Assembly: GCF_009858175.1 (NCBI RefSeq) | Contig: NZ_CP047393.1 | Coordinates: 2,604,001 to 2,668,000, forward strand | DNA: 64,000 nucleotides | Origin: Pontibacillus sp. HMF3514 | GTDB lineage: Bacteria; Bacillota; Bacilli; Bacillales; BH030062 | Direction of reading: 5' to 3' | Shown: positions 1-64,000 of the stretch, in pieces | Layout: the number at the start of each line of letters is the position of its first letter | How positions within the stretch are numbered: the stretch's first letter is position 1 | Notes under the pieces: model-generated | Told to the model about the DNA's origin: nothing | The model's database searches: none | Seen by the model: the letters and a program-made list of their open reading frames with translations, nothing else | Program-made: the position numbers and the translations under genes

Positions 1-873
1 ACTATTTGTGGTGTGTTGAATATGTTCCTTTTGACCTTTAAGAACTGTTTCAAACATTTGCTCTAAGCCACTCGTTCCTACACGGTCATTTCGTGTGTAT
101 CCACGAGATAAGAAATATTCTAGCCTGTTTTTAGGAATTGAGTTAATAGCACCAATATAGCTCCTGAAGGAAGTATTATAAGGATATTTCCGATTCCAAT
201 CAGTTGTCACATTAACACCAGGCAATTCAGTCAAATGTTCTGCAACTCGAGCATACTCCGCAGTTGTTACACCTTGATTTTTAATGACATGTGGAGATAG
301 AGCATATGCTTGATCCAATTCCCGCTTAATCGCAATGACGTCAAGCTCATGACTAGAGAATTTCAGGTCTTCAGCTTTTATTCGATCTAAAAGAATTTCA
401 TAAGGGGAAGGTTCTCCGGCTTCTTTTTCCTCCTCTGTCCAGTTCCGTTCATCCTTTGTAAGACGTTCTTTATATGGATTTTCCTCAGTAAGTATCCAAT
501 AATCCTGCTTATCACGAAGTGTAACCTCATTATCATCAGGATCGTATTTTTGAATATATTCGGCTAATTTTTGTGCTATTGCTAGCCTTTCCTGTGCATC
601 AGTTGTTTTCATTGGTGTATATGTGATTGAATAAAGTGGCTTATTGTCGACCAAAAGATTTCCGTATCGGTCATACATTTTCCCTCTTGGAACGGGTATT
701 TTTGTTGTTACATTTTCCGTACGATCTATCTCTTCCTGTGCTTCTTGACCATGCAAGATCTGAACTACACCTAATTGTAAAATAAGTGCAGAAAACAACA
801 TAAATACAACGAAAAATAAAATATTTAATCGAAAGGGAAGGTGCGATTTATTCTTTTTCTTCTTTTTCCCCAT
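1..873 (-). CDS. pbpA: Class B penicillin-binding protein (PBP2/PbpA type), 5' part only
   Basis: Cell-wall transpeptidase that cross-links peptidoglycan during elongation; only the first 291 codons are visible and the gene runs off the left edge. The N-terminus is a Lys-rich stretch (residues 3-9) followed by one membrane anchor at about residues 16-38, then the pedestal domain with PRGKMYDRYG near residue 62, the usual RGxxxDRxG motif of class B PBPs. The transpeptidase domain with SxxK is outside the window. The start at 873 is preceded by a GGGGAG ribosome binding site. In B. subtilis pbpA is also next to yqgE and sodA, which supports the name. The family is clear; the exact paralogue is inferred from position. 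Confidence 0.85.
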   Translation of the reverse strand, partial: MGKKKKKNKSHLPFRLNILFFVVFMLFSALILQLGVVQILHGQEAQEEIDRTENVTTKIPVPRGKMYDRYGNLLVDNKPLYSITYTPMKTTDAQERLAIAQKLAEYIQKYDPDDNEVTLRDKQDYWILTEENPYKERLTKDERNWTEEEKEAGEPSPYEILLDRIKAEDLKFSSHELDVIAIKRELDQAYALSPHVIKNQGVTTAEYARVAEHLTELPGVNVTTDWNRKYPYNTSFRSYIGAINSIPKNRLEYFLSRGYTRNDRVGTSGLEQMFETVLKGQKEHIQHTTNS

Positions 874-953
874 GAGTTTCTCCCCTTTTTACCATATTCT
901 ATTGTCATTATAGCATCAAAATACCCCTCTCGACTATGAAACAGAACTCCTGA

Positions 954-2228
954 TTACCGATTATCATGATCGGCTAATTTATTTTTGACAAACACGGATT
1001 CTTCCTCTGTATCCTTAGTAAATTGCACATCTTTAACAAAGAAATAGATCACGAAATGCCCTACTCCAACGATCATTAAAATATATGGAATAACCGTTTC
1101 CGGCGAGAATAAGGATACTCCCAATAGGAAGATACCAATGGAAATGATTCGACCTAAGTTCAAAAATAATTCACGGACCACAATATATTCAATACGCATT
1201 TCTGCTGCATGCCAAGCCTTACCGATTACATCATATGTTAGAGATAAATAAGGGACATAGATAATTGGATAAGCCATTCCGATAATCGCAGCATAAATCA
1301 GTAAAACAGGATATGTTAAGTGAATGAGTATTAAATATAGAGCCAAATAAAGCGTTAGCCCACCTACAAAAATAGCCCATTTCCGCATGTGCGGCTTAAT
1401 CATTCTCGTTGCAATATAGTAAAATAAGAAAGAAAAAGCTGAATAAACTAAGTTAAATTTACCTAATGCAAATTCACTTTGTGTTGTGATAAATACCCAT
1501 ATGGAAATTACGAATAAAAATGTTCCTTCTCTTAAACCTTGAAAAATGTGTGCATATAAAATTCGTTTCCAATTCCCATCACGTTTTCTCTCGCGTATGA
1601 TTCGTTTAAATGTAAAACTTCCTTTTGCAGACCTTCTATTTAAAAAGAAACTACATATTACAGCTAAAACAAAGAGAATGAGGGAGATCGTAAAAATAAC
1701 TGTGTATCCTGTATTTGATGCTAAACGTGAAATTATATAACCAGCTAATACAGGGCCAATGATCCCCCCAAGTGAATTCAACAGCCCTAAGAAACCATTA
1801 AAGAAGTCTCTAGTTTCAGGTTCTGTAATTTCAAATGTAAGTACGTTAAAAGCTAGCCAATAAAACCCATAACCTATCCCTAAAACAGAACCAAGTACAA
1901 TTTTATAAGTAGCAGCTTGTTCTCCTGCAAACAATACGGTTAAGAAAAACAGGGATAGAAAAATAACCCCAAGACGCAGTACAACGACTCGGTCAATTTT
2001 TTTAGCCCATCGCCCAGCTAATATAAATGTTATAGGCTGCATGATATAGATAGACAAATTATATAAAGCAATCGCTATGTATTCACCAGATTGTTTCCAT
2101 AAGTAAATGTTTACAAATGTATTCGACAAGAAAATGCCCAGAGCATATAAGCCTCCGATGGTTAACAATAATATAAGATCGCGATTTACTTCTACATCTC
2201 CTAAAATTGCTTTCAATCTTTTACTCAT
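954..2228 (-). CDS. MFS transporter, YqgE-like
   Basis: A 424-residue integral membrane protein of the major facilitator superfamily with about 12 hydrophobic segments spread over the whole length and short polar ends. It lies between the pbpA-like gene and sodA, the position of yqgE in B. subtilis, so I take it as the YqgE orthologue. There is no charged motif or neighbour that points to a substrate; efflux of a small molecule is the family default. The C-terminal tail after about residue 400 is hydrophilic and rich in Asp, Glu and Lys. Substrate unknown. Confidence 0.8.
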   Translation of the reverse strand: MSKRLKAILGDVEVNRDLILLLTIGGLYALGIFLSNTFVNIYLWKQSGEYIAIALYNLSIYIMQPITFILAGRWAKKIDRVVVLRLGVIFLSLFFLTVLFAGEQAATYKIVLGSVLGIGYGFYWLAFNVLTFEITEPETRDFFNGFLGLLNSLGGIIGPVLAGYIISRLASNTGYTVIFTISLILFVLAVICSFFLNRRSAKGSFTFKRIIRERKRDGNWKRILYAHIFQGLREGTFLFVISIWVFITTQSEFALGKFNLVYSAFSFLFYYIATRMIKPHMRKWAIFVGGLTLYLALYLILIHLTYPVLLIYAAIIGMAYPIIYVPYLSLTYDVIGKAWHAAEMRIEYIVVRELFLNLGRIISIGIFLLGVSLFSPETVIPYILMIVGVGHFVIYFFVKDVQFTKDTEEESVFVKNKLADHDNR

Positions 2229-2332
2229 GCCCCAAACGCCTCCTATACTCTATCCATTATTGTTTTCTAAAAAGGAGACGTTATACAACGGAACATGAAA
2301 AGGAAAGAAATACTGAAACGATTGTAGAAATA

Positions 2333-2363
2333 AAAAAGACACAGCGTTTAGCTGTGTCTTTTT
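2333..2363 (-). terminator. Rho-independent terminator of sodA
   Basis: AAAGACACAGC and GCTGTGTCTTT form an 11-bp stem with a 5-nt loop, with T-rich sequence following on the minus strand, just downstream of the sodA stop. Confidence 0.85.
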
Positions 2364-2376
2364 CGAAGTTTCACTA

Positions 2377-2988
2377 TTATTTAGCTGCTACGTAACGCTT
2401 AGCAACTTCATCCCAGTTTACTACATTCCAGAATGCAGCAATGTAGTCAGGACGACGGTTTTGGTAGTTAAGATAGTAAGCGTGCTCCCAAACGTCTAGT
2501 CCAAGGATAGGTGTTTTACCTTCCATTACTGGAGCATCTTGATTTAATGTGTCCATTAATTCAAGTTCACCATTATTTACAACTAACCAAGCCCAGCCAG
2601 AACCGAAACGGCCTTTTGCTGTGTCAGCGAACTTCTCTTTGAAGTTTTCGAAGCTGCCAAATTTTTCGTTGATCTTGTCAGCAAGTTCGCCTGTTGGCTC
2701 GCCGCCACCATTTGGGGACATGATTGTCCAGAATAGAGAGTGGTTAGAGTGTCCTCCACCGTTACGACGAACTGCAGTACGGATATCTTCTGGTACTGCA
2801 TCAAGGTTACCAAGAAGTTGATCAAGTGATTTATCTTGTAGGTCAGCATGCCCCTCTAGCGCAGCATTAAGCTTGTTCACATAGCCAGCATGGTGCTTTG
2901 TGTGGTGAATATTCATAGTTTCTTTGTCAATGTGTGGTTCAAGTGCATCATAAGCATAAGGTAATTCAGGTAGTTCAAATTTAGCCAT
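2377..2988 (-). CDS. sodA: Superoxide dismutase, Mn/Fe family
   Basis: Cytoplasmic enzyme that converts superoxide to oxygen and hydrogen peroxide. The 203-residue length is standard. Four metal ligands are visible: His27 in the HIDKETM motif, His in [10 protein letters not shown] (about residue 82), and the Asp and His of [10 protein letters not shown] (about residues 164-168). The [11 protein letters not shown] and DVWEH signatures favour manganese, as in B. subtilis SodA, but metal choice cannot be proven from sequence. The start is preceded by a strong AGGAGGAG ribosome binding site. It is monocistronic, with its own terminator. Confidence 0.97.
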
Positions 2989-3216
2989 CTTGAATCTCCT
3001 CCTTTAAATAGTATGTAGTGGCTTTATGCCAACAATTTTAGAGTACCAAACGCTTTTAAGCCATGCAAATCATATGCATTATCCTAGGTTCAAAGAAGTT
3101 CTTAAAAAACGCTCCGCTTTATATAATATCCCAAATTGTTTTATTTCAAACTATCTTTTTCTCAGTTATTGTAAATTTATTCTGGAGATGGATTATGCTC
3201 CATGTTTTGAGTACAT

Positions 3217-3244
3217 AAAAAAAGCAAGCGCTCAATGCGCTTGC
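3217..3244 (-). terminator. Terminator of the tRNA operon
   Basis: On the minus strand a perfect 8-bp stem, GCAAGCGC/GCGCTTGC, with a 5-nt loop is followed by seven T residues, 35 nt past the CCA end of tRNA-Phe. Confidence 0.92.
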
Positions 3245-3278
3245 ATGTATTTAAATAATAGAAAGGAGACGATATTAA

Positions 3279-3354
<76 letters not shown>

Positions 3355-3536
3355 AATATTATTAGGTTTCCACTACTTTTATGCGGTGTTAAGATGTTTA
3401 TTCAGTGATGAGTTTCCTTGCTGTGCTCGTCACGACAATGATTACTCTACTAGGTGCTGGGCTGCTCCTCGCAGATCCTACAATGATGTATGATCAGCGA
3501 TGATTACGGATCCTCTACCGACTGAGCTACCGAGCC
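3355..3536 (-). repeat. tRNA-linked repeat, copy 1, ending in a duplicated tRNA-Phe 5' end
   Basis: Between tRNA-Ser and tRNA-Phe there is a 158-bp stretch (3355-3512) followed by an exact 24-nt copy (3513-3536) of the 5' end of tRNA-Phe, acceptor strand plus D arm. The stretch shares a ~65-bp core (about 3429-3493) with the region upstream of tRNA-Asn: TGCTCGTCACGAC, GGGCTGCTC.TCGCAGATC and CCTACAATGAT occur in the same order. The core abuts the tRNA copy through GGATC in both. No ORF is present. The arrangement looks like an element flanked by a target or att duplication, but its nature is unknown. Confidence 0.75.
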
Positions 3537-3612
3537 GTTTTGGTTTTTTAAGATTAGATGAAATCCAAAATAAAAAAAGAGAACATCTGACTTGTTCTCA
3601 GTAAGTAAGATA

Positions 3613-3705
3613 TGGCGGAGGAGGAGGGATTCGAACCCCCGCGAGGCGTGAACCTCCTGGCGGTTTTCAAGACCGCTCCCTTCAGCCAGACTTGGGTACT
3701 CCTCC
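3613..3705 (-). tRNA. tRNA-Ser (TGA)
   Basis: A 93-nt minus-strand class II tRNA with acceptor GGAGGAG/CTCCTCC, anticodon loop CTTGAAA giving TGA, long variable arm and encoded CCA. Confidence 0.95.
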
Positions 3706-3714
3706 GAGATATGA

Positions 3715-3791
3715 TGGTGGACCCTGCAGGACTTGAACCTGCGACCGATCGGTTATGAGCCGATAGCTCTAACCAGCTGAGCTAAGGGTCC
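3715..3791 (-). tRNA. tRNA with CAT anticodon, probably Ile2 (lysidine-modified)
   Basis: Minus-strand cloverleaf with acceptor GGACCCT/AGGGTCC, anticodon loop CTCATAA giving CAT, and encoded CCA. The body resembles the B. subtilis Ile2 tRNA (GGACC...GGTCC acceptor), which TilS converts to read AUA. The other CAT tRNA of the cluster has the elongator Met body. Confidence 0.85.
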
Positions 3792-3798
3792 TATTATA

Positions 3799-3875
3799 TG
3801 GGGCGATTGAAGGGAATCGAACCCTCGAATGCCGGAGCCACAATCCGGTGCGTTAACCACTTCGCCACAATCGCC
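3799..3875 (-). tRNA. tRNA-His (GTG)
   Basis: Minus-strand cloverleaf with the extra 5' G opposite discriminator C typical of tRNA-His, anticodon loop TTGTGGC giving GTG, and encoded CCA. Confidence 0.95.
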
Positions 3876-3912
3876 ATATTAGTTAAGGATCCATCATGAT
3901 ATTGTTATGTAT

Positions 3913-3989
3913 TGGTGGCGGCGGAGGGGATCGAACCCCCGACCTCACGGGTATGAACCGTACGCTCTCGCCAGCTGAGCTACGCCGCC
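3913..3989 (-). tRNA. tRNA-Met (CAT), elongator
   Basis: Minus-strand cloverleaf with acceptor GGCGGCG/CGCCGCC, anticodon loop TTCATAC giving CAT, and encoded CCA. The body matches the B. subtilis elongator Met tRNA closely and lacks the initiator-type 1-72 mismatch. Confidence 0.92.
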
Positions 3990-3990
3990 C

Positions 3991-4065
3991 TGGCTCCAAC
4001 GGCAGGATTCGAACCTGCGACCGATCGGTTAACAGCCGATAGCTCTACCACTGAGCTACGTTGGA
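3991..4065 (-). tRNA. tRNA-Asn (GTT)
   Basis: Minus-strand cloverleaf with acceptor TCCAACG/CGTTGGA, anticodon loop CTGTTAA giving GTT, and encoded CCA. First complete gene of the operon. A near-copy of its 5' end lies upstream at 4222-4245. Confidence 0.95.
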
Positions 4066-4066
4066 A

Positions 4067-4245
4067 TAATGTAAAATGAACAACAATGTTTGTAGAGATT
4101 AAGGTGACTACTCAAGTTGTTATTTCTTTTATGCTCGTCACGACCCAAGCTTATTCTGCTAGATGATGGGCTGCTCATCGCAGATCCTACAATGATACTG
4201 AATCATCGATGTTTATGGATCCTCTACAACTGAGCTACGTTAGAA
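4067..4245 (-). repeat. tRNA-linked repeat, copy 2, ending in a duplicated tRNA-Asn 5' end
   Basis: A 155-bp stretch upstream of tRNA-Asn is bounded on its far side by 4222-4245, which matches the 5' end of tRNA-Asn (4043-4066) at 22 of 24 positions. The inner part (about 4135-4195) is related to copy 1 near tRNA-Phe. The operon promoter lies beyond it, so the primary transcript should begin with leader, partial tRNA-Asn, repeat, and only then the full tRNA-Asn. No coding frame is seen. Confidence 0.75.
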
Positions 4246-4290
4246 TAGTATTTGTTGAAAAATTTCGTTACTTCGTTAGCGACAAGATAT

Positions 4291-4319
4291 AATATAACAT
4301 GTTACAACTATATCGTCAA
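4291..4319 (-). promoter_or_regulatory. Sigma-A promoter of the tRNA operon
   Basis: On the minus strand TTGACG (4319-4314) and TATATT (4296-4291) are separated by exactly 17 nt. Transcription should start near 4284, upstream of the partial tRNA-Asn copy. Confidence 0.8.
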
Positions 4320-4534
4320 CAACTTTTTTTGATTTACCTTTTAAATGAGTAGCGTTTAAGGCCCCAAAAGAAGCAACACGAATAATATAGCACGTCATAG
4401 AATCTCATTCAAGGATTTTCTTAATAAAATATTTAGGTTTTGTTAATTTGAAAGAGCTTCAAAACAAAACTAGAAAACTGATCAGTACTAGCATTCATTA
4501 AAAAATATTTAACAATACGCTCACTTTAATGTAA
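4320..4534. other. Gene-free interval between the tRNA promoter and the cotransporter terminator
   Basis: AT-rich sequence without a coding frame, tRNA or repeat that I can recognise. It forms part of a 540-bp gene-free stretch together with repeat copy 2, the tRNA promoter and the terminator to its right. Confidence 0.6.
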
Positions 4535-4598
4535 GAAAAAAGCAGTTCAGTTAGAGTACTCATTTTATGCTGTACCCCAAATCTAAACTGCTTTTTTT
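4535..4598 (-). terminator. Terminator of the Na/Pi cotransporter gene
   Basis: AAAAAAGCAGTTCAG and CTAAACTGCTTTTTT can pair across a loop of about 34 nt and end in a T run on the minus strand, just after the stop at 4607. The loop is long for an intrinsic terminator. Confidence 0.65.
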
Positions 4599-4606
4599 AG
4601 ACAATC

Positions 4607-6244
4607 TTACTGAGCTTCTTTTCCTAGCACTTCTTCAGCAATGTTTACTGCATGATCTCCAATACGTTCTAAGTTAGAGATGATATCAACAAACACAATA
4701 CCAGCAGGGCCGGTACATAAGCCATTGTTCATACGAATAATGTGCTTTTTACGGTAAGAACGTTCGTACTGATCTATTTGATTTTCTTTTTGTACAACAG
4801 CTAACGCCTCTTCACGATCCATTGTTTCAAGAGATTTCATAGCTTGTTTTACTGTAATAAGGGTTAGATTTAACATGTCGTTCAAGTCATCTTGAGCTTG
4901 TTCTGTTAAATGAACCTTATTAGAGATTTTATAATCTACAAGTTCAATAATATTTTCAAAGTGATCACCAATACGTTCAATATCACGAACTGAATCAATT
5001 AAAGCAGAGTGTTTTGAGCTTTCTAATTCAGTTAATGAAGAACCCGAGAGATTCACAAGATAATCGGTAATTTTTCTATCTAAATTATTTAGAGCTTCCT
5101 CATATTGAAGAGCCATATCCGCATGTTTACGTTGATGGTTGTTTAAATACTGGCTTGTTTCTTCAAGTCCTTTGTAAGCAAACTCACCCATACGCATAAC
5201 TTCTTCTTTAGCTTGGTCTAATGCAAGTGATGGAGATTGCTCAATAAAAATTGGGTCAAGGTGCTGTGGTTTCTGATCCACAGCCGTATCATCACCAGGA
5301 ATTAACTTCGTCACAATTAATGCTAACAATCCAATGAACGGGAATTGTATTAGCATGTTTGTGAAGTTAAATAAACCATGCGCGAATGCAATCGTCATCT
5401 CTTCATTCAGACCTAATGCATCCTTTAAATATTCTATAAATGGTGTGTACAACTGTAATAGAATTAGGAATAACGTTGTCCCCACCACGTTGAAGATTAC
5501 GTGAGTAAATGCAGCACGCTTAGCTGCAACACTTGCACCAATAGCTGCTAGTACAGCCGTAATTGTCGTTCCAATGTTATCCCCAAACAATACTGGTAAT
5601 GCTGCATCCAGGCTAATTGCACCTTGTTCAAATAATCCTTGCAATACACCAATTGTTGCTGAAGAACTTTGAACAATTACGGTGAACAATGTACCAATAA
5701 CTACACCTAAAATTGGCTGTTCACTCATACTTAGAGTTAAGTCTTGGAATGTTTCTAACCCACGTAAAGGTTTCATTCCGTTACTCATAAGCTTCAGACC
5801 ATAGAAAAGGGCACCAAACCCAAATAAGGTTTGTCCCAAGTAAGTAACCTTTTTACTCTTAAAGAAGAATAACAGCAAGGCACCTACAGCTAATATTGGT
5901 AAACCATATTCTTTTAACTCAATACCAATAATAAATGCTGTTACCGTAGTACCAATGTTTGCTCCCATTATAACTCCGATTGCCTGTCTTAACGTCATAA
6001 AGCCTGCGTTTACAAGCCCTACCGTTAATACTGTTGTACCCGAGCTACTTTGGATTAGCATCGTTACAAGTGCACCAGCTAGCACACCCATAAACGGGTT
6101 TGTAGTAAATTTGTCTAAAAGGTCACGTAAACGGTCTCCTGCTGATTTTTGAAGCCCGTCTCCCATGAACTTTAAACCAAATAGGAAGATACCCAAACCA
6201 CCGACAAATTGAAATATCATTTCCTGAACATTAACGCCTTCCAT
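4607..6244 (-). CDS. Na/Pi cotransporter family protein with C-terminal PhoU-like domain
   Basis: Predicted sodium-dependent phosphate transporter of the NptA/YqeW class. Two inverted-topology repeats carry the QSSS signatures LIQSSSGTTVL (about residue 60) and VQSSSATIGVL (about residue 195). About eight hydrophobic segments fill residues 5-310, and a hydrophilic all-helical PhoU-like domain covers about 340-540, ending in two ERIGDH motifs typical of PhoU. The ATG at 6244 is preferred because AGGGGAG lies 8 nt before it; an in-frame ATG at 6262 overlaps that site. A possible Pho box lies about 160 bp upstream. The shorter paralogue at 37185-38120 has the transport part only. Confidence 0.9.
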   Translation of the reverse strand: MEGVNVQEMIFQFVGGLGIFLFGLKFMGDGLQKSAGDRLRDLLDKFTTNPFMGVLAGALVTMLIQSSSGTTVLTVGLVNAGFMTLRQAIGVIMGANIGTTVTAFIIGIELKEYGLPILAVGALLLFFFKSKKVTYLGQTLFGFGALFYGLKLMSNGMKPLRGLETFQDLTLSMSEQPILGVVIGTLFTVIVQSSSATIGVLQGLFEQGAISLDAALPVLFGDNIGTTITAVLAAIGASVAAKRAAFTHVIFNVVGTTLFLILLQLYTPFIEYLKDALGLNEEMTIAFAHGLFNFTNMLIQFPFIGLLALIVTKLIPGDDTAVDQKPQHLDPIFIEQSPSLALDQAKEEVMRMGEFAYKGLEETSQYLNNHQRKHADMALQYEEALNNLDRKITDYLVNLSGSSLTELESSKHSALIDSVRDIERIGDHFENIIELVDYKISNKVHLTEQAQDDLNDMLNLTLITVKQAMKSLETMDREEALAVVQKENQIDQYERSYRKKHIIRMNNGLCTGPAGIVFVDIISNLERIGDHAVNIAEEVLGKEAQ

Positions 6245-6400
6245 AGATAATGCTCCCCTCATCCAAGATTTTTCTTTTTCTACATTTATCTAGAAAAACT
6301 TACAAAAGTTTTGCTTTTTCGTGTATTTTTTCTAAGAATCGCAAAACCCTTCACTATTATTAATGAATATTTAAGGTTTTGTAAAGATATTTTTCTTTAA

Positions 6401-6428
6401 TTAACGTTAAATTTACATTAGCTTAACA
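6401..6428 (+). promoter_or_regulatory. Possible Pho box (PhoP binding repeats)
   Basis: TTAACG, TTTACA and TTAACA occur as direct repeats with 5-nt spacers, an 11-bp period like the TTAACA-type PhoP boxes of Bacillus. The site lies between the Na/Pi cotransporter gene (left, minus) and the gene at 6517 (right, plus). Which promoter it serves is inferred, not shown. Confidence 0.45.
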
Positions 6429-6516
6429 TTTCTATTTTTCTAATTAATATATTGCCTTTTTTCAATTATCTCCGATATGATTAGCATATACTTCATTTCA
6501 GTTAGGGTGGGAACTT

Positions 6517-7005
6517 ATGAATATAGGCAAGCAATTCATGTTTAGTTTTTATCACTTGAAAAAGGTTTCAACTTTTCGCATTCAAAAAATCGGTAAACCG
6601 ATCGGATATTTATTTTTTCTAATGGCTATCTACATGTTACTTAAGATCATCCAAATCATTACCTCTCCTCAGGAAGTTAATTTTGTGGGCGAAAACCAAT
6701 TCCCATTAGCCTTAGGGCTTCCAATACTTTACCTGTTCACAACCGCATTAAAGTTTATTGGTGTATCCTTTTTGGCAACTGTAGGGCTTGTAATAAATGA
6801 GACTATGAAAAAACCGCTTCAATATAAACACACTTGGACACTTTCGGCTTATGCTGTTACTACCCCTACTCTATTATTTGCTATTTTAGAGTTATTTTCA
6901 TGGCAACCACCTTTTGCTTGGTTGCTCTATTGGGTACTTGCTATTGGTTATCTATACCTTATAATTCGCTATATCCCAAAACCTAAGAAAAGAAACACAA
7001 AATGA
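6517..7005 (+). CDS. Small membrane protein, DUF1189/YqgB-like
   Basis: A 162-residue membrane protein with four hydrophobic segments at about 28-50, 66-92, 108-125 and 130-150 and a basic C-terminus (KPKKRNTK). The N-terminal pattern, a short amphipathic stretch and then FRIQKIGKPIGYLFFLM, resembles DUF1189 proteins such as B. subtilis YqgB, and the place between the sodA region and ispG fits. It seems shorter than the family proteins I remember. A GGGTGGG site precedes the ATG. Function unknown. Confidence 0.6.
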   Translation: MNIGKQFMFSFYHLKKVSTFRIQKIGKPIGYLFFLMAIYMLLKIIQIITSPQEVNFVGENQFPLALGLPILYLFTTALKFIGVSFLATVGLVINETMKKPLQYKHTWTLSAYAVTTPTLLFAILELFSWQPPFAWLLYWVLAIGYLYLIIRYIPKPKKRNTK

Positions 7006-7034
7006 AAAAGGAGTCCTTGGAGGGCTCCTTTTTA
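7006..7034 (+). terminator. Terminator after the DUF1189-like gene
   Basis: AAAAGGAG and CTCCTTTT form an AT/GC-mixed stem with inner CC/GG pairs, then a T-rich tract. Confidence 0.7.
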
Positions 7035-7049
7035 TTTTTTATGATTTAG

Positions 7050-7180
7050 TTGTTAAGGTTGCCAACTCTTGCGATAATGCGACAAGTTGATTTCTAACTC
7101 CGTCAGTTTCGTTCATTTGCATTTCTTGCATTTCTTCTGCTTCAAATAGTTGCTTAGCTGATCATACCTAGTGTTTGATT
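7050..7180 (-). pseudogene. Possible decayed 3' end of a coding sequence
   Basis: On the minus strand a frame of about 40 codons with normal codon use reads QLFEAEEMQEMQMNETDG, continues through SQELATLTTKS to a stop, and is closed upstream by TGA with no good start. The coiled-coil-like, Glu/Gln-rich end recalls the tail of a sensor or chemotaxis-type protein, but that is a guess. Most likely a remnant; it could equally be chance. Confidence 0.25.
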
Positions 7181-7254
7181 GGTTACTTGATAAAACTCTA
7201 CCTAAATAATGAAGCTTCATTATTAACGGAGTCTAAATGATTCATGAAGAAGTA

Positions 7255-7887
7255 TTAAACTTCGACCTTTTTCACCAAGATTTTTGTCCCGTCCACACTA
7301 ACAACTTCAATTTTTTCACCTTTTTGAATCCAGTGACCATTTGAGACTGCGCTAAATTCCTCTTCCTCGATATTAATCGTTCCAACTGGCCGTAAATCTG
7401 TCAGTGTTTCACCTTGTTTCCCTTTTAAATAACGATAGGATTCATTCATTGAATTATAGCCTTGTTCAGAACTTAATTGATCGACTAGTGCAATCTTGGA
7501 CCACATTTGTCTTTTCGGAAAGACTTTCAAGAATAGCAAAGAACCAAATGTCCCAAGTAAAACACCACTCACTCCATAAAGACCCGTTACCCAATCTGGA
7601 GCGCTGATCCCCACAGTAAATAACATCATTACTCCACCGAGAGTCGCTAAAGATCCATCATTAATTACTTTTCCATCTATTATAATAAGGGTAAGACTAA
7701 CTAAATAGATGACGATCATAACGAAAAACATCGTGACGCTTAAATAGGACATAAAGTAGAGCGTTATAAAAGCTAACCCAATAACCCCAAAAATCCCTCT
7801 CATATTAACTAATAATTCTCCGAATAAAAACATCGTACCGAAACCGGTTATGAGCAACGCTAACCAAGCTGCTTCAATTGCAATCAT
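7255..7887 (-). CDS. NfeD-family membrane protein, short form
   Basis: About 210 residues: four or five membrane segments in the first 125 residues and then a C-terminal beta-rich OB-fold domain (KGKQGETLTDLRPVG through KILVKKVEV), the NfeD hallmark seen also in the longer NfeD protein at 34306-35637. It lacks the ClpP-like protease part. Such proteins assist membrane-organising SPFH proteins, but no flotillin gene is adjacent here. The ATG at 7887 is chosen because AAAGAGGTG lies 6 nt before it; the GTG at 7896 sits inside that site. Confidence 0.75.
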   Translation of the reverse strand: MIAIEAAWLALLITGFGTMFLFGELLVNMRGIFGVIGLAFITLYFMSYLSVTMFFVMIVIYLVSLTLIIIDGKVINDGSLATLGGVMMLFTVGISAPDWVTGLYGVSGVLLGTFGSLLFLKVFPKRQMWSKIALVDQLSSEQGYNSMNESYRYLKGKQGETLTDLRPVGTINIEEEEFSAVSNGHWIQKGEKIEVVSVDGTKILVKKVEV

Positions 7888-8016
7888 ACCGTCCACCTCT
7901 TTTGTCTTATTAACTTATATACGAATTCATTTTAAAATTTGTTTCAAAAAAAGAAAGAATTTTAACGCATTTGTAGAAATAGTATTATAACGCAGAAGCT
8001 TGGAGGGATCTTTCAA

Positions 8017-8409
8017 ATGATTGAAGTAGGAAAAAAATTATTGATTTTTTTCTGTTGTGTACTCTTTGTCGTAAGTATTGGTAAGGATTTAACAACCGGG
8101 ACATTCCCTAAGAGTTCTGCTCACCAGCAGATCCAACAAACACAAGCTCAGGATGCACCTAAAAAAGAACCCACAACTGAAATCAAGAAGCAGGAAACTA
8201 AGCGCTACCAAACCGTCCAGCATAGAGTTACAGCTGGTGAAACGGTTCTTTCCATAATTGAAAAATTAAATACGGACGGTCCTCCTGTAACGATCAAGCA
8301 AATGATTAAGGACTTTGAAGATTTAAACCCTGATGTAAAACCGCATCACATCCAGACAAACCGAATCTACACCTTTCCCATCTATAGACAAACTTCAAAT
8401 CGTCTGTAA
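8017..8409 (+). CDS. yqfZ: LysM-like protein, YqfZ-type
   Basis: A 130-residue protein with an N-terminal signal anchor (residues 8-25), a Gln/Lys/Thr-rich linker, and a LysM-like domain from about residue 68: HRVTAGETVLSI, then PDVKPHHIQTNRIYTFPIY. It should sit outside the membrane and bind peptidoglycan. It lies directly before ispG as yqfZ does in B. subtilis. A GGAGGGATC site precedes the ATG. Physiological role unknown. Confidence 0.75.
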   Translation: MIEVGKKLLIFFCCVLFVVSIGKDLTTGTFPKSSAHQQIQQTQAQDAPKKEPTTEIKKQETKRYQTVQHRVTAGETVLSIIEKLNTDGPPVTIKQMIKDFEDLNPDVKPHHIQTNRIYTFPIYRQTSNRL

Positions 8410-8510
8410 AAATGAAGGTGTGTTACTTCATATTTTTCTCTAATACCCTTATAATGGTCATGGTATGTTTTTAAAATTGGTTTTATCGCAATTGTTAAAG
8501 GAGCGATTAT

Positions 8511-9599
8511 ATGTCTATTACAACACGTGAAAATACACGTCCCGTACAAGTCGGGAATCTTCAAATTGGTGGTAGTGACAAAGTCGTCATTCAATCCATG
8601 ACAACAACGAAAACACATGATGTAGAAGCTACAGTTAAAGAAATACACCGACTAGAAGAAGCAGGTTGCCAAATTGTCCGTGTTGCATGCCCGGATGAAC
8701 GTGCAGCTGATGCAATATCTGAAATAAAAAAACAAATTAATATCCCTCTTGTCGTTGATATCCACTTCGACTACCGTTTAGCATTAAAAGCTATTGAAGG
8801 CGGTGCGGATAAGATCCGTATTAACCCTGGTAACATTGGGAAACGCCGTAAAGTTGAAGCTGTTGTAAATGCGGCAAAGGAAAAAGGCGTACCTATCCGT
8901 ATTGGAGTTAACGCTGGATCTCTAGAAAAACGCATTTTAGAGAAATATGGATATCCGACAGCTGATGGAATGGTTGAAAGTGCTCTTCATCACATTCAAA
9001 TTCTTGAAGAGCTAGACTTCCATGACATTATTGTATCTCTAAAAGCTTCTGACGTACGTTTAGCTATTGAAGCATACGAAAAAGCTGCTGAGCATATTTC
9101 TTATCCATTGCACTTAGGTATTACGGAGTCTGGTACCCAGTTTGCTGGAACAGTAAAAAGTTCAGCAGGTTTAGGTGCCATTCTAAGTAAAGGAATTGGT
9201 AGTACACTACGGATTTCACTAAGTGCTGACCCAGTGGAAGAAGTAAAAGTAGGCCGTGAGTTACTCAAAACATTCGGACTTTCCGATAATGCCGCTACTT
9301 TAATTTCTTGCCCAACTTGCGGACGTATTGAAATTGATTTAATTTCTATCGCAAATGAGGTTGAAGAATATATTCAGACCATTAAAGCACCAATTAAAGT
9401 CGCTGTACTGGGTTGTGCTGTTAACGGTCCAGGTGAAGCACGTGAAGCTGATATTGGTATTGCCGGAGCACGTGGTGAGGGATTATTATTCCGCCATGGT
9501 GAAATCATTCGAAAAGTTCCAGAAGAAACAATGGTTGAAGAACTTAAAGTTGAAGTCGACCGTATTGCAGAAGAATATTTAGCTCAAAAAGAAGGATAA
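8511..9599 (+). CDS. ispG: 4-hydroxy-3-methylbut-2-enyl diphosphate synthase (flavodoxin)
   Basis: Penultimate enzyme of the MEP isoprenoid route; it reduces ME-cPP to HMBPP with a [4Fe-4S] cluster. The 362-residue protein has an N-terminal TIM barrel ([29 protein letters not shown]) and the C-terminal cluster domain with the Cys pair in SCPTCGR (about residues 265-268) and the third Cys in [13 protein letters not shown]. IspH, the next enzyme, is coded at 14134-15081 in the same window. A strong AAAGGAGCG site precedes the start, and the gene ends in a hairpin terminator. Confidence 0.97.
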
Positions 9600-9604
9600 A
9601 TAGA

Positions 9605-9636
9605 AAAGAGCAGCCTATCTATGTAGGCTGCTCTTT
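9605..9636 (+). terminator. Terminator of ispG, possibly bidirectional
   Basis: AAAGAGCAGCCTA and TAGGCTGCTCTTT form a perfect 13-bp stem with a 6-nt loop. It lies between convergent genes and has T runs on both strands. Confidence 0.9.
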
Positions 9637-9641
9637 ATTAT

Positions 9642-10091
9642 CTAAAATGGAGCAAAGAATAAGGTGAGCAAAATGGAAATGGCACCCGCGATAATCGCTG
9701 TATTACCTAGCGTATCTGCACCTCTGCGCTTCGCCATAAATCCTACAATGACACCTGCGGCTCCGAGTATAACAGGCATAATAAAAAAGGATACGATGGA
9801 TAGCACAACAGCTAACCACCCCATGCCCGCATGGACATCTTTATCCATGTCTGTCTCTTTTTCACCTGATTTTACCGGTTCACGTACTGTGTTGTTATCG
9901 ATTGCCGCTTCTTGAGCAAATTCAACATCATCAGTACCAGGCATTAAACTTGGGCTATCTGCCAGTGTTTCTCTTTCCTCTAGATCATTAAGTTCATGAT
10001 CTTCAACGTTTTTTATTTCTTTTGCTTCCTCATCATCAATATGAGGGGTTTCGTCCACATGTTCTTCATGCTTTTTCTTGGATTCATCCAT
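9642..10091 (-). CDS. DUF4190-like membrane protein, YqfX-like
   Basis: A 149-residue protein with an acidic, Glu/Asp-rich cytoplasmic N-terminal half (residues 1-85) and a C-terminal module of two hydrophobic helices (about 92-115 and 125-147) carrying GFMAKRRGADTLGNTA, the loop typical of DUF4190 proteins. B. subtilis YqfX occupies the same place next to ispG. Role unknown; the acid-rich tail may reflect a halotolerant proteome. A GAGGGACAA site precedes the start. Confidence 0.7.
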   Translation of the reverse strand: MDESKKKHEEHVDETPHIDDEEAKEIKNVEDHELNDLEERETLADSPSLMPGTDDVEFAQEAAIDNNTVREPVKSGEKETDMDKDVHAGMGWLAVVLSIVSFFIMPVILGAAGVIVGFMAKRRGADTLGNTAIIAGAISILLTLFFAPF

Positions 10092-10177
10092 TATTTGTCC
10101 CTCACTTTCCTTTAGAGGTGCAACCTTAGTTTATGGAGATGCATCAAGTATTTACGTGGAAAGTGATGTTATTTTTA

Positions 10178-10206
10178 AAAAAAGCTCCTAAAAAGGAGCT
10201 TTTTTT
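10178..10206 (-). terminator. Terminator of the lytic transglycosylase gene
   Basis: AAAAAAAGCTCC and GGAGCTTTTTTT pair around a 6-nt loop and are followed by T residues on the minus strand. Confidence 0.9.
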
Positions 10207-10216
10207 GTAACTAATA

Positions 10217-10927
10217 TTATTGTGCAGCTGCAACTGCATCATGTGATTTTGCTTTTCGTTGGATTTTTTCAGCATACCAGCTTTTTGCGTGTCCATGTTC
10301 TTCTTTATACTGTTCTAAACCACCCATGCCGCGGTGATATGCCGTTAATGCCTCATCCCAATTGCCATACTCATGATGTAAATAATCTAAATAAATAAAG
10401 GATAATTGCATGGAGTAATAAGGGTCAAATAGCAATTCTTCTTCATAAGGCAAACCACCCATTTCCGCAATCCAAGGAGCCGTATTTTTCATAAACTGGG
10501 ACATTCCATAAGCTCGTCCATATTTAGTTGGAGGACCAACTAATTTCGGATTAAATGTATTTCCTGTTTCAACTTTCAAGAGCTCATAAACTAAGTACGG
10601 ATCAATATCATATCTTTTGGATTCTTTAACTAAATATAAGGCCCATGACTTTTTAAACCTTCCTTCACTTTCTGATACCATCTTTTGTGCCATTTGATCA
10701 AGTTCTGGCCACACATAGTATCCGTTCTTTTTCTTTTGAGAATCTTTTGGACTGGACATTAAGTAATCATTCTCTGATTTTAATTGTTGATTTTGGTTTG
10801 CTAATTGTTTGTTTTCACTTTCTAATGCGACGGTTCTTTCTTTATAAAAGTAAAGCATCAGCATAAAACATAATGTAATGTAAACAAAGACAAGGAACAT
10901 ATTTGCATAAGGCTTCATACGTGCCAT
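10217..10927 (-). CDS. Membrane-anchored lytic transglycosylase (SLT domain)
   Basis: About 236 residues: one N-terminal anchor (about 6-25), a coiled-coil stretch rich in Glu, Gln and Asn (about 30-55), then an SLT-type lysozyme fold. The catalytic Glu is in LLKVETGN (about residue 122), followed by GRAYGMSQFM and AYHRGMGGL, the G-L-M-Q and AYN-G equivalents. It should cleave peptidoglycan outside the membrane. AAGGAGGGG lies 4 nt before the ATG at 10927, which decides the start. In B. subtilis the zur area occupies this interval; zur, yqfU and yqfW are not here. Confidence 0.88.
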   Translation of the reverse strand: MARMKPYANMFLVFVYITLCFMLMLYFYKERTVALESENKQLANQNQQLKSENDYLMSSPKDSQKKKNGYYVWPELDQMAQKMVSESEGRFKKSWALYLVKESKRYDIDPYLVYELLKVETGNTFNPKLVGPPTKYGRAYGMSQFMKNTAPWIAEMGGLPYEEELLFDPYYSMQLSFIYLDYLHHEYGNWDEALTAYHRGMGGLEQYKEEHGHAKSWYAEKIQRKAKSHDAVAAAQ

Positions 10928-11118
10928 GGTTCCCCTCCTTTTCAAAAGTAATATCTATATATCAGACAAAAGTCACATGAACCTCAACTATACTAACGAA
11001 AGTTTGGATGGATTGCAACGAAAATACTCATATTCCATAATTATCTAAATAGTAATGGGCACATTTCATTCATTTCTCTCATAGGATAAAAAAGACAGAC
11101 TACGGAAAGAGGGATATA

Positions 11119-11400
11119 ATGAAAAACATGATTAAACAAGTTGTTAAGCAGAAATTAAAAACTCTCACCGTTGATGAATTAATTTCCTATGCCAATGAGT
11201 ACAACTTGTCCATTACTCCAAAACAAAGTGAACAGATCATAGCGTTTTTAAAGAAAACAGACTTAAATCCATTAGATGAACAAGACCGGATGAAAGCCCT
11301 AAAAAAATTAGCTCAAATTACTGACCCACAAACAGCACAAAAGGTTAATAAAATTTTTCATGGCATTGTAAAAGAAAACGGTTTGTCTCACTGGTTCTAA
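11119..11400 (+). CDS. yqfT: DUF2624 protein, YqfT-like
   Basis: A 93-residue soluble, helical and basic protein. The core LKTLTVDELISYANEYNLSI followed by TPKQSEQIIAFLKK is typical of DUF2624 proteins found only in Bacillaceae, and it lies upstream of nfo as in B. subtilis. No catalytic motif is visible. An AAAGAGGGA site precedes the ATG. Function unknown. Confidence 0.75.
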   Translation: MKNMIKQVVKQKLKTLTVDELISYANEYNLSITPKQSEQIIAFLKKTDLNPLDEQDRMKALKKLAQITDPQTAQKVNKIFHGIVKENGLSHWF

Positions 11401-11537
11401 GCTACGCCACTAGTAATGCTTGCTTTTTTCTTCTCGTACCGATCAGTTGACCAATTCCCCTATTTTCTTTATAGTATGAACAGCATCATTACTTATGTAA
11501 TCGCTTGTTTGATTATACAGATAAGGGAGTTGTCAAT

Positions 11538-12437
11538 ATGTTAAAACTAGGTTCCCACGTATCCATGAGCGGGAAAAACATGCTAAAAGGTGCGAGCGAA
11601 GAAGCCGCTTCTTATGGCGCTAATACATTCATGATTTATACAGGTGCTCCACAAAATACAAGACGTAAAGCGATCGAAGATTTAAACATCGAGGCTGGCC
11701 TTGCACATATGGAAGAGCAAAGCATTGAAGAAATCGTTGTCCACTCTGCTTATATCATTAATATTGGAAACACTGTAAAACCTCACGTATATGAGCTAGG
11801 CGTTGATTTCCTAACAAATGAAATTGAACGAGTGGAAGCTTTAAACAAAGCAAACCAAATCGTACTTCACCCAGGTTCCCATGTTAGCCAAGGTCAAGAA
11901 ATTGGCTTACAACAAATCATTAAAGGTCTTAATGAAGTTTTCGCTAACAAACCAGATACCAAATGCCAAATTGCTCTAGAAACAATGGCTGGTAAAGGTA
12001 GTGAACTTGGACGTAGTTTTGAAGAACTTGCCACGATCATTGAAGGTGTGGAGGATAGCGACAAGCTTTCAGTCTGTTTTGATACCTGTCACACACATGA
12101 TGCAGGCTACGACATCGTCAATGACTTTGACGGTGTTTTGGACGAGTTCGACCGAATCATCGGACTTGATCGCCTTAAGGTTCTCCATATTAATGACAGT
12201 AAAAATGAACGCGGTGCTGGTAAAGACCGACATGAGAACATTGGATATGGTCACATTGGATTTGAAGCACTTAACTACATTGTGCACCATCCAAGGCTTG
12301 CCGATATTCCAAAGATTTTAGAAACGCCATATGTAGGTGAAGATAAGAAAAACAAAAAGCCTCCTTATCAATATGAAATCGAAAGCTTACGTTCTCAAAC
12401 CTTCACGGATTGGAGATCAGAACTGTTAAACAGTTAA
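11538..12437 (+). CDS. nfo: Endonuclease IV (AP endonuclease)
   Basis: DNA-repair enzyme that cuts 5' of abasic sites using three zinc ions. The 299-residue length equals the family norm. Zinc-ligand motifs are visible in order: [49 protein letters not shown] and ILETPY. The ATG at 11538 starts [12 protein letters not shown], the usual N-terminus, with AAGGGAG 8 nt upstream; an in-frame ATG at 11505 lacks such a site. The gene is monocistronic with its own terminator. Confidence 0.96.
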
Positions 12438-12451
12438 TCTCCCTAGATCGG

Positions 12452-12478
12452 CCCCTGGTATTTTTACCAGGGGTTTTT
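12452..12478 (+). terminator. Terminator of nfo
   Basis: CCCCTGGTA and TACCAGGGG pair around a short T loop, followed by TTTTT. Confidence 0.93.
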
Positions 12479-12595
12479 ATAATCTCTTTTTTACCCTGAA
12501 TACTCTTTAGACTTATTTACCTGATTTTCCACAATATCAAACATGAAAATCACATCCTTTTCAAATCAAGTCGGAATACCATTTAAATAAATAAC

Positions 12596-12626
12596 AAAAA
12601 AGACTAACCAGTAACTGATTAGTCTT
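12596..12626 (-). terminator. Terminator of cshB
   Basis: AAGACTAATCAG and CTGGTTAGTCTT (minus strand) form a 12-bp stem with one GU pair and a 3-nt loop, then a T run. Confidence 0.9.
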
Positions 12627-12632
12627 CAAAAC

Positions 12633-13955
12633 TTATTTTCTTCTATTGTTCTTCGGATTAGGGTTCATTTTCTTTTTAATCGCTTCTTGTTGACGTTTCA
12701 TTTTCTTTTTATATCCTGGCTTAACTTTTTTAGGCTTTCGTACTTTCTTCCAAGCTTCACGGTCCGTTTCGTTTTCTTGCTTTTTACGGGCAGAACGCTC
12801 ATTCCAATCCTTAATGAGCTCCCACTCGCCTTTTTTAATATCATAACGATCAAATTGAATACCGGATTTTTCAAGCTTAGCGATTAACTTTTCGTCTTCA
12901 TCCGTATAAAGGTTAATCGCAGTACCTTCTAACCCAGCTCGAGCTGTACGACCAACACGGTGGATATAGAACTCCTCTTCTTTAGGTAAATCGGCGTTAA
13001 TCACATGACTAACTCCTTGAATATCAATACCTCGAGCCGCTAGATCTGTTGCGACAATGTATTGATAACGGAGGTTTTGAATGTCCTTAAGAACGCGCTT
13101 ACGTTCACGTGGAGATAATCCACCATGAATAACACCAACTTCTAACCCTTTTTGAGTTAGCTCAGCTGCTAGTTCATCAGCTCGTTCTTTTTTATTAGCG
13201 AAAATGATTGCCAAATATGGCTGAATCAGTTCTGAAACTTTGATAATCATATCCGCTTTATCACGATGTCGAAGAGGAATTAACCTATGCTCCATATTTT
13301 CAGGGGAAGGTTTCTTTTCCTCAGCATGGATGTGAGCTGGATTCTCTAGATACTTGTTCAAGAATGGTTTTAGGCGCTCAGGAATGGTTGCAGAGAAGAC
13401 TAAGATCTGTACTTCTCGATCCATTCGAACAAGGATTTGGTCTACTTCTTCAATAAACCCTAAATCCAACATAAGATCCGTTTCATCGATCACCATGGAT
13501 TTAGCTGTGTAGGTATCAAGTGCACCTTCTTTGATTAAATCAAGAATGCGGCCAGGTGTACCCACAACAATTTGTGGCTGCTCTTTTAACTTTTCCATTG
13601 TCTTTTGCTTATCTGTACCACCAACAAGCAACTTAGCACGCCAGTCTTGTTCTTTTTCTCCTAATTGAATCATCTTACGGACTTCATTATAAATTTGTGT
13701 TGCTAGCTCTCTCGTGGGAGCTGTAATGACCACCTGAACTTCCTTTTTAGAAGCATCAATCTGATTAAGCAATGGGATTAGGTACGCATGTGTTTTCCCA
13801 GAACCTGTATGAGATTGGCCGATGATGCTGTCATTGCGTAATACAGAAGGAATCACCTTTTGTTGAATAGGTGTAGGCTCCTGAAAATTTAACTTAGAAA
13901 TAATATCATTCATCATTGGTTGTAATCCAAATGATTGGAATTTTTGATCTGTCAT
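12633..13955 (-). CDS. cshB: DEAD-box type RNA helicase
   Basis: ATP-dependent RNA helicase for cold-adapted RNA remodelling. The 440 residues carry the Q motif (FQEPTPIQQ), motif I (SHTGSGKT), Ia (APTRELA), Ib (GTPGR), II, III (SAT), V (ATDLAARGIDI) and VI (HRVGRTARAG) in order. Motif II reads DETD instead of DEAD (about residue 157). The C-terminal 60 residues are a Lys/Arg-rich tail likely to hold RNA. It is next to ispH, as in B. subtilis. Confidence 0.95.
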   Translation of the reverse strand: MTDQKFQSFGLQPMMNDIISKLNFQEPTPIQQKVIPSVLRNDSIIGQSHTGSGKTHAYLIPLLNQIDASKKEVQVVITAPTRELATQIYNEVRKMIQLGEKEQDWRAKLLVGGTDKQKTMEKLKEQPQIVVGTPGRILDLIKEGALDTYTAKSMVIDETDLMLDLGFIEEVDQILVRMDREVQILVFSATIPERLKPFLNKYLENPAHIHAEEKKPSPENMEHRLIPLRHRDKADMIIKVSELIQPYLAIIFANKKERADELAAELTQKGLEVGVIHGGLSPRERKRVLKDIQNLRYQYIVATDLAARGIDIQGVSHVINADLPKEEEFYIHRVGRTARAGLEGTAINLYTDEDEKLIAKLEKSGIQFDRYDIKKGEWELIKDWNERSARKKQENETDREAWKKVRKPKKVKPGYKKKMKRQQEAIKKKMNPNPKNNRRK

Positions 13956-14049
13956 TTTTGTACTCCTTTACGTTCTACTCTTGCTTTTCTATTATAGTAG
14001 AGTCTTGACAAATAATCCATCTTTCCTTTTATCATTTAATGGACTCTCT

Positions 14050-14078
14050 TTGTAATATAAGGATTTTCCCTTTATAAT
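14050..14078 (+). promoter_or_regulatory. Sigma-A promoter of ispH
   Basis: TTGTAA (14050-14055) and TATAAT (14073-14078) with a 17-nt spacer, 56 nt before the ispH start. Confidence 0.7.
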
Positions 14079-14133
14079 ATAATAAGAAACTTTGTATGAG
14101 ATGAACTCGAGGAGTTAGAGGGGGAAACCGAAC

Positions 14134-15081
14134 ATGGAAGTAATTAAAATTGCTCCTAGAGGATACTGCTACGGAGTCGTGGATGCGATGGTCATCGCTC
14201 GAAACGCCTCTAAGGATCCAAATTTACCTCGTCCTTTATATATTTTAGGGATGATTGTCCATAATCAGCATGTAACCGAAGCATTTGAAGAAGAAGGTGT
14301 CGTAACATTAGACGGCAAAAACCGCTTAGAGCTACTGGAAGATATTCATGAGGGAACCGTCATATTCACAGCTCATGGCGTATCACCAGAAGTGAAAAAG
14401 CGTGCTGAGGAAAAAGGTTTAACCGTCTTAGACGCAACATGCCCAGATGTGACAAACACCCATGATTTAATTCGCAAACAAGTTGCTGAAGGATATGAAA
14501 TTGTCTATATTGGCAAAAAAGGACACCCTGAGCCTGAAGGAGCCGTGGGAGTAGCACCAGACCATGTGCACCTGATTCAGAACGAAGAAGACGTTAAGGA
14601 CTTAAATGTCACAAGCGATAAAGTGATGGTAACCAACCAAACGACAATGAGTCAGTGGGATGTTTACGATGTCATGGTAGCTGTCCAAAATAAATTTCCA
14701 CAAACTGAAATGCACCAAGAAATTTGTATGGCAACTCAAGTAAGACAGGAAGCTGTTGCTGAACAAGCTGGAGAAGCAGATTTAACCCTAGTTGTCGGGG
14801 ACCCAAGAAGTAATAACTCATGTCGCCTACAACAAGTATCTGAAGAAAAAGCTGGAACAAAAGCTTATCGCATCTCTGATGTAAGTGAAATTGAATATGA
14901 ATGGCTTGAAGGGGTTGAAAAAGTAGCTATTACAGCAGGCGCATCAACTCCTACACCTCTTGTTAAAGAGGTCATCAAGTTTATCGAGAAATATGATGTA
15001 AATGATCCTGAAACATGGGATCGCACTTCTAAGGTTGAACAGCGTAAGATCTTGCCTAAGGTTAAAACGAAAAAAGCTTAA
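14134..15081 (+). CDS. ispH: 4-hydroxy-3-methylbut-2-enyl diphosphate reductase
   Basis: Last enzyme of the MEP route, turning HMBPP into IPP and DMAPP. The 315 residues show the three cluster cysteines: GYCYGV near residue 12, LDATCPDV near residue 106, and NNSCRL near residue 232. Substrate-binding motifs VHNQHV, TAHGVSP, GHPEPEG, TNQTTMS and [10 protein letters not shown] are all present. A GAGGGGGAAAC site precedes the start. It is monocistronic, transcribed away from cshB, with a promoter and terminator. Confidence 0.97.
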
Positions 15082-15098
15082 TATGATTAATGAAGCAA

Positions 15099-15134
15099 AA
15101 GTGCTTTGGAATTTAAATTCCAAAGCACTTTTTT
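15099..15134 (+). terminator. Terminator of ispH, reaching the stop codon of the convergent gene
   Basis: AAGTGCTTTGGAATTT and its exact complement form a 16-bp stem with almost no loop, followed by six T. The stop codon of the convergent gene (15133-15135) lies at the foot of the stem. Confidence 0.9.
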
Positions 15135-15630
15135 ATAATCCAAGCCCTACCGACATTTGATTCGTATAAGTCGTATAAGCCACAACTTGATTGATTTCGA
15201 AAATTTCTTTTTCCCTATATCCATGACTTTGCATTTGAGTTATATCTTCTTTGGTTACTGAAACAGGCTTAGAGGTAAGTTTTTCTGCGTAGTTCAAAAT
15301 GGATTTTAGTTTCTCATCCCAATCCTCTGATTGATAATTGGTTAGCTTTTTTACTACTTCGCTCTCCCCAATTAATTCTCCTAAAACGGTAGCATGACTT
15401 TTGGTGCAAAACTCACATCCATTTTTTATTGATACGTACGTAATAATAGCCTCCCGATAATCATCTGAAAGAAATGTATTTTTCACCGCATTCTGTAAAG
15501 GTATGAATGCTTCTAGTATATCTGGTGAATGAGCCACCATTCGATTGAAAATTGGAACAGGTTTTTCAAGTTCTTCATATATTTTATATTCTTTTAGGTT
15601 TTGTTGTTTTACGGGTTTGATCCACGGCAT
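15133..15630 (-). CDS. Carboxymuconolactone decarboxylase/AhpD-like protein
   Basis: A 165-residue helical protein with the AhpD-type redox motif NGCEFCTKSH (about residues 70-79): a CxxC pair with a nearby His. Relatives reduce peroxides or act on small carbonyl compounds. The following helices (LNYAEKLTSKP and a second DITQMQSHGY repeat) match the family fold. It has no operon partner and is not in the B. subtilis order, so it is probably an insertion between ispH and yqfO. An AAAGGAGC site precedes the start. Substrate unknown. Confidence 0.8.
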   Translation of the reverse strand: MPWIKPVKQQNLKEYKIYEELEKPVPIFNRMVAHSPDILEAFIPLQNAVKNTFLSDDYREAIITYVSIKNGCEFCTKSHATVLGELIGESEVVKKLTNYQSEDWDEKLKSILNYAEKLTSKPVSVTKEDITQMQSHGYREKEIFEINQVVAYTTYTNQMSVGLGL

Positions 15631-15744
15631 AAATGTAGCTCCTTTTTTATTTAGTATAACCTTTATTAATCATTTAATTTTGTTTCATTATATGGCAGTT
15701 GTATGGAATAAGCATTTCGTGGAAAGGTACTAAACTCCCCACCC

Positions 15745-15776
15745 AAAAAAGCAGAACACACTAAGGTGTTCTGCCT
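15745..15776 (-). terminator. Terminator of the trmK-yqfO operon
   Basis: On the minus strand AGGCAGAACAC pairs with GTGTTCTGC, followed by TTTTTT, directly after the yqfO stop. Confidence 0.88.
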
Positions 15777-15783
15777 TAACCTT

Positions 15784-16905
15784 TTACATAAATTGAAAAG
15801 GCTCTGTATTCACTTGAGATACCATAAGCTCTGTATCTACACCTTGCTTTTCAAATTCCGCTTGTAGGTAGTCTTTAACTTTTTTCTTCATGACCTTCTC
15901 AACATGGTGTCCTGGGTCGATAACATTTAGTCCCATACCTAGTGCATCATGAGCTACGTGGAAATAAAGATCGCCCGTAATGAAAACATCTGCTCCCTTG
16001 CGTTTTGCTTGGGAGGTAAATTTGTTTCCATCGCCCCCTAATACAGCAATCGTTTCTACCCTTTTATCAAGATCTCCAACTACTCTTAATGTCGGGACAT
16101 CTAATGCTTGTTTCACATGTTCCGCTAATTCGCGCAATGTCTTAGGTTCATCGAGTTTAGCTATTCGCCCGGCCCCTTGTTTTTCACCCTTGTTTTCAAG
16201 TGGAAATAGATCGTAAGCGACTTCTTCATATGGGTGTGCCTCTTCCATAACTTTTAACACACTAGTTAAAAGAGATTGAGGAACAATCGTTTCCATTTTA
16301 ACTTCTTCAACTTTCTCGATTTCACCTTGTGTACCGATATAAGGGTTTGTACCATCTAAAGGTTTGAAAGATCCAGTTCCAGGTGTTTGGAAGATACAGT
16401 GACTATAATCACCAATGTGACCCGCTCCAGCATCACCTAAGGCGAGTCTCAGTTGATCCTGGTGAGTTTCAGGAACATAGACAGCTAATTTATATAACTT
16501 TTCACTTCCCGTTTCTACTAGAATATCTTTCGGTACCACACCAAGAGCTTCACATAAAGCTTCATTTACGCCACCTTTAGCGACATCAAGATTCGTGTGA
16601 GCAGCATACACCGTAATATCATGCTTCAAGAGCTTTTGAACGATTCGTCCTTTTTCATGATCAGGATTAACCTGTTTTAAAGGCACATAAAGTAATGGAT
16701 GGTGTGCTATGATAAGATCCACTTCATTTTCTATGGCTTCATCTACAACGTTTTCTAACACATCTAATGTGACCATGACTTTATTTACTTTTTTATTAAG
16801 GGTCCCTACTTGAATTCCGATTGGATCTTTGTCCATCGCTAAATGCTTTGGTGCTAATTGTTCAAACCATTTAATAATTTGCTGTCCGGTTGCAATGTTA
16901 CTCAT
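15784..16905 (-). CDS. yqfO: Nif3-like dinuclear metal centre protein
   Basis: A 373-residue member of the conserved NIF3/DUF34 family, a toroidal hexamer with a two-metal site. Metal ligands are visible in IIAHHPLLY (about residue 64), AHTNLDVAKGG (about 100), and near the C-terminus in GDLYFHVAHDA and DPGHHVEK. The middle third (about 130-230) is the PII-like insert found in Firmicute members. Cellular role is still unclear; GTP cyclohydrolase-like or metal-handling roles have been suggested. It overlaps trmK by 8 bp, a stable pairing in Bacillales. Confidence 0.93.
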   Translation of the reverse strand: MSNIATGQQIIKWFEQLAPKHLAMDKDPIGIQVGTLNKKVNKVMVTLDVLENVVDEAIENEVDLIIAHHPLLYVPLKQVNPDHEKGRIVQKLLKHDITVYAAHTNLDVAKGGVNEALCEALGVVPKDILVETGSEKLYKLAVYVPETHQDQLRLALGDAGAGHIGDYSHCIFQTPGTGSFKPLDGTNPYIGTQGEIEKVEEVKMETIVPQSLLTSVLKVMEEAHPYEEVAYDLFPLENKGEKQGAGRIAKLDEPKTLRELAEHVKQALDVPTLRVVGDLDKRVETIAVLGGDGNKFTSQAKRKGADVFITGDLYFHVAHDALGMGLNVIDPGHHVEKVMKKKVKDYLQAEFEKQGVDTELMVSQVNTEPFQFM

Positions 16906-17605
16906 GATTTAAGACCTCCTCAATCCATTTAATCTGATTTTGAAATTGTTTTATCTTGTCCTCATCAGGTTGAGTTGCCTGTCTCATTTGTTCTGTTATT
17001 TTCACTAATTTATCACGTTCATGCTTCCATTTCTTAATGAATGCAGGATCTTTTTTCTTTAAAAGAAATGGTCCAAAGAACAGTTCCTTTTCTCTTTCAT
17101 CCGTGTATGGTGCCAATGAATCCCCTTTATCTGCTACGAGTATCTCATAAATATGACCATCTTCTTCAAGAATATCTTCATGAATGAGAACATAGTTATG
17201 CTGGATAAACCATTCCCTTAATACTCTAGCATCAATATTGGGTTGCGTAATAATACGCTCTGTTTTCGTAAGTTTATCCTTGCCATCCTCAAGTATATGA
17301 CGAATTAACTTTCCACCCATACCTGCAATGGTGACTTGTTCTACTTCACCTTGCTCAATGACGTTTAATCCGTCTCCTTTTCGAACTTCAATGCGCTCTT
17401 GTAACCCTTGTTCAGTAACTTGATTGACAGCCGCTTGAAAAGGCCCCTCATTTACTTCACCAGCAATAGCACGTGAAGATGAATCATGAATACACACATG
17501 ACATGGTAGATACGCATGATCAGAGCCAATATCAGCAAATAATGCTGATTCAGGTAAATATGACGCAACTTTTTTCAGTCTTTCAGAAAGTTGTATTTGT
17601 TTCAA
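16898..17605 (-). CDS. trmK: tRNA (adenine(22)-N1)-methyltransferase
   Basis: SAM-dependent methyltransferase that makes m1A22 in tRNA. The 235 residues have a Rossmann domain (ADIGSDHAYLPCHVC as motif I at about 24-38, GEVNEGPFQAA as motif II, AGMGGKLIRHIL as motif IV at about 93) and a C-terminal coiled-coil (about 180-235) typical of TrmK. Translation is coupled to yqfO by an 8-bp overlap. Confident family assignment. Confidence 0.94.
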   Translation of the reverse strand: MKQIQLSERLKKVASYLPESALFADIGSDHAYLPCHVCIHDSSSRAIAGEVNEGPFQAAVNQVTEQGLQERIEVRKGDGLNVIEQGEVEQVTIAGMGGKLIRHILEDGKDKLTKTERIITQPNIDARVLREWFIQHNYVLIHEDILEEDGHIYEILVADKGDSLAPYTDEREKELFFGPFLLKKKDPAFIKKWKHERDKLVKITEQMRQATQPDEDKIKQFQNQIKWIEEVLNHE

Positions 17606-17793
17606 TTGTTATCACCGCTTTTTTATTCTTTCAAACATTACGTTTTTCACTCTTTAAAGAAAGCTTGCCGATTGAAAGCCTATTAAGGAGTAGACAGAGG
17701 CTTAGTTGCACTTATAATTCATACTTTCAAAATTTTCACTACGTTGAATTGCCTTCATTGCTAAAATTTTATACTTTCTTAACGTGTAAAAAG

Positions 17794-17824
17794 AAAAGCC
17801 TTCTGAAAGGATCAGAAGGCTTTT
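17794..17824 (-). terminator. Terminator of cccA
   Basis: AAAAGCCTTCTGA and TCAGAAGGCTTTT form a perfect 13-bp stem with a 5-nt loop. Confidence 0.9.
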
Positions 17825-17835
17825 CAATCTCTTCA

Positions 17836-18207
17836 TTATTTCTTTTCAGAAAGCCATGTACTTAAGCTTTTAATTTGTTCTGACTTTAACTTACCTTTAA
17901 ATGCAGGCATCGCAGAACCTTTTCCGTTTTCGATAATCCCTTGAATCTCTTCTTTAGAATATTTCGAACCGAGTGTTTTTAGGCTTGGACCTACTTGACC
18001 TGATAAATCAGAACCATGACAACTAGCACAGTTTTGACTATAAATTTTTTCTGGGTCCGTAGTAGCTGCTTCTTCTTCTTTCTCCTCGCCACCATGACCT
18101 TCTTTTACTTGATCCATTTGGTTTAAACCAACAAAAGAAATCACAATCATAAGGGTTAGGCCGAGTACAGCAATTAAAGCATATGGCATAACTGGGTTTC
18201 TCTTCAT
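17836..18207 (-). CDS. cccA: Membrane-anchored cytochrome c550
   Basis: Small electron carrier of the respiratory chain on the outer membrane face. The 123 residues comprise one N-terminal anchor (about 8-30), an acidic Glu-rich linker with GGEEKEEE (about 38-50), and a single-haem domain with NCASCHG (haem-binding CxxCH at about 59-63) and the distal Met ligand in AMPAFKG (about 98). B. subtilis cccA lies at the same place, upstream of sigA. A cre-like sequence lies about 70 bp before the start. Confidence 0.93.
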
Positions 18208-18273
18208 GCTAATTTTCCTCCTTATGTAATCCCCTTTTTGCCTATAATTAGGACAAACTATATATATTTTACT

Positions 18274-18287
18274 TGAAAACGCTACGA
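18274..18287 (-). promoter_or_regulatory. Weak cre-like site upstream of cccA
   Basis: TGAAAACGCTACGA (plus strand) matches the CcpA consensus except near the right end. It is placed where carbon catabolite control of cccA could act. Low certainty. Confidence 0.3.
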
Positions 18288-18312
18288 TAGAAAAGGGGAA
18301 AGCGTATGAATC

Positions 18313-18855
18313 TTAAAAAAAGATATAAAGACACCAAACAATAATGCCTATGAATCCTGATGCAATTAAGTATGTAAGCTTTTGTTTGATACCAAACCCT
18401 ATCCATAAAAGACAATTTAGTAAAATGACTGCGTGATTGAACCACGATTGATTTGCCCACTCACTTGAGAGATAGGAAGTATATAAAAATAGGATTAATA
18501 AAAAAACAATGATCGCTACATGTACTTGTATTGAGTTTTTCCTATAGAAAAACCAAATATTCAGTAATGAAAAACCTAGAAAAAATAATATTAAGCCAGT
18601 TTGCATTGGCATGGATAATTCAGTAAAATGGATGACAAGAAACGATAAAGGCAAAAGAGATAAAAGTAATAAAACATATATAAAGCTCCCTACATCTTTA
18701 AAGGGAAAGTGCTTTTGTTTTGGTTCATCTTCAGAATCATCGTTTCCTTCAGTATATAATGCTAACAAAAAATCACAGTATTCTTTAGGCAATAATTGAT
18801 GTTCTTTCCAGTACTTAATTTCATCAATAATGATTGTTTTCCGCTCATGCGCCAT
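18313..18855 (-). CDS. Multi-pass membrane protein of unknown function
   Basis: About 180 residues: a soluble N-terminal segment (residues 1-50) with WKEHQLLPKEYCDFLLALY, then six closely packed hydrophobic segments to the end. The N-terminal helix pattern resembles the soluble start of DUF2157-type proteins, but I do not recognise the family with certainty. The ATG at 18855 is preferred, with GGAG 8 nt before it; the upstream GTG at 18864 overlaps the site. It lies between sigA and cccA. Confidence 0.7.
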   Translation of the reverse strand: MAHERKTIIIDEIKYWKEHQLLPKEYCDFLLALYTEGNDDSEDEPKQKHFPFKDVGSFIYVLLLLSLLPLSFLVIHFTELSMPMQTGLILFFLGFSLLNIWFFYRKNSIQVHVAIIVFLLILFLYTSYLSSEWANQSWFNHAVILLNCLLWIGFGIKQKLTYLIASGFIGIIVWCLYIFF

Positions 18856-19034
18856 TGGTTTCACTCCGTAGGAATTTGATCAAGTCTTGCATATTAGCAA
18901 GTATAATTAAGCGCATTCATACTGGTTATTACGCTTTATTCCTAATTATGGACTATGTCATATCCCAGCCATTAAAATAGTAAAATGCACAGCCATAAAG
19001 TGCCATCAACACTAAATGACTGAGCATTTCATTT

Positions 19035-20153
19035 CTATTCTAAGAAGTCTTTTAGACGTTTGCTACGACTAGGGTGACGTAATTTGCGAAGAGCTTTCGC
19101 TTCAATTTGACGGATACGTTCACGAGTAACACCAAATACTTTACCAACTTCTTTAAGTGTACGTGTACGACCATCATCTAGTCCAAAACGAAGACGTAGA
19201 ACATTTTCTTCACGGTCTGTTAATGTGTCTAGTACGTCCTCTAACTGTTCTTTTAACAACTCATAAGCTGCATGGTCTGAAGGGGATGTCGCTTCTTGGT
19301 CTTCGATGAAATCACCTAAATGAGAGTCATCTTCTTCACCAATTGGAGTTTCTAATGAAACGGGTTCTTGAGCAATTTTCAAGATTTCTCGAACTTTATC
19401 TGGTGTTAGGTCCATGTCTTCAGCAATTTCTTCAGGAATTGGTTCACGACCAAGATCTTGAAGAAGTTGACGTTGCACCCGAATTAATTTATTGATCGTT
19501 TCAACCATGTGTACAGGTATACGGATTGTTCTTGCTTGGTCAGCAATAGCACGGGTGATTGCCTGACGGATCCACCACGTAGCATACGTACTAAACTTAT
19601 ACCCTTTACGATAATCAAACTTTTCAACAGCTTTAATTAATCCCATGTTTCCTTCTTGAATTAAGTCAAGGAAAAGCATGCCGCGACCTACATAACGTTT
19701 TGCAATACTTACTACTAAACGTAAGTTTGCTTCAGCTAAACGACGCTTCGCTTCTTCATCACCGTTTTCAATGCGTTGCGCAAGGTTAATCTCTTCTTCA
19801 GCTGACAGAAGGTCTACACGCCCAATTTCTTTAAGGTACATACGAACAGGGTCATTAATTTTCACCCCTGGCGGTACACTTAAATCATTCAGATCGAATT
19901 CCTCTTCTTTGTTGAGTTGTTGAATGCTTGGATCCTCATTTGAATCTCCAATCACTTCTACACCTTGATCATTTAAATACTCATAGAACTCATCCATTGT
20001 CTCTGAATCCAATTCAAAATTGGATAAACGCTCAGCCACTTCTTCATAAGCTAATATTCCACGCTTTTTCCCTAATTCAAGCACCTGTTCCTTTGCCTGT
20101 TCTAGGGTTAGCTCATTCTCAGTTGATTTTTGACTTGATGGCTTCTCTGCCAT
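19035..20153 (-). CDS. sigA: Housekeeping sigma factor SigA (RpoD)
   Basis: Primary sigma subunit of RNA polymerase. The 372 residues match the B. subtilis length. Region 1.1 (about 15-80) is followed by region 1.2 ([11 protein letters not shown]), region 2 with the -10 recognition helix [20 protein letters not shown] (about 225-245), region 3, and region 4.2 with [20 protein letters not shown] (about 335-355). The ATG at 20153 is chosen because AAGGAGGGG lies 5 nt upstream. It follows dnaG by 36 bp, the conserved dnaG-sigA macromolecular synthesis pair. Confidence 0.98.
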
Positions 20154-20189
20154 GAGTCCCCCTCCTTCCAAACTTCCTTCAATACAACA

Positions 20190-22013
20190 TTAATTTGATT
20201 TCAAGCTTTGCTTGAGCTTCAAGATCTCCATCGCAATTTGAGCCGCTTTAACTGGATCATTTTGACGTTCAGCTTCTTTTTGTTGCTTTTGTAGTGAAGT
20301 GATGTTCTCTTTTTCATTTTTCTTGGCGGAAATAACTCGGATGTAATCTTGAATTTCTTGATCGCTTATATCGGGTTGTAGCTTCATCATTGCAATTTCA
20401 GTCACTAGACTCTTCATATTTGGATCAGGTAGTTGCTCTATAAACTGACCAGGGTTTGGGGAGTATCCCTCTTCATAGTAAGCATATAAATACGTTACTA
20501 TGACCTGATGTTCATTTAAATTAAACGCACCACCGATTGTATCTTGAACTTTATCTGCAATCGCAGCATCTTGCATCATATAGTAAATCAGATGCCTTTC
20601 TGCATTATGATAAGCCGGCAATAATTTCGCATCTTGCTTCTTCTCTACTTTATAATTAGTATAGCTAGTCGAAGCATTATTATCCTTCTCACGGCCTTGC
20701 TTTTTTCTGCGATCTGTGATTTCCTTTTCTAAAACCTCTAAAGAAAGATCATGATCTGATGCCAAATCTCGTAAATAATAGTCACGTTCAACCGGTTTAT
20801 CGACTTTCGCTATCTCATCTAATACCTTTTCGATATAGCGAATCCGATCTCCTTCATGTTGTAGGTTAAACCCGCGCCTCAAATACTTTATGATAAAGCC
20901 CATATAAGTAGCACTTGAATCTAAAACATGATTCCGAAATGCTTCACTACCATGTGTGTGAATATACTCATCGGGGTCTTTTCCTTCAGGTATGTTAGCG
21001 ACGCGAACATCACAACCGGCTTTATGAAGTAAATTGGCAGCCTTATAGGAGGCTTCTATCCCAGCATTGTCCGAGTCATAACAAATAATAACTTTTTCGA
21101 CATATCTTCGAATAAGTTTTGCCTGTGCATCAGTAATTGCTGTGCCAAGTGTTGCAATGCCATTTTTAATCCCAGCTTGGTAAGCCGATATAACATCCAT
21201 TTGCCCCTCAAATAGAACAACTTCTCCTTGTTTTCTAATTTCTGATCGCGCTAAGTCGAAGTTAAAGAGCAATTTACCTTTGTGAAAAAGCTCTGTTTCA
21301 GGGCTGTTTAAATATTTAGGGTCATTGCCGTGTACACTGCGCCCGGCAAACCCAACTGTTTTTCCTTGATGGTTTCGGATTGGGAAAATAATACGACCTC
21401 TAAACCGATCGCCATACTCTCCATTATCCTCGTTATAAGATAACAATCCGCCTCGTACCATCGTTTGAGGGTGGAATCCTTTGTTCTGTAGAAACTTTAA
21501 GGTAAAGTCCTTTGCATTTGGAGCATACCCTAATTGAAATGTATCAATCGTTTCCTGGGTCAACTCTCGCTCTTGTAGATACTCATAACCATCTTTACCT
21601 TCTTTTGTATGTCGAAGTAAATGATGGTACAATTTAGTCAACCACTCATGAGCTTCATAGAGATTTTGAATCTCTTGATTTTGACCACTAGCTTCATTCC
21701 CATCCTCATTAGTTGCTTGGGGAATTTGATGCCCACTCTTTTCAGCAAGCATTTGAACAGCCTCTTGAAATGATACACCTTCTATTTCTCGAACAAAAGT
21801 GAGAACATTCCCGCCCTTTCCGCATCCAAAGCAATGAAAAATTTGCTTATCTGGAGAAACGGAAAACGAAGGAGTTTTCTCACCATGGAATGGACAAAGA
21901 CCGAAATAATTCCGACTCTTCTTTTTTAACTGTACATATTCTCCAACGACATCAACAATATCATTTGATGTACGGATTTCTTCTACAACATTCTCTGGAA
22001 TGCGGTTTGACAT
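20190..22013 (-). CDS. dnaG: DNA primase
   Basis: Makes RNA primers at the replication fork. The 607 residues contain the zinc-binding domain (CPFHGEKTPS at about 40, HCFGCGKGG at about 61), the RNA polymerase core with the Toprim motifs EGQMDVISAYQ (about 268) and CYDSDNAG (about 308), and a C-terminal helicase-binding region. The ATG at 22013 has GGTGAT 5 nt upstream; the ATG at 22025 has no visible site. It is upstream of sigA in one operon. rpsU is not adjacent but is in this window at 36238. Confidence 0.97.
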   Translation of the reverse strand: MSNRIPENVVEEIRTSNDIVDVVGEYVQLKKKSRNYFGLCPFHGEKTPSFSVSPDKQIFHCFGCGKGGNVLTFVREIEGVSFQEAVQMLAEKSGHQIPQATNEDGNEASGQNQEIQNLYEAHEWLTKLYHHLLRHTKEGKDGYEYLQERELTQETIDTFQLGYAPNAKDFTLKFLQNKGFHPQTMVRGGLLSYNEDNGEYGDRFRGRIIFPIRNHQGKTVGFAGRSVHGNDPKYLNSPETELFHKGKLLFNFDLARSEIRKQGEVVLFEGQMDVISAYQAGIKNGIATLGTAITDAQAKLIRRYVEKVIICYDSDNAGIEASYKAANLLHKAGCDVRVANIPEGKDPDEYIHTHGSEAFRNHVLDSSATYMGFIIKYLRRGFNLQHEGDRIRYIEKVLDEIAKVDKPVERDYYLRDLASDHDLSLEVLEKEITDRRKKQGREKDNNASTSYTNYKVEKKQDAKLLPAYHNAERHLIYYMMQDAAIADKVQDTIGGAFNLNEHQVIVTYLYAYYEEGYSPNPGQFIEQLPDPNMKSLVTEIAMMKLQPDISDQEIQDYIRVISAKKNEKENITSLQKQQKEAERQNDPVKAAQIAMEILKLKQSLKSN

Positions 22014-22025
22014 GTCTATCACCAT

Positions 22026-22567
22026 GTTTAATGAGTATTCTAGAAAGACGCTTAAATCCCTTCAACCTTCGACAAGTTTTTTCAATTCTGATGAATTTTC
22101 GTCTTGAAAGTAAAAAGAGTTCTTTATTCTATACCATTCAACCTTGTCCTTTCTTACATTCACCCCTTTTATAGATAATTCCTCTCGAAATCCATTCGTA
22201 AACCCTCTCATTATAAAAGGTTATCTACTCTGGGGCTTTTTTTAATAGAACTCACTTTAACTAAATGAAAAAGCTTGGCCAAATGACAAATGGTGTAGAA
22301 TTTTGTTCTTCTGTATTGTCATATATTCGACATCCCAGGTCAGAATCCTTCCTTCCCATATAAGTTTAAACTTTCTGAAAAGTATCCGATCTGATAGAAA
22401 AGAAGTAAACGCCTTCGTCACTACCCTTGGGAGCATATGCGTATCCCTAGGAACATTTTTTCACAAAATATAATTATAATACAATAAACTTTGAAAAGCT
22501 ATAGATTTTTTCTGAGAAATTGTGACAATCAGACGAAAAGAACAAGCATTTTCTTATCATAAAACGG
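22026..22567. other. Intergenic region upstream of dnaG
   Basis: A 542-bp AT-rich stretch between the yqfL terminator and dnaG. On the minus strand TATAAT occurs at 22215-22210 but without a convincing -35 at 17 nt. No ORF, tRNA, riboswitch-like fold or repeat was recognised. Confidence 0.5.
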
Positions 22568-22604
22568 AAAGAGAACACAGGAGAATCTTCCTGTGTTCTC
22601 TTTT
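22568..22604 (-). terminator. Terminator of the ccpN-yqfL operon
   Basis: GAGAACACAGGA and TCCTGTGTTCTC form a 12-bp stem extended by A/T pairs, at the yqfL stop codon. Confidence 0.9.
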
Positions 22605-23406
22605 ATCTTTGTTTAATTAAATGCAAAATTGTGTTTGCTGTTTCTTCGACCGCTTTATTCGATACATCAATGACTTTACAATTGATTCGATCCACGACCT
22701 GTTCAAAATGATTTAATTCTTGTTCAATGCGTTTCATGTTAGCATATGTAGCCTGATCATCCAAACCAAGTGCTTTGAGTCGCTCTCTTCTAATATCATT
22801 TAATTTTTCTGCGGTAATTTCTAACCCAATACATTTAGCCGGATCTACAGTAAATAATTCTTCTGGAGGATCCACCTCAGGAACAATAGGTACATTTGCA
22901 ACTTTTAACCGTTTGTGAGCTAAGTATTGAGACAGTGGTGTTTTAGATGTTCTGGAAACACCAATTAGAACAATATCTGCTTTTAAAATACCACGTGGAT
23001 CTCTACCATCATCATATTTCACCGCAAATTCAATGGCTTCAACCCGTTTAAAGTAGTCTTCATCTAACTTATGAACGAGACCAGGCTCTAATTTCGGCTC
23101 TGTTTTATATAACTTTTCCATTTCGTCTATCATGGGTCCGATAATATCAATAGCCGGTACATTATGCTCTTTAGCTACTTCTAATAAATACTGTCTAAAA
23201 TCTCTTTTCACAAGTGTGAAACCAATAAGGGCCCCTTTTTCTTTTGCTTGTAATACAGCATCCTTTAACGTCTGTTTATCTTCTATATAAGGAATGCGTT
23301 GGATTTCAAAATGACTATTATTAAATTGACTGATTGAAGCTTTAGCGACTAGTTCTGCTGTTTCTCCAACTGAGTCAGAGACTACATAAACAATCGGCTT
23401 TTCCAT
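22603..23406 (-). CDS. yqfL: Pyruvate, phosphate dikinase regulatory protein (kinase/pyrophosphorylase)
   Basis: Bifunctional DUF299 enzyme that inactivates pyruvate, phosphate dikinase or PEP synthase by ADP-dependent phosphorylation and reactivates it by phosphorolysis. The 267 residues begin with [18 protein letters not shown] and contain the nucleotide-binding loop [17 protein letters not shown] (about residues 147-163). In B. subtilis the orthologue is co-transcribed with ccpN and affects CcpN-controlled gluconeogenesis; the same pairing, 25 bp apart, is kept here. An AGGAGGAG site precedes the start. Confidence 0.93.
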
Positions 23407-23431
23407 ACTGGTTCTCCTCCTTTAACCTAGC

Positions 23432-24061
23432 TTATAATCGTTCATCTCTCCCAAGTTCTACAAGCGCTTTTGTTAGATTGGTTTTGGTCAATCTTCCAAT
23501 CACTTCCCAGCCTTCTTCTGTTTCTCTCACTACTGGAAGTGCATCAATTTGTTTGTCGATTAGAATTTGACCAGCCTCTAACAATAGATCATCCTTATGA
23601 CAAATTGTAACATTAGGCATTCTTGTCATTATGATGTGTACAGGAATTTCTCGAAGATCTTGGTTCCCGATACTTGCTCGCAATAAATCCTTTCGAGAAA
23701 GAACACCGAATAGTAACGAACGATCATTTACTACGAAAAGAGTTCCGACATCTTCTAAAAACATTGTGCAAATGGCATCATATACCGAAACATTTTCATT
23801 AACGACAACTGGGATGGATTGATATTCATGTACTTTAATTTTCTTTAGTTTTTCTGTCAATAATTCCGAACCTGTTTTCCCTGTATAAAAATAACCTACA
23901 CGTGGTCGTGCATCCAAATATCCCGCCATGGTTAAAATAGCTAAGTCTGGACGAAGGGTGGCACGGGTCAAATCAAGACGATCTGCAATATTTTCTCCCG
24001 TGATAGGACCATCCTCTTTAACAATCTCAATAATCTGTTCTTGGCGTGATGTTAAATCCAT
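23432..24061 (-). CDS. ccpN: Gluconeogenesis repressor CcpN (HTH plus CBS pair)
   Basis: Transcriptional repressor of gapB and pckA in the presence of glucose. The 209 residues have an N-terminal winged helix-turn-helix (about 1-60, GENIADRLDLTRATLRPDLA) and two CBS domains (about 75-135 and 145-205) that sense adenine nucleotides. It leads the ccpN-yqfL operon. In B. subtilis the glyQS genes follow upstream towards recO; they are absent here, so ccpN borders recO directly across about 240 bp. Confidence 0.92.
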   Translation of the reverse strand: MDLTSRQEQIIEIVKEDGPITGENIADRLDLTRATLRPDLAILTMAGYLDARPRVGYFYTGKTGSELLTEKLKKIKVHEYQSIPVVVNENVSVYDAICTMFLEDVGTLFVVNDRSLLFGVLSRKDLLRASIGNQDLREIPVHIIMTRMPNVTICHKDDLLLEAGQILIDKQIDALPVVRETEEGWEVIGRLTKTNLTKALVELGRDERL

Positions 24062-24172
24062 ACATTCACCCCCCTGAAATATGTGTCATACTATTTCTAA
24101 TATTATATCCTATTTTTTTATTCAATTAAAGAAATGCCGGTTAATATTTAATGATTTAAAAGAAAATAAGAA

Positions 24173-24199
24173 ATCCTACCACAAATCAAATGGTAGGAT
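24173..24199 (-). terminator. Terminator downstream of recO
   Basis: ATCCTACCA and TGGTAGGAT form a 9-bp stem with a 9-nt loop. It lies about 105 bp past the recO stop on the minus strand and is followed by a T-rich stretch. Confidence 0.65.
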
Positions 24200-24304
24200 G
24201 TTATCAATATTGAGTCAGGAGGCCCGAGCTTTAAAATTTCTTTTTATGTTTTAATCACAATAGAAGTTTACGGAATAACCCTATGCATGTCAAACGATTG
24301 CATG

Positions 24305-25054
24305 TTATGAATCGGTAAGCCAATCCATTTGTTTTAAAAATCTTTTTGACTTTAAAAAGTATCCGCCATATTGTTCGTAATAGAGATCCGTTAGTTGCTT
24401 AAGACGATCTTTATTTTCTTGTTTAACAGATATATTGCCAACCCTTGTTACATCAACTTCTAAGCAGATACGCAGCAGTTTAACAAGGTTTTGTTGAAGC
24501 ATTACAGCATCTTGGTCTAAATGACGACACCTTGAACATAACAAGCCACCTTCTCGAATGGAAAATGAGAATGTGTCTTCTGTTCTTCCACAATTTACAC
24601 AGTGGTTAAGCTGTGGTGCAAACCCACCTTTTTTAAACATTTTCAGCTCATACATGAGTAGTAAAATATCAAGATCTTTATCTTCATGCATCCAAATAAA
24701 TGTTTGGAGGAGCTGTTGATACATAAATGGATCTGGTTCGTTTTGTTCAATCAGCTTGTCCGTTATTTCAGCTATGTAAGATGCATAGGCCGTTTTAATC
24801 AGGTCTTCACGAATGGTTCTTAGAGATTGCAAAACCTCACCCTGATGTAACGTGCCCATGCTTGAGCCCATTTGCACTAGGTAACTAGCATAAACAAATG
24901 GCTGCGAAATCGCAGCCATTCGGCTTTTTGGCTTTTTAGCACCTCTTGCCATCACAGCGATTTTTCCCCGCTCGCGTGTAAACAATGTGACAATTTTATG
25001 GGTTTCTCCATAGTCATTTGTCCGAATGACTATCCCTTCAACCTTCTCTAACAC
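24305..25054 (-). CDS. recO: DNA repair protein RecO
   Basis: Loads RecA on SSB-coated single-stranded DNA with RecR. The 249 residues contain the N-terminal OB fold (EGIVIRTNDYGETHKIVTLF at about 5-24) and a C-terminal zinc knuckle with the four Cys of CVNCGR and LLCSRCRH (about 148-174). The GTG at 25054 is the start: it gives the family N-terminus MLEKVEGIV, and AGGTGA of the yqzL end lies 8 nt before it. An ATG at 25058 is in another frame. Confidence 0.95.
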   Translation of the reverse strand: MLEKVEGIVIRTNDYGETHKIVTLFTRERGKIAVMARGAKKPKSRMAAISQPFVYASYLVQMGSSMGTLHQGEVLQSLRTIREDLIKTAYASYIAEITDKLIEQNEPDPFMYQQLLQTFIWMHEDKDLDILLLMYELKMFKKGGFAPQLNHCVNCGRTEDTFSFSIREGGLLCSRCRHLDQDAVMLQQNLVKLLRICLEVDVTRVGNISVKQENKDRLKQLTDLYYEQYGGYFLKSKRFLKQMDWLTDS

Positions 25055-25060
25055 TCATGT

Positions 25061-25219
25061 TCACCTAGCACTTTCGTTAAAATGAGAACTTAATTCTGCA
25101 AATTCATCGTCTTGTTCCGATGATGAATCCCCGTCATGTGTTGTTTCAATTTCCTTCATCAATAAATAGGTTTCAATGTTTCCTGTTTGCCTAAACACTT
25201 TCCATGTTAAGTCGAGCAC
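25061..25219 (-). CDS. yqzL: YqzL family small protein
   Basis: A 52-residue protein of unknown function that begins MLDLTWKVFRQTGNIETYLL, the conserved YqzL signature, followed by an acidic tail. It starts at GTG 25219, with AAAGGTGGGG about 6 nt upstream. It ends 6 bp before the recO start, and the position between era and recO is the same as in B. subtilis, so translation of the two is probably coupled. Confidence 0.88.
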   Translation of the reverse strand: MLDLTWKVFRQTGNIETYLLMKEIETTHDGDSSSEQDDEFAELSSHFNESAR

Positions 25220-25325
25220 AAGAAACCCCACCTTTCTGTTTTTTCAGAATCCAGTTTGAAAAAACTTGCTTGACCTTAGATTGACCGGAAATACTAGAGC
25301 TCATGTTATAAAATATTTACCAACA

Positions 25326-26231
25326 TTAATATTCATCTTGGTTGTAGCCAAAGTCTTGAAGCTGCATATCCTTGTTTCTCCAGTCTTTCTGTACTTTTAC
25401 CCAAAGTTCTAGATAAATCTTCGTACCTAATAATTTTTCAATATCCTTACGTGCCTTTTGACCAATTTCTTTAAGCATTTTCCCTTGTTTCCCGATTATA
25501 ATGCCTTTTTGACTTGACCTTTCCACAATAATTGTCGCTTGAACGAGCACTTTGTTTTCATCCTCTTGCTCTTTAATTGATTCTACCTTCACAGCAATTG
25601 AGTGAGGAATTTCTTCTCGTGTTAAGTGCAATGCTTTTTCACGTATTAATTCACTGATGATAAATCGTTCAGGGTGATCGGTAATATGATCTTCCGGATA
25701 ATACTGTGGTCCTTCCGGCATCTGATCGACCATAACTTTCATTAAATGGTCCACATTGTTTCCTTCTAGTGCTGAAATAGGAATGATTTCTGCAAAGTCA
25801 TATTTAGCCCTATATTCATCAATGATTGGTAAGAGTTCATCTGGGTGAACTTCGTCAATTTTGTTCACAATTAGATAGACTGGCTGATTTACTTTTTGAA
25901 GCATGTTAATAATAAATTCATCGCCTCGTCCAAATCCTTCTTTTGCGTTAATCATAAATAGGACTAAGTCCACTTCATTTAGGCTTTGTTCAGCCATGTT
26001 GACCATGAAATCTCCAAGTTTATGCTTTGGTTTATGGATTCCTGGTGTATCGATGAATACAAGCTGAGCATCTTCACTTGTATAAACACCTTGCACCTTG
26101 TTACGTGTCGTTTGAGCTTTATCACTCATGATGGCAATTTTCTGCCCAATCACTCTGTTCATGAATGTGGACTTTCCTACATTCGGTCGTCCGATGATGG
26201 ATATAAATCCTGATTTAAAGTTTTGGTCCAT
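25326..26231 (-). CDS. era: GTPase Era
   Basis: Ribosome-assembly GTPase that binds the 3' end of 16S rRNA. The 301 residues show G1 GRPNVGKST (about 14-22), G2 region TTRN, G3 DTPGIHKPK (about 61), G4 NKID (about 122) and G5 SALEG (about 152), and a C-terminal KH domain with [16 protein letters not shown] (about 238-253). cdd, which sits between era and dgkA in B. subtilis, is missing. Confidence 0.97.
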
Positions 26232-26498
26232 GTTGTTTCCTCCAAGATTGTTCTGTGTATTGCTTCGATTAAAGACTGCTCGAGCCTATGTTAACAGGAA
26301 GCTTTATTATTTCTTCTTATTTTACTACAAAACATGCCTTATTTCATACAATCGACAAAACATGCTGAAATTAGAAGTCAGAAATATCTGAATAACGATT
26401 TTTCGACATATAGATAGTATAGTTTATTCCATTAATGCCCCTTATTTGAAGACTTGGAATCGAGATAAATTGAGAGAAGTCCGTTGCTGGAAAAAGAG

Positions 26499-26624
26499 TA
26501 AGGGGTTCATTGAAACGGCGATACTCCTGTGGAAGACCGTCCGAGCCTCCTCATACGCTACGCTCCTTGCGGGGTCTCATCTGCCCTTTCTACCGCGGGA
26601 GTTTGCCGTTTCCCTCACCCCTTT
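26499..26624. repeat. Hairpin repeat element A
   Basis: The outer arms AAGGGG...GAAACGGC (26500-26519) and GCCGTTTCCCTCACCCCTT (26605-26623) pair imperfectly, with inner ACTCC/GGGAG pairs. The 38-nt apical core at 26541-26578 matches the core of element B in inverse orientation at 36 of 38 positions. No transposase frame is present. Similar hairpins carrying a GCGTAGC core are, from memory, frequent between genes in Bacillaceae. Confidence 0.7.
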
Positions 26625-26667
26625 GCGTTTATGGAGATTAACGGACCCTAGTTACTTGAGCTCTAAA

Positions 26668-26854
26668 CGTTACGAAAATCGGTTCCGTTATTTTGAACTT
26701 TTAAGGCATTTCGAGAGTTATTACGGACATATGGTACCTTATTTATGACAAATTGGGCTTTTTCATGATGATTTGATGCAAATAACGGAATATATGTCCG
26801 TAAGATATTCAGAAAAGTCATTTTAAGGTCAAATAACGGAACAATTGTCCGCAA
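26668..26854. repeat. Cluster of short palindromic repeats (ATAACGGAA..TGTCCG)
   Basis: Copies at 26780-26804 and 26830-26854 read AAATAACGGAA, then a variable AT core, then TGTCCG.AAG. Inverted or half copies lie at about 26668-26692 and 26722-26740, with further half sites at 26879-26886 and about 27083-27095. Each full copy is self-complementary (CGGAA-core-TGTCCG). Confidence 0.55.
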
Positions 26855-26904
26855 GCATTTCCTCACATTCTCTCTGCGGTTCCGTTAATCACCATTCGGC
26901 TAAG

Positions 26905-27024
26905 GTGGGCTTGGGAACGGGTTAACTCCTCCGGAAAAACGGGCGAGCGAGACCCCGCAAGAAGCGTAGCGGATGAGGAGGCTCGGTCGTTCGTCCGGGG
27001 AAAGCAACCCGTTCCCAAGCCCAC
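26905..27024. repeat. Hairpin repeat element B, inverted relative to A
   Basis: The outer arms GTGGGCTTGGGAACGGGTT (26905-26923) and 27006-27024 are exact complements over 19 bp, with inner CCGGA/TCCGG pairs (26931-26935 with 26994-26998). The apical core at 26949-26986 is the reverse complement of the element A core with two changes. The arms share no sequence with those of A. Confidence 0.75.
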
Positions 27025-27131
27025 CGCACTCCACAATAGCAACGGAACCGCCTCTCTATCTAAAACAGTTATTCCAGATAACTGCCATATAACGGAACAA
27101 TACAAGGGATAAAACAGAAAATCCTCGGGCG

Positions 27132-27515
27132 TTAAAACCCGAGGAGATTCATGATTTTAGGTAAAAATATAATAGCTCCGATAACAGCAGATGTAATGGC
27201 TGCTACCAATACAGATCCAGCTGTAATGTCTTTTATTTGCCCTACAATGGTATGTCGGTCTGGGGATAAAAAGTCCATTATGCGTTCAATAGCAGAATTA
27301 ATCATTTCAAGAATAAGAACCAACGAAACCACTAAACAAATAGCAATCCATTCATACGGCTTAATATTGAAAAACAAACCCATTAATACTATAAAAAAAG
27401 TGGTAATGAGGTGAATCCGAAAGTTTCTTTCCGATTTAATGATCTCTTTAATTCCATTGAATGCAAAGGAAAAACCAATTAGCTTCTTCTTACCCTCTTT
27501 TGAGTCCAAAGGCAT
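27132..27515 (-). CDS. dgkA: Diacylglycerol/undecaprenol kinase
   Basis: Small membrane kinase; in Gram-positives the substrate is mainly undecaprenol, recycling the cell-wall lipid carrier. The 127 residues have an N-terminal amphipathic stretch (SFAFNGIKEIIKSERNFRIH), three membrane helices, and the catalytic motif EMINSAIERIMDF (about 69-81). Its start lies inside the 3' end of ybeY (26-bp overlap). Confident. Confidence 0.93.
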   Translation of the reverse strand: MPLDSKEGKKKLIGFSFAFNGIKEIIKSERNFRIHLITTFFIVLMGLFFNIKPYEWIAICLVVSLVLILEMINSAIERIMDFLSPDRHTIVGQIKDITAGSVLVAAITSAVIGAIIFLPKIMNLLGF

Positions 27516-27957
27516 TTAATATATCCTCTTGTCTTGTAAACATTTTCTTTTCATCTTCTTCATTCAAATGATCATACCCGAGCAGATGTAAAAACCCATG
27601 TAGAGCCAAGAAGCTTAATTCACGCTCTAATGAGTGCTGATACTCTTCAGCTTGTTCCTTTGCTTTATCAACGGAAATAATAATATCTCCTAATAATACC
27701 GGCATTTCTGCTCCGATAATTTTCATTTCTTCTTCACCTTCTTCTTGCATGGCAAAAGAAATAACATCTGTCGGTTCATCTTTTTGACGGTAATTTCGAT
27801 TAACAACTTGAATCTCTTTATTATCTACGAATGATACAGACATTTCTGCCTCAGTTTGCACATCCTCTTCTTTCGCAGCAAATTGTAGAACTCGATCAAT
27901 TAGATCAATGTAATCTTCGCTTACGGAATGGGTTTCATCATGAAAATCAATTTGCAT
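27490..27957 (-). CDS. ybeY: Endoribonuclease YbeY (rRNA maturation)
   Basis: Zinc-dependent RNase needed for 16S rRNA 3'-end processing. The 155 residues carry the signature HGFLHLLGYDH (about 120-130), with three zinc-binding His. It is followed directly by dgkA and preceded by pgpH, with stop and start in contact, as in other Bacillales. Confidence 0.95.
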   Translation of the reverse strand: MQIDFHDETHSVSEDYIDLIDRVLQFAAKEEDVQTEAEMSVSFVDNKEIQVVNRNYRQKDEPTDVISFAMQEEGEEEMKIIGAEMPVLLGDIIISVDKAKEQAEEYQHSLERELSFLALHGFLHLLGYDHLNEEDEKKMFTRQEDILNAFGLKRG

Positions 27958-30116
27958 TATTTTGCCTCCTTAACGGGTTCTGTTGCTTCATCAGGGTATT
28001 GAATTCTTGAGTGAAAGATCCCTTTTAGCGTCTCACAAATCGCTACATGAATACGTTCGGTATCTTTCAATGTTAAAGGACTGTCCGATAACTGACCATC
28101 CAACATACGATCTGTAATGATGGAATGTACCAACTTTTCAATTTCATCAGTTGATGGCTGTTTAAGTGAGCGTACAGCCGCTTCAATCGAATCACATATG
28201 CATACGATTGCTGCTTCTTTCGATTGAGGTTTTGGGCCAGGATATCGGAAATCTTCCTCTCTTACATTTGGATTTTGTTCTTTGTCTTTGTAATAAAAAT
28301 ACTTTAATAACGTTGTGCCATGATGCTGTTCTGCGATATCTACAATTTCTTTTGGAAGACGATGCTTTCGTAACATATTCGCACCGATATAAGGGTGCTC
28401 TATTATTATTTCCGCACTTTGCTTTGGTTCAATCCTATCATGAGGATTTTTCATACCCATTTGATTTTCAATAAAGAAATGAGGTTTATGTGTTTTTCCT
28501 AAATCATGATAATACGCAGCCACACGAGCAAGAAGGCCGTTTGCACCAATTGCTTCACATGCCGCTTCACTTAGGTTTGCAACCATTACAGAATGATGAT
28601 AGGTGCCTGGTGTTTCCGTTAAGATTTTTCGAAGTAATGGATGATTCGGATTGGCCAAAGTAAGCAGCTTCGTGTCTGACAAAATTCCAAGCCCCGTTTC
28701 GAATAATGGAAGTAAACCGAATGTTAAAACAGTTGATAAAAAAGCAGCTATCACTCCATAAAGTAATGGATTCGTAATATCTGTCCAACTAAGCGGTTCA
28801 TAGGATAATAACATGAATACAATGACAATCAAAACATTTGTAATCATAACACCTACACCAGCTTTAATGATCGCAGCACGGTCTTGTACATTTTGAAGAA
28901 ATAAGACTGCTGCTAATTGGGTGAAAATAAAATAAAGTCCTGCCTCTACATTTAGCGTTCCCGGTATTTGTTGATTAAAAAACACGGTACCAAATACAGA
29001 GAACACAACAGAAAACAATACGGCAATCCTTTCATTAATCAAAAGCTTTAACAAGATAGCACCTGAAGCTAGTGGAACAGCAAAATAGAAGTTGTCCAGT
29101 GATGATTGGAATACACTCCCGATTTTCATAAAGCCGAACATCAGTACACAAATCATAAATAACGATACAACTGTTCCTACGTCTAACTTTTGCTTCATAT
29201 ACAACCGATTCATTTCATGGCCAATCACACCTAGTGACAACACAATTAAAATGATCAATCCTATGTAAGGGTAGGTATTGCTCTTACTATCTAAAAGACC
29301 TACAAGAGAGAGCTTTTGATAAACTTCCTCTGTTATCCTTTCACCTTGAAGTACAAGCACTTGCCCTTGCTTGATCATTACAGGTTCTACATCATTCGCC
29401 ACATCCTGTTTAGCTTGATTCGTTTTTTCAAGATCCACAAAAGAGTTTTGAACGATAGCAAAATCAACTATATCATGCAAAGCTTCCTGTAAAGAAGCAT
29501 CAAAACTTACTAAATCCAATTTCTCTTTAATGTTTTGTTTCGCTTGTGAAACGTTACTTGCTTTTACCCCTTCATTCATCCGTTCTGATATCGCCTTAAG
29601 AACTAGATCTTCAGCTACATTTCGCTTTTCTTTTGATAATTGAAGTAGTTGGCTAAATACAGAAGAAGGAACGGAATCAGAAATTTCATCCGATAACAGG
29701 TGTTGAAGTAACTCCTCCTTATCTAATTCCCGATCTGCTTCTTTTCCGTCAGACCCAGTTGATACAACTTTTTGATTATTTTTCTCCGCAGCAGATACAG
29801 CCCCAAACATTTCTTTAATATAATTAATCCTCTTGGCTGTTATCGATCGATTAACGGAGTATATATCCGCTACAGACTCAATAGCATCTCGTCTTCTTTC
29901 GTCAGTCCTTTGCTTGTCCTCAATGCTTATAGGAGACATAATGGTTTCTTTAGCTGTTTCAAATCGTTGTATATCATAGGTCTTGGTTTGGACATTGGAA
30001 AAAGCCATAAGAAACATGACCACTCCTAAAAGTAGAAGGGATCCTCCTATGGCTAGCGATTTATTATAGATTAAGCGGTTGACTTTGAAATGATTCCACC
30101 ATTGACTCTGCATCAT
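27957..30116 (-). CDS. pgpH: Cyclic-di-AMP phosphodiesterase PgpH (7TM-HD protein)
   Basis: Membrane phosphodiesterase that hydrolyses c-di-AMP to pApA. The 719 residues have one N-terminal anchor (about 20-40), a large extracellular 7TMR-HDED domain (about 50-280), seven membrane helices (about 285-480) and a cytoplasmic HD domain with YHDLGK (about 540) and further His at EQHHG. ybeY follows directly. In Bacillus it sets potassium and wall homeostasis together with GdpP. Confidence 0.94.
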   Translation of the reverse strand: MMQSQWWNHFKVNRLIYNKSLAIGGSLLLLGVVMFLMAFSNVQTKTYDIQRFETAKETIMSPISIEDKQRTDERRRDAIESVADIYSVNRSITAKRINYIKEMFGAVSAAEKNNQKVVSTGSDGKEADRELDKEELLQHLLSDEISDSVPSSVFSQLLQLSKEKRNVAEDLVLKAISERMNEGVKASNVSQAKQNIKEKLDLVSFDASLQEALHDIVDFAIVQNSFVDLEKTNQAKQDVANDVEPVMIKQGQVLVLQGERITEEVYQKLSLVGLLDSKSNTYPYIGLIILIVLSLGVIGHEMNRLYMKQKLDVGTVVSLFMICVLMFGFMKIGSVFQSSLDNFYFAVPLASGAILLKLLINERIAVLFSVVFSVFGTVFFNQQIPGTLNVEAGLYFIFTQLAAVLFLQNVQDRAAIIKAGVGVMITNVLIVIVFMLLSYEPLSWTDITNPLLYGVIAAFLSTVLTFGLLPLFETGLGILSDTKLLTLANPNHPLLRKILTETPGTYHHSVMVANLSEAACEAIGANGLLARVAAYYHDLGKTHKPHFFIENQMGMKNPHDRIEPKQSAEIIIEHPYIGANMLRKHRLPKEIVDIAEQHHGTTLLKYFYYKDKEQNPNVREEDFRYPGPKPQSKEAAIVCICDSIEAAVRSLKQPSTDEIEKLVHSIITDRMLDGQLSDSPLTLKDTERIHVAICETLKGIFHSRIQYPDEATEPVKEAK

Positions 30117-30148
30117 GTCACCTCATTCCATCCCAAAAAATATAGAAA

Positions 30149-30170
30149 TAAGACCCTCAATCGGGTCTTA
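30149..30170 (-). terminator. Terminator-like hairpin after phoH
   Basis: TAAGACCC and GGGTCTTA form an 8-bp stem with a 6-nt loop; the sequence downstream on the minus strand is T-rich. It may attenuate readthrough from phoH into pgpH. Confidence 0.65.
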
Positions 30171-30175
30171 CAGTT

Positions 30176-31132
30176 CTACATTTCTTCGTAAGCGTCAATA
30201 ACTTTTTGAACAATTGGGTGACGAACTACGTCGGCTTGCTCTAGATAAGAGAAAGCCACTCCCTCTATCTTAGAAAGCTTTTTCTCAGCAACTTTCAGAC
30301 CAGATGTAACACCTTTAGGTAAGTCTACTTGCGTTATGTCTCCTGTGATAATCATCTTGGAGCCAAAACCAAGTCGTGTAATAAACATCTTTATTTGTTC
30401 TGGAGTTGTATTCTGAGCTTCATCTAAAATCACATATGCATCATCAAGAGTACGCCCACGCATATAAGCGAGTGGCGCAATTTCAATCGTTCCTCTTTCA
30501 ATAAGACGTCCTGTATGCTCAGTACCTAATACATCGTGTAATGCATCGTATAGCGGACGTAAATAAGGGTCTACTTTTTCTTTAAGATCACCTGGTAAAA
30601 ATCCTAAGCTTTCTCCAGCTTCCACAGCAGGTCTTGTTAGGATGATACGCTTAACATCACCGTTTTTCAGTGCTTGAACAGCCATAACTACAGCTAAGTA
30701 TGTCTTACCAGTACCGGCAGGACCAATTCCAAATACAAGGTCATGCGTTTTCATGCCTGAAACATAATTACGTTGTCCAAGCGTCTTCACTCGAATTGAT
30801 TTGCCATTATAATTTTTAGCAATTTCATCCTCAAATAGTGTCTCAAATTCTTCAATTTTATCGTTTTTAGCTAAGTCTATTGCATAAATAACATCACGTT
30901 CAGATATTTTAATCCCTCTACGGATAACCTTTAACAATGCATGAAATACTTGCTCAACAAGTAGAACATGGCCTCGATTACCTGATACGCTCACATGCTC
31001 GCCTCTTGTAACAATAGAAACTTGCAGTTGGTTTTCAACTTGTTTTAAGTTACGATCACCTGTCCCAAATAAAGCCATTGCTTCATTTGGGTTATCTAAT
31101 TGTATATCAATTGTTTGTAGGTCTTCTTGCAT
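30176..31132 (-). CDS. phoH: PhoH-family ATPase
   Basis: Cytoplasmic P-loop ATPase; the B. subtilis counterpart lies in the same cluster, and the family is linked to RNA metabolism. The 318 residues have an N-terminal KH-like part (about 10-75) and an ATPase domain with Walker A GPAGTGKTYLAV (about 137-148) and Walker B VILDEAQNTTP (about 232-242). yqfD ends 3 bp upstream. Exact substrate unsettled. Confidence 0.93.
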   Translation of the reverse strand: MQEDLQTIDIQLDNPNEAMALFGTGDRNLKQVENQLQVSIVTRGEHVSVSGNRGHVLLVEQVFHALLKVIRRGIKISERDVIYAIDLAKNDKIEEFETLFEDEIAKNYNGKSIRVKTLGQRNYVSGMKTHDLVFGIGPAGTGKTYLAVVMAVQALKNGDVKRIILTRPAVEAGESLGFLPGDLKEKVDPYLRPLYDALHDVLGTEHTGRLIERGTIEIAPLAYMRGRTLDDAYVILDEAQNTTPEQIKMFITRLGFGSKMIITGDITQVDLPKGVTSGLKVAEKKLSKIEGVAFSYLEQADVVRHPIVQKVIDAYEEM

Positions 31133-31135
31133 TCT

Positions 31136-32323
31136 TCAGTCTCCTTGAGTGATAGGTTGTGTTTTCACAATATTTTCTTCAACTTTAAAGTATAGGATTA
31201 ATTTAACTTTACCATTCTCTTTCTTCCTGTGCAAAACTTTTTCAGAGATGATGTCAGCGTCTTCATGAAGCTTTCCTCGCAACTCTTTTTTTGCTTGTTC
31301 AATCCCTACTTTTACAGCTTCATCTTCTGTTCTTGTCTTCTCAAACACTTCTTTTTCCCATAGTTTTTTTGTTATTAATGATAAAGGAATTTCCCATTTA
31401 AACAAATAAAAAGGTTTGTTATAAGTCTCTGTATGAATATTTTTATAATCTGGATTCCCAAAGCCCCATATTGGTACTCCAAATCCTGCTATATTGATCG
31501 CATATTGGTTCTTCTTTTCCCCTGTGAGGACATCATAGTTTACAGAAAGCGGAATGGATAGCTGGCTTTTATACCAGGTTTCTGCTATGATTTCCCCTTT
31601 TGCTCGAACCGCTTCTTCTTCATCTTCTCTCCCAATAAGGCCTGAAACTAACATATCTCCCTCTTCAACAAAATCATTGACCTTAACAAGAGGTACCCCT
31701 TCCTCTACGAACATATCAACTATAACACCTTTTTTACTAGCAATGAGGTGTTGGGCTCCCATTTCAATCTTTTCTTCTACGATCGTTTTTTCGATACCTT
31801 GTAAGTGATAGGTTGTCCCATTCTCAGTAATTCCTATCCACAATAATTCCGGTATATCTGTTAGTAGCTTTTGTTGCATCATACTAGGTGTATCAATATT
31901 AAATTTCCATGCTCCAAATTGAACACCATATCTATCTAAGTGCTTTTCAATCTTATGCTCAATTTCCGGTGTAACACCATCAATTTGAATACGCCAAACC
32001 ATATTAGATAAAAGAAAAACCATCATACAGCCTAATAAAAACCCTATTACTAGTGGTTTCTTATTCATTAGTGAACTTATCCAAAACGGTAACCCCATCC
32101 GTTTTTCGAAAGATATCTTATAGTCTGTATTACGCCTAGTTTGTTTCAAAAGCGATACATCTTCCAGCTTTATATTGGCCTGACACGTGTGCTCGTCTAT
32201 CTTTTTAATATCCCAAAGCATAATACCTTTTTCACTACAACGGTTAAAAAAGAACTCGGGGAACTTCCCCTTAACTTTAACCGTTGTGTACCCTGTAAAG
32301 AAGACCCCTTGAGTTATTTTCAT
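31136..32323 (-). CDS. yqfD: Sporulation protein YqfD
   Basis: A 395-residue mother-cell protein of the YqfD family required for efficient sporulation. A soluble N-terminal domain (about 1-85) precedes one membrane helix (about 90-110); the rest should lie outside the membrane, with a repeated beta-rich segment (KGVIVDMFVEEGVPLVKVND at about 185-205). It follows yqfC by 15 bp; the two share a promoter of the sigma-E type in front of yqfC. Confidence 0.9.
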   Translation of the reverse strand: MKITQGVFFTGYTTVKVKGKFPEFFFNRCSEKGIMLWDIKKIDEHTCQANIKLEDVSLLKQTRRNTDYKISFEKRMGLPFWISSLMNKKPLVIGFLLGCMMVFLLSNMVWRIQIDGVTPEIEHKIEKHLDRYGVQFGAWKFNIDTPSMMQQKLLTDIPELLWIGITENGTTYHLQGIEKTIVEEKIEMGAQHLIASKKGVIVDMFVEEGVPLVKVNDFVEEGDMLVSGLIGREDEEEAVRAKGEIIAETWYKSQLSIPLSVNYDVLTGEKKNQYAINIAGFGVPIWGFGNPDYKNIHTETYNKPFYLFKWEIPLSLITKKLWEKEVFEKTRTEDEAVKVGIEQAKKELRGKLHEDADIISEKVLHRKKENGKVKLILYFKVEENIVKTQPITQGD

Positions 32324-32338
32324 AATTGCCTCCTAGAT

Positions 32339-32626
32339 CTATGAGTTTTCTTGCAAAAATGTAACCTCTTCAATCGTACCCTCAACTAAAATCTCTTCCG
32401 GGAGCATCATCCTGAGGACAAAACCCTTTCCTTTTATAAGGAGCTGCCCTTGATTTAACTTCAGACGAATCTCTTTATCTGAAAATAAAAGTAAGCCCTT
32501 ATGATTTTCTATGTAAGCATGTATTTGACCAATTGTAGTTATCCTTGGAAGTTCGAGGATGACATCTGTTGGTAAATCTAAATGCTGTGCAAGCCAGTTT
32601 CCAAATCGTTGTTGCCATGTTTTCAT
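32339..32626 (-). CDS. yqfC: Sporulation protein YqfC
   Basis: A 95-residue YabP/YqfC-family protein made in the mother cell during sporulation. Family features: LPTDVILELPRITTIGQIHAYIENHKGL (continuous, about 17-45), LFSDKEIRLKL and a C-terminal beta-rich half (GKGFVLRMMLPEEILVEG). GAGGGGG lies about 9 nt before the ATG. It leads the yqfC-yqfD pair. Confidence 0.9.
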   Translation of the reverse strand: MKTWQQRFGNWLAQHLDLPTDVILELPRITTIGQIHAYIENHKGLLLFSDKEIRLKLNQGQLLIKGKGFVLRMMLPEEILVEGTIEEVTFLQENS

Positions 32627-32649
32627 CCCTCATGCCCCCTCTCACATAC

Positions 32650-32677
32650 ATATGTATGAAAAAAGCGCGAAATGTAT
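32650..32677 (-). promoter_or_regulatory. Possible sigma-E promoter of yqfC-yqfD
   Basis: On the minus strand CATACATAT (32658-32650) matches the sigma-E -10 consensus CATACAnT, and ATA (32677-32675) lies 16 nt further up. It partly overlaps the terminator hairpin of the upstream gene. The sporulation role of yqfC/yqfD supports it. Confidence 0.5.
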
Positions 32678-32695
32678 CACTACATTTCGCGCTTT
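32659..32695 (-). terminator. Terminator of the nfeD-floA operon
   Basis: AAAGCGCGAAATGTA and TACATTTCGCGCTTT form a perfect 15-bp stem with a 4-nt loop and a T run on the minus strand. Confidence 0.92.
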
Positions 32696-32710
32696 GCTTT
32701 GGAAAATTAT

Positions 32711-33262
32711 TTATTTTGAGCGATAAGGTTTTTGAGATCTAGGTGGACCTAATACTTCAGCCATAATTATGCTTTGGGCTAATTTTTTTTGTGATAGTTT
32801 TTGTACCCCGCTCAACTTTACTTTCGGTTTCCCACCATCACCTCTATAAGGCTTTAGTTGGTCACGTTGATACGGAGCATATTGATCTCTTTCATAAGGA
32901 GAATCCTCACCTTGTTGATAAGGTGTTTCATCATCTCTCTCATAATAATTATGCCCTTTTTCATCCTTTAATGCATTATGCTTAGAGTCTGATATTTCTC
33001 CAGCAGAAGATGGTGTCGTTCTGCTTTGATTATCCTTGTAACGCTCTCGTTGACGCTCAGCATACGTTTGTAAATCTGTTTTCGTTTCCGTCCCAATCTC
33101 AACTGAACTTGAATCATTCGATGTGGTTGTATGCCTAGTAGAAGATTGAACTGGTTTTGCTTCAGATCTAGCTTTCTTTTCATCTCGATCTTTCTTAAAA
33201 TTACTAAAGAGCCAGCCAAGAACAACAGCAATTATGGGTGCTAATGCCAAAAGATCATCCAT
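32711..33262 (-). CDS. Membrane-anchored low-complexity protein, YqfB position
   Basis: A 183-residue protein with one N-terminal hydrophobic segment (about 4-20) and then a long hydrophilic, Ser/Thr/Arg/Tyr-rich tail. Residues ~105-140 hold degenerate repeats of the type (P)YQ/ER(D)Q, seen as DETPYQQGEDSPYERDQYAP. The short C-terminal part KLSQKKLAQSIIMAEVLGPPR looks conserved. It is third in the nfeD-floA operon, where B. subtilis has yqfB; homology to YqfB is not certain. A GAAAGGGGGC site precedes the start. Function unknown. Confidence 0.7.
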   Translation of the reverse strand: MDDLLALAPIIAVVLGWLFSNFKKDRDEKKARSEAKPVQSSTRHTTTSNDSSSVEIGTETKTDLQTYAERQRERYKDNQSRTTPSSAGEISDSKHNALKDEKGHNYYERDDETPYQQGEDSPYERDQYAPYQRDQLKPYRGDGGKPKVKLSGVQKLSQKKLAQSIIMAEVLGPPRSQKPYRSK

Positions 33263-33297
33263 ACCATCGCCCCCTTTCAGAAATATGAGCGATCAAC

Positions 33298-34287
33298 CTA
33301 CTCTTCTTCTTCGTTTTCGTCACTATTCATTTTCCCGATTACATCACGCATATCTGTATCGGCCTGAATATTCTTTAGGTTGTAATAATCCATAACGCCA
33401 ATGTTTCCACTTCGTAGAGCTTCTGCCATAGCTTGTGGAACTTCTGCTTCTGCTTCCACAACCTTCGCCTGCATTTCTTGTACACGAGCACGCATTTCTT
33501 GTTCTTGGGCAACAGCCATCGCACGACGTTCTTCAGCGCGAGCTTGAGCTATATTTTTATCTGCTTCAGCCTGATCTGTTTGAAGGATCGCGCCAATGTT
33601 TTTACCGATATCAATGTCCGCAATATCAATCGATAGAATTTCAAATGCAGTACCCGCATCTAAGCCTCTACCAAGTACATTTTGAGAAATGCGATCTGGG
33701 TTTTCTAGTACTTTGTTATGATTTTCTGAACTACCGATTGTACTAACAATCCCTTCACCTACACGTGCAATAACCGTATCTTCTCCAGCACCACCTACAA
33801 GGCGGTCAATGTTAGCACGAACGGTGATTCGAGCTTTTGCTTTCACTTCAATTCCATCCATAGCCACACCTGCAATAAAAGGTGTTTCAATCACTTTAGG
33901 GTTAACACTCATTTGAACAGCTTCTAATACATCTCGTCCTGCCAAATCAATCGCAGCACCACGTTCAAAGCTCAGTTCAATATTAGCACGATGAGCAGCA
34001 ATTAATGCATTAACAACACGGTCAACATTACCACCAGCAAGGTAGTGACTCTCTAGCTGGTTTGTTTGGAGATTCAGACCCGCTTTGTGAGCTTTAATTA
34101 ATGGGTTAATGACACGATTCGGTACAACGCGACGTAAGCGCATCCCTACTAGTGAGAAGATTGAAATACGTACACCTGCTGCTAATGCGCTAATCCATAA
34201 CATTACTGGAATAAACGTAAACAGTACTGCAACAACAATAATGATGACAGCTATTAATACAATTGGTAATAAATCTTGTGGATTCAT
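33298..34287 (-). CDS. floA: Flotillin-like protein FloA
   Basis: Scaffold of bacterial functional membrane microdomains. The 329 residues start with a membrane hairpin (about 8-45), followed by an SPFH/PHB-like domain (about 50-230, including [20 protein letters not shown]) and a coiled-coil EA-rich region (about 235-300) that drives oligomers. nfeD is just upstream and the YqfB-position gene downstream, the classical sigma-W operon. Very well conserved in Bacillales. Confidence 0.96.
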
Positions 34288-34305
34288 TTTTTATTTTCCC
34301 CCTTT

Positions 34306-35637
34306 TTATTCTTCCTTGTCTAATTCTCTAACAACTACGCGAGTTCCTTCAGCTTTTACAATTTTCACTTGAGTTCCACTGGAAATGTATCCGCCTTCAC
34401 TTACAACATCAATTCTTTCTCCATCAAAAATCCCTGTACCTGATGGGCGAAGAGGCGTTAAGGTTGCCCCTTCTAATCCAATCAGTTCCAAACGACTTTT
34501 TGATGAGATGTATCCTTTTTCTGTAGAGATGGAATCACTTAAAATAATGTTCCTAAAAAATCCTCTTTCCAGTCCCATAAAACGGAATAAAAGGACAGAT
34601 GCGATGATTGATACCATTAATGCGATAGCAATACTCATCGTCATATGACCCATATCATCTGTTGAAAGGAAGAGAGAGCCGATGATTGCTCCTACTCCAA
34701 TAACCCCTAATATACCGCCTGGGACAAAGATCTCTAAGACGACACAAACGACTCCGATTAGGAAGAAGATGATCACTTCATAACCAGCTAAATCTGCAAC
34801 CATATGTCCGTAAAAGAACAGTATCAAAGCTGAGAATCCCATTATTCCCGGGATTCCAAAACCTGGAGAATATAGTTCTACTACGAACCCTAAACTTGCT
34901 ATGGATAACAATATAGGAACTACAACTGGATTCGTTATAAATCGTGCAATATTTTCTGTTAACGTAGCTTGAGTCTCAATCGTTTCAGCATCAGATAGGT
35001 CCAACCTTTCAAGAAGCTGTTGTCGGCTATCAACAATGCCTTCAGCATAACCAACTTGCATGGCTTCCTCAGCACCTAAAGTTAAAAACTTACCTTTTCC
35101 TGCTCGTAGCTCGGGTAGATCAATTTCTTTATTCGCCATGGCTTCGGCATATATAGGGTCTCGATCATTGGATTTTGCTGCACTTCTCATCGCAGTAATC
35201 CAAGCAGATTGAGCTTTCTCACTTGCTGCATTCCCGTCTGAAGTTATGACCCCGGCAGCCCCCATCGATGCATTCGGATCCATATAAATTTGATCTGCAT
35301 TCATGGAAATATAGGAACCAGCTGATAATGCATCTTTCTTAATATAGGCCGTAGTCGGTATTTCAATAGCTTGGAAGATCTGCGCAATATTTTTAGCAGC
35401 CTTAACACTTCCACCAGGTGTGTCTACTTCAAAAATAATATGGTCAGCACCTTGCTTCCGGGCTTCATTCGCACTTCTCTCGAGAAACGATTCAAGGCCT
35501 CTTTCAACTTCATTCTCAAGCGGCACAATGAAAACCTTTTTCCCTTCTCCCTCCGCTGCTGAATGCCCAGAAAAGAATATGGGAAAGACTAAACAAACAA
35601 TTGATAATATCCAAATCAACCGAGCAATCTTTTTCAT
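34306..35637 (-). CDS. yqeZ: NfeD-family membrane protease, long form (YqeZ)
   Basis: Partner of FloA. The 443 residues comprise a signal peptide (about 1-25), a ClpP-like serine protease domain (about 30-210) with the Ser in DALSAGSYISM and the Lys dyad partner in SEKAQSAW, five or six membrane helices (about 215-355) and a C-terminal OB-fold NfeD domain (about 375-443). The ATG at 35637 is chosen because AAGGAGGGG lies 5 nt upstream, although the frame stays open to 35718. It is led by a sigma-W promoter. Confidence 0.94.
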   Translation of the reverse strand: MKKIARLIWILSIVCLVFPIFFSGHSAAEGEGKKVFIVPLENEVERGLESFLERSANEARKQGADHIIFEVDTPGGSVKAAKNIAQIFQAIEIPTTAYIKKDALSAGSYISMNADQIYMDPNASMGAAGVITSDGNAASEKAQSAWITAMRSAAKSNDRDPIYAEAMANKEIDLPELRAGKGKFLTLGAEEAMQVGYAEGIVDSRQQLLERLDLSDAETIETQATLTENIARFITNPVVVPILLSIASLGFVVELYSPGFGIPGIMGFSALILFFYGHMVADLAGYEVIIFFLIGVVCVVLEIFVPGGILGVIGVGAIIGSLFLSTDDMGHMTMSIAIALMVSIIASVLLFRFMGLERGFFRNIILSDSISTEKGYISSKSRLELIGLEGATLTPLRPSGTGIFDGERIDVVSEGGYISSGTQVKIVKAEGTRVVVRELDKEE

Positions 35638-35672
35638 GGTTTCCCCTCCTTTCATTATTGTGTTAACTCTAT

Positions 35673-35698
35673 TACGAACAGCTCTCCATTTCGTTTCA
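35673..35698 (-). promoter_or_regulatory. Sigma-W promoter of the yqeZ-floA operon
   Basis: On the minus strand TGAAAC (35698-35693) and CGTA (35676-35673) are separated by exactly 16 nt, a perfect sigma-W signature, 36 nt before the yqeZ start. The same operon belongs to the sigma-W regulon in B. subtilis. Confidence 0.9.
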
Positions 35699-35743
35699 AA
35701 AAAATTTTGATAACGCATTCAAATGAATATGTAAAACATTAAA

Positions 35744-35772
35744 AAAAGACCGCCCGAAACAGGCGATCTTTT
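35744..35772 (-). terminator. Terminator of rpsU-yqeY
   Basis: An imperfect stem of AAAAGA.CGCC with GGCG.TCTTTT, loop of 7 nt, then T residues on the minus strand. Confidence 0.65.
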
Positions 35773-35776
35773 CGCT

Positions 35777-36223
35777 TTAAGATAAATGTTTTTGGACTAA
35801 TTGATTTACTTGAGAACCATCTGCTTTGCCTTTTACCTTCGGCATAATGGCGCTCATTACCTGGCCCATTTCCTTCTTAGATGTCGCACCGACTTCCTTA
35901 ATCGTTTCTTGAACGATCTCGTCTAGCTCATCCTCAGAAAGTTGGTCAGGCATATATGATTGAATCAGTTCAATTTCACGCTCAGATTTTTCTGCAAGAT
36001 CATCTCGACCAGCATTTTCATATTCTTGGAGGGAATCTTTTCTTTGTTTTAACTCACGAGATAAAACAGCTAATTCTTCTTCCTCTGATAATTCATCCTT
36101 ACCAAGCTTTATGGCTTCATTTTGGAGAGCGGATTTAACCATGCGAATTGTCGCAAGCTTATCCTTCTCTTTATTCCTCATAGCCTGTTTCATATCTTGG
36201 TTTAGACGATCAAGTAATGACAT
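35777..36223 (-). CDS. yqeY: YqeY (GatB/YqeY domain protein)
   Basis: A 148-residue helical protein with homology to the C-terminal tRNA-binding domain of GatB. It begins with [20 protein letters not shown] and ends with [20 protein letters not shown], both standard. It probably touches tRNA or aminoacyl-tRNA metabolism, but its role is not established. It follows rpsU by 14 bp, the conserved rpsU-yqeY pair. Confidence 0.93.
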
Positions 36224-36237
36224 TTACCTTACACCTT

Positions 36238-36411
36238 CTATCTGCGCTTTCTAGCAGCTTCAGACTTTTTCTTACGTTTAACGCTAGGTTTTTCGTAATG
36301 TTCACGTTTACGATATTCAGCAAGTGTACCACTCTTGGATACACTACGCTTGAAGCGACGAAGAGCATCTTCAAGAGACTCGTTTTTACGCACGCGAGTT
36401 GAATTTGACAT
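36238..36411 (-). CDS. rpsU: 30S ribosomal protein S21
   Basis: A 57-residue, highly basic ribosomal protein beginning [20 protein letters not shown] and ending with the Lys/Arg-rich [10 protein letters not shown]. The ATG at 36411 is the start, with GGAGGGAGGG upstream; a longer frame from 36489 adds a non-homologous tail. Unlike in enterobacteria it is not joined to dnaG-rpoD. Confidence 0.97.
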
Positions 36412-36488
36412 GCTATTTCCCTCCCTCCAAAGCAAAAAGACAGTTTCAAGATTACATGTGAACATTGTCATGACACATGCCTTAGGCA

Positions 36489-36517
36489 ATTATAATACAT
36501 TCCCTAAATAGATTCAA
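36489..36517 (-). promoter_or_regulatory. Sigma-A promoter of rpsU-yqeY
   Basis: On the minus strand TTGAAT (36517-36512) and TATAAT (36494-36489) are 17 nt apart. The -35 overlaps the stop codon of the gene upstream (36514). The 5' leader before rpsU is about 70 nt. Confidence 0.82.
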
Positions 36518-37095
36518 CTTTTTTCTGAATCATCTTCATAAGGTTTTTTATATTGCTTTTGCTTTGCCTGTGCATCTAATGTAACATATGTAGAACGTCC
36601 AAGATAGAGTGGAATGTTTAATTTTTCAAAGTTAGGTAATCCATCCTCCTGGAATAGCCCTTCATCTACGCGACATGTCTCTATATCGCCTATTACCCAC
36701 TCATGGTCACCAGTTGAAACCATATTATTGATCGAGCATTCATACACAATGTAGGCGTTTTCTAAGTAAGGAGCATCTACCGTTTCAGCATCTTTTGATT
36801 GAAGATTTGCTATTTCTATTTTATTAACATCCTCTCCACTTACAGAACCGGATAATTGAATAAATTCAGCTAGAGATTCAGGAAGAAAGTTTACCGTGAA
36901 TTCCTTCTTTTGTTGTAAGCATTTATAAGTGAAACGTTCTCTTCCAATCGCAACTCCATACATTGGAGGGTTGATTGATAAAAATGAATGCCAACCCGCA
37001 GCCATAAAATTTGGATTTTCATTCCCATATGTCCCAACTACAGCTACCATTCCAGGATAACTATGCATTTTGACACGATCTATTTTTTGCAGCAT
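36514..37095 (-). CDS. Flavin reductase-like FMN-binding protein
   Basis: A 193-residue split-barrel protein of the flavin reductase-like family. The typical N-terminus YPGMVAVVGT, AAGWHSFLSINPPMYGVAIG (FMN phosphate region) and FTVNFLPESLAEFIQLSG are visible in order. It may use FMN to reduce a small substrate or feed a flavin monooxygenase. It has no B. subtilis counterpart at this place, and the gene is alone. Substrate unknown. Confidence 0.85.
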   Translation of the reverse strand: MLQKIDRVKMHSYPGMVAVVGTYGNENPNFMAAGWHSFLSINPPMYGVAIGRERFTYKCLQQKKEFTVNFLPESLAEFIQLSGSVSGEDVNKIEIANLQSKDAETVDAPYLENAYIVYECSINNMVSTGDHEWVIGDIETCRVDEGLFQEDGLPNFEKLNIPLYLGRSTYVTLDAQAKQKQYKKPYEDDSEKS

Positions 37096-37184
37096 TCGAT
37101 CACTCCTTTTTCAGTATGCATAAGTTCCTTATTAAAAAAATCTTCATGAATTTTCACCTTGTCCATATAGTGTTATAGAGGTGA

Positions 37185-38120
37185 ATGACTTTGGCTGATT
37201 TCTTAACTTTGTTTGCTGTATATATAAGTATATTTTTATTTGGGATGACCGTACTCCGAATTGGACTATATCAACTTTCCTACAGGAGTATGAGACAAGC
37301 ATTACAGCGCTTCACATCAAATCCTTTTAAAGGAATGTTAATGGGCGTAGTCGTGACAGGTGTTTTACAAAGCAGTTCTTGCACAATGGTTTTGACTGTA
37401 GGTTTTGTTTCGGTTGGTTTAATTACATTTCGTCAGTCAATTGGAATTATTCTTGGTGCGAATATCGGGACCACTGTTACTGCAGAAATTATGACCTTTT
37501 ATGAACAAATCCCGTTATGGCCACTATTAATCGTTGGAGCTATTTTCCTTCTTTTCCGTAAACCTATTGTGTTTGGCGCTGGTGCAATTTCTTTTGGGCT
37601 AGGTACGGTTTTCGTAGCTTTAAATGGTCTTGAAACATTAGCTGAACCTATCAAAGCGTTTCCCGTGATACAAGAAGCATTGCAGACAACAGATACCTAC
37701 ACAAGTGCAGGCATTCTTTTAGGGACAGGCCTCACAGCGATCATCCAATCGTCTACCGCTACTACTGGTATTGCCATGACTTTTTTAAACGAAAACTTGA
37801 TTGGCCTTTCATCTGCTATTGCAATTATGCTCGGAGCGAATATCGGGACCTGTATAACAGCCTGGTTTGCCTCAATTGGAAGTAACCGTGAAGCAAAGCT
37901 CGTAGCACTTGCACATATTTGGTTAAATGTTTTAGGCGTGGTTGTGTTTGCTCCGTTTGTGCACGAAATGTCGAGCTTAGCTCAATGGCTTACACAAGAT
38001 CCTCTTAAACAATTAGCGCACATATCTGTTTTATTTAATGTTGTGTCCTCTCTTATTGTATTACCTGTTGTTAAACAATTCACGAATTTTGTCCTTTGGG
38101 TTCATCGGAAGAGTGCGTGA
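37185..38120 (+). CDS. yqeW: Na/Pi cotransporter-like membrane protein YqeW
   Basis: A 311-residue protein with about eight membrane helices. The two QSS signatures of the NptA family are GVLQSSSCTMVL (about residue 62) and AIIQSSTATTGIA (about residue 187), each followed by an LGANIGT loop. There is no PhoU domain, in contrast to the larger paralogue at 4607-6244. It lies between rpsU and deoC, the place of yqeW in B. subtilis. Confidence 0.9.
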   Translation: MTLADFLTLFAVYISIFLFGMTVLRIGLYQLSYRSMRQALQRFTSNPFKGMLMGVVVTGVLQSSSCTMVLTVGFVSVGLITFRQSIGIILGANIGTTVTAEIMTFYEQIPLWPLLIVGAIFLLFRKPIVFGAGAISFGLGTVFVALNGLETLAEPIKAFPVIQEALQTTDTYTSAGILLGTGLTAIIQSSTATTGIAMTFLNENLIGLSSAIAIMLGANIGTCITAWFASIGSNREAKLVALAHIWLNVLGVVVFAPFVHEMSSLAQWLTQDPLKQLAHISVLFNVVSSLIVLPVVKQFTNFVLWVHRKSA

Positions 38121-38150
38121 TTTGTAGGACATTGCACCCGTATAAAAATA

Positions 38151-38174
38151 AAAAAACCGCCCAGGGCGGTTTTT
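38151..38174. terminator. Bidirectional terminator between yqeW and deoC
   Basis: AAAACCGCCC and GGGCGGTTTT pair almost without a loop and are flanked by A and T runs, between convergent genes. Confidence 0.88.
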
Positions 38175-38188
38175 CTTAATCGTTACTA

Positions 38189-38860
38189 TTAATAATCAGA
38201 TGTACCTTGACCACCTGATACGATAGCCATACCTGCGCTTGCTCCAATGCGAGTTGCGCCTGCCTCAATTACTGCATCTGCTCCTTCACGGTCGCGAACG
38301 CCACCGGAAGCTTTAACGCCCATGTCAGGGCCTACTGTTTTTCTCATAAGAGCAATGTCTTCAACTGTAGCGCCGCCGCCAGAGAAACCAGTTGATGTTT
38401 TAACAAAATCAGCTTCTGCTTCTTTTGCAAGTTCACATGCTTTTACTTTTTCATCATCTGTTAGAAGAGATGTTTCGATGATTACTTTTGTAAGAGCTTT
38501 GCCTTCTGTTGCACGAACAACAGCTTCAATATCGGATTTTACAGTTTCGTAATCCCCGCTCTTAAGAGCTCCGATGTTAATAACCATGTCTACTTCTGTT
38601 GCACCTTGTTCGATAGCTTGCTTTGTTTCGTATGCCTTCGTTTCCATTGTAGTAGCTCCAAGTGGGAAACCGATTACAGTACAAACCTTAACGTCAGTAT
38701 CTTTAAGACGGTCGTAACAGAAGGATACCCAGTAAGGATTTACACAAACAGAAGCAAAGCCATATTCTTTCGCTTCGTTACAAATTTGTTCAATCTTCTC
38801 TTGTGCTGTATCAGGCTTTAATTGTGTATGATCGATCATTTTAGCCATTTTAGTGTCCAT
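38189..38860 (-). CDS. deoC: Deoxyribose-phosphate aldolase
   Basis: Cleaves 2-deoxyribose 5-phosphate into glyceraldehyde 3-phosphate and acetaldehyde. The 223 residues show [18 protein letters not shown], the Schiff-base region KVIIETSLL (about 150) and [12 protein letters not shown] (about 179). In B. subtilis the dra-nupC-pdp operon is elsewhere, but many Bacillaceae carry deoC between yqeW and mtaB as here. The terminator to its left serves both convergent genes. Confidence 0.95.
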
Positions 38861-38984
38861 TTGAATCTTCCTTTCAAAACGTAGTTGTACGGACCTCTTT
38901 TATAATAGCATTCTCAAACGAAAAATGCTACACCTTGATAACCAATCCATATTTCACCTTAACATTTATTCTAAAACATAGGAA

Positions 38985-39017
38985 AGATCCCCTTACAAGC
39001 AACCAGAAAGGGGATCT
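38985..39017 (-). terminator. Weak terminator-like hairpin after mtaB
   Basis: AGATCCCCTT and AAGGGGATCT form a 10-bp stem with a 13-nt loop; only three T follow on the minus strand. Confidence 0.5.
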
Positions 39018-39024
39018 CCATCTA

Positions 39025-40386
39025 TTAAGAAGATAATTCTACTTCTTCATTTAACTTTGGCTCGTCCATAACACGAACGAATTGACCAGCGTTATAAGGA
39101 TATCCTGCTTGTGTAAGTTTTACACGCACGATTTCGCCTACCATATCTTCACTCGCTTCGAAGATAACTTTTAAGTAGTTATCTGTATAACCAACATAAC
39201 GATTATCCTGATCGTCATCTTTCTTGAATTTCTCCTCCGGAATCACTTCAAGAACTTCATTCTCATACTGTGAAGCATATTCTTTAGCCTGTTGGTTGGA
39301 TAATTCAATTAATTGATGAACACGATCATTTTTCACTTCGTCATCCACCTGGTCGTCCATACGTGCTGCAGGAGTACCTGTACGCTTAGAGTAAGGGAAA
39401 ACGTGAAGTTCAGAAAATCCGATTTCCTGAATAGAACGATACGTTTCCATAAACTCTTCATCTGTTTCACCAGGGAAGCCAACAATTACGTCAGAAGTAA
39501 TCGCAAGACCTGGAAGTGCCTTCTTAATACGCTCAACACGTTCTTTATAAAATTCCATCGTATACTTACGACGCATGCGTTTCAATACAGAATCTGAGCC
39601 AGACTGTAATGGAACGTGAAGGTGACGTACAATCTTATCGGATTCATTTAAAACATCAATGACATCGTCTGTAATTTGACTTGCTTCAATTGATGAGATA
39701 CGAATACGCTTTAACCCTCTTACGCGCTTATCAAGCTCACGTAAAAGCATAGCTAAATTGTAATCCTTCATGTCTTCTCCATATCCACCAGTGTGAATAC
39801 CTGTCAGAACGATTTCTTTATAACCAGCATCAACAAGCTGTTGAGCTTGATTGATAACCTCTTCAGGATCGCGAGAACGCATTAAACCACGTGCCCAAGG
39901 AATAATACAGAATGTACAGAAGTTATTACAGCCTTCTTGGATTTTCAGCGATGCACGCGTACGGTCTGTGAATGCTGGTACATCCAATTCCTCGTACACA
40001 CGCGTTTTCATGATGTTTGTTACACCATTAATCGGTTGACGTTCTTTCTTATATTGCTCGATGTACTCAAGCATTTTCACACGGTCTTGTGTACCGACCA
40101 CAATGTCAACGCCTGGAATGTCCATGATCTCTGCTGGGGATGTTTGAGCATAACAACCGGTTACACAAATCACAGCATTATCATTTTTACGAATCGCACG
40201 ACGAATAACCTGACGACTCTTCTTATCTCCTGTATTTGTAACGGTACACGTATTAATGACATACACGTCTGCTTTACGTTCAAAATCAACGCGTTCATAA
40301 CCTTGATCCTTGAACAATTGCCAAACTGCTTCCGTTTCATAATGGTTTACTTTACAACCTAGCGTATGAAAAGCTACTGTTGCCAT
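39025..40386 (-). CDS. mtaB: tRNA t6A37 methylthiotransferase MtaB
   Basis: Radical-SAM enzyme that makes ms2t6A37 in tRNAs reading ANN codons. The 453 residues have the N-terminal UPF0004 domain with Cys at TLGCKVN, INTCTVT and VTGCYAQ, the radical-SAM motif CNNFCTFC (about 153-160), and a C-terminal TRAM domain. It precedes nothing further in the operon; rsmE is directly upstream, 4 bp away, as in B. subtilis. Confidence 0.95.
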   Translation of the reverse strand: MATVAFHTLGCKVNHYETEAVWQLFKDQGYERVDFERKADVYVINTCTVTNTGDKKSRQVIRRAIRKNDNAVICVTGCYAQTSPAEIMDIPGVDIVVGTQDRVKMLEYIEQYKKERQPINGVTNIMKTRVYEELDVPAFTDRTRASLKIQEGCNNFCTFCIIPWARGLMRSRDPEEVINQAQQLVDAGYKEIVLTGIHTGGYGEDMKDYNLAMLLRELDKRVRGLKRIRISSIEASQITDDVIDVLNESDKIVRHLHVPLQSGSDSVLKRMRRKYTMEFYKERVERIKKALPGLAITSDVIVGFPGETDEEFMETYRSIQEIGFSELHVFPYSKRTGTPAARMDDQVDDEVKNDRVHQLIELSNQQAKEYASQYENEVLEVIPEEKFKKDDDQDNRYVGYTDNYLKVIFEASEDMVGEIVRVKLTQAGYPYNAGQFVRVMDEPKLNEEVELSS

Positions 40387-40390
40387 TGGA

Positions 40391-41143
40391 TCACCCCAAT
40401 TCTTCTAATTGAAAGGAAAGAGCTGATAGAAAATAGGCATGAGCAGTTTCTGTTCTTAAAATTCTAGGTCCTAGACGGACAGAGTTAAAGTTTGATTGCT
40501 TCAGCTTTTCCACTTCTTTTTCCGAAAAGCCACCTTCAGGTCCAATTACGAGGAGAACCTTTTGTGATGGTTTAATATTCGGAATGACATCTTGCAAAGA
40601 GCGATATGTATCCGTTTTTGCCTCTTCCTCATAAGCAAATAACGCCCAATCATACTCTTTGCCTATATCCATTATTTCATGCAATGAATGGATTTCTTTA
40701 ACCTCAGGCACACGGTTTCGATGAGATTGCTCACTAGCTTCCTTTGCAATCTTCTGGTATCGATCAACCTTTTTCTTAGCCTTCTTATGATCCCATTTTA
40801 CAATAGAGCGTTCTGCTTCAAAAGGGATAAAGGAATGAGTTCCTAATTCGGTTCCCTTTTGAATCACAAGCTCCATTTTATCGCCTTTTGGTAAACCTTG
40901 TACAATCGTAACCTGAGCAGGTAGTTCTTTATTTTCATCTAACCAGACAATAACTTTACATCTGACTTCTGATGAGGTAACTTCTGTAATTTGGCACTCT
41001 GCTACATTTCCTTCAGGGTCACAGCATAGTATTTTATCATCCTGCTTCATCCTCATAACTTTGGAAATGTGATGCACATCTTCGCCTGTCAAAATTACTT
41101 CATGATTATCCCAACCTGAAATGGGAACAAAATATCTTTGCAC
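40391..41143 (-). CDS. rsmE: 16S rRNA (uracil(1498)-N3)-methyltransferase
   Basis: SPOUT-class methyltransferase for U1498 of 16S rRNA. About 250 residues, with an N-terminal PUA-like barrel (GEDVHHISKVMRMKQDDKI) and the C-terminal knot: LVIGPEGGFSEKEVE (about 190-204) and LGPRILRTETA (about 217-227). The GTG at 41143 gives the usual VQRYFVP N-terminus and has AGGTG 6 nt upstream; the frame is open to 41173. In B. subtilis prmA-dnaJ-dnaK lie upstream; here the order breaks at this gene. Confidence 0.94.
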   Translation of the reverse strand: MQRYFVPISGWDNHEVILTGEDVHHISKVMRMKQDDKILCCDPEGNVAECQITEVTSSEVRCKVIVWLDENKELPAQVTIVQGLPKGDKMELVIQKGTELGTHSFIPFEAERSIVKWDHKKAKKKVDRYQKIAKEASEQSHRNRVPEVKEIHSLHEIMDIGKEYDWALFAYEEEAKTDTYRSLQDVIPNIKPSQKVLLVIGPEGGFSEKEVEKLKQSNFNSVRLGPRILRTETAHAYFLSALSFQLEELG

Positions 41144-41412
41144 CAAGTGCACCTGCTTTCCATACAGTTTCAAAGCAATAAATCGGTATAATCTCTGTTA
41201 CGCCGAATAACACATACGCAATATTATCAAACTTTCCTTCTTTTGAAAAGCTCAATCAAGTAGCTATCCCCCATTATAATAAGGAATATAGCAATAGAAA
41301 ACATACTACTTAAACATAATGTTCATTTCAATCAAAAACCACTTATTCTTCTTTTATAAAAAATAGGATAATTTATTAAAAATGGTCTATTTATTAACTA
41401 CTAAAAATGATG
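41144..41412. other. Synteny breakpoint and upstream region of the glycoside hydrolase
   Basis: An AT-rich interval between the divergent rsmE and the glycoside hydrolase gene; I see no gene or repeat in it. Left of it the order is that of the B. subtilis core; right of it begins the sugar-use island. Confidence 0.5.
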
Positions 41413-41439
41413 TTATATAGTGAATAACAACTATATAAT
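41413..41439 (+). promoter_or_regulatory. Inverted repeat over the -10 region of the glycoside hydrolase
   Basis: TTATATAGT (41413-41421) and ACTATATAA (41430-41438) are exact complements with an 8-nt spacer. TATAAT (41434-41439) overlaps the right arm, and only a poor -35 is seen. This is a good shape for an operator that blocks a promoter. Confidence 0.55.
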
Positions 41440-41505
41440 CGAACTCTAGTTACATATAGAGAGGATTTTATAGAACATTACATTAAGCTTATAGGAGTGG
41501 TTGTT

Positions 41506-43485
41506 TTGAATCACTGGCATAACTTAAAAACGATTTTCAATGAGAAGTTGCCAAGAAGGACATCTGTATTAATTAAAGAAAACACTGAAAGTTCAGCTTA
41601 TTATTTCCCGCTTGATTTCGGTAAAATAGGCTACCAGGTTGACACTCGAGAAGAAAGTACATATGAAGAACAATCTGATTTCTGGTTTAACATTGAAGAA
41701 TATGCATTAGGTGATCTATTAAATGAGTCTAATTGGGTTAAACAGTCTTTTCGATTTAATGATATGATAAGTGCTCCTAATTGGATACAACGTTCAGCTT
41801 CTTTTATGAACACGGGGCTAGATCTACTTGAGACGTTGACTTCTCCTAAAGATAATGGAATTACGTGGGAGTTACAATTTAAACAACGCTGTCTTCACCA
41901 TAAACTTGATCGAACTTTCATGTTAACCATGACCACTAATACAGAGATGGAAGTTCACCAAAGCCATAACGAGAAAAATTTAGTCCTCAATCTAATAAAT
42001 TCTAATGGTAAACAACTCTCGATCTGTTTACCAATGAATCAAACATTTGGTGTTTATTCTTCTATAAAACAAGCAAGAGATGCACACCCTCAGTTGAATG
42101 GAAGGAAACAGGTGTTAAAAGGGCGTTATCTTGTTCTTCCTATCCATATTTCATTCCCTGCTGTTACTTCTTCAAAGCACTTTCATGAATCAACATTTTT
42201 ATTATCTATGAGCACTCTTGGTCCAAAAGAAGCAGTCGAAAACTATGTGTATGATGCTGAACTCTTAACTGAAGATCGCTGGAATGCATTTTATGCAAGT
42301 TTACCTTCTATCAGAGCCAATAATGAAGATACCATTCAAAAAGCTTATGATAAATGTTGGTATGTTATACGTCAAAATTATTTCACCCATTCTCAATGGG
42401 GCAAAATTATATTAGAAGCCCTTCCTGTGTACAAGGGAGTTTGGACGTGGGGGACAAGCGCTTTACCCTATAGTGCGTTGTTAAACCCTGATCATGGTAC
42501 AGAAAGAGCAAGAAACGCATTAAACTTACTCTTAACAAATATTCGAGACGATGGGTACATTCCTCATGCAATCTATATTAACGAATCTCTTCCTGGTCAA
42601 AAGTGGAATAGAGGCATTGGCATTATTCAAACACCTCATTTACCTTGGGTAATTCTAGAATACTATGAAAAGACAAAGGATGAAGAATTGCTAAAACAAT
42701 GGTACACCCCTCTTTTAGAATTTTATAACTATATTTCTCGAACACGAGATGAGAAATATGAAAACTTACATTTATGGGCCGCTGAAACGAGCTTTGACAC
42801 AGGTATTGATGTGTACCCTGTATTTTCTGATATCACCTATAATAATAAGGAAGATTATGTTTACCCATCTGTGTTTGCCGCGGAGCGCTATCGCTACGAA
42901 GCATCCATGTCAGCCATTTCTGAAATCATTGGTCAATATGAGGATGCTGCATATTGGAAAGAAGAAATGCAGAAAACCATAGATTCTGCTAACACCTATT
43001 TGTGGGATGAGGAAAAAGCTTGGTACGGGGTTAGGCACTGTAATGGAGATCTTGAAACCATAATCGGAGTAGATGGCCTTTTCTTCTTGGCTTATGGCTT
43101 AGTTTCTGATCAAAAGGCTAATGACATGAAGTGTAATTTCAAACAACTCATTGGACAATATGGGGTACACACTGTATCTCCATCAGAAGATCAATATGAA
43201 GCTGATATTTATTGGAGAGGACCAGCTTGGGCCAAATCTTGTGCGTTAGGTGTTCAAGCAGCCCAGTTATACTTTCCAGATACGATACCTCAATTAAAGG
43301 ACTCTATACTTTCCTTTATCATGAAATGGCCTAGTATTTGGGAATGTATGAATGCTGAAACAGGTGAGATTGCTAGAGGAGATATTGGAGTGTATGCTAC
43401 TCCATTTATTGCTTCCAATGTTGGCGCAGGAGAATTACTCAGCGCATTATTTACTCTGTCGAATTATGAAGACTCCTCCCAATAA
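41506..43485 (+). CDS. Glycoside hydrolase, (alpha/alpha)6 barrel, MGH1/GH63-like
   Basis: Predicted cytoplasmic glycosidase of about 659 residues without signal peptide. The N-terminal third is beta-rich; the catalytic barrel starts near residue 270. Motifs of the glucosylglycerate/mannosylglycerate-type hydrolases are visible: YKGVWTWGTSALPYS, AAETSFDTGIDV (likely the acid), and near the C-terminus IYWRGPAWAKSCALG and the second carboxylate region. TTG at 41506 is preferred, with TAGGAG 8 nt upstream; the GTG at 41497 overlaps the site. It converges on the kdgA end of the catabolic operon and probably hydrolyses an imported glycoside. Substrate unknown. Confidence 0.8.
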   Translation: MNHWHNLKTIFNEKLPRRTSVLIKENTESSAYYFPLDFGKIGYQVDTREESTYEEQSDFWFNIEEYALGDLLNESNWVKQSFRFNDMISAPNWIQRSASFMNTGLDLLETLTSPKDNGITWELQFKQRCLHHKLDRTFMLTMTTNTEMEVHQSHNEKNLVLNLINSNGKQLSICLPMNQTFGVYSSIKQARDAHPQLNGRKQVLKGRYLVLPIHISFPAVTSSKHFHESTFLLSMSTLGPKEAVENYVYDAELLTEDRWNAFYASLPSIRANNEDTIQKAYDKCWYVIRQNYFTHSQWGKIILEALPVYKGVWTWGTSALPYSALLNPDHGTERARNALNLLLTNIRDDGYIPHAIYINESLPGQKWNRGIGIIQTPHLPWVILEYYEKTKDEELLKQWYTPLLEFYNYISRTRDEKYENLHLWAAETSFDTGIDVYPVFSDITYNNKEDYVYPSVFAAERYRYEASMSAISEIIGQYEDAAYWKEEMQKTIDSANTYLWDEEKAWYGVRHCNGDLETIIGVDGLFFLAYGLVSDQKANDMKCNFKQLIGQYGVHTVSPSEDQYEADIYWRGPAWAKSCALGVQAAQLYFPDTIPQLKDSILSFIMKWPSIWECMNAETGEIARGDIGVYATPFIASNVGAGELLSALFTLSNYEDSSQ

Positions 43486-43518
43486 CTTTATAGTTATTCT
43501 AAACTAGATTAAGAACTA

Positions 43519-43556
43519 TAAAGAGGGAACTTCAATTAACGAAGTTCCCTCTTTTT
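43519..43556. terminator. Bidirectional terminator between the glycoside hydrolase and kdgA
   Basis: AAAGAGGGAACTTC and GAAGTTCCCTCTTT form a 14-bp stem with a 7-nt loop and A/T runs on both sides. Confidence 0.92.
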
Positions 43557-43560
43557 ACTA

Positions 43561-44208
43561 TTATTCTTTAATTTTTTTAACTTCACTTACGTATGACTCA
43601 GCTTTTGTCTGTATAGTTGAGATATCACCTGTCTCGACTGCTTCGCTGGTTAGGTCACTCCCAATCCCGACAGCAACAGCACCTGCCTTAAACCAGTTTG
43701 CTATATTCAAAATGTCGACCCCTCCTGTTGGCATAACATCAAGTTGGGGGAGAGGCCCCTTTATACTTTTTATCATCTTTGGACCATATACATCACCAGG
43801 AAACAATTTCACGAGGGAACAATCAGCCTGTAAAGCTTGCACAGCTTCATTTACCGTCATTACTCCAGGAATGATAGGAACTTGGTATAGGTTACAAAGC
43901 TTTACAACCTCTTCATTAAAAGATGGACTCACAATAAATTTAGCCCCATTTATCATCGCAAGTCTAGCACTAATTGGATCTAATATTGTACCTGCTCCAA
44001 TCACTACTCGTGGGTCATCTTTATACTTATTAGATATTGTATGAATTAGCTCTAATGCTCCCGGTGTAGTCATTGTTATTTCTATTATTTTCAAACCACC
44101 CTTTATAGCTTCTTCACAATATGCGAGTGCTTGATTAGCTTCCTTGGCACGAATCACAGCTATGAGCTTTTGTTCCTTAATATGTTGGAGTATTTCACTT
44201 TTACTCAT
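43561..44208 (-). CDS. kdgA: 2-dehydro-3-deoxyphosphogluconate (KDPG) aldolase
   Basis: Class I aldolase that splits KDPG into pyruvate and glyceraldehyde 3-phosphate, the end of the uronate route. The 215 residues show EITMTTPGALELI (catalytic Glu about 43), VIGAGTILD, FIVSPSFNEEV, the phosphate loop VMPTGGVD and the Schiff-base Lys in SLVKLFPGD (about 131-139). It is the last gene of the nine-gene operon, 4 bp after kdgK, followed by the terminator. Confidence 0.93.
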   Translation of the reverse strand: MSKSEILQHIKEQKLIAVIRAKEANQALAYCEEAIKGGLKIIEITMTTPGALELIHTISNKYKDDPRVVIGAGTILDPISARLAMINGAKFIVSPSFNEEVVKLCNLYQVPIIPGVMTVNEAVQALQADCSLVKLFPGDVYGPKMIKSIKGPLPQLDVMPTGGVDILNIANWFKAGAVAVGIGSDLTSEAVETGDISTIQTKAESYVSEVKKIKE

Positions 44209-44212
44209 AGGT

Positions 44213-45163
44213 TTACCTCTCTATTCTCATTTTATTATTCATAAACTGCTCGATCTGATCTTTTGTAGGAAGCCCTTCAATATCACCTAAAAATTGAACC
44301 ACATGTGCTCCTACTGCATTAGCAAATGTAGCAGCATCTTCTATTGATGTTTTTCTTACAATTGAAAATAGAAATCCTGCACAAAATCCGTCTCCTGCTC
44401 CAACAGTATCAACAACTTGACTCACTCGGTGACTCGGGATACTCTTTTCTCCTTCCTGATCAACTATTAAACAGCCATCCTCACCTTGTTTTATAACAGT
44501 AACTGGGATATTTAATTTACGAACGTTATCAATGATTGAGTGTAACTCTCTCGAATCAAATAGTAATTGAAGTTCTTCTAATCCAGGTAGAAAATAATCA
44601 CTCATTGAGGCAATCCTTAATAATATCGGTCGCGCTTTATGTATGGGGAATAATTTCAATCTTAAATTAGGATCAAAACACACTTTAACATTATTTTCTT
44701 TAGCGATTTCAATAGCTCGATACACCGTCTTCAGACATGATTCACTAAGGATGGAGGTAATTCCTGTAAGGTGTAATATCTTTGCATGACGGATATAATC
44801 TTCATCTAAATCCTCAGGTTCCAAGTAGCTAGCTGCTGACAACTTTCTATAGTAATACACATTTGGGTTTCCGATTCCGGTAATTTCTTTAAACATAACT
44901 CCTGTTTCATGGTGTTTATCCCTTATTACCTTTGAAACATCTACCCCTTCACCTCGAATTTGTTTTAAGATAAAATCCCCAAATGGATCCTCACCTAATC
45001 GACTAAACCAACCCGCCTTCATCCCTAAGCGTGCAAGTCCAATTGCTACATTGGATTCAGCGCCTCCGAAAGATTGTTCAAATAGTTGTGAAGCACTTAA
45101 TCGCCCATTTTTTTGTGGCGTGTACAAAACCATGCTTTCGCCAAACGTAACGATGTCCACCAT
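44213..45163 (-). CDS. kdgK: 2-dehydro-3-deoxygluconokinase (PfkB family)
   Basis: Phosphorylates KDG to KDPG. The 316 residues carry the PfkB signatures GGAESNVAIGLARLG (about 34-48) and DTVGAGDGFCAGF (about 250-262, with the catalytic Asp). MVDIVTFGESMVLYTP is the standard N-terminus; GGAGG lies about 9 nt before the ATG at 45163, while the open frame extends to 45235 inside the upstream gene. The flanking kdgA and uxuA genes fix the substrate as KDG with good confidence. Confidence 0.92.
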   Translation of the reverse strand: MVDIVTFGESMVLYTPQKNGRLSASQLFEQSFGGAESNVAIGLARLGMKAGWFSRLGEDPFGDFILKQIRGEGVDVSKVIRDKHHETGVMFKEITGIGNPNVYYYRKLSAASYLEPEDLDEDYIRHAKILHLTGITSILSESCLKTVYRAIEIAKENNVKVCFDPNLRLKLFPIHKARPILLRIASMSDYFLPGLEELQLLFDSRELHSIIDNVRKLNIPVTVIKQGEDGCLIVDQEGEKSIPSHRVSQVVDTVGAGDGFCAGFLFSIVRKTSIEDAATFANAVGAHVVQFLGDIEGLPTKDQIEQFMNNKMRIER

Positions 45164-45191
45164 TATTGGTATCCTCCCATATTTATTACTC

Positions 45192-46046
45192 TTACACACC
45201 TGAGTATGCTGAAAATCCTCCATCAACGGGTACAACTACTCCATTTACAAAACTAGACGCTTTTTCATCGACTAACCAGAGAAGTGTTCCTGTTAATTCA
45301 TCTCTACGACCAAATCGCTCCATTGGTGTTTGACTTAAGATTTTTGTAGCGCGCTCTGTGTATGTTCCATCCTCGTTTGTCAATAGAGCGCGGTTTTGGT
45401 CCGTTAAGAAAAAACCAGGTGCAATAGCGTTGACTCTTATGCCAACTTTAGACAGATGAACAGCCAGCCATTGGGTAAAGTTACTTACGGCTGATTTCGC
45501 ACCACTATATGCGGGGATTTTAGTGAGTGGTGTAAATGCATTCATAGAAGATATATTCACAATGACACTCCCCTCATTTTCTACCATATCTTTGGCAAAG
45601 ACTTGTGAAGGGAGAAGGGTTCCTAAGAAATTAAGGTTCATGACAAACTCTACCCCTGTTGTATCTAAATCGAAGAAGGTAGTAGAATTATCGGATGTCT
45701 GATCAAAATCGGATTGTTCCAAATACTCTTTGGAAGTTGTCCCTTGTGGATGATTCCCCCCTGCAGCGTTAATTAATATATTTATAGAACCAAACGTATT
45801 ATTAATAACGGTTTTAGCTTCTATTAGTTCTTCTTTCCTTAACACATCTGCTTGGACCCCAATTGCTGTACCTCCATTAGAAATAATTTGTTCAACAATA
45901 CGGTTCAGCTTTTCTTGTGTTCGTCCTAGCACGGCAACTTTTACTCCACAGGAGGCCAATGCTTCACAAAATCCACTCCCTAAGACTCCGCTTCCTCCTG
46001 TAACGACTGCAACTTTCCCCTTTAGACTTGAACCGATTTGAAGCAT
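45192..46046 (-). CDS. D-mannonate oxidoreductase (fructuronate reductase), SDR type
   Basis: Short-chain dehydrogenase of 284 residues; relatives such as YjmF of B. subtilis interconvert D-fructuronate and D-mannonate with NAD(P)H. Cofactor motif TGGSGVLGSGF (about 16-26), NAAGGNHP (about 91), catalytic Ser in NISSMNAF and YSGAKSAV (Tyr-x3-Lys, about 180-184) are all present, as is the family insert between residues 98 and 128. It lies directly downstream of uxuA in the operon. Confidence 0.88.
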   Translation of the reverse strand: MLQIGSSLKGKVAVVTGGSGVLGSGFCEALASCGVKVAVLGRTQEKLNRIVEQIISNGGTAIGVQADVLRKEELIEAKTVINNTFGSINILINAAGGNHPQGTTSKEYLEQSDFDQTSDNSTTFFDLDTTGVEFVMNLNFLGTLLPSQVFAKDMVENEGSVIVNISSMNAFTPLTKIPAYSGAKSAVSNFTQWLAVHLSKVGIRVNAIAPGFFLTDQNRALLTNEDGTYTERATKILSQTPMERFGRRDELTGTLLWLVDEKASSFVNGVVVPVDGGFSAYSGV

Positions 46047-46070
46047 CCGAATTCCCCATTTCTACCTTAT

Positions 46071-47114
46071 TTACTTATTTTTTTGAATGGCTTCATATAT
46101 ACCATTTAAATAAACGGCCCCTAGTGCACGATCATATAAACCGTAACCAGGCCTACCAGTTTCACCCCAAATCATTCGACCGTGATCTGGACGTAGTGGT
46201 CCTTTAAAGCCAATATCTACATAAGCTTTCATTACCTCATACATATCAATCGATCCATCTTCAGAACGATGAGAAGATTCTTCAAACGACTTTTCACCAA
46301 CTCTTTTCACGTTACGAACATGAGCAAAGTGAATCCTACCCAGGCTTCCAAAATGTCGAATAAGTTCCGGCATGTCATTAGAAGAATTAGCACCAAGAGA
46401 CCCCGTACACATAGTAATTCCGTTATTTGGACTATCGACCAAACGAATCAATCTCTCCAAATCAGCTTTATTTGTAATGATTCGCGGTAAGCCAAAAATA
46501 GACCAAGGTGGATCATCTGGGTGTATGGCCATTTTGATATCTACTTCATCCGCAATAGCCATTATGCTTTTCAAAAAATACTGTAGGTTCCTCCATAAAT
46601 CATCCTCTGTAACAGATTGATATTGTTCAAGCAATTGTTTCAGGTCTTCTTTCTCATAGCTTGAATCCCATCCAGGCAAGTTTAAATCACCATTTAAAGG
46701 GTTCATTTTTTGAATGACTTGATCCATATAAGTCAAAGTGGTTGAACCATCCGACAATTGATAGTCTAGTTGTGAGCGTGTCCAGTCAAATACGGGCATG
46801 AAATTATAGCAAACTAAGTTAATACCAGCATCAGCTAAATTTCTAAGCGTTTGTTGATAGTTTTCAATAAATTGATCCCGAGATGGATCTCCTAACTTAA
46901 TCGATTCATGGACAGGTACACTTTCAATCCCTTCTAACAATAATCCTTTTTCTTCCACTCTCTTCTTTAAAGCTAAAATGTCCTCAAGAGGCCAAGGTTT
47001 TCCTACTGGTACATTATAAATAGCAGATATGACCCCCGTTACACCTGGAATTTGCCGAATATGTTCCAGTGTCACTTTGTCATTTTCCCCATACCATCTT
47101 AGCGTCATTTTCAT
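46071..47114 (-). CDS. uxuA: Mannonate dehydratase
   Basis: Dehydrates D-mannonate to 2-keto-3-deoxygluconate using Mn2+. The 347 residues start MKMTLRWYGENDKVTLEHIR. Metal and substrate motifs: KMAIHPDDPPW (about 205), MCTGSLGA (about 247), HFAHVRN (about 270) and LRPDHGRMIWGE (about 313). The ATG at 47114 is chosen because TGAGGAT lies about 8 nt upstream; a GTG at 47129 is also in frame. It is followed by the oxidoreductase, kdgK and kdgA, making the lower uronate path complete from fructuronate on. Confidence 0.94.
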   Translation of the reverse strand: MKMTLRWYGENDKVTLEHIRQIPGVTGVISAIYNVPVGKPWPLEDILALKKRVEEKGLLLEGIESVPVHESIKLGDPSRDQFIENYQQTLRNLADAGINLVCYNFMPVFDWTRSQLDYQLSDGSTTLTYMDQVIQKMNPLNGDLNLPGWDSSYEKEDLKQLLEQYQSVTEDDLWRNLQYFLKSIMAIADEVDIKMAIHPDDPPWSIFGLPRIITNKADLERLIRLVDSPNNGITMCTGSLGANSSNDMPELIRHFGSLGRIHFAHVRNVKRVGEKSFEESSHRSEDGSIDMYEVMKAYVDIGFKGPLRPDHGRMIWGETGRPGYGLYDRALGAVYLNGIYEAIQKNK

Positions 47115-47159
47115 AATATCGATCCTCACTTAAAACTATTTTGTAGGGTTCCTTCTTTG

Positions 47160-48320
47160 TCAGTACACCTGAACTCCATTCTTAAAAGTATCTTTTATTT
47201 TAATGTGTTGACCATCCCATTCGAATACGACAAAATCTGGACGATTCCCCACCTCTATCTTATGAAGAGGAATGTTCATACAAGAAGCTGGGCGAATTGA
47301 AGCCATCTCCCATGCTTCACTAAGAGAACAAAGTCCCTTTTGAATTAATTGTTCAATTCCCCACGTTAAGAGCTGGGCTGATCCTGCTAATAAATTTGGG
47401 TTTTCCGCTAGATGTAACTTTCCTTCTTCTGCGAGTACAACTTTTCCTCCGATATGAGTTTCATACAATCCTGGCTCCAGCCCACTAAGGTAGACAGCAT
47501 CACTCACGAGGATGGCTTTATCTCGTTTCGTTCTCAAGATGACTTTAATGACCGAATCAGGCAAATGGAATCCATCTGCAATAAAACCAGTCCAAAGTTG
47601 CTCTTGCGCTAGTTGTTCCCATAGATAGTTCGGGTGTCTTGGTAACATGGTGTGGGCACCATTCCCAAGATGAGTTGACATACGTGCTCCTGCTTTTACT
47701 GCTTCTATAATTTGTTCAGAGGTTGCAGCTGTATGTCCAATAGAAACGGTTACACCTTCATCTGAACATTTACGAATGAAGTCGGTAGAATTTGACCATT
47801 CAGGAGAAAGTGTCAGTATTTTAATTCTTCCTTCAGCTGCTTTTTGCCATCTTTGGAATAAAGACCAATCAGGTGCTATCACATACTCTTTTCCATGAGC
47901 TCCCCTTGGACCATCTTCTGGAGAAATAAATGGGCCCTCTAAATGAATTCCCGCAATGCTTTCATGTACGAATGTGTCTTTGTTACATGCATTTGAAAAT
48001 ACACTCATGACTTTCTCAATTTCTTCAACACCATTGGTGATCACAGTAGGATAAAACGACGTTACGCCTTCTTTCCACAAACCTCTTACTGCTTCAGAAA
48101 TAAGTTCTTCTGTAATGGGTAACGTATTAAAATCCATTCCCTGAAAACCATTAATCTGCAGATCTACTAATCCAGGAGCAATCCAAGGCAGTGATTCCCT
48201 TTTAGTATTGAGTTGATTTATTTCTGATATGATCCCGTCTTTTACGATGATTGAAATAGATGTAGACGTCCCAATATGTCTTCCTTCTATCTTCTGGACA
48301 TTGTCGTATTGTTCTACCAT
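47160..48320 (-). CDS. nagA: NagA-like amidohydrolase, divergent (putative N-acetylhexosamine-6-phosphate deacetylase)
   Basis: Amidohydrolase of 386 residues with the NagA fold: an N- and C-terminal beta sandwich around a TIM barrel. Metal ligands appear in AGIHLEGPFISPEDGPRGAH, SIGHTAATSEQ and the general acid in VSDAVYLSG (about 272). The usual HLFNAM loop of NagA is replaced by HLGNGAHTML, so the acyl-sugar bound may differ from GlcNAc-6-phosphate. It shares one base of stop/start (TAATG) with nagB, which strongly couples the two. The symbol is used in the broad sense. Confidence 0.75.
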   Translation of the reverse strand: MVEQYDNVQKIEGRHIGTSTSISIIVKDGIISEINQLNTKRESLPWIAPGLVDLQINGFQGMDFNTLPITEELISEAVRGLWKEGVTSFYPTVITNGVEEIEKVMSVFSNACNKDTFVHESIAGIHLEGPFISPEDGPRGAHGKEYVIAPDWSLFQRWQKAAEGRIKILTLSPEWSNSTDFIRKCSDEGVTVSIGHTAATSEQIIEAVKAGARMSTHLGNGAHTMLPRHPNYLWEQLAQEQLWTGFIADGFHLPDSVIKVILRTKRDKAILVSDAVYLSGLEPGLYETHIGGKVVLAEEGKLHLAENPNLLAGSAQLLTWGIEQLIQKGLCSLSEAWEMASIRPASCMNIPLHKIEVGNRPDFVVFEWDGQHIKIKDTFKNGVQVY

Positions 48321-49099
48321 TAAACCCTCTCCTCATACGAGTCAGCATCTAAATAAAGCGTGCAGGCAGAATGTGAGCGAAGGATAGAGGCTGGACACTC
48401 CGTTGTTATAGAACCATTTATAGTTTGTTCAACAGCTACTCGCTTAGATGGGCCAGGAACGATACAATATAAATATTTACCAGATAATAAGGTAGGGATC
48501 GTTAAAGTCAACGCATGCGTAGGTACTGATTGTATGTCTTGAAAGCATCCATCATTCACTTGTTGTTGTCTACATACTTCGTCTAACTCAACAGATTTCA
48601 TAATAGAAGAGTCATTAAAATCAGCGACGGGAGGGTCATTAAAAGCGATATGTCCGTTTTCTCCTATCCCTAAACAGACAATGTCAATGGGGGCTTGATT
48701 GATTAGCTCTGTATATCGTTTACATTCATCTTTATCATGATTCGAACTCTCCATTAAATGGACTTCACCAAGGTTCACAAAGTTAAATAAGTGTTCAGAT
48801 AAAAAATGACTGAATCGCTGCGGGGCATCTATAGGTAACCCAATATATTCATCCATATGAAAAGCAGTAATCCTTGACCAATCAATTTCATGATCCGATC
48901 TTAAATGTTCCAAAAACTCATTTTGTGAAGGGGCTGCAGCAAAAATCATACGAACTTGATTTTGTTTTGATAGAAGCTCTTTAATCTTCTTACTAACCTC
49001 TCTAGCCGCAGCTACTCCCATTGTTGTTCTATTTTCATAAACCTTAACATTTAATTGATCAACTTGTTCCGTTTTTATGGGGGCACTATGAATCGTCAT
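48320..49099 (-). CDS. nagB: Glucosamine-6-phosphate deaminase family protein
   Basis: Converts glucosamine 6-phosphate to fructose 6-phosphate and ammonia. The 259 residues show MIFAAAPSQNEFLEHL (phosphate loop), TAFHMDEYIGLP (about 90-101, catalytic Asp) and CLGIGENGHIAFNDPP (about 143-158, catalytic His). Compared with typical NagB the phosphate loop is AAPS rather than ATGSTP, a mild divergence. It lies before the nagA-like gene with a 1-nt overlap, in the middle of the uronate operon. Confidence 0.85.
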   Translation of the reverse strand: MTIHSAPIKTEQVDQLNVKVYENRTTMGVAAAREVSKKIKELLSKQNQVRMIFAAAPSQNEFLEHLRSDHEIDWSRITAFHMDEYIGLPIDAPQRFSHFLSEHLFNFVNLGEVHLMESSNHDKDECKRYTELINQAPIDIVCLGIGENGHIAFNDPPVADFNDSSIMKSVELDEVCRQQQVNDGCFQDIQSVPTHALTLTIPTLLSGKYLYCIVPGPSKRVAVEQTINGSITTECPASILRSHSACTLYLDADSYEERV

Positions 49100-49157
49100 G
49101 TATCACGACTCCTTTACTATGAAATAAATAATCACTTTCATTGTTCAGTGAGATAGA

Positions 49158-50465
49158 TTAAAAATTTAGTTGATAAAGTTGTCTAGGCCTTCCCTTTGAT
49201 ACGACCTTCTCCATCCCTATGATTTCGACTAAGTCAGCATCAAGCCAACGAGATAAGATTCGATTTGCACTACGTGTAGAAATATTCAGAATCGTAGACA
49301 GCTCCCGTGCTGTAAAAGCTTCCATATCCATTCGATTGATATGTGATTTCACTTTACTAATATAGGTTGGCGTCATTCCTACACTTTCTGCTTTCTCAAT
49401 AATAGCTTGATCTGTAGTTGTTAACTCATACACAAGAGGGCTTTTCATTTCAACAGGACCAATTACATTTCGATCTTCTCTAACGATAAAACAAGAACGA
49501 TTCCCGAACTCTTTTGCTTGTCTTAACGCCATTCTCGCATGGGTTCCAGCCTGATTTGCAGATAGTCCAAACCCTACTCCAATATTTAAATGAGCTCCCA
49601 ATTCTTTTTCCGTATCATAAAGAAGGGGGATGACTTTATAGCCTCTAGTTTCTCGTTCAAACACTCCTCTTGTTGTTACAAATAAATACTCATCTCCCCC
49701 TAATGAGGTTAAATGACCTTCCAAGCATTCCACGTAATCTAGTAAAACTTGTTGAAGGTGAATCTTTAGTTTTTGTACACCATACTCAGATTCTTGTTGC
49801 TCTACCAATTCACGAAAATTATGAACCTGAATTAACCCAAACACAATTTGAGACTCTTTATTCCTTCTTGTTTCTGTAGATAACAACGCTCTTTCCAATG
49901 TAACAACTATATCCTGTCGGGTTGGATTAACCCAATCATTTGGAACATGAAGCTCCGTTAAACGATCAGAGACCATCTTAATTCCTGTTAATGCACCAGT
50001 AGTTAATCCACTTTTATATTTTTCACAATGAAAATTCACAATTTCTTCTACAGCATCAATAGAAGATTCCTCACTAAAGTATAGATTCATATTTTTCTCT
50101 TCCACTTCTGAGAAAGCTCTAAATACTTCTTCTTTAATTAATGAATCGATGGATAGGTTAGCTTTCTTTCCTGTTTTCATTCTTAATTTATAAATAGACC
50201 TAAACAATCCTGTTCCTTTCAAAGGAATATAATGCGCAGGTATAGAGAGCGTAATCTTCTCTTTTGTAAGTTTATATGGCAATTCTCCCGAAAATAAAAG
50301 AATGTCTACTTCATCTTGCAGTTGTTGAGCGAACTTCGGAGCGTCGAAAATGGAGTCGGATGTCCGATAAATGGCTTGAAATGTTGGGAAATCTTTCAGA
50401 ACTTGCTTAATATGTTCAGAAATAATAGTTGGCCCAATTACTCCAATTTTAATGTTATTCCTCAT
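49158..50465 (-). CDS. Transcriptional regulator with receptor-like, GGDEF-like and winged-helix parts
   Basis: A 435-residue protein I do not recognise as a named family. It starts with a Rossmann-like receptor part (KIGVIGPTIISEHIKQVL, about 4-21). The middle has a GGDEF-like palm domain: LGGDEYLFVTT (about 264-274), then GVGFGLSANQAGTHARMALR and AKEFGNRS, the usual end of such domains. A C-terminal winged helix (about 365-430, FTARELSTILNISTRSANRI, then KGRPRQLYQL) should bind DNA. GAGAGGAAG precedes the ATG at 50465. It lies inside the operon, so it probably controls it. Confidence 0.65.
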   Translation of the reverse strand: MRNNIKIGVIGPTIISEHIKQVLKDFPTFQAIYRTSDSIFDAPKFAQQLQDEVDILLFSGELPYKLTKEKITLSIPAHYIPLKGTGLFRSIYKLRMKTGKKANLSIDSLIKEEVFRAFSEVEEKNMNLYFSEESSIDAVEEIVNFHCEKYKSGLTTGALTGIKMVSDRLTELHVPNDWVNPTRQDIVVTLERALLSTETRRNKESQIVFGLIQVHNFRELVEQQESEYGVQKLKIHLQQVLLDYVECLEGHLTSLGGDEYLFVTTRGVFERETRGYKVIPLLYDTEKELGAHLNIGVGFGLSANQAGTHARMALRQAKEFGNRSCFIVREDRNVIGPVEMKSPLVYELTTTDQAIIEKAESVGMTPTYISKVKSHINRMDMEAFTARELSTILNISTRSANRILSRWLDADLVEIIGMEKVVSKGRPRQLYQLNF

Positions 50466-50523
50466 CGCTTTTCTTCCTCTCTTAAGGTAAGTCACTCTAA
50501 GACAGACATCCTATTCTTTTCAT

Positions 50524-51615
50524 TTATTGAAGTTCATGGTGATTACTCATTGGTGATCTACATTCCGATAACCATTTGTTTAAGTTTTCTTTTATAAATT
50601 CATCATCTATTAAATGAGGGTACTCTCGGTAAATTCGATCAATTTCAGCTGCTTGCCCAGGACTTAATGTTTCTTTAGGATTCAAACATACATTTTCTTG
50701 AAGTAACCCTTGCCTTCTTAAAACTTCGTTTATACCTGAAATACACCCTTTAAATTGATGGGCCGGATCAAACAATGCTGTATTACTATCCGTTACTTCC
50801 ACTCCAACTTGTAATAATCTTGACGGAATACTCGTTTTATATCTGGCAGCTTTTATTTCATCGAATAACTCAACTGCTTTTGATGTCCATACTGCCCAAT
50901 GTCCGAGAATCCCACCGACAATGCGCTTTTTTACGATAGTGCCTTCTACAGAAAAGACATATTCCGTTAATAAATCAGCCACAATGTTATCATCATTTCC
51001 TGTATAAAGCGCAATTTCGTCACAGCGATTTGAATGACAAACTGCCCTAACCACATCTAATGTTTGATACCGATTAAATGGAGCCATTTTAATGGCATAT
51101 ACACCTGGGATATCTGCAAATTCACGCCAAAAATTATAACTAAAAACCCTACCACCAACAGAAGGTTGCAAATAAAAACCAAAAACCGGAATAACCGATG
51201 CCACTGCTTTAATTCGATCTAGATGTTCTTCTTCTGAAAATTCTTGTAGTCCACCCATACTTAAAAGCCCAAGGTCATACCCTAAGTCTTTCGCAGTGAT
51301 TGCTTCAGATAACGCTTGATCGGTTGCTCCGCATATCCCTGCAACTTTTATAAAAGGTCTCTTTAAACCTGCATATTCCACTTCTTCTGCAGCTAATCTT
51401 AGAACTTTTTTATAAAGGTTGATATTGTTATCTCGAATTTCAAATTGAGTCGTGTGGACACCGACAGCGATTCCTCCAGCTCCACTTTCTATATAATATT
51501 TGGTTAAGGCTCGTTGCCTTTCTTCATCAAGTTGTCGCTCTTTAGTTAATGCAAGTGGATGGGCAGGGATGACTGTGCCTTCTTGTAAAAACCGTTTCAC
51601 ATTAGCATCCAACAT
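50524..51615 (-). CDS. DapA/NAL-family aldolase-like protein
   Basis: A 363-residue TIM-barrel protein of the dihydrodipicolinate synthase superfamily, longer than DapA (about 290). GAGGIAVGVHTTQFE (about 46-60), VAGICGATDQALSEA, FGFYLQPSVGG (Tyr about 148) and YAIKMAPFN (candidate Schiff-base Lys about 178) follow the family order. The C-terminal 60 residues are an extension. It shares one base (TAATG) with the SDR gene upstream, so the two act together. It may cleave or build a 2-keto-3-deoxy acid; the substrate is unknown. Confidence 0.75.
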   Translation of the reverse strand: MLDANVKRFLQEGTVIPAHPLALTKERQLDEERQRALTKYYIESGAGGIAVGVHTTQFEIRDNNINLYKKVLRLAAEEVEYAGLKRPFIKVAGICGATDQALSEAITAKDLGYDLGLLSMGGLQEFSEEEHLDRIKAVASVIPVFGFYLQPSVGGRVFSYNFWREFADIPGVYAIKMAPFNRYQTLDVVRAVCHSNRCDEIALYTGNDDNIVADLLTEYVFSVEGTIVKKRIVGGILGHWAVWTSKAVELFDEIKAARYKTSIPSRLLQVGVEVTDSNTALFDPAHQFKGCISGINEVLRRQGLLQENVCLNPKETLSPGQAAEIDRIYREYPHLIDDEFIKENLNKWLSECRSPMSNHHELQ

Positions 51616-52631
51616 TAATAATTCCCCTCTCTTTCTTGAAAGTGAGTTGGTTTATTAATGGTCGCACCTTCATTCATGATCCAATCTGCTGTCCACTCAA
51701 TCATCTCTCTAATGGTTACCTTCGGATAACCAAATAATTGATGTGATTTAGATGCATTACTTAACAATGCAGTATCCTTTTCAGCACCTTCAAAAATCGG
51801 ATCTATTCCAAATATCTCACCAAAGCGTGTAGCAGCCCATCGAATAGATAGAGTTTCTGGTCCTGTTACATTTAAAATGGTTGGTGGTGAATCACAATGT
51901 AAGAAGGAACGTAATGCCATTTCGTTAGCGTCACCTTGCCAAATTACATTTGCATGCCCCATGCTAATGTTAATCGGTTGTCTCGCTTTAACAGCCTTTG
52001 CAATTTCCAATAATACGCCATACCTTAAATCAATAGCGTAGTTTAAGCGGAAGTGTAGTAATTGGGTACTGTTTTTATGAGAAAAATACGTAAATACACG
52101 TTCACGTCCAAGACAGGATTGGGCATATTCTCCGACTGGTCCGGTCGGGTGTTCTTCAGAAGTCCCCCCTTTAACAACTGGTGTAAGCGGATACACATTT
52201 CCAGTTGAAAAAGATACGATCCTAGAATCTTTATATTTATCAGCTACACGACCAGGCAAGTATGCATTCATGGCCCACGTAAAATGCTCGTTACCCGATG
52301 TGCCAAACTTATTTCCAGCCATATACATTACATTTTTTACATCAGGTAACCCTTTTAAATGTTCATCATTCAATAAATCAGCTGTAATCGTTTCGATCCC
52401 AAATGTTTCAAGTTCGTCTTTTAAAGTTCCTTTAGAAAATCGTGACACACCTATAACCCTTTTATTTAAATGACCGGCACGAATGGCATTTATCGCTAAT
52501 TTTGCTAATGTTGGCCCCATCTTTCCACCAACACCTAAAATTAAAATATCCCCATCAACTTTGCCTAAATCATTAATTAATGATTCAGATGGTTTACACA
52601 TCTTCAACTCAAGCTCTTCAATAGTATTCAA
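51615..52631 (-). CDS. NAD-dependent epimerase/dehydratase-like SDR lacking the catalytic Lys
   Basis: A 338-residue extended SDR. The nucleotide motif is ILGVGGKMGPTLAKL (about 31-45), then YMAGNKFGTSG, FSTGNVYP (active-site Ser/Thr, about 147-154) and a YAQSC segment at about 169-173, where the usual YxxxK would be; Lys is replaced by Cys. The start is TTG at 52631, with GAGGGGG 7 nt upstream. First gene of the nine-gene operon. It may act as a non-redox lyase or epimerase or use another proton relay. Function unknown. Confidence 0.72.
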   Translation of the reverse strand: MNTIEELELKMCKPSESLINDLGKVDGDILILGVGGKMGPTLAKLAINAIRAGHLNKRVIGVSRFSKGTLKDELETFGIETITADLLNDEHLKGLPDVKNVMYMAGNKFGTSGNEHFTWAMNAYLPGRVADKYKDSRIVSFSTGNVYPLTPVVKGGTSEEHPTGPVGEYAQSCLGRERVFTYFSHKNSTQLLHFRLNYAIDLRYGVLLEIAKAVKARQPINISMGHANVIWQGDANEMALRSFLHCDSPPTILNVTGPETLSIRWAATRFGEIFGIDPIFEGAEKDTALLSNASKSHQLFGYPKVTIREMIEWTADWIMNEGATINKPTHFQEREGNY

Positions 52632-52679
52632 TTCATGACCCCCTCATGAAAATTTGGAATTTATTAATAACTTAATTAA

Positions 52680-52708
52680 ATATTATGAGAAGGTCTATAT
52701 AAAGACAA
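52680..52708 (-). promoter_or_regulatory. Sigma-A promoter of the nine-gene catabolic operon
   Basis: On the minus strand TTGTCT (52708-52703) and TAATAT (52685-52680) have a 17-nt spacer, about 49 nt before the first gene. The spacer and -35 overlap a palindrome. Confidence 0.65.
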
Positions 52709-52723
52709 TGTCCTTTAAAGGAC
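52693..52723. promoter_or_regulatory. Tandem palindromes at the catabolic operon promoter
   Basis: GTCCTTTAAAGGAC (52710-52723) is a perfect 14-bp palindrome. GTCTATATAAAGAC (52693-52706), 17 bp away centre to centre, is the same shape with 12 of 14 positions symmetric and covers the -35. Both follow GTC-N8-GAC. They are likely operators, perhaps of the regulator at 49158-50465. Confidence 0.6.
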
Positions 52724-52786
52724 TTTAAATGGATTGACTTGATCATTTATGCATGAATGAAAGGTAACCATGATTTTTAACAAAAC

Positions 52787-54496
52787 TTATGATTCAAATT
52801 GTTTTTCAGGTAAAGCATTGAGCACTTTTTTTCTACAATTTACACCAAAGCGCCTTTCAATGGTTCCATCATCTTTCTCCTGTTCACTTGTAATTGGAAT
52901 CCAGACAACAACTTGATAATCGGTACTCAAATTAGAACATCTAACACTCCCATTTGAATCTAGTTCAATCCGAACCTTTCGTTTCGCTCTTACCCAATCA
53001 TTGATTTGTTTACCTGTCCATATAGCAAACCCTCTATGTCTTAGTTCCATTACTACATCTCTAAAAGCATCACGAACTTCTTCGGCTTTATGAATGCGTG
53101 ATTGGTGAAACAAGAAATGAGCAATACCTTCATTTCTTTCAATTTCATCTAATAGGGGTAAAACCACACTATCATCTGACCAATGAGGAATATCCGGGGC
53201 TACATAACTTAATTGAACAACATCATATAAACGGTTCTTTTCATTAGACCAAGCGATTGGAAAGAATGGCTGGCACGTACCAAATAGGAATCCTACATTC
53301 CCTTTTTTACTAGGTCCGTTAGTTTGATCAGACTGTATTCCATTTTTCTCGCACCAGGAATAAAGCTCTCCCCATCCTTCAAAGCGAGTATAATGATTTT
53401 TATTAGAAACAATCTCTTTAACACCCGTTACATCACGACACACTTTTAATTGCTCATCAAAATGTTGTTCACCCCAAAAGCCATTATCTTCAGGGCGAGC
53501 GTTATAATGAAATGCTAATTCATGACCAGCTTCCTGTATTCTTTGATGCATTTCACTACTATAGCCTTGATCCATTATGCACCATGTTGTGTTAATCTGT
53601 AGTTCTTCTAATAAATCTAGAGTGACCCTTGCATGATCATCTATATTTCCATCACTATCATGCGAAAACATAGCTACACCCTTAACCTCATTTGGCCAAT
53701 ATCCTATAAACGGTAAGGTGGCCCCCTTTCTAACTGCTATACCTAATAACTGTCTTATAATCACATCTCTCCATAAGTCTCCATAGGGGTGAGCGAAATA
53801 AGATTGACTCGTAGTTGTTTTCTTTCGATCCAATGTCCAATCCATCTCAATTCCATCATCTCTTTTTAAGATCCCATCATTTACTTTCCCAGTTCCATCT
53901 TTCGCTGGTACACCATCTTCAACGATAGGAGATGTGCTTTGTTGGAAACCAACTATAGATTCAATGATATGAACCGCCCATCTACACACCATTCCTTCAC
54001 CTATCTTTACTTGTTGTATAGCTGACCCTATTTTCTCACCCGAAGGAGACTGATCATATAATTCACCGATTTCACTAACTTCTAATTCACGTTTTTCATC
54101 ATGAGCACTTAAAGGCGTAGCACTTATGTATCGAATAGGGTGTGAATCACCTATAGAATCTGGAAGTTTGGCATACCCTACATTTCGAGTTGCGTTTTTC
54201 ACATACCCATATTGATTGAAAAGTGTATGTAAGCCTGAAAATGCAATCACCGTACCACCATTCTCTACAAACTCTCGTATGATTGTAGTGGTTTCCAAAT
54301 CATCATTAACATGGGCTGCGTACACGATATCTACCTGTGATTGCTGCAAATCATTTATATCATACATCCATTCAAACCTTATGCCTACATGAGCCAATAT
54401 CTCACCTAAATACGTATTAAAAACATTAAGTCCATACTTCCAATTTCTTAGTGCTGCTTTTTCATCAATTATGATAGCAACCCTTGCCATTCTCAT
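52787..54496 (-). CDS. Two-domain protein: GATase-like N-terminus plus divergent NodB-like deacetylase
   Basis: A 569-residue protein without signal peptide. Residues ~5-130 resemble the class I glutamine-amidotransferase-like fold (YLGEILAHVGIRFEWM, then FVENGGTVIAFSG), as in beta-galactosidase trimerisation domains. Residues ~270-510 resemble polysaccharide deacetylases: AMFSHDSDGN (motif 1-like), AGHELAFHYNARPED (motif 2-like) and IAHFLFHQSRIH near the end. The canonical TFDDG is changed, so the activity may differ. The YesL gene is upstream and the catabolic operon downstream. Best guess is cytoplasmic deacetylation of an oligosaccharide. Confidence 0.55.
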   Translation of the reverse strand: MRMARVAIIIDEKAALRNWKYGLNVFNTYLGEILAHVGIRFEWMYDINDLQQSQVDIVYAAHVNDDLETTTIIREFVENGGTVIAFSGLHTLFNQYGYVKNATRNVGYAKLPDSIGDSHPIRYISATPLSAHDEKRELEVSEIGELYDQSPSGEKIGSAIQQVKIGEGMVCRWAVHIIESIVGFQQSTSPIVEDGVPAKDGTGKVNDGILKRDDGIEMDWTLDRKKTTTSQSYFAHPYGDLWRDVIIRQLLGIAVRKGATLPFIGYWPNEVKGVAMFSHDSDGNIDDHARVTLDLLEELQINTTWCIMDQGYSSEMHQRIQEAGHELAFHYNARPEDNGFWGEQHFDEQLKVCRDVTGVKEIVSNKNHYTRFEGWGELYSWCEKNGIQSDQTNGPSKKGNVGFLFGTCQPFFPIAWSNEKNRLYDVVQLSYVAPDIPHWSDDSVVLPLLDEIERNEGIAHFLFHQSRIHKAEEVRDAFRDVVMELRHRGFAIWTGKQINDWVRAKRKVRIELDSNGSVRCSNLSTDYQVVVWIPITSEQEKDDGTIERRFGVNCRKKVLNALPEKQFES

Positions 54497-54565
54497 ATCA
54501 TCACACCTTCATCAAATATTTGAATTTTCAATCATAAATTGATAAATAACTCACCTGTAGCCAGA

Positions 54566-55207
54566 CTATACCTCAATACTCGAACCCGATATTCTACTTT
54601 CTAATTTAGAGAAGGCATTTAGAGAAACAATTGTTGATATAAATGCAAATAAACTCAATCCAAAAAATGGGATCAATCCAGGTATAAGAGCTAGTGTAAA
54701 GTAAACAACACTGAACAATAATAGAGTGATGATCGTTTCTAGAGGAGCTGCAATTGCAATGAAGAAAGATTGTTTCAATAATTGCAATACTTTAAGATCA
54801 AAATGAACATAGACAGGAAATATAAAAACTACTGTTAAAAAATAAACAAAAAAACTAATTAAAAATAATACACGAATTACTGTAAACATAAAGATATTGT
54901 CAATCATCATGGTAAGTTGAAAATTCAAATAAAGAGCAAACCCAACAGAAAACAATATGAATCCTATACCATTCGATTTTATAAATTCTTGTTTATAAAT
55001 CTGCCAAAATGATAGAAAGATATTACTTTCATCTTTATCTTTCACCCATTTACGACTAACACCAAAAGAAGCCACAGTTGCTGGAGCAATGCCGAATACA
55101 CCTAGACCTATCACGGTGAAAAAAAGCCATAATACATTCAAGTATGCTAAACGATAAACCCATGTGCTAAATGTGTACAATTTCCCTGTTACTCCCTGAA
55201 CATCCAT
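54566..55207 (-). CDS. YesL family (DUF624) membrane protein
   Basis: About 213 residues with five hydrophobic segments. LNVLWLFFTVIGLGVFGIAPATVA (residues about 20-43, given only by its ends LNVLWLF and APATVA as the family mark) is the DUF624 signature. YesL proteins accompany CUT1 sugar transporters and YesS-like regulators in Bacillus pectin and arabinoxylan loci. The ATG at 55207 is preferred, with GGGAGG about 10 nt upstream; the frame is open to 55294, touching the permease stop. Role unknown. Confidence 0.82.
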   Translation of the reverse strand: MDVQGVTGKLYTFSTWVYRLAYLNVLWLFFTVIGLGVFGIAPATVASFGVSRKWVKDKDESNIFLSFWQIYKQEFIKSNGIGFILFSVGFALYLNFQLTMMIDNIFMFTVIRVLFLISFFVYFLTVVFIFPVYVHFDLKVLQLLKQSFFIAIAAPLETIITLLLFSVVYFTLALIPGLIPFFGLSLFAFISTIVSLNAFSKLESRISGSSIEV

Positions 55208-55293
55208 TCTTTTCATTCCTCCCTTGCATTTCAATAACATGAATAAACGAGCCAAGAGCTCGCTTATCCCTCTTTTGTTATCAACTAGAGTCA

Positions 55294-56154
55294 TTATCCT
55301 TTTACAGAACCTAACATCGCACCTTTAACAAAATACTTTTGAATAAAAGGATAGACACATAGAATTGGAATTGTGGATACTAAAATTGTTGCATATTTTA
55401 TAGATTCAGCTAATGCAACCGTGTCAGTACCGGTTATATTATCTTGATCAAATCCATTTTGGAAAACGATATTTCTTAATATCATTTGTAGGGGCCAAAG
55501 ATCTGAATCTCTAAGATATAATAATGCCCCCATAAAGTTATTCCAGATATAAACAGCATAAAATAACCCTATAGTTGCTAATACTGGCTTTGATAAAGGC
55601 ATAGCAATTCTCCAAAATACTCCCCAATCACTCAATCCATCTACCTTCCCAGCATCCTCAAGTTCCTCAGGAATATTATTAAAGAAGGTTCTCATTACAA
55701 AAAAGTTATATGCACTAATCGCATAAGGTAAAACCATTGCCCACATTGTATTTAATAAACCTAACCCTTTTACAACTAAATAAGTTGGAATCATCCCACC
55801 ATTAAACAACATAGTAAATACAATAAAAAAGGACAGTTGCTTCTTCCAAATCATTTTTTTACGTGATAATGCATACGCTCCCATTGACGTAGTGATTAGA
55901 GAAATTGAAGTACCTACAACTACGTAAACAATAGTGTTCCAATAACTACGCAAAATCCTTTCATCCGCAAAAACTTGTTCATATGTTTTCGTAGTAAATC
56001 CTTTCGGCCAAAGGTGGACTTTACCCTGTAAAACAAAAACATCAGAACTTAATGAAATAGCTCCCATATAAATGAAAGGATAAATCATGGAAATACACAG
56101 GCAAATCATGAAAAAGATATTAAAGTAATCAAACCATGTTTTTTTATGTTTCAT
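55294..56154 (-). CDS. Carbohydrate ABC transporter permease (YtcP/LplC type)
   Basis: Second inner permease of a CUT1 importer, 286 residues with six membrane helices. The EAA loop reads EELEDAGKVDGLSDWGVFWR (about 162-181), the contact point for the ATPase. Relatives pair with LplB/YteP-type permeases and take up oligosaccharides of uronates or other complex glycans. It follows the first permease by 13 bp. No ATPase gene is visible; the shared MsmX-type ATPase elsewhere would be expected to drive it. Confidence 0.92.
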   Translation of the reverse strand: MKHKKTWFDYFNIFFMICLCISMIYPFIYMGAISLSSDVFVLQGKVHLWPKGFTTKTYEQVFADERILRSYWNTIVYVVVGTSISLITTSMGAYALSRKKMIWKKQLSFFIVFTMLFNGGMIPTYLVVKGLGLLNTMWAMVLPYAISAYNFFVMRTFFNNIPEELEDAGKVDGLSDWGVFWRIAMPLSKPVLATIGLFYAVYIWNNFMGALLYLRDSDLWPLQMILRNIVFQNGFDQDNITGTDTVALAESIKYATILVSTIPILCVYPFIQKYFVKGAMLGSVKG

Positions 56155-56167
56155 TAAATGTCCTCCT

Positions 56168-57136
56168 TTACCATAAACTGTTGCCTGATTTACGCGCTAA
56201 ATAGTTACCAGAAACAACAAAAACTATTCCAATGACACTCGTAAATAAATCGATTGCAGTAGCATAGCTAAAGCTACCTTGTACTAAACCTGTTCGATAC
56301 ACATAAGTAGCTAATACATCAGAAGTTTCATACGTTACTGGAGTTTGTAATAAAAATACTTTTTCAAATCCAAGCTCAATAATATTTCCAATATCTAATA
56401 AGAATAAAATAACCATAGCCGGAATTAGGCTTGGAATTGTAACATTCCAAGTCTTTTGCCAACGGTTCGCTCCATCTATTTCGGCAGCTTCATATAATTG
56501 CGGATCAATATTTGCAAGTGCCGCTAGATAGATAATGGTAGACCACCCTAAGTGCTGCCAGATTCCAGAAGTAACATAAATCGTTCGAAACCATTCTTTC
56601 TCAACAATAAAATTAATACTCTCAAATCCGAATAGATTAATGATTTCATTAACTAAACCATGATTTGGAGATAAGAACATAATGATCATACTGGCTACGA
56701 CTACATTTGACAGAAAATGAGGCATGTAACTTACAGATTGTACAAACCTTTTAAATAATATATTTTTTAGTTCATTTAACAATAAAGCTAGAATGATAGG
56801 TGCAGGGAATCCAAAGATTAATTTATAAAAACCTAGTAAAAATGTATTTCTAAGTAGTGTAAAAAAATCTGGGCTTGAAAAAAAAGTAGTAAAATACTTA
56901 AAACCTACCCAATCGCTAGCCCACACACCTTTAAAGATGTTGTAATCTTTGAAGGCAACAACAATCCCAAACATAGGGACATATTTAAAAAGTAGAAAGT
57001 AAATTAATGTAGGTAAAAACAATATGATTAAATATTTATTTTCGGCCAATTGTTTCCACAAACTTTTTTTATTCTTAACGTTCCTATTCATAACTGTTTT
57101 ATTTTCACTTAATACTGGATCCATATGTGTTGCCAT
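56168..57136 (-). CDS. Sugar ABC transporter permease (YteP/LplB type)
   Basis: First permease of the CUT1 importer, 322 residues, six membrane helices. FVPMFGIVVAFKDYN (as YVPMFG..AFKDYN, about 50-65) is typical for the LplB group, and the EAA loop is PQLYEAAEIDGANRWQKTW (about 214-232). The N-terminus is a polar stretch of about 30 residues. It lies between the binding protein and the second permease in one operon. Confidence 0.92.
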   Translation of the reverse strand: MATHMDPVLSENKTVMNRNVKNKKSLWKQLAENKYLIILFLPTLIYFLLFKYVPMFGIVVAFKDYNIFKGVWASDWVGFKYFTTFFSSPDFFTLLRNTFLLGFYKLIFGFPAPIILALLLNELKNILFKRFVQSVSYMPHFLSNVVVASMIIMFLSPNHGLVNEIINLFGFESINFIVEKEWFRTIYVTSGIWQHLGWSTIIYLAALANIDPQLYEAAEIDGANRWQKTWNVTIPSLIPAMVILFLLDIGNIIELGFEKVFLLQTPVTYETSDVLATYVYRTGLVQGSFSYATAIDLFTSVIGIVFVVSGNYLARKSGNSLW

Positions 57137-57241
57137 TTCTCAACCTCCTTCTATCCAAAGCTAATGCCCGAATCCCTTAAACTCACTAGCATTCTATAAA
57201 AATAAGGGGGAGAATAATATCCCCCCTACCTACAACATTAT

Positions 57242-58843
57242 TTAATTATCACTCATTCGTTGATATGCCTTCGTATAAACATCTAACACTTCCTGTAAAC
57301 CTAAATCATTTAATGATTCGGTATAATCATCCCATTCATCCATATCCCTTTCACCGATCACAAATTGAGCAATATTTTCTAAAAATGCTTTGTTTATAGC
57401 TTCGAGCTTTAGTGCAATTTGATCTCTTTCTGCCTTTGTTAACGCTGGAACTCTTGTAAATGCAGGCATCATGTATTGCGGAGCTACTTCTAACGCTGCT
57501 GCTAATTCAGGTGAAGTAAATTGACTAAAAGTATTCCAATCTTCCATCTTAATGTAAGCTCCATTTGTGTATATTCCAATTTCTTGACGCATCTTAGTAA
57601 AATCAAAATCATTGTTTTCTGCTCTTGCTGCATATTCAGATGTTAACTCCCAATTATCACCGGATTTTTCCCAAACTTCTCCTTCTTTACCCCAAGTAGC
57701 CATTTGGACACCCTCTGGAGAGTAGAACCAGTCAATGTAAGCTAACGCTGCATCTAAGTCTTCAGTAAGTGAGGAAATAGCCATTCCGTTATCAGCTCCA
57801 GGGTAATAAAGCTGCCATTTCTCTCCACCTTCAAATCCGATTGGAGGCTCCATGTAATTCATTGTGAACTCAGGAATTTCTGGACGAACCATATTATTAA
57901 AATAATCAATACGACCAATGTAATCGACAGTAATGAAGCTTTGTTCAGAGGCTACATATTCAGCCCACTCTTTAGTACCATCTGTTAACCACGTTTCAGG
58001 CATGATTCCTTCCTCGTAAAACTTATTTAACCAAGTAACCATTTTCTTATATTCATCCGTTACTGGTCCAAAATGGAATTCACCGTTCTCATCATTGTAA
58101 TATTGTTCACCGATACCAAATTGAGGAGTCATGGATGGGAATCTTCCTATGTTACTTCTGAATACAAATGGAAAGCTCCCAGGTTTAATTTCTTGAATTT
58201 TTTTAGAAACCTTATAAAGTTCTTCCCATGACGTTGGAGGTTGCAAATTATGTTCTTCAAAGAAATCTTGTCTATATAACCAAACACGCTGCCCACCTGC
58301 AAAAGTACCGAATGAAGGGGCACTGTACATCTTACCATCAGCTGTTAATGCCGCATTCTTTCGCTCAGGGTTCTCCTTCAAAACTCTCATCATGTTAGGT
58401 AATTTATCTTTATGATCTAATAAATTCACAAAAGCACCTTGATCACCTAAATTGTTGATTCGATCAAAACCAATTACCCAATAAATATCTTGCATATCAC
58501 CTGAGGCAATTGAAAGGTTTAAAGAATCAGCATAATTTCCTTCTGAAATCGTAGGATCAATCGTTACATTTGTTTCTTCTTCAATCCAATTCCAAATTTT
58601 CTGCTCTTCACTATAAGGCCAGTTTCCATGAGATTCTAAAAACATAGTAAGTGTAGTCGGTTCTTCAAGTACTGGACCATCTTTCTTTGTTGTGTCATCA
58701 CTGTCATTAGTATTATTGCTGTTTTCATCAGTTGCTTTGTCGTCAGTATTTGTTGATGTTTCTTCATTACTCGTACATGCCGTTACCAGTGCCAATGTTA
58801 ATATTAGCATCAGTAACATAATAATCCCCTTCTTCACATTCAT
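57242..58843 (-). CDS. Extracellular solute-binding lipoprotein of the CUT1 importer
   Basis: A 533-residue receptor with a lipoprotein signal peptide; the lipobox LVTAC places the lipidated Cys at about residue 23. A Thr/Asn/Asp-rich linker (about 24-55) follows, then the two-lobe binding fold (EEPTTLTMFLESHGNWP onward). Size and style match LipO/YtcQ/YesO receptors for complex oligosaccharides. The first gene of the transport operon; a good cre site lies 130 bp upstream. The acidic linker is very Asp/Asn-rich. Confidence 0.93.
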   Translation of the reverse strand: MNVKKGIIMLLMLILTLALVTACTSNEETSTNTDDKATDENSNNTNDSDDTTKKDGPVLEEPTTLTMFLESHGNWPYSEEQKIWNWIEEETNVTIDPTISEGNYADSLNLSIASGDMQDIYWVIGFDRINNLGDQGAFVNLLDHKDKLPNMMRVLKENPERKNAALTADGKMYSAPSFGTFAGGQRVWLYRQDFFEEHNLQPPTSWEELYKVSKKIQEIKPGSFPFVFRSNIGRFPSMTPQFGIGEQYYNDENGEFHFGPVTDEYKKMVTWLNKFYEEGIMPETWLTDGTKEWAEYVASEQSFITVDYIGRIDYFNNMVRPEIPEFTMNYMEPPIGFEGGEKWQLYYPGADNGMAISSLTEDLDAALAYIDWFYSPEGVQMATWGKEGEVWEKSGDNWELTSEYAARAENNDFDFTKMRQEIGIYTNGAYIKMEDWNTFSQFTSPELAAALEVAPQYMMPAFTRVPALTKAERDQIALKLEAINKAFLENIAQFVIGERDMDEWDDYTESLNDLGLQEVLDVYTKAYQRMSDN

Positions 58844-59198
58844 TCCCTCAACTCCCCATCATTTTTGTTTTCCATTTTCTACTCTCCAATATGAGTTGAA
58901 TTCCATTTATGTTCATAATAGATTCACCATTACATCAAGGATTCAACTTTTAGATATCATGAACCCCTAAAATGTAAGCGCTTTAATTATTGTCAAAATG
59001 GATTTATTCATCTCTCGAAGAGCTAATTCTAGATTACCTAACCCTTGTCTAAAACGTAAACGAATAATTTTCTGAAAAATCAGCTTTTTTTTGAAATACA
59101 CATATTTATATATTTTCTTTAAAATTGCATATTCACCATATCCTTATCATTATTGCGATTGTATAACTTCATGCTAAATATGAGCTGAAATAAAAAAT
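58844..59198. other. Control region between the transporter operon and the AraC regulator
   Basis: About 355 bp without a gene. It should hold the promoter of the transport operon. I see a cre site (58973-58986) but no convincing -35/-10 pair. The rest is AT-rich and shows nothing else I can support. Confidence 0.5.
58973..58986. promoter_or_regulatory. cre site (CcpA) upstream of the transport operon
   Basis: TGTAAGCGCTTTAA agrees with the CcpA operator consensus TGAAAGCGCTTTCA at 12 of 14 positions, with the central AAGCGCTT intact. It suggests carbon catabolite repression of uptake. Confidence 0.6.
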
Positions 59199-59222
59199 GA
59201 AGAGAAAGTATATTTCTCTTCA
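59199..59222 (-). terminator. Terminator of the AraC regulator gene
   Basis: GAAGAGAAA and TTTCTCTTC form a perfect 9-bp stem with a 5-nt loop, followed by ATTTTTTATTT on the minus strand. It begins at the stop codon. Confidence 0.85.
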
Positions 59223-61508
59223 CCCTGAAAGATCAGTAAGATTTACCTGTATTGATTTCTTGCGATATTTTCCTGGTGTGGTCCCAGTATATTTCTTAAA
59301 TAAGCGTATGAAGGAATTCACATTGTGATAGCCAACTTTAATCGAAACATCTTGAATTTTATCATCAGTTTGTACCAAAAGTTCCTTAGCCTTCTTCATT
59401 CGACAGTAATTTAAAAAGTCAATAAAGTTTGTTCCAGTTTTTTCTTTAAAGTACGATGATAAATAACCGCTTGATATCTTCAAGTGACTTGCTATTATAT
59501 CTAGTGAAACAGTTTCAGCTAAATGTTCATCAATATATTCAGTCACAAAGGTTATAATTTTATCTTCCTGATTTTCATCAGCCTCTACAAATGGTTTAAT
59601 GTTTTGAATTAAATCATAAAATAATTCTTTATATTCCTCTGAAGAATGACATTTATCAATCTTATTTAAATAGATGTCAAAGTTTTCAATTGTAACACCT
59701 ATTGTTAAAAGATGACTTTTGATTTTATTCATCATATAAGTTGAAAGGTTTATATAGTCGATGGAAAAAGCTTCTTTTTTCTGGAATGAATCCATTGTTT
59801 TATTAATCCAATGTTTCACTTCATCCAAATTATTTTCTTCTAAATACACTTGAAATTCTCTCTCTTGTTTATTTGTTAAAGAAATTTCTTTTCTCTCAGT
59901 GCTAGGCTTAGCAATAATCTGAGATTCATTGGTTAATCTTTTATGTTGTAGTAACGTTTTTGTCTGCTCATAGGCTTTGGTCATTTCAGCGGACTCATGA
60001 TAAACCTCACTTACCCCCATCGTTACGAGAAACTTATCCTTATCCGTATCAAAAGCTTTCTTTAAAGATTGTAATGAGGTCTGCAAGCTTTCCTCATCAC
60101 GATCTAAAAAGACTACTGATAATATTTGTCGTTTTTCAATTTGGAGCGTTATGGTTTTAGAGTAGTTCTCTTCCAACTTAGCGTGAATTTGTTCTTTTAT
60201 GACATAGATAACTTGATCTATAGATATCTCTTCAAAAAATGATTGATTCTCTTTAAACACTAAATCATAGATGACTAGAGTAAACGGTTTATCTTTAAAC
60301 TCATACTCCTCAATATCACTATACATTTTATCTTCAATATTTTTTATTTTATTTAGAAAGGCATAATTCTTTACAATTGATTTTTTATCTTCTAAGTCCT
60401 GATTCATTTTTTCAGTGTTTTTGATCAGCTCTTTTATATTTGAATTTATGAGATTAAATTCTCTTATATTGCTAGAAAAAGGTTCTACATCTTTATTTGT
60501 TTGTTGTACGGTCTCCACTAACTTTTTGATTGAATTGCTCATTTTTACTGTAAATAGTATAGAAATGATTACACTGAGGACAACTGCTACAATTAATAAC
60601 ATTACTAATGAGATGTTTAACTTTTTCATCCCGTTTGTAATACTATTAACGGGTATGATATTCATATAAGTTAAACCCGTTTTTGTATTTTTCTTGTAGA
60701 AATAATAATCATCATGGCTTATGTAATACCCATTATTTGAGGCAAGTTGAGGAATTTGTGCTTCATAAAAATTTTCAGACTTAAAAATAAAGTTTTGATC
60801 TTCATCTAGAATAATAAAGTTATCGTTTATAGAATAATGAACATTATTTATTAACGTTTCAAAGTCAATAAACACAAGATAATTGATAGTTTCTCCATAA
60901 TAATCCATATTAATTTTTACAGGAAGTAATCTTTTTTCAGTTGAATTGTTTAAATCCTTAAAGGTGGAGACAGGGTAGACTTGAAAATTATTTTTAGGAT
61001 TATTAAACTCTTTTAACCAAAATGATTTGCTATAGTCATTACTTTTATATGAGTTCGAAAAAAGTAAATTAATATGACTATTTCCATCCTGGTTTAACAT
61101 GAACGGAGTACCTGAATGGTTTATAAGAATGTTACTTATACCCAAAGATGGATTCGTTCTAATAATTTGTCTAATTTCATCAATCACACTTTTACCCAAC
61201 AAAAAATTTATTTTATCTGTCATAAAATATTGAGAATTATAGTTTTGTAAATCTTCATTAAAGTGTAATCGATACAAGTTGCTCTTAATATTAGAAAGTG
61301 AATCTTCAAAACTTTTTGCTGTATTCTCAACGTTTTGATTATTGTACTTGATGATTTCATCTCTTAAATTATTATTATAGAAAGTAAAGGATAAAAAATT
61401 ATAAGAAGCAATGAGTACAATGATTAACAAAAAGCTTAGAAAAAGACGTATAAAAAAAGTATTGGGTTTCAAAGCTTTAAATGATTTGGAAATTACTTTT
61501 TTTATCAT
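59220..61508 (-). CDS. Membrane-bound AraC-family sensor-regulator (YesS-like)
   Basis: A 762-residue one-component regulator: a first membrane helix (about 18-40), an extracellular Cache-like sensor (about 41-290), a second helix (about 297-320), a cytoplasmic linker with coiled coil (about 325-390), and a C-terminal AraC DNA-binding domain (about 655-750) with VSLDIIASHLKISSGYLSSY and VSIKVGYHNVNSFIRLFKKY helices. It lies upstream of a CUT1 transport operon, as yesS does in the B. subtilis pectin locus. It probably senses the external glycan and activates uptake. Confidence 0.9.
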   Translation of the reverse strand: MIKKVISKSFKALKPNTFFIRLFLSFLLIIVLIASYNFLSFTFYNNNLRDEIIKYNNQNVENTAKSFEDSLSNIKSNLYRLHFNEDLQNYNSQYFMTDKINFLLGKSVIDEIRQIIRTNPSLGISNILINHSGTPFMLNQDGNSHINLLFSNSYKSNDYSKSFWLKEFNNPKNNFQVYPVSTFKDLNNSTEKRLLPVKINMDYYGETINYLVFIDFETLINNVHYSINDNFIILDEDQNFIFKSENFYEAQIPQLASNNGYYISHDDYYFYKKNTKTGLTYMNIIPVNSITNGMKKLNISLVMLLIVAVVLSVIISILFTVKMSNSIKKLVETVQQTNKDVEPFSSNIREFNLINSNIKELIKNTEKMNQDLEDKKSIVKNYAFLNKIKNIEDKMYSDIEEYEFKDKPFTLVIYDLVFKENQSFFEEISIDQVIYVIKEQIHAKLEENYSKTITLQIEKRQILSVVFLDRDEESLQTSLQSLKKAFDTDKDKFLVTMGVSEVYHESAEMTKAYEQTKTLLQHKRLTNESQIIAKPSTERKEISLTNKQEREFQVYLEENNLDEVKHWINKTMDSFQKKEAFSIDYINLSTYMMNKIKSHLLTIGVTIENFDIYLNKIDKCHSSEEYKELFYDLIQNIKPFVEADENQEDKIITFVTEYIDEHLAETVSLDIIASHLKISSGYLSSYFKEKTGTNFIDFLNYCRMKKAKELLVQTDDKIQDVSIKVGYHNVNSFIRLFKKYTGTTPGKYRKKSIQVNLTDLSG

Positions 61509-61695
61509 TCTTACACCCCTTGTAAAAATTGCTCATAATCTTTTCATATATATGAAATATATAAATTAATAGTATTATATAATTGACAATAATCCTATAT
61601 ATTTTTATAAAAATTCACATTATATAAAGAATTTGGTTTCACTTAAACAATAACCAACATAGTAAGTAGAACGATAAATTCCTTAGGAAGGAATA

Positions 61696-61723
61696 AAAAA
61701 CCCAGCGATTTCGCTAGGTTTTA
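61696..61723 (-). terminator. Terminator of the DegT-family gene
   Basis: AAAACCCAGCGA and CGCTAGGTTTT form a stem with one mismatch and a 3-nt loop, just past the stop at 61737. Confidence 0.82.
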
Positions 61724-61736
61724 CAAGGCTGCAAGG

Positions 61737-63026
61737 CTATGAAGTTTTTTCACCGGTTTTACTAAATAAAGTATCATATACTTTTACGATTCCTGTTATA
61801 ACATCATGAACATCTTGATCTGTGAACATCGGACTAATTGGAACCTGGATTGTACGTTGTAAATAATATTCTGCATTTGGACACATATTCTCTGTATATA
61901 AAACTGGCTTTTTAAATGGATAATTAAATGGAAAATTATCTTTTTCTGTTGTTCGCTGATGGAAAATTTGATCAAATCGATAGACTGGTTTCCTTCGATA
62001 AATAAACCGACATCCAACATTTTCAGAATTTAGTGCATCATGAAATAGCTTAGCGTCATTAGGTTTTTCAAATTGAATACCAAATGCTATACCAACATGC
62101 CCTTCATCATCAATACACTTCTGAAACTTTATATTAGGTAACTTTTCAGCTACCGCATCCATAATGTATTTACGACTTTTTTTAGTTGCATTGATTATAC
62201 GATCAAGTTTCTTCCATTGTTCCACAAGGATTGCTCCTGTAATTTCACTCATACGATAATTTTGGCCAGCGAACGAACTTTGAATATCGCTTGACTCTAT
62301 GTCAAACTTGTTTTTAATACCAGCTCGGAAACTTCCCTGATCATGGTAACGTACAATTCGTTCGAAGAGATTTTTATCCTTTGTTGCGATTGCGCCACCT
62401 TCACCAGCAGTTAGTATTTTATTCATCTGGAAACTAAATACTCCAATATCCCCAATCGTGCCTTGGTGTCTTCCTTTATATTTAATTCCACACGACTGGG
62501 CAACATCCTCAATCACATAAATGTTATGTTTTTTGGCAAATGCCATAATGGAATCCATGTCGTTTGGATTCCCTGATAAAGGTACTGCAATAATGGCTTT
62601 CACCTCATCATCCATAACCCTCTCTAAATCATTCGGATCTAAATTCAAACTAGCATCAACATCTACAAATACCGGGACAGCATTAGCTGATATGACAGCC
62701 CCAGCTGTAGCAATGAATGTAACACTCGGTACGATTACTTTATCTCCATAACCAACTCCTAATGCTTTAAGAGCGATGACGATGGCAGCAGTACATGAGG
62801 ATACACCTAACACATAAGGTACTTCTAAATCTTTTGCCATCATTTCCTCAAGTTGATCGACAGTGTGCTGAACGTTCTCACCATAAAAACGAAAGGGGGA
62901 TTGAGCCTTAATGACTTTATTAACCGCTTCTACTTCTTCTTCCCCCATCATCGTTGCCCCAGGGTAATCAGGTGGTAAAGGGTGATTGCGGACAGGGCAT
63001 CCACCTTCTATTGCTAACTTTCCCAT
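61737..63026 (-). CDS. DegT/DnrJ/EryC1/StrS-family sugar aminotransferase
   Basis: PLP enzyme of 429 residues. Family motifs: GVSSCTAAIVIALKALGV (about 80-97), VPSVTFIATAGAVISANAVP (about 105-124), VIEDVAQSCGIKYKGR (about 163-178) and the Schiff-base Lys in FSFQMNKILTAGEGG (about 190-204). Members transaminate keto-sugars or keto-cyclitols with Glu or Gln. Its presence among breakdown genes suggests it may run toward the keto-sugar, or make a wall amino sugar. It lies between the hydrolase and the AraC regulator with its own terminator. Substrate unknown. Confidence 0.85.
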   Translation of the reverse strand: MGKLAIEGGCPVRNHPLPPDYPGATMMGEEEVEAVNKVIKAQSPFRFYGENVQHTVDQLEEMMAKDLEVPYVLGVSSCTAAIVIALKALGVGYGDKVIVPSVTFIATAGAVISANAVPVFVDVDASLNLDPNDLERVMDDEVKAIIAVPLSGNPNDMDSIMAFAKKHNIYVIEDVAQSCGIKYKGRHQGTIGDIGVFSFQMNKILTAGEGGAIATKDKNLFERIVRYHDQGSFRAGIKNKFDIESSDIQSSFAGQNYRMSEITGAILVEQWKKLDRIINATKKSRKYIMDAVAEKLPNIKFQKCIDDEGHVGIAFGIQFEKPNDAKLFHDALNSENVGCRFIYRRKPVYRFDQIFHQRTTEKDNFPFNYPFKKPVLYTENMCPNAEYYLQRTIQVPISPMFTDQDVHDVITGIVKVYDTLFSKTGEKTS

Positions 63027-63207
63027 TGTTTCATCCCCTTAATGTTGATTAATATGGCTTTTACAAACCTATTTTATCTAGGATCTACACAACTAAAAGT
63101 ATATAACTCCTTCTCGACATTTCCACTCAATTCCTGCAATCAGCTAAATAGATTTTATTCTTTTATAGAATAGTTAATCCTACTAAGAATTCAATGGTGT
63201 AAGATAT

Positions 63208-64000
63208 TTAGATACCAGGCCAATATTCTAAAGAAGGCACATGCCATATACCACCTGGGTGCCCCAAGTGTTTATGAACATTTTCAGCAATACGATAACT
63301 ACTTGGTCGATCACCTACAAAAATTATTTGGGTTGGCCACAACATTCCCGCTAAATTTGGCAAGTCTGTATAACGTAAACTATTAATAATCTCTAAATGT
63401 TCAGTTGCTGGAACATCCTGAGATGCGGGTGGGTCTTTCAAAATAACTGCCGAAACGTTTGTGTCTAATAAAGCTGCATATAATACAGGTATGGTCATTT
63501 CACCTTCACCTGCAAGTATTATTTTATTCGAATCTACAGAATCCATAGACCTTAGCACTTCTATTCCTCGAAGTGTATCCCAAACTCTTATGGATGCAAT
63601 TGTTCTCCCTGTCAAAGCTGCAGAACGTCGAATATACCAATCTATGTCTGAACCCCACGATGATTTCCCTGTTCCTCTTGGATCGATCCTTGCTCTTAAG
63701 TAAGTAGCATTTAATCCGTCTAGCATTGAAGTAGTTTTGTTCAAATGATCTTTTGTACGTAGGTACATAACAGTAGGAGCTGGGGTGTTGCTATTCTTTT
63801 TATTTCCTTGTAGTTCCCCACAAATCCTAAAATCTTTTTCGGATTGGTAATCAAATTTCTGTACCCAATCCAAATTCCTTTCATAATATCTCTGTCTGAT
63901 ATTCATATCTAAATGAATACTTTCTTGAGGGAACGTTGCAAAACTCTCCTTTTGCAAATGATTAATTAGATTTAGTTTATTCATTTGATGTTCTTCACTA
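63208..64000 (-). CDS. Alpha/beta hydrolase, acetylxylan-esterase-like, partial at right edge
   Basis: The frame is open to the window end (an ATG lies at 63984 but has no good ribosome binding site), so this is probably the C-terminal part of a larger protein. About 260 residues are visible. ARIDPRGTGKSSWGSD (about 98-113) and ILAGEGEMTIPVLYAALL (nucleophile-elbow region, with Glu where Ser is usual in GxSxG) fit the second domain of tandem alpha/beta hydrolases related to acetylxylan esterases. The elbow lacks Ser, so this half may be non-catalytic. It is upstream of the aminotransferase gene. Confidence 0.5.
   Translation of the reverse strand, partial: SEEHQMNKLNLINHLQKESFATFPQESIHLDMNIRQRYYERNLDWVQKFDYQSEKDFRICGELQGNKKNSNTPAPTVMYLRTKDHLNKTTSMLDGLNATYLRARIDPRGTGKSSWGSDIDWYIRRSAALTGRTIASIRVWDTLRGIEVLRSMDSVDSNKIILAGEGEMTIPVLYAALLDTNVSAVILKDPPASQDVPATEHLEIINSLRYTDLPNLAGMLWPTQIIFVGDRPSSYRIAENVHKHLGHPGGIWHVPSLEYWPGI

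Follow-up and report, generated by a model that had tools for sequence, protein, structure and literature searches.

How did two related sequences, each headed by the 5' end of a tRNA, come to lie within a single tRNA operon? The case is found in Pontibacillus sp. HMF3514, in a window of 64,000 nucleotides (the whole stretch of DNA that was analysed), where one sequence directly precedes tRNA-Phe and the other tRNA-Asn. The original prediction offered two answers, a small element inserting at tRNA D arms or a tRNA-primed copying event. We consider it very probable that both are copies of an insertion element about 140 bp long, non-autonomous and non-coding, which targets tRNA genes, mostly in the D arm.

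Structure of the locus

The operon is read on the minus strand, which is the tRNA strand, in the order Asn, Met, His, Met, Ser, Phe. Its relevant features are as follows.

4291-4319, minus strand: promoter-like site of the tRNA operon, TTGACG-17-TATATT (consensus match alone)
4222-4244, minus strand: 5' flank of element 1, a copy of nt 1-23 of tRNA-Asn with 21 of 23 identical (sequence comparison)
4183-4221, minus strand: P2 hairpin of element 1, base GAUCC/GGAUC (structure model)
4132-4182, minus strand: P3 of element 1, a stem closed by UGC/GCA with two tandem GA/GA steps, 3' end GACGAGCA
4066-4131, minus strand: tail of element 1 and leader of tRNA-Asn
3991-4065, minus strand: intact tRNA-Asn(GUU)
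3513-3536, minus strand: 5' flank of element 2, a copy of nt 1-24 of tRNA-Phe with 24 of 24 identical
3474-3512, minus strand: P2 hairpin of element 2 (structure model)
3424-3473, minus strand: P3 of element 2 (structure model)
3355-3423, minus strand: tail of element 2 and leader of tRNA-Phe
3279-3354, minus strand: intact tRNA-Phe(GAA)

In the direction of transcription, each unit thus runs from the copy through core and tail to the intact tRNA. The two related stretches that had been predicted are present, but the unit is longer, about 180 nt, with 182 nt from copy to tRNA for Phe and 179 nt for Asn. The inner cores do resemble each other, sharing 83% identity across 77 ungapped nt, and the block TGCTCGTCACGAC is exact in both. 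Comparison with tRNA-Phe bears out the perfect 24-nt copy; the Asn copy is likewise real, but the 22 of 24 matches first claimed for it include one leader T, the match to the mature tRNA being that listed above. In 2000 mononucleotide shuffles of both intergenic stretches, the best match to a tRNA 5' end did not exceed 16. Element 1 lies between the promoter-like site and tRNA-Asn; two such sites were found in the region versus 2.5 expected by chance.

A terminator-like hairpin, GAGAACAAGTCAGATGTTCTC followed by a T run (3579-3599, minus strand), lies between tRNA-Ser and the Phe element. By eye, a similar sequence is present in the element-free congeners G001, G004, and G005, and tRNA-Phe may therefore depend on read-through or on a promoter of its own.

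A covarying two-hairpin core

A first structural model (R1), comprising the P2 hairpin and the P3 stem with its tandem GA/GA steps, was built from nine Pontibacillus cores; matches then served to build two wider models (R2 and R3). In the congener G006, three P2 base pairs are changed on both sides at once. Among 71 distinct sequences, pairing is kept in 99% at the P2 base and 98% in outer P3, with lower values of 72% in upper P2 and 74% in inner P3, a poorly aligned region. The fold and covariation check suggested with the original prediction yielded 195 double-change cells in these 71 sequences, against a background of 55 in shuffles and no more than 40 after sliding the partner, on an alignment that was fitted to the structure and so favours it. 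Because the margin is this large, and because a first count on a MAFFT alignment had already given 4 pairs versus 0.7, we regard the fold as real: the core is a covarying two-hairpin structure. Covariation is equally compatible with RNA and with single-stranded DNA and cannot tell them apart.

Single sequences are thermodynamically no more stable than their shuffles (z 0.24 and -0.97). Applied to whole units, RNAalifold suggested pairing of the copy in Phe units, but none that Phe, Lys, and Met units share. A search of the two window elements against Rfam 15 returned no match at the gathering score or at E up to 5, and 16 loci of relatives, searched at E up to 1 or 0.1, gave only the neighbouring tRNAs and nothing over the elements. 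A known Rfam RNA (group I or II intron, T-box, or any other family) was ruled out, as no covariance model matched.

Filled and empty sites

The most direct evidence for insertion comes from a tRNA-Asn gene preceding Thr-Glu-Val, at which G006 carries the element and the orthologous site of its congener G007 is empty. In G006 a 39-bp target (the last 16 nt of leader and nt 1-23 of the tRNA) occurs twice, 179 bp apart, with 140 bp of element between the two copies; the flanks are identical to those of G007 at 258 of 267 compared bases, the upstream limit being the end of the G006 contig. The outcome is an intact tRNA downstream and its 5' fragment upstream. A duplication of 39 bp is long for a transposon. 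The comparison of orthologous operons that had been proposed also showed the window's operon to be empty in six of the eight genomes of the genus. G003 has one Phe site where both copies of the leader, that in front of the tRNA copy and that in front of the tRNA itself, can still be made out. The empty site, the duplication, and the D-arm junctions described below all support a small element inserting at tRNA D arms. Against this stand the length of the duplication and the fact that G006/G007 is the sole clean filled/empty pair, the ends of the duplication being blurred elsewhere.

Two readings start instead from tRNA genes that were once complete. According to one, the copies are simple remnants of deleted tRNA genes; besides the tRNA 5' ends, its only support is the additional tRNA pieces found in G009 (Melghiribacillus) and in G055. 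This reading is contradicted at the G006 site, where the empty counterpart has just one complete tRNA, and the covarying core common to several genera also speaks against it, so that it is hardly credible. The concern raised with the original prediction, an ancestral complete tRNA in place of the copy, is thus excluded for G006/G007, whereas G009 and G055 do keep more tRNA around the core.

The same two genomes also bear on the second reading, in which a whole tRNA was duplicated in tandem and the element then inserted into the upstream copy, whose 3' part was lost. By eye, tRNA sequence goes on after the core in both (CAGTCGGTAGAGCA), followed by a second degenerate core and a piece resembling an anticodon arm; likewise by eye, the Aquisalibacillus Lys element L105 continues GAGCATCTGAC as tRNA-Lys does, its sister L092 having one difference. 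However, the clean G006/G007 pair has the 39-bp duplication alone, without a tRNA 3' part, and we consider tandem duplication quite unlikely.

Junctions and target tRNAs

Junctions were compared in a set pooled from 73 and 58 matches, which left 116 rows after removal of repeats and 112 distinct cores; the search models came from tRNA-linked members, which biases the tRNA share of this set upward. A tRNA starts on the same strand, the only strand checked, at most 420 nt downstream of 109 of the 112 cores, and in 99 the 5' end of this next tRNA is copied over 9 nt or more. Of the remaining 13, five directly follow the CCA end of a tRNA, five precede a tRNA without a recognised copy of its 5' end (L073, L088, L090, L093, and L116), one is cut by the contig end (L032), and two lack any tRNA (L079 and L080).

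Copies in 100 distinct units fall into two length classes, 9-14 nt (41 units, the shortest of which can include chance matches) and 23-31 nt (59 units), with none between. The targets are Phe (36), Asn (24), Lys (20), Met (10), Thr (8), and Gly (2). The D-arm target predicted as common to the two window copies holds in many genera: the copy ends in or beside the D arm in 98 of the 100 units, typically after GGTAGAG(CA), GGTGGAGCA, or GTAGCT, the exceptions being the two Gly copies, which run to nt 31 in the anticodon stem. Where the copy is at least 11 nt long, the type of the downstream tRNA is its unique best match in 96 of 96 cases. Long copies are perfect in 38 of 59 cases. The other 21 differ from their tRNA, which disfavours an intron with the first copy as its 5' exon.

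On the core tree, parsimony requires 29 changes of target (shuffle mean 54) and 37 changes of genus (shuffle mean 76); this tree is based on 86 columns, with 53 of 95 forks open and most weak. As both labels are structured, the core tree alone cannot separate spread from descent.

Occurrence within Pontibacillus

The window's genome contains four good core matches, each directly before tRNA-Asn or tRNA-Phe. Besides the pair in the window there are thus two further copies, again before Asn and Phe, and the element occupies two of the three tRNA-Phe and two of the four tRNA-Asn genes. Within the genus it is found in three of eight genomes, with four copies in the window's genome, four at the same places in G003, and one elsewhere in G006; in the other five, the widest model finds nothing even at E ≤ 1. 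The nine Pontibacillus cores, of which five precede Asn and four Phe, group as a single clade (SH-aLRT 99), the pattern that spread of the core from tRNA to tRNA inside the lineage would give. The tails of the four elements common to the window's genome and G003 have identities of 0.43-0.74 among each other and 0.83-0.88 to their counterparts, and by this sequence comparison we take the four to be inherited.

Distribution beyond the genus

The search for the core in related genomes that the original prediction called for revealed a real family. Across the order, it matches in 39 of 397 genomes, 24 of 135 genera, and, by listing, 13 families (R2, E ≤ 1e-3); in two of the 39 genomes, G029 and G346, the match is near threshold and away from any tRNA. 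In a sample of the phylum, only one of 398 genomes matched, namely the window's own. A pattern scan of named genomes found 37 stretches, every one confirmed by R3, in Alkalibacillus, Allobacillus, Aquibacillus, Thalassobacillus, Tenuibacillus, Halobacillus, Melghiribacillus, Aquisalibacillus, Pontibacillus, Piscibacillus, Filobacillus, Gottfriedia, and Oceanobacillus.

Carriage by phages or plasmids was rejected on the basis of blastn searches in which the window's Phe element had no match in phages and two dispersed relatives had none in 72,556 plasmid records. Two pattern scans of viral contigs returned zero and one hit, the latter being unlike the element and having no model match at E ≤ 0.01.

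Conservation and a possible role as RNA

In 53 long copies outside tandem arrays, identity between the two leader stretches is about 0.8 next to the tRNA and drops to about 0.28 at a distance of 21-30 nt, whereas identities of 0.92-1.00 are kept at tRNA positions 1-23. This pattern fits an original duplication that included the leader, which then decayed, the tRNA part being held by selection or gene conversion.

The four orthologous elements of the window's genome and G003 are 0.95 identical in both copy and P3, 0.85 in the tail, and 0.80 in P2. Gapped columns number 2 of 724 in these parts versus 68 of 249 in the 60 nt upstream, where identity is 0.80 over ungapped positions and 0.48 when gaps count as differences. 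These values, from four loci in one species pair, suggest constraint on the shared elements, clearest in P3. Among 85 position-matched pairs, which are not independent and were selected at a P3 identity of 0.75-0.985, identity is 0.93 in the copy, 0.54 in the leader just upstream, and 0.50 in random background. Judged from these alignments, the shared elements appear to have been inherited vertically under constraint, something for which a purely selfish remnant would have no need.

Such figures, together with the same-strand tRNA downstream of nearly all cores, also agree with a cis-acting leader RNA, in which the tRNA 5' copy and the two hairpins would act at the RNA level to control tRNA maturation, for instance by offering the 3' half of the tRNA a decoy or another partner. 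Several observations count against it. The element is absent from most relatives, more than a third of the long copies carry scattered changes relative to their tRNA, similar cores occur away from tRNAs in some genera, and P2 and the tail are barely above the ungapped upstream bases. Gene conversion accounts equally well for the identity of the copy, and leader identity falls gradually with distance. We therefore consider this role possible but doubtful; it is compatible with an origin by insertion.

Possible mechanism and relation to known systems

Starting from insertion as the preferred origin, an enzyme supplied in trans would recognise the folded core, as single-stranded DNA or RNA, and make one cut in the D arm and another in the leader, some tens of bases away; repair of the two cuts would then make the long duplication. 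Insertion into an essential gene would be tolerated because the duplication regenerates the tRNA. Later the leader part would decay, and the tRNA-derived part would stay near-identical through selection or gene conversion. As candidate routes, single-stranded DNA (Y1-like) and RNA appear similarly probable, and a Cas1-like integrase less so. The element and the tRNA probably share a transcript, and the element could have been co-opted as a leader RNA, a possibility suggested by the sequence comparisons above.

An unlikely alternative is a SINE-like retroelement, in which a structured RNA joined to, or primed at, the D arm of a tRNA or pre-tRNA would be copied back into the genome, carrying along the pre-tRNA leader and 5' fragment. 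On this view, the two junction classes (about 9-14 and 23-28 nt) would mark the points at which RNA is cleaved or primed in the D arm, and the 5' fragment would have been retained as a working part of the RNA. Like the units described here, eukaryotic SINEs fuse a tRNA 5' part to a conserved central core that occurs with varied tRNA heads. In our case, however, the head matches the tRNA at the insertion site and so derives from the target.

tRNA genes are favourite docking sites for mobile DNA, usually gene-bearing islands. The clean 140-bp element encodes no integrase, unlike tRNA-targeting integrative elements. In MITEs, the target duplication is short (2-14 bp); the clean element, in contrast, has a 39-bp duplication and, by eye in this one case, no terminal inverted repeats, its ends being AGACCGTAAC and AAAATACTGT.

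Among short bacterial repeats, bcr1 of the Bacillus cereus group is a MITE-like, non-coding dispersed repeat that is partly transcribed and structured (PMC3446304, PMC6542083, PMC2267715). The present family is similarly short, non-coding, dispersed, structured, and probably transcribed, and like bcr1 it has no transposase of its own. Compared by these descriptions, the two differ in that the mobility of bcr1 is tied to a TTTAT motif, whereas here the target lies in tRNA genes and 39 bp are duplicated. GTAG-tagged REPs are thought to be mobilised by RAYT (PMC3733652). They resemble our element in the hairpin next to GTAG and in the proposed mobilisation in trans via a folded single strand. However, the GTAG before P2 belongs here to the target tRNA and not to the element, and the duplication is long; most Met-type flanks read GGTGGAGCA, and the dispersed relatives inspected lack a consistent GTAG. 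Casposons carry genes and TIRs and duplicate a 14-bp segment at the tRNA 3' end (PMC6614799). The preference for tRNA genes and the target duplication are casposon- or Cas1-like, and the growth of tandem arrays is reminiscent of CRISPR repeats, but the clean element has neither genes nor TIRs. Neither bcr1 nor REPs nor casposons are thus a complete match.

In literature on tRNA-linked repeats that included few subscription journals, we found no description of such an element. Here a gene-free sequence of about 140 bp has the D arm of several essential tRNAs as its target and, by duplicating that target, spares the host. Since the family combines a covarying fold outside Rfam 15 with a defined target, a duplication of defined extent, and one natural pair of filled and empty sites, both the mobilising enzyme and a possible role of the 5' tRNA fragment can be put to experimental test.

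Tandem arrays and dispersed relatives

Tandem arrays of copy-core-tail units before a single tRNA occur in G009, G040, G349, Thalassobacillus, and Aquibacillus. Loci with such arrays are L064, L049, L036/L039, L099, L110, L085, and L111. In a Thalassobacillus devorans record, two units precede tRNA-Asn (L111), and L112 and L096 have one. At L026, L028, and L036, each of the two D-arm sites of a pseudo-tRNA-Phe was, by eye, apparently struck by a core.

A sensitive search of 30 chosen genomes at E ≤ 1, in which counts include tRNA-linked matches and many matches are weak, gave 55 matches in G137, 23 in Filobacillus (G265), 20 in G346, 15 in G036, and 12 each in G029 and G049. Forty stretches from this search comprise intergenic repeats, copies after CCA, copies adjacent to rRNA, and some before tRNAs. 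Many of the dispersed stretches share a UGCGAnGAG ... GGAGCA-like core, which may reflect either common descent or repeated use of one motif, and the related cores may be dispersed repeats in other genera. The original prediction had identified cores without any tRNA copy as evidence against it; such dispersed repeats do exist in some other genera, and they widen the family while the insertion reading stands.

Related cores lie directly after the CCA of tRNA-Leu(taa), tRNA-Arg(acg), and tRNA-Gly(gcc) at L129-L133 (G137) and L155 (G036), and such post-CCA cores recur in several operons of one genus. Dispersed intergenic families of about 100-200 bp with a GA-rich core are found at L134-L140 (G137) and L141-L148 (G346), and further ones at L121-L127 (G029) and L150-L154 (Filobacillus); any of these could be treated as a separate repeat family. 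In G049 a core (L160) is located between 23S and 16S, on the opposite strand to both, and in G029 another (L128) adjoins, by eye, an apparent antisense 5S.
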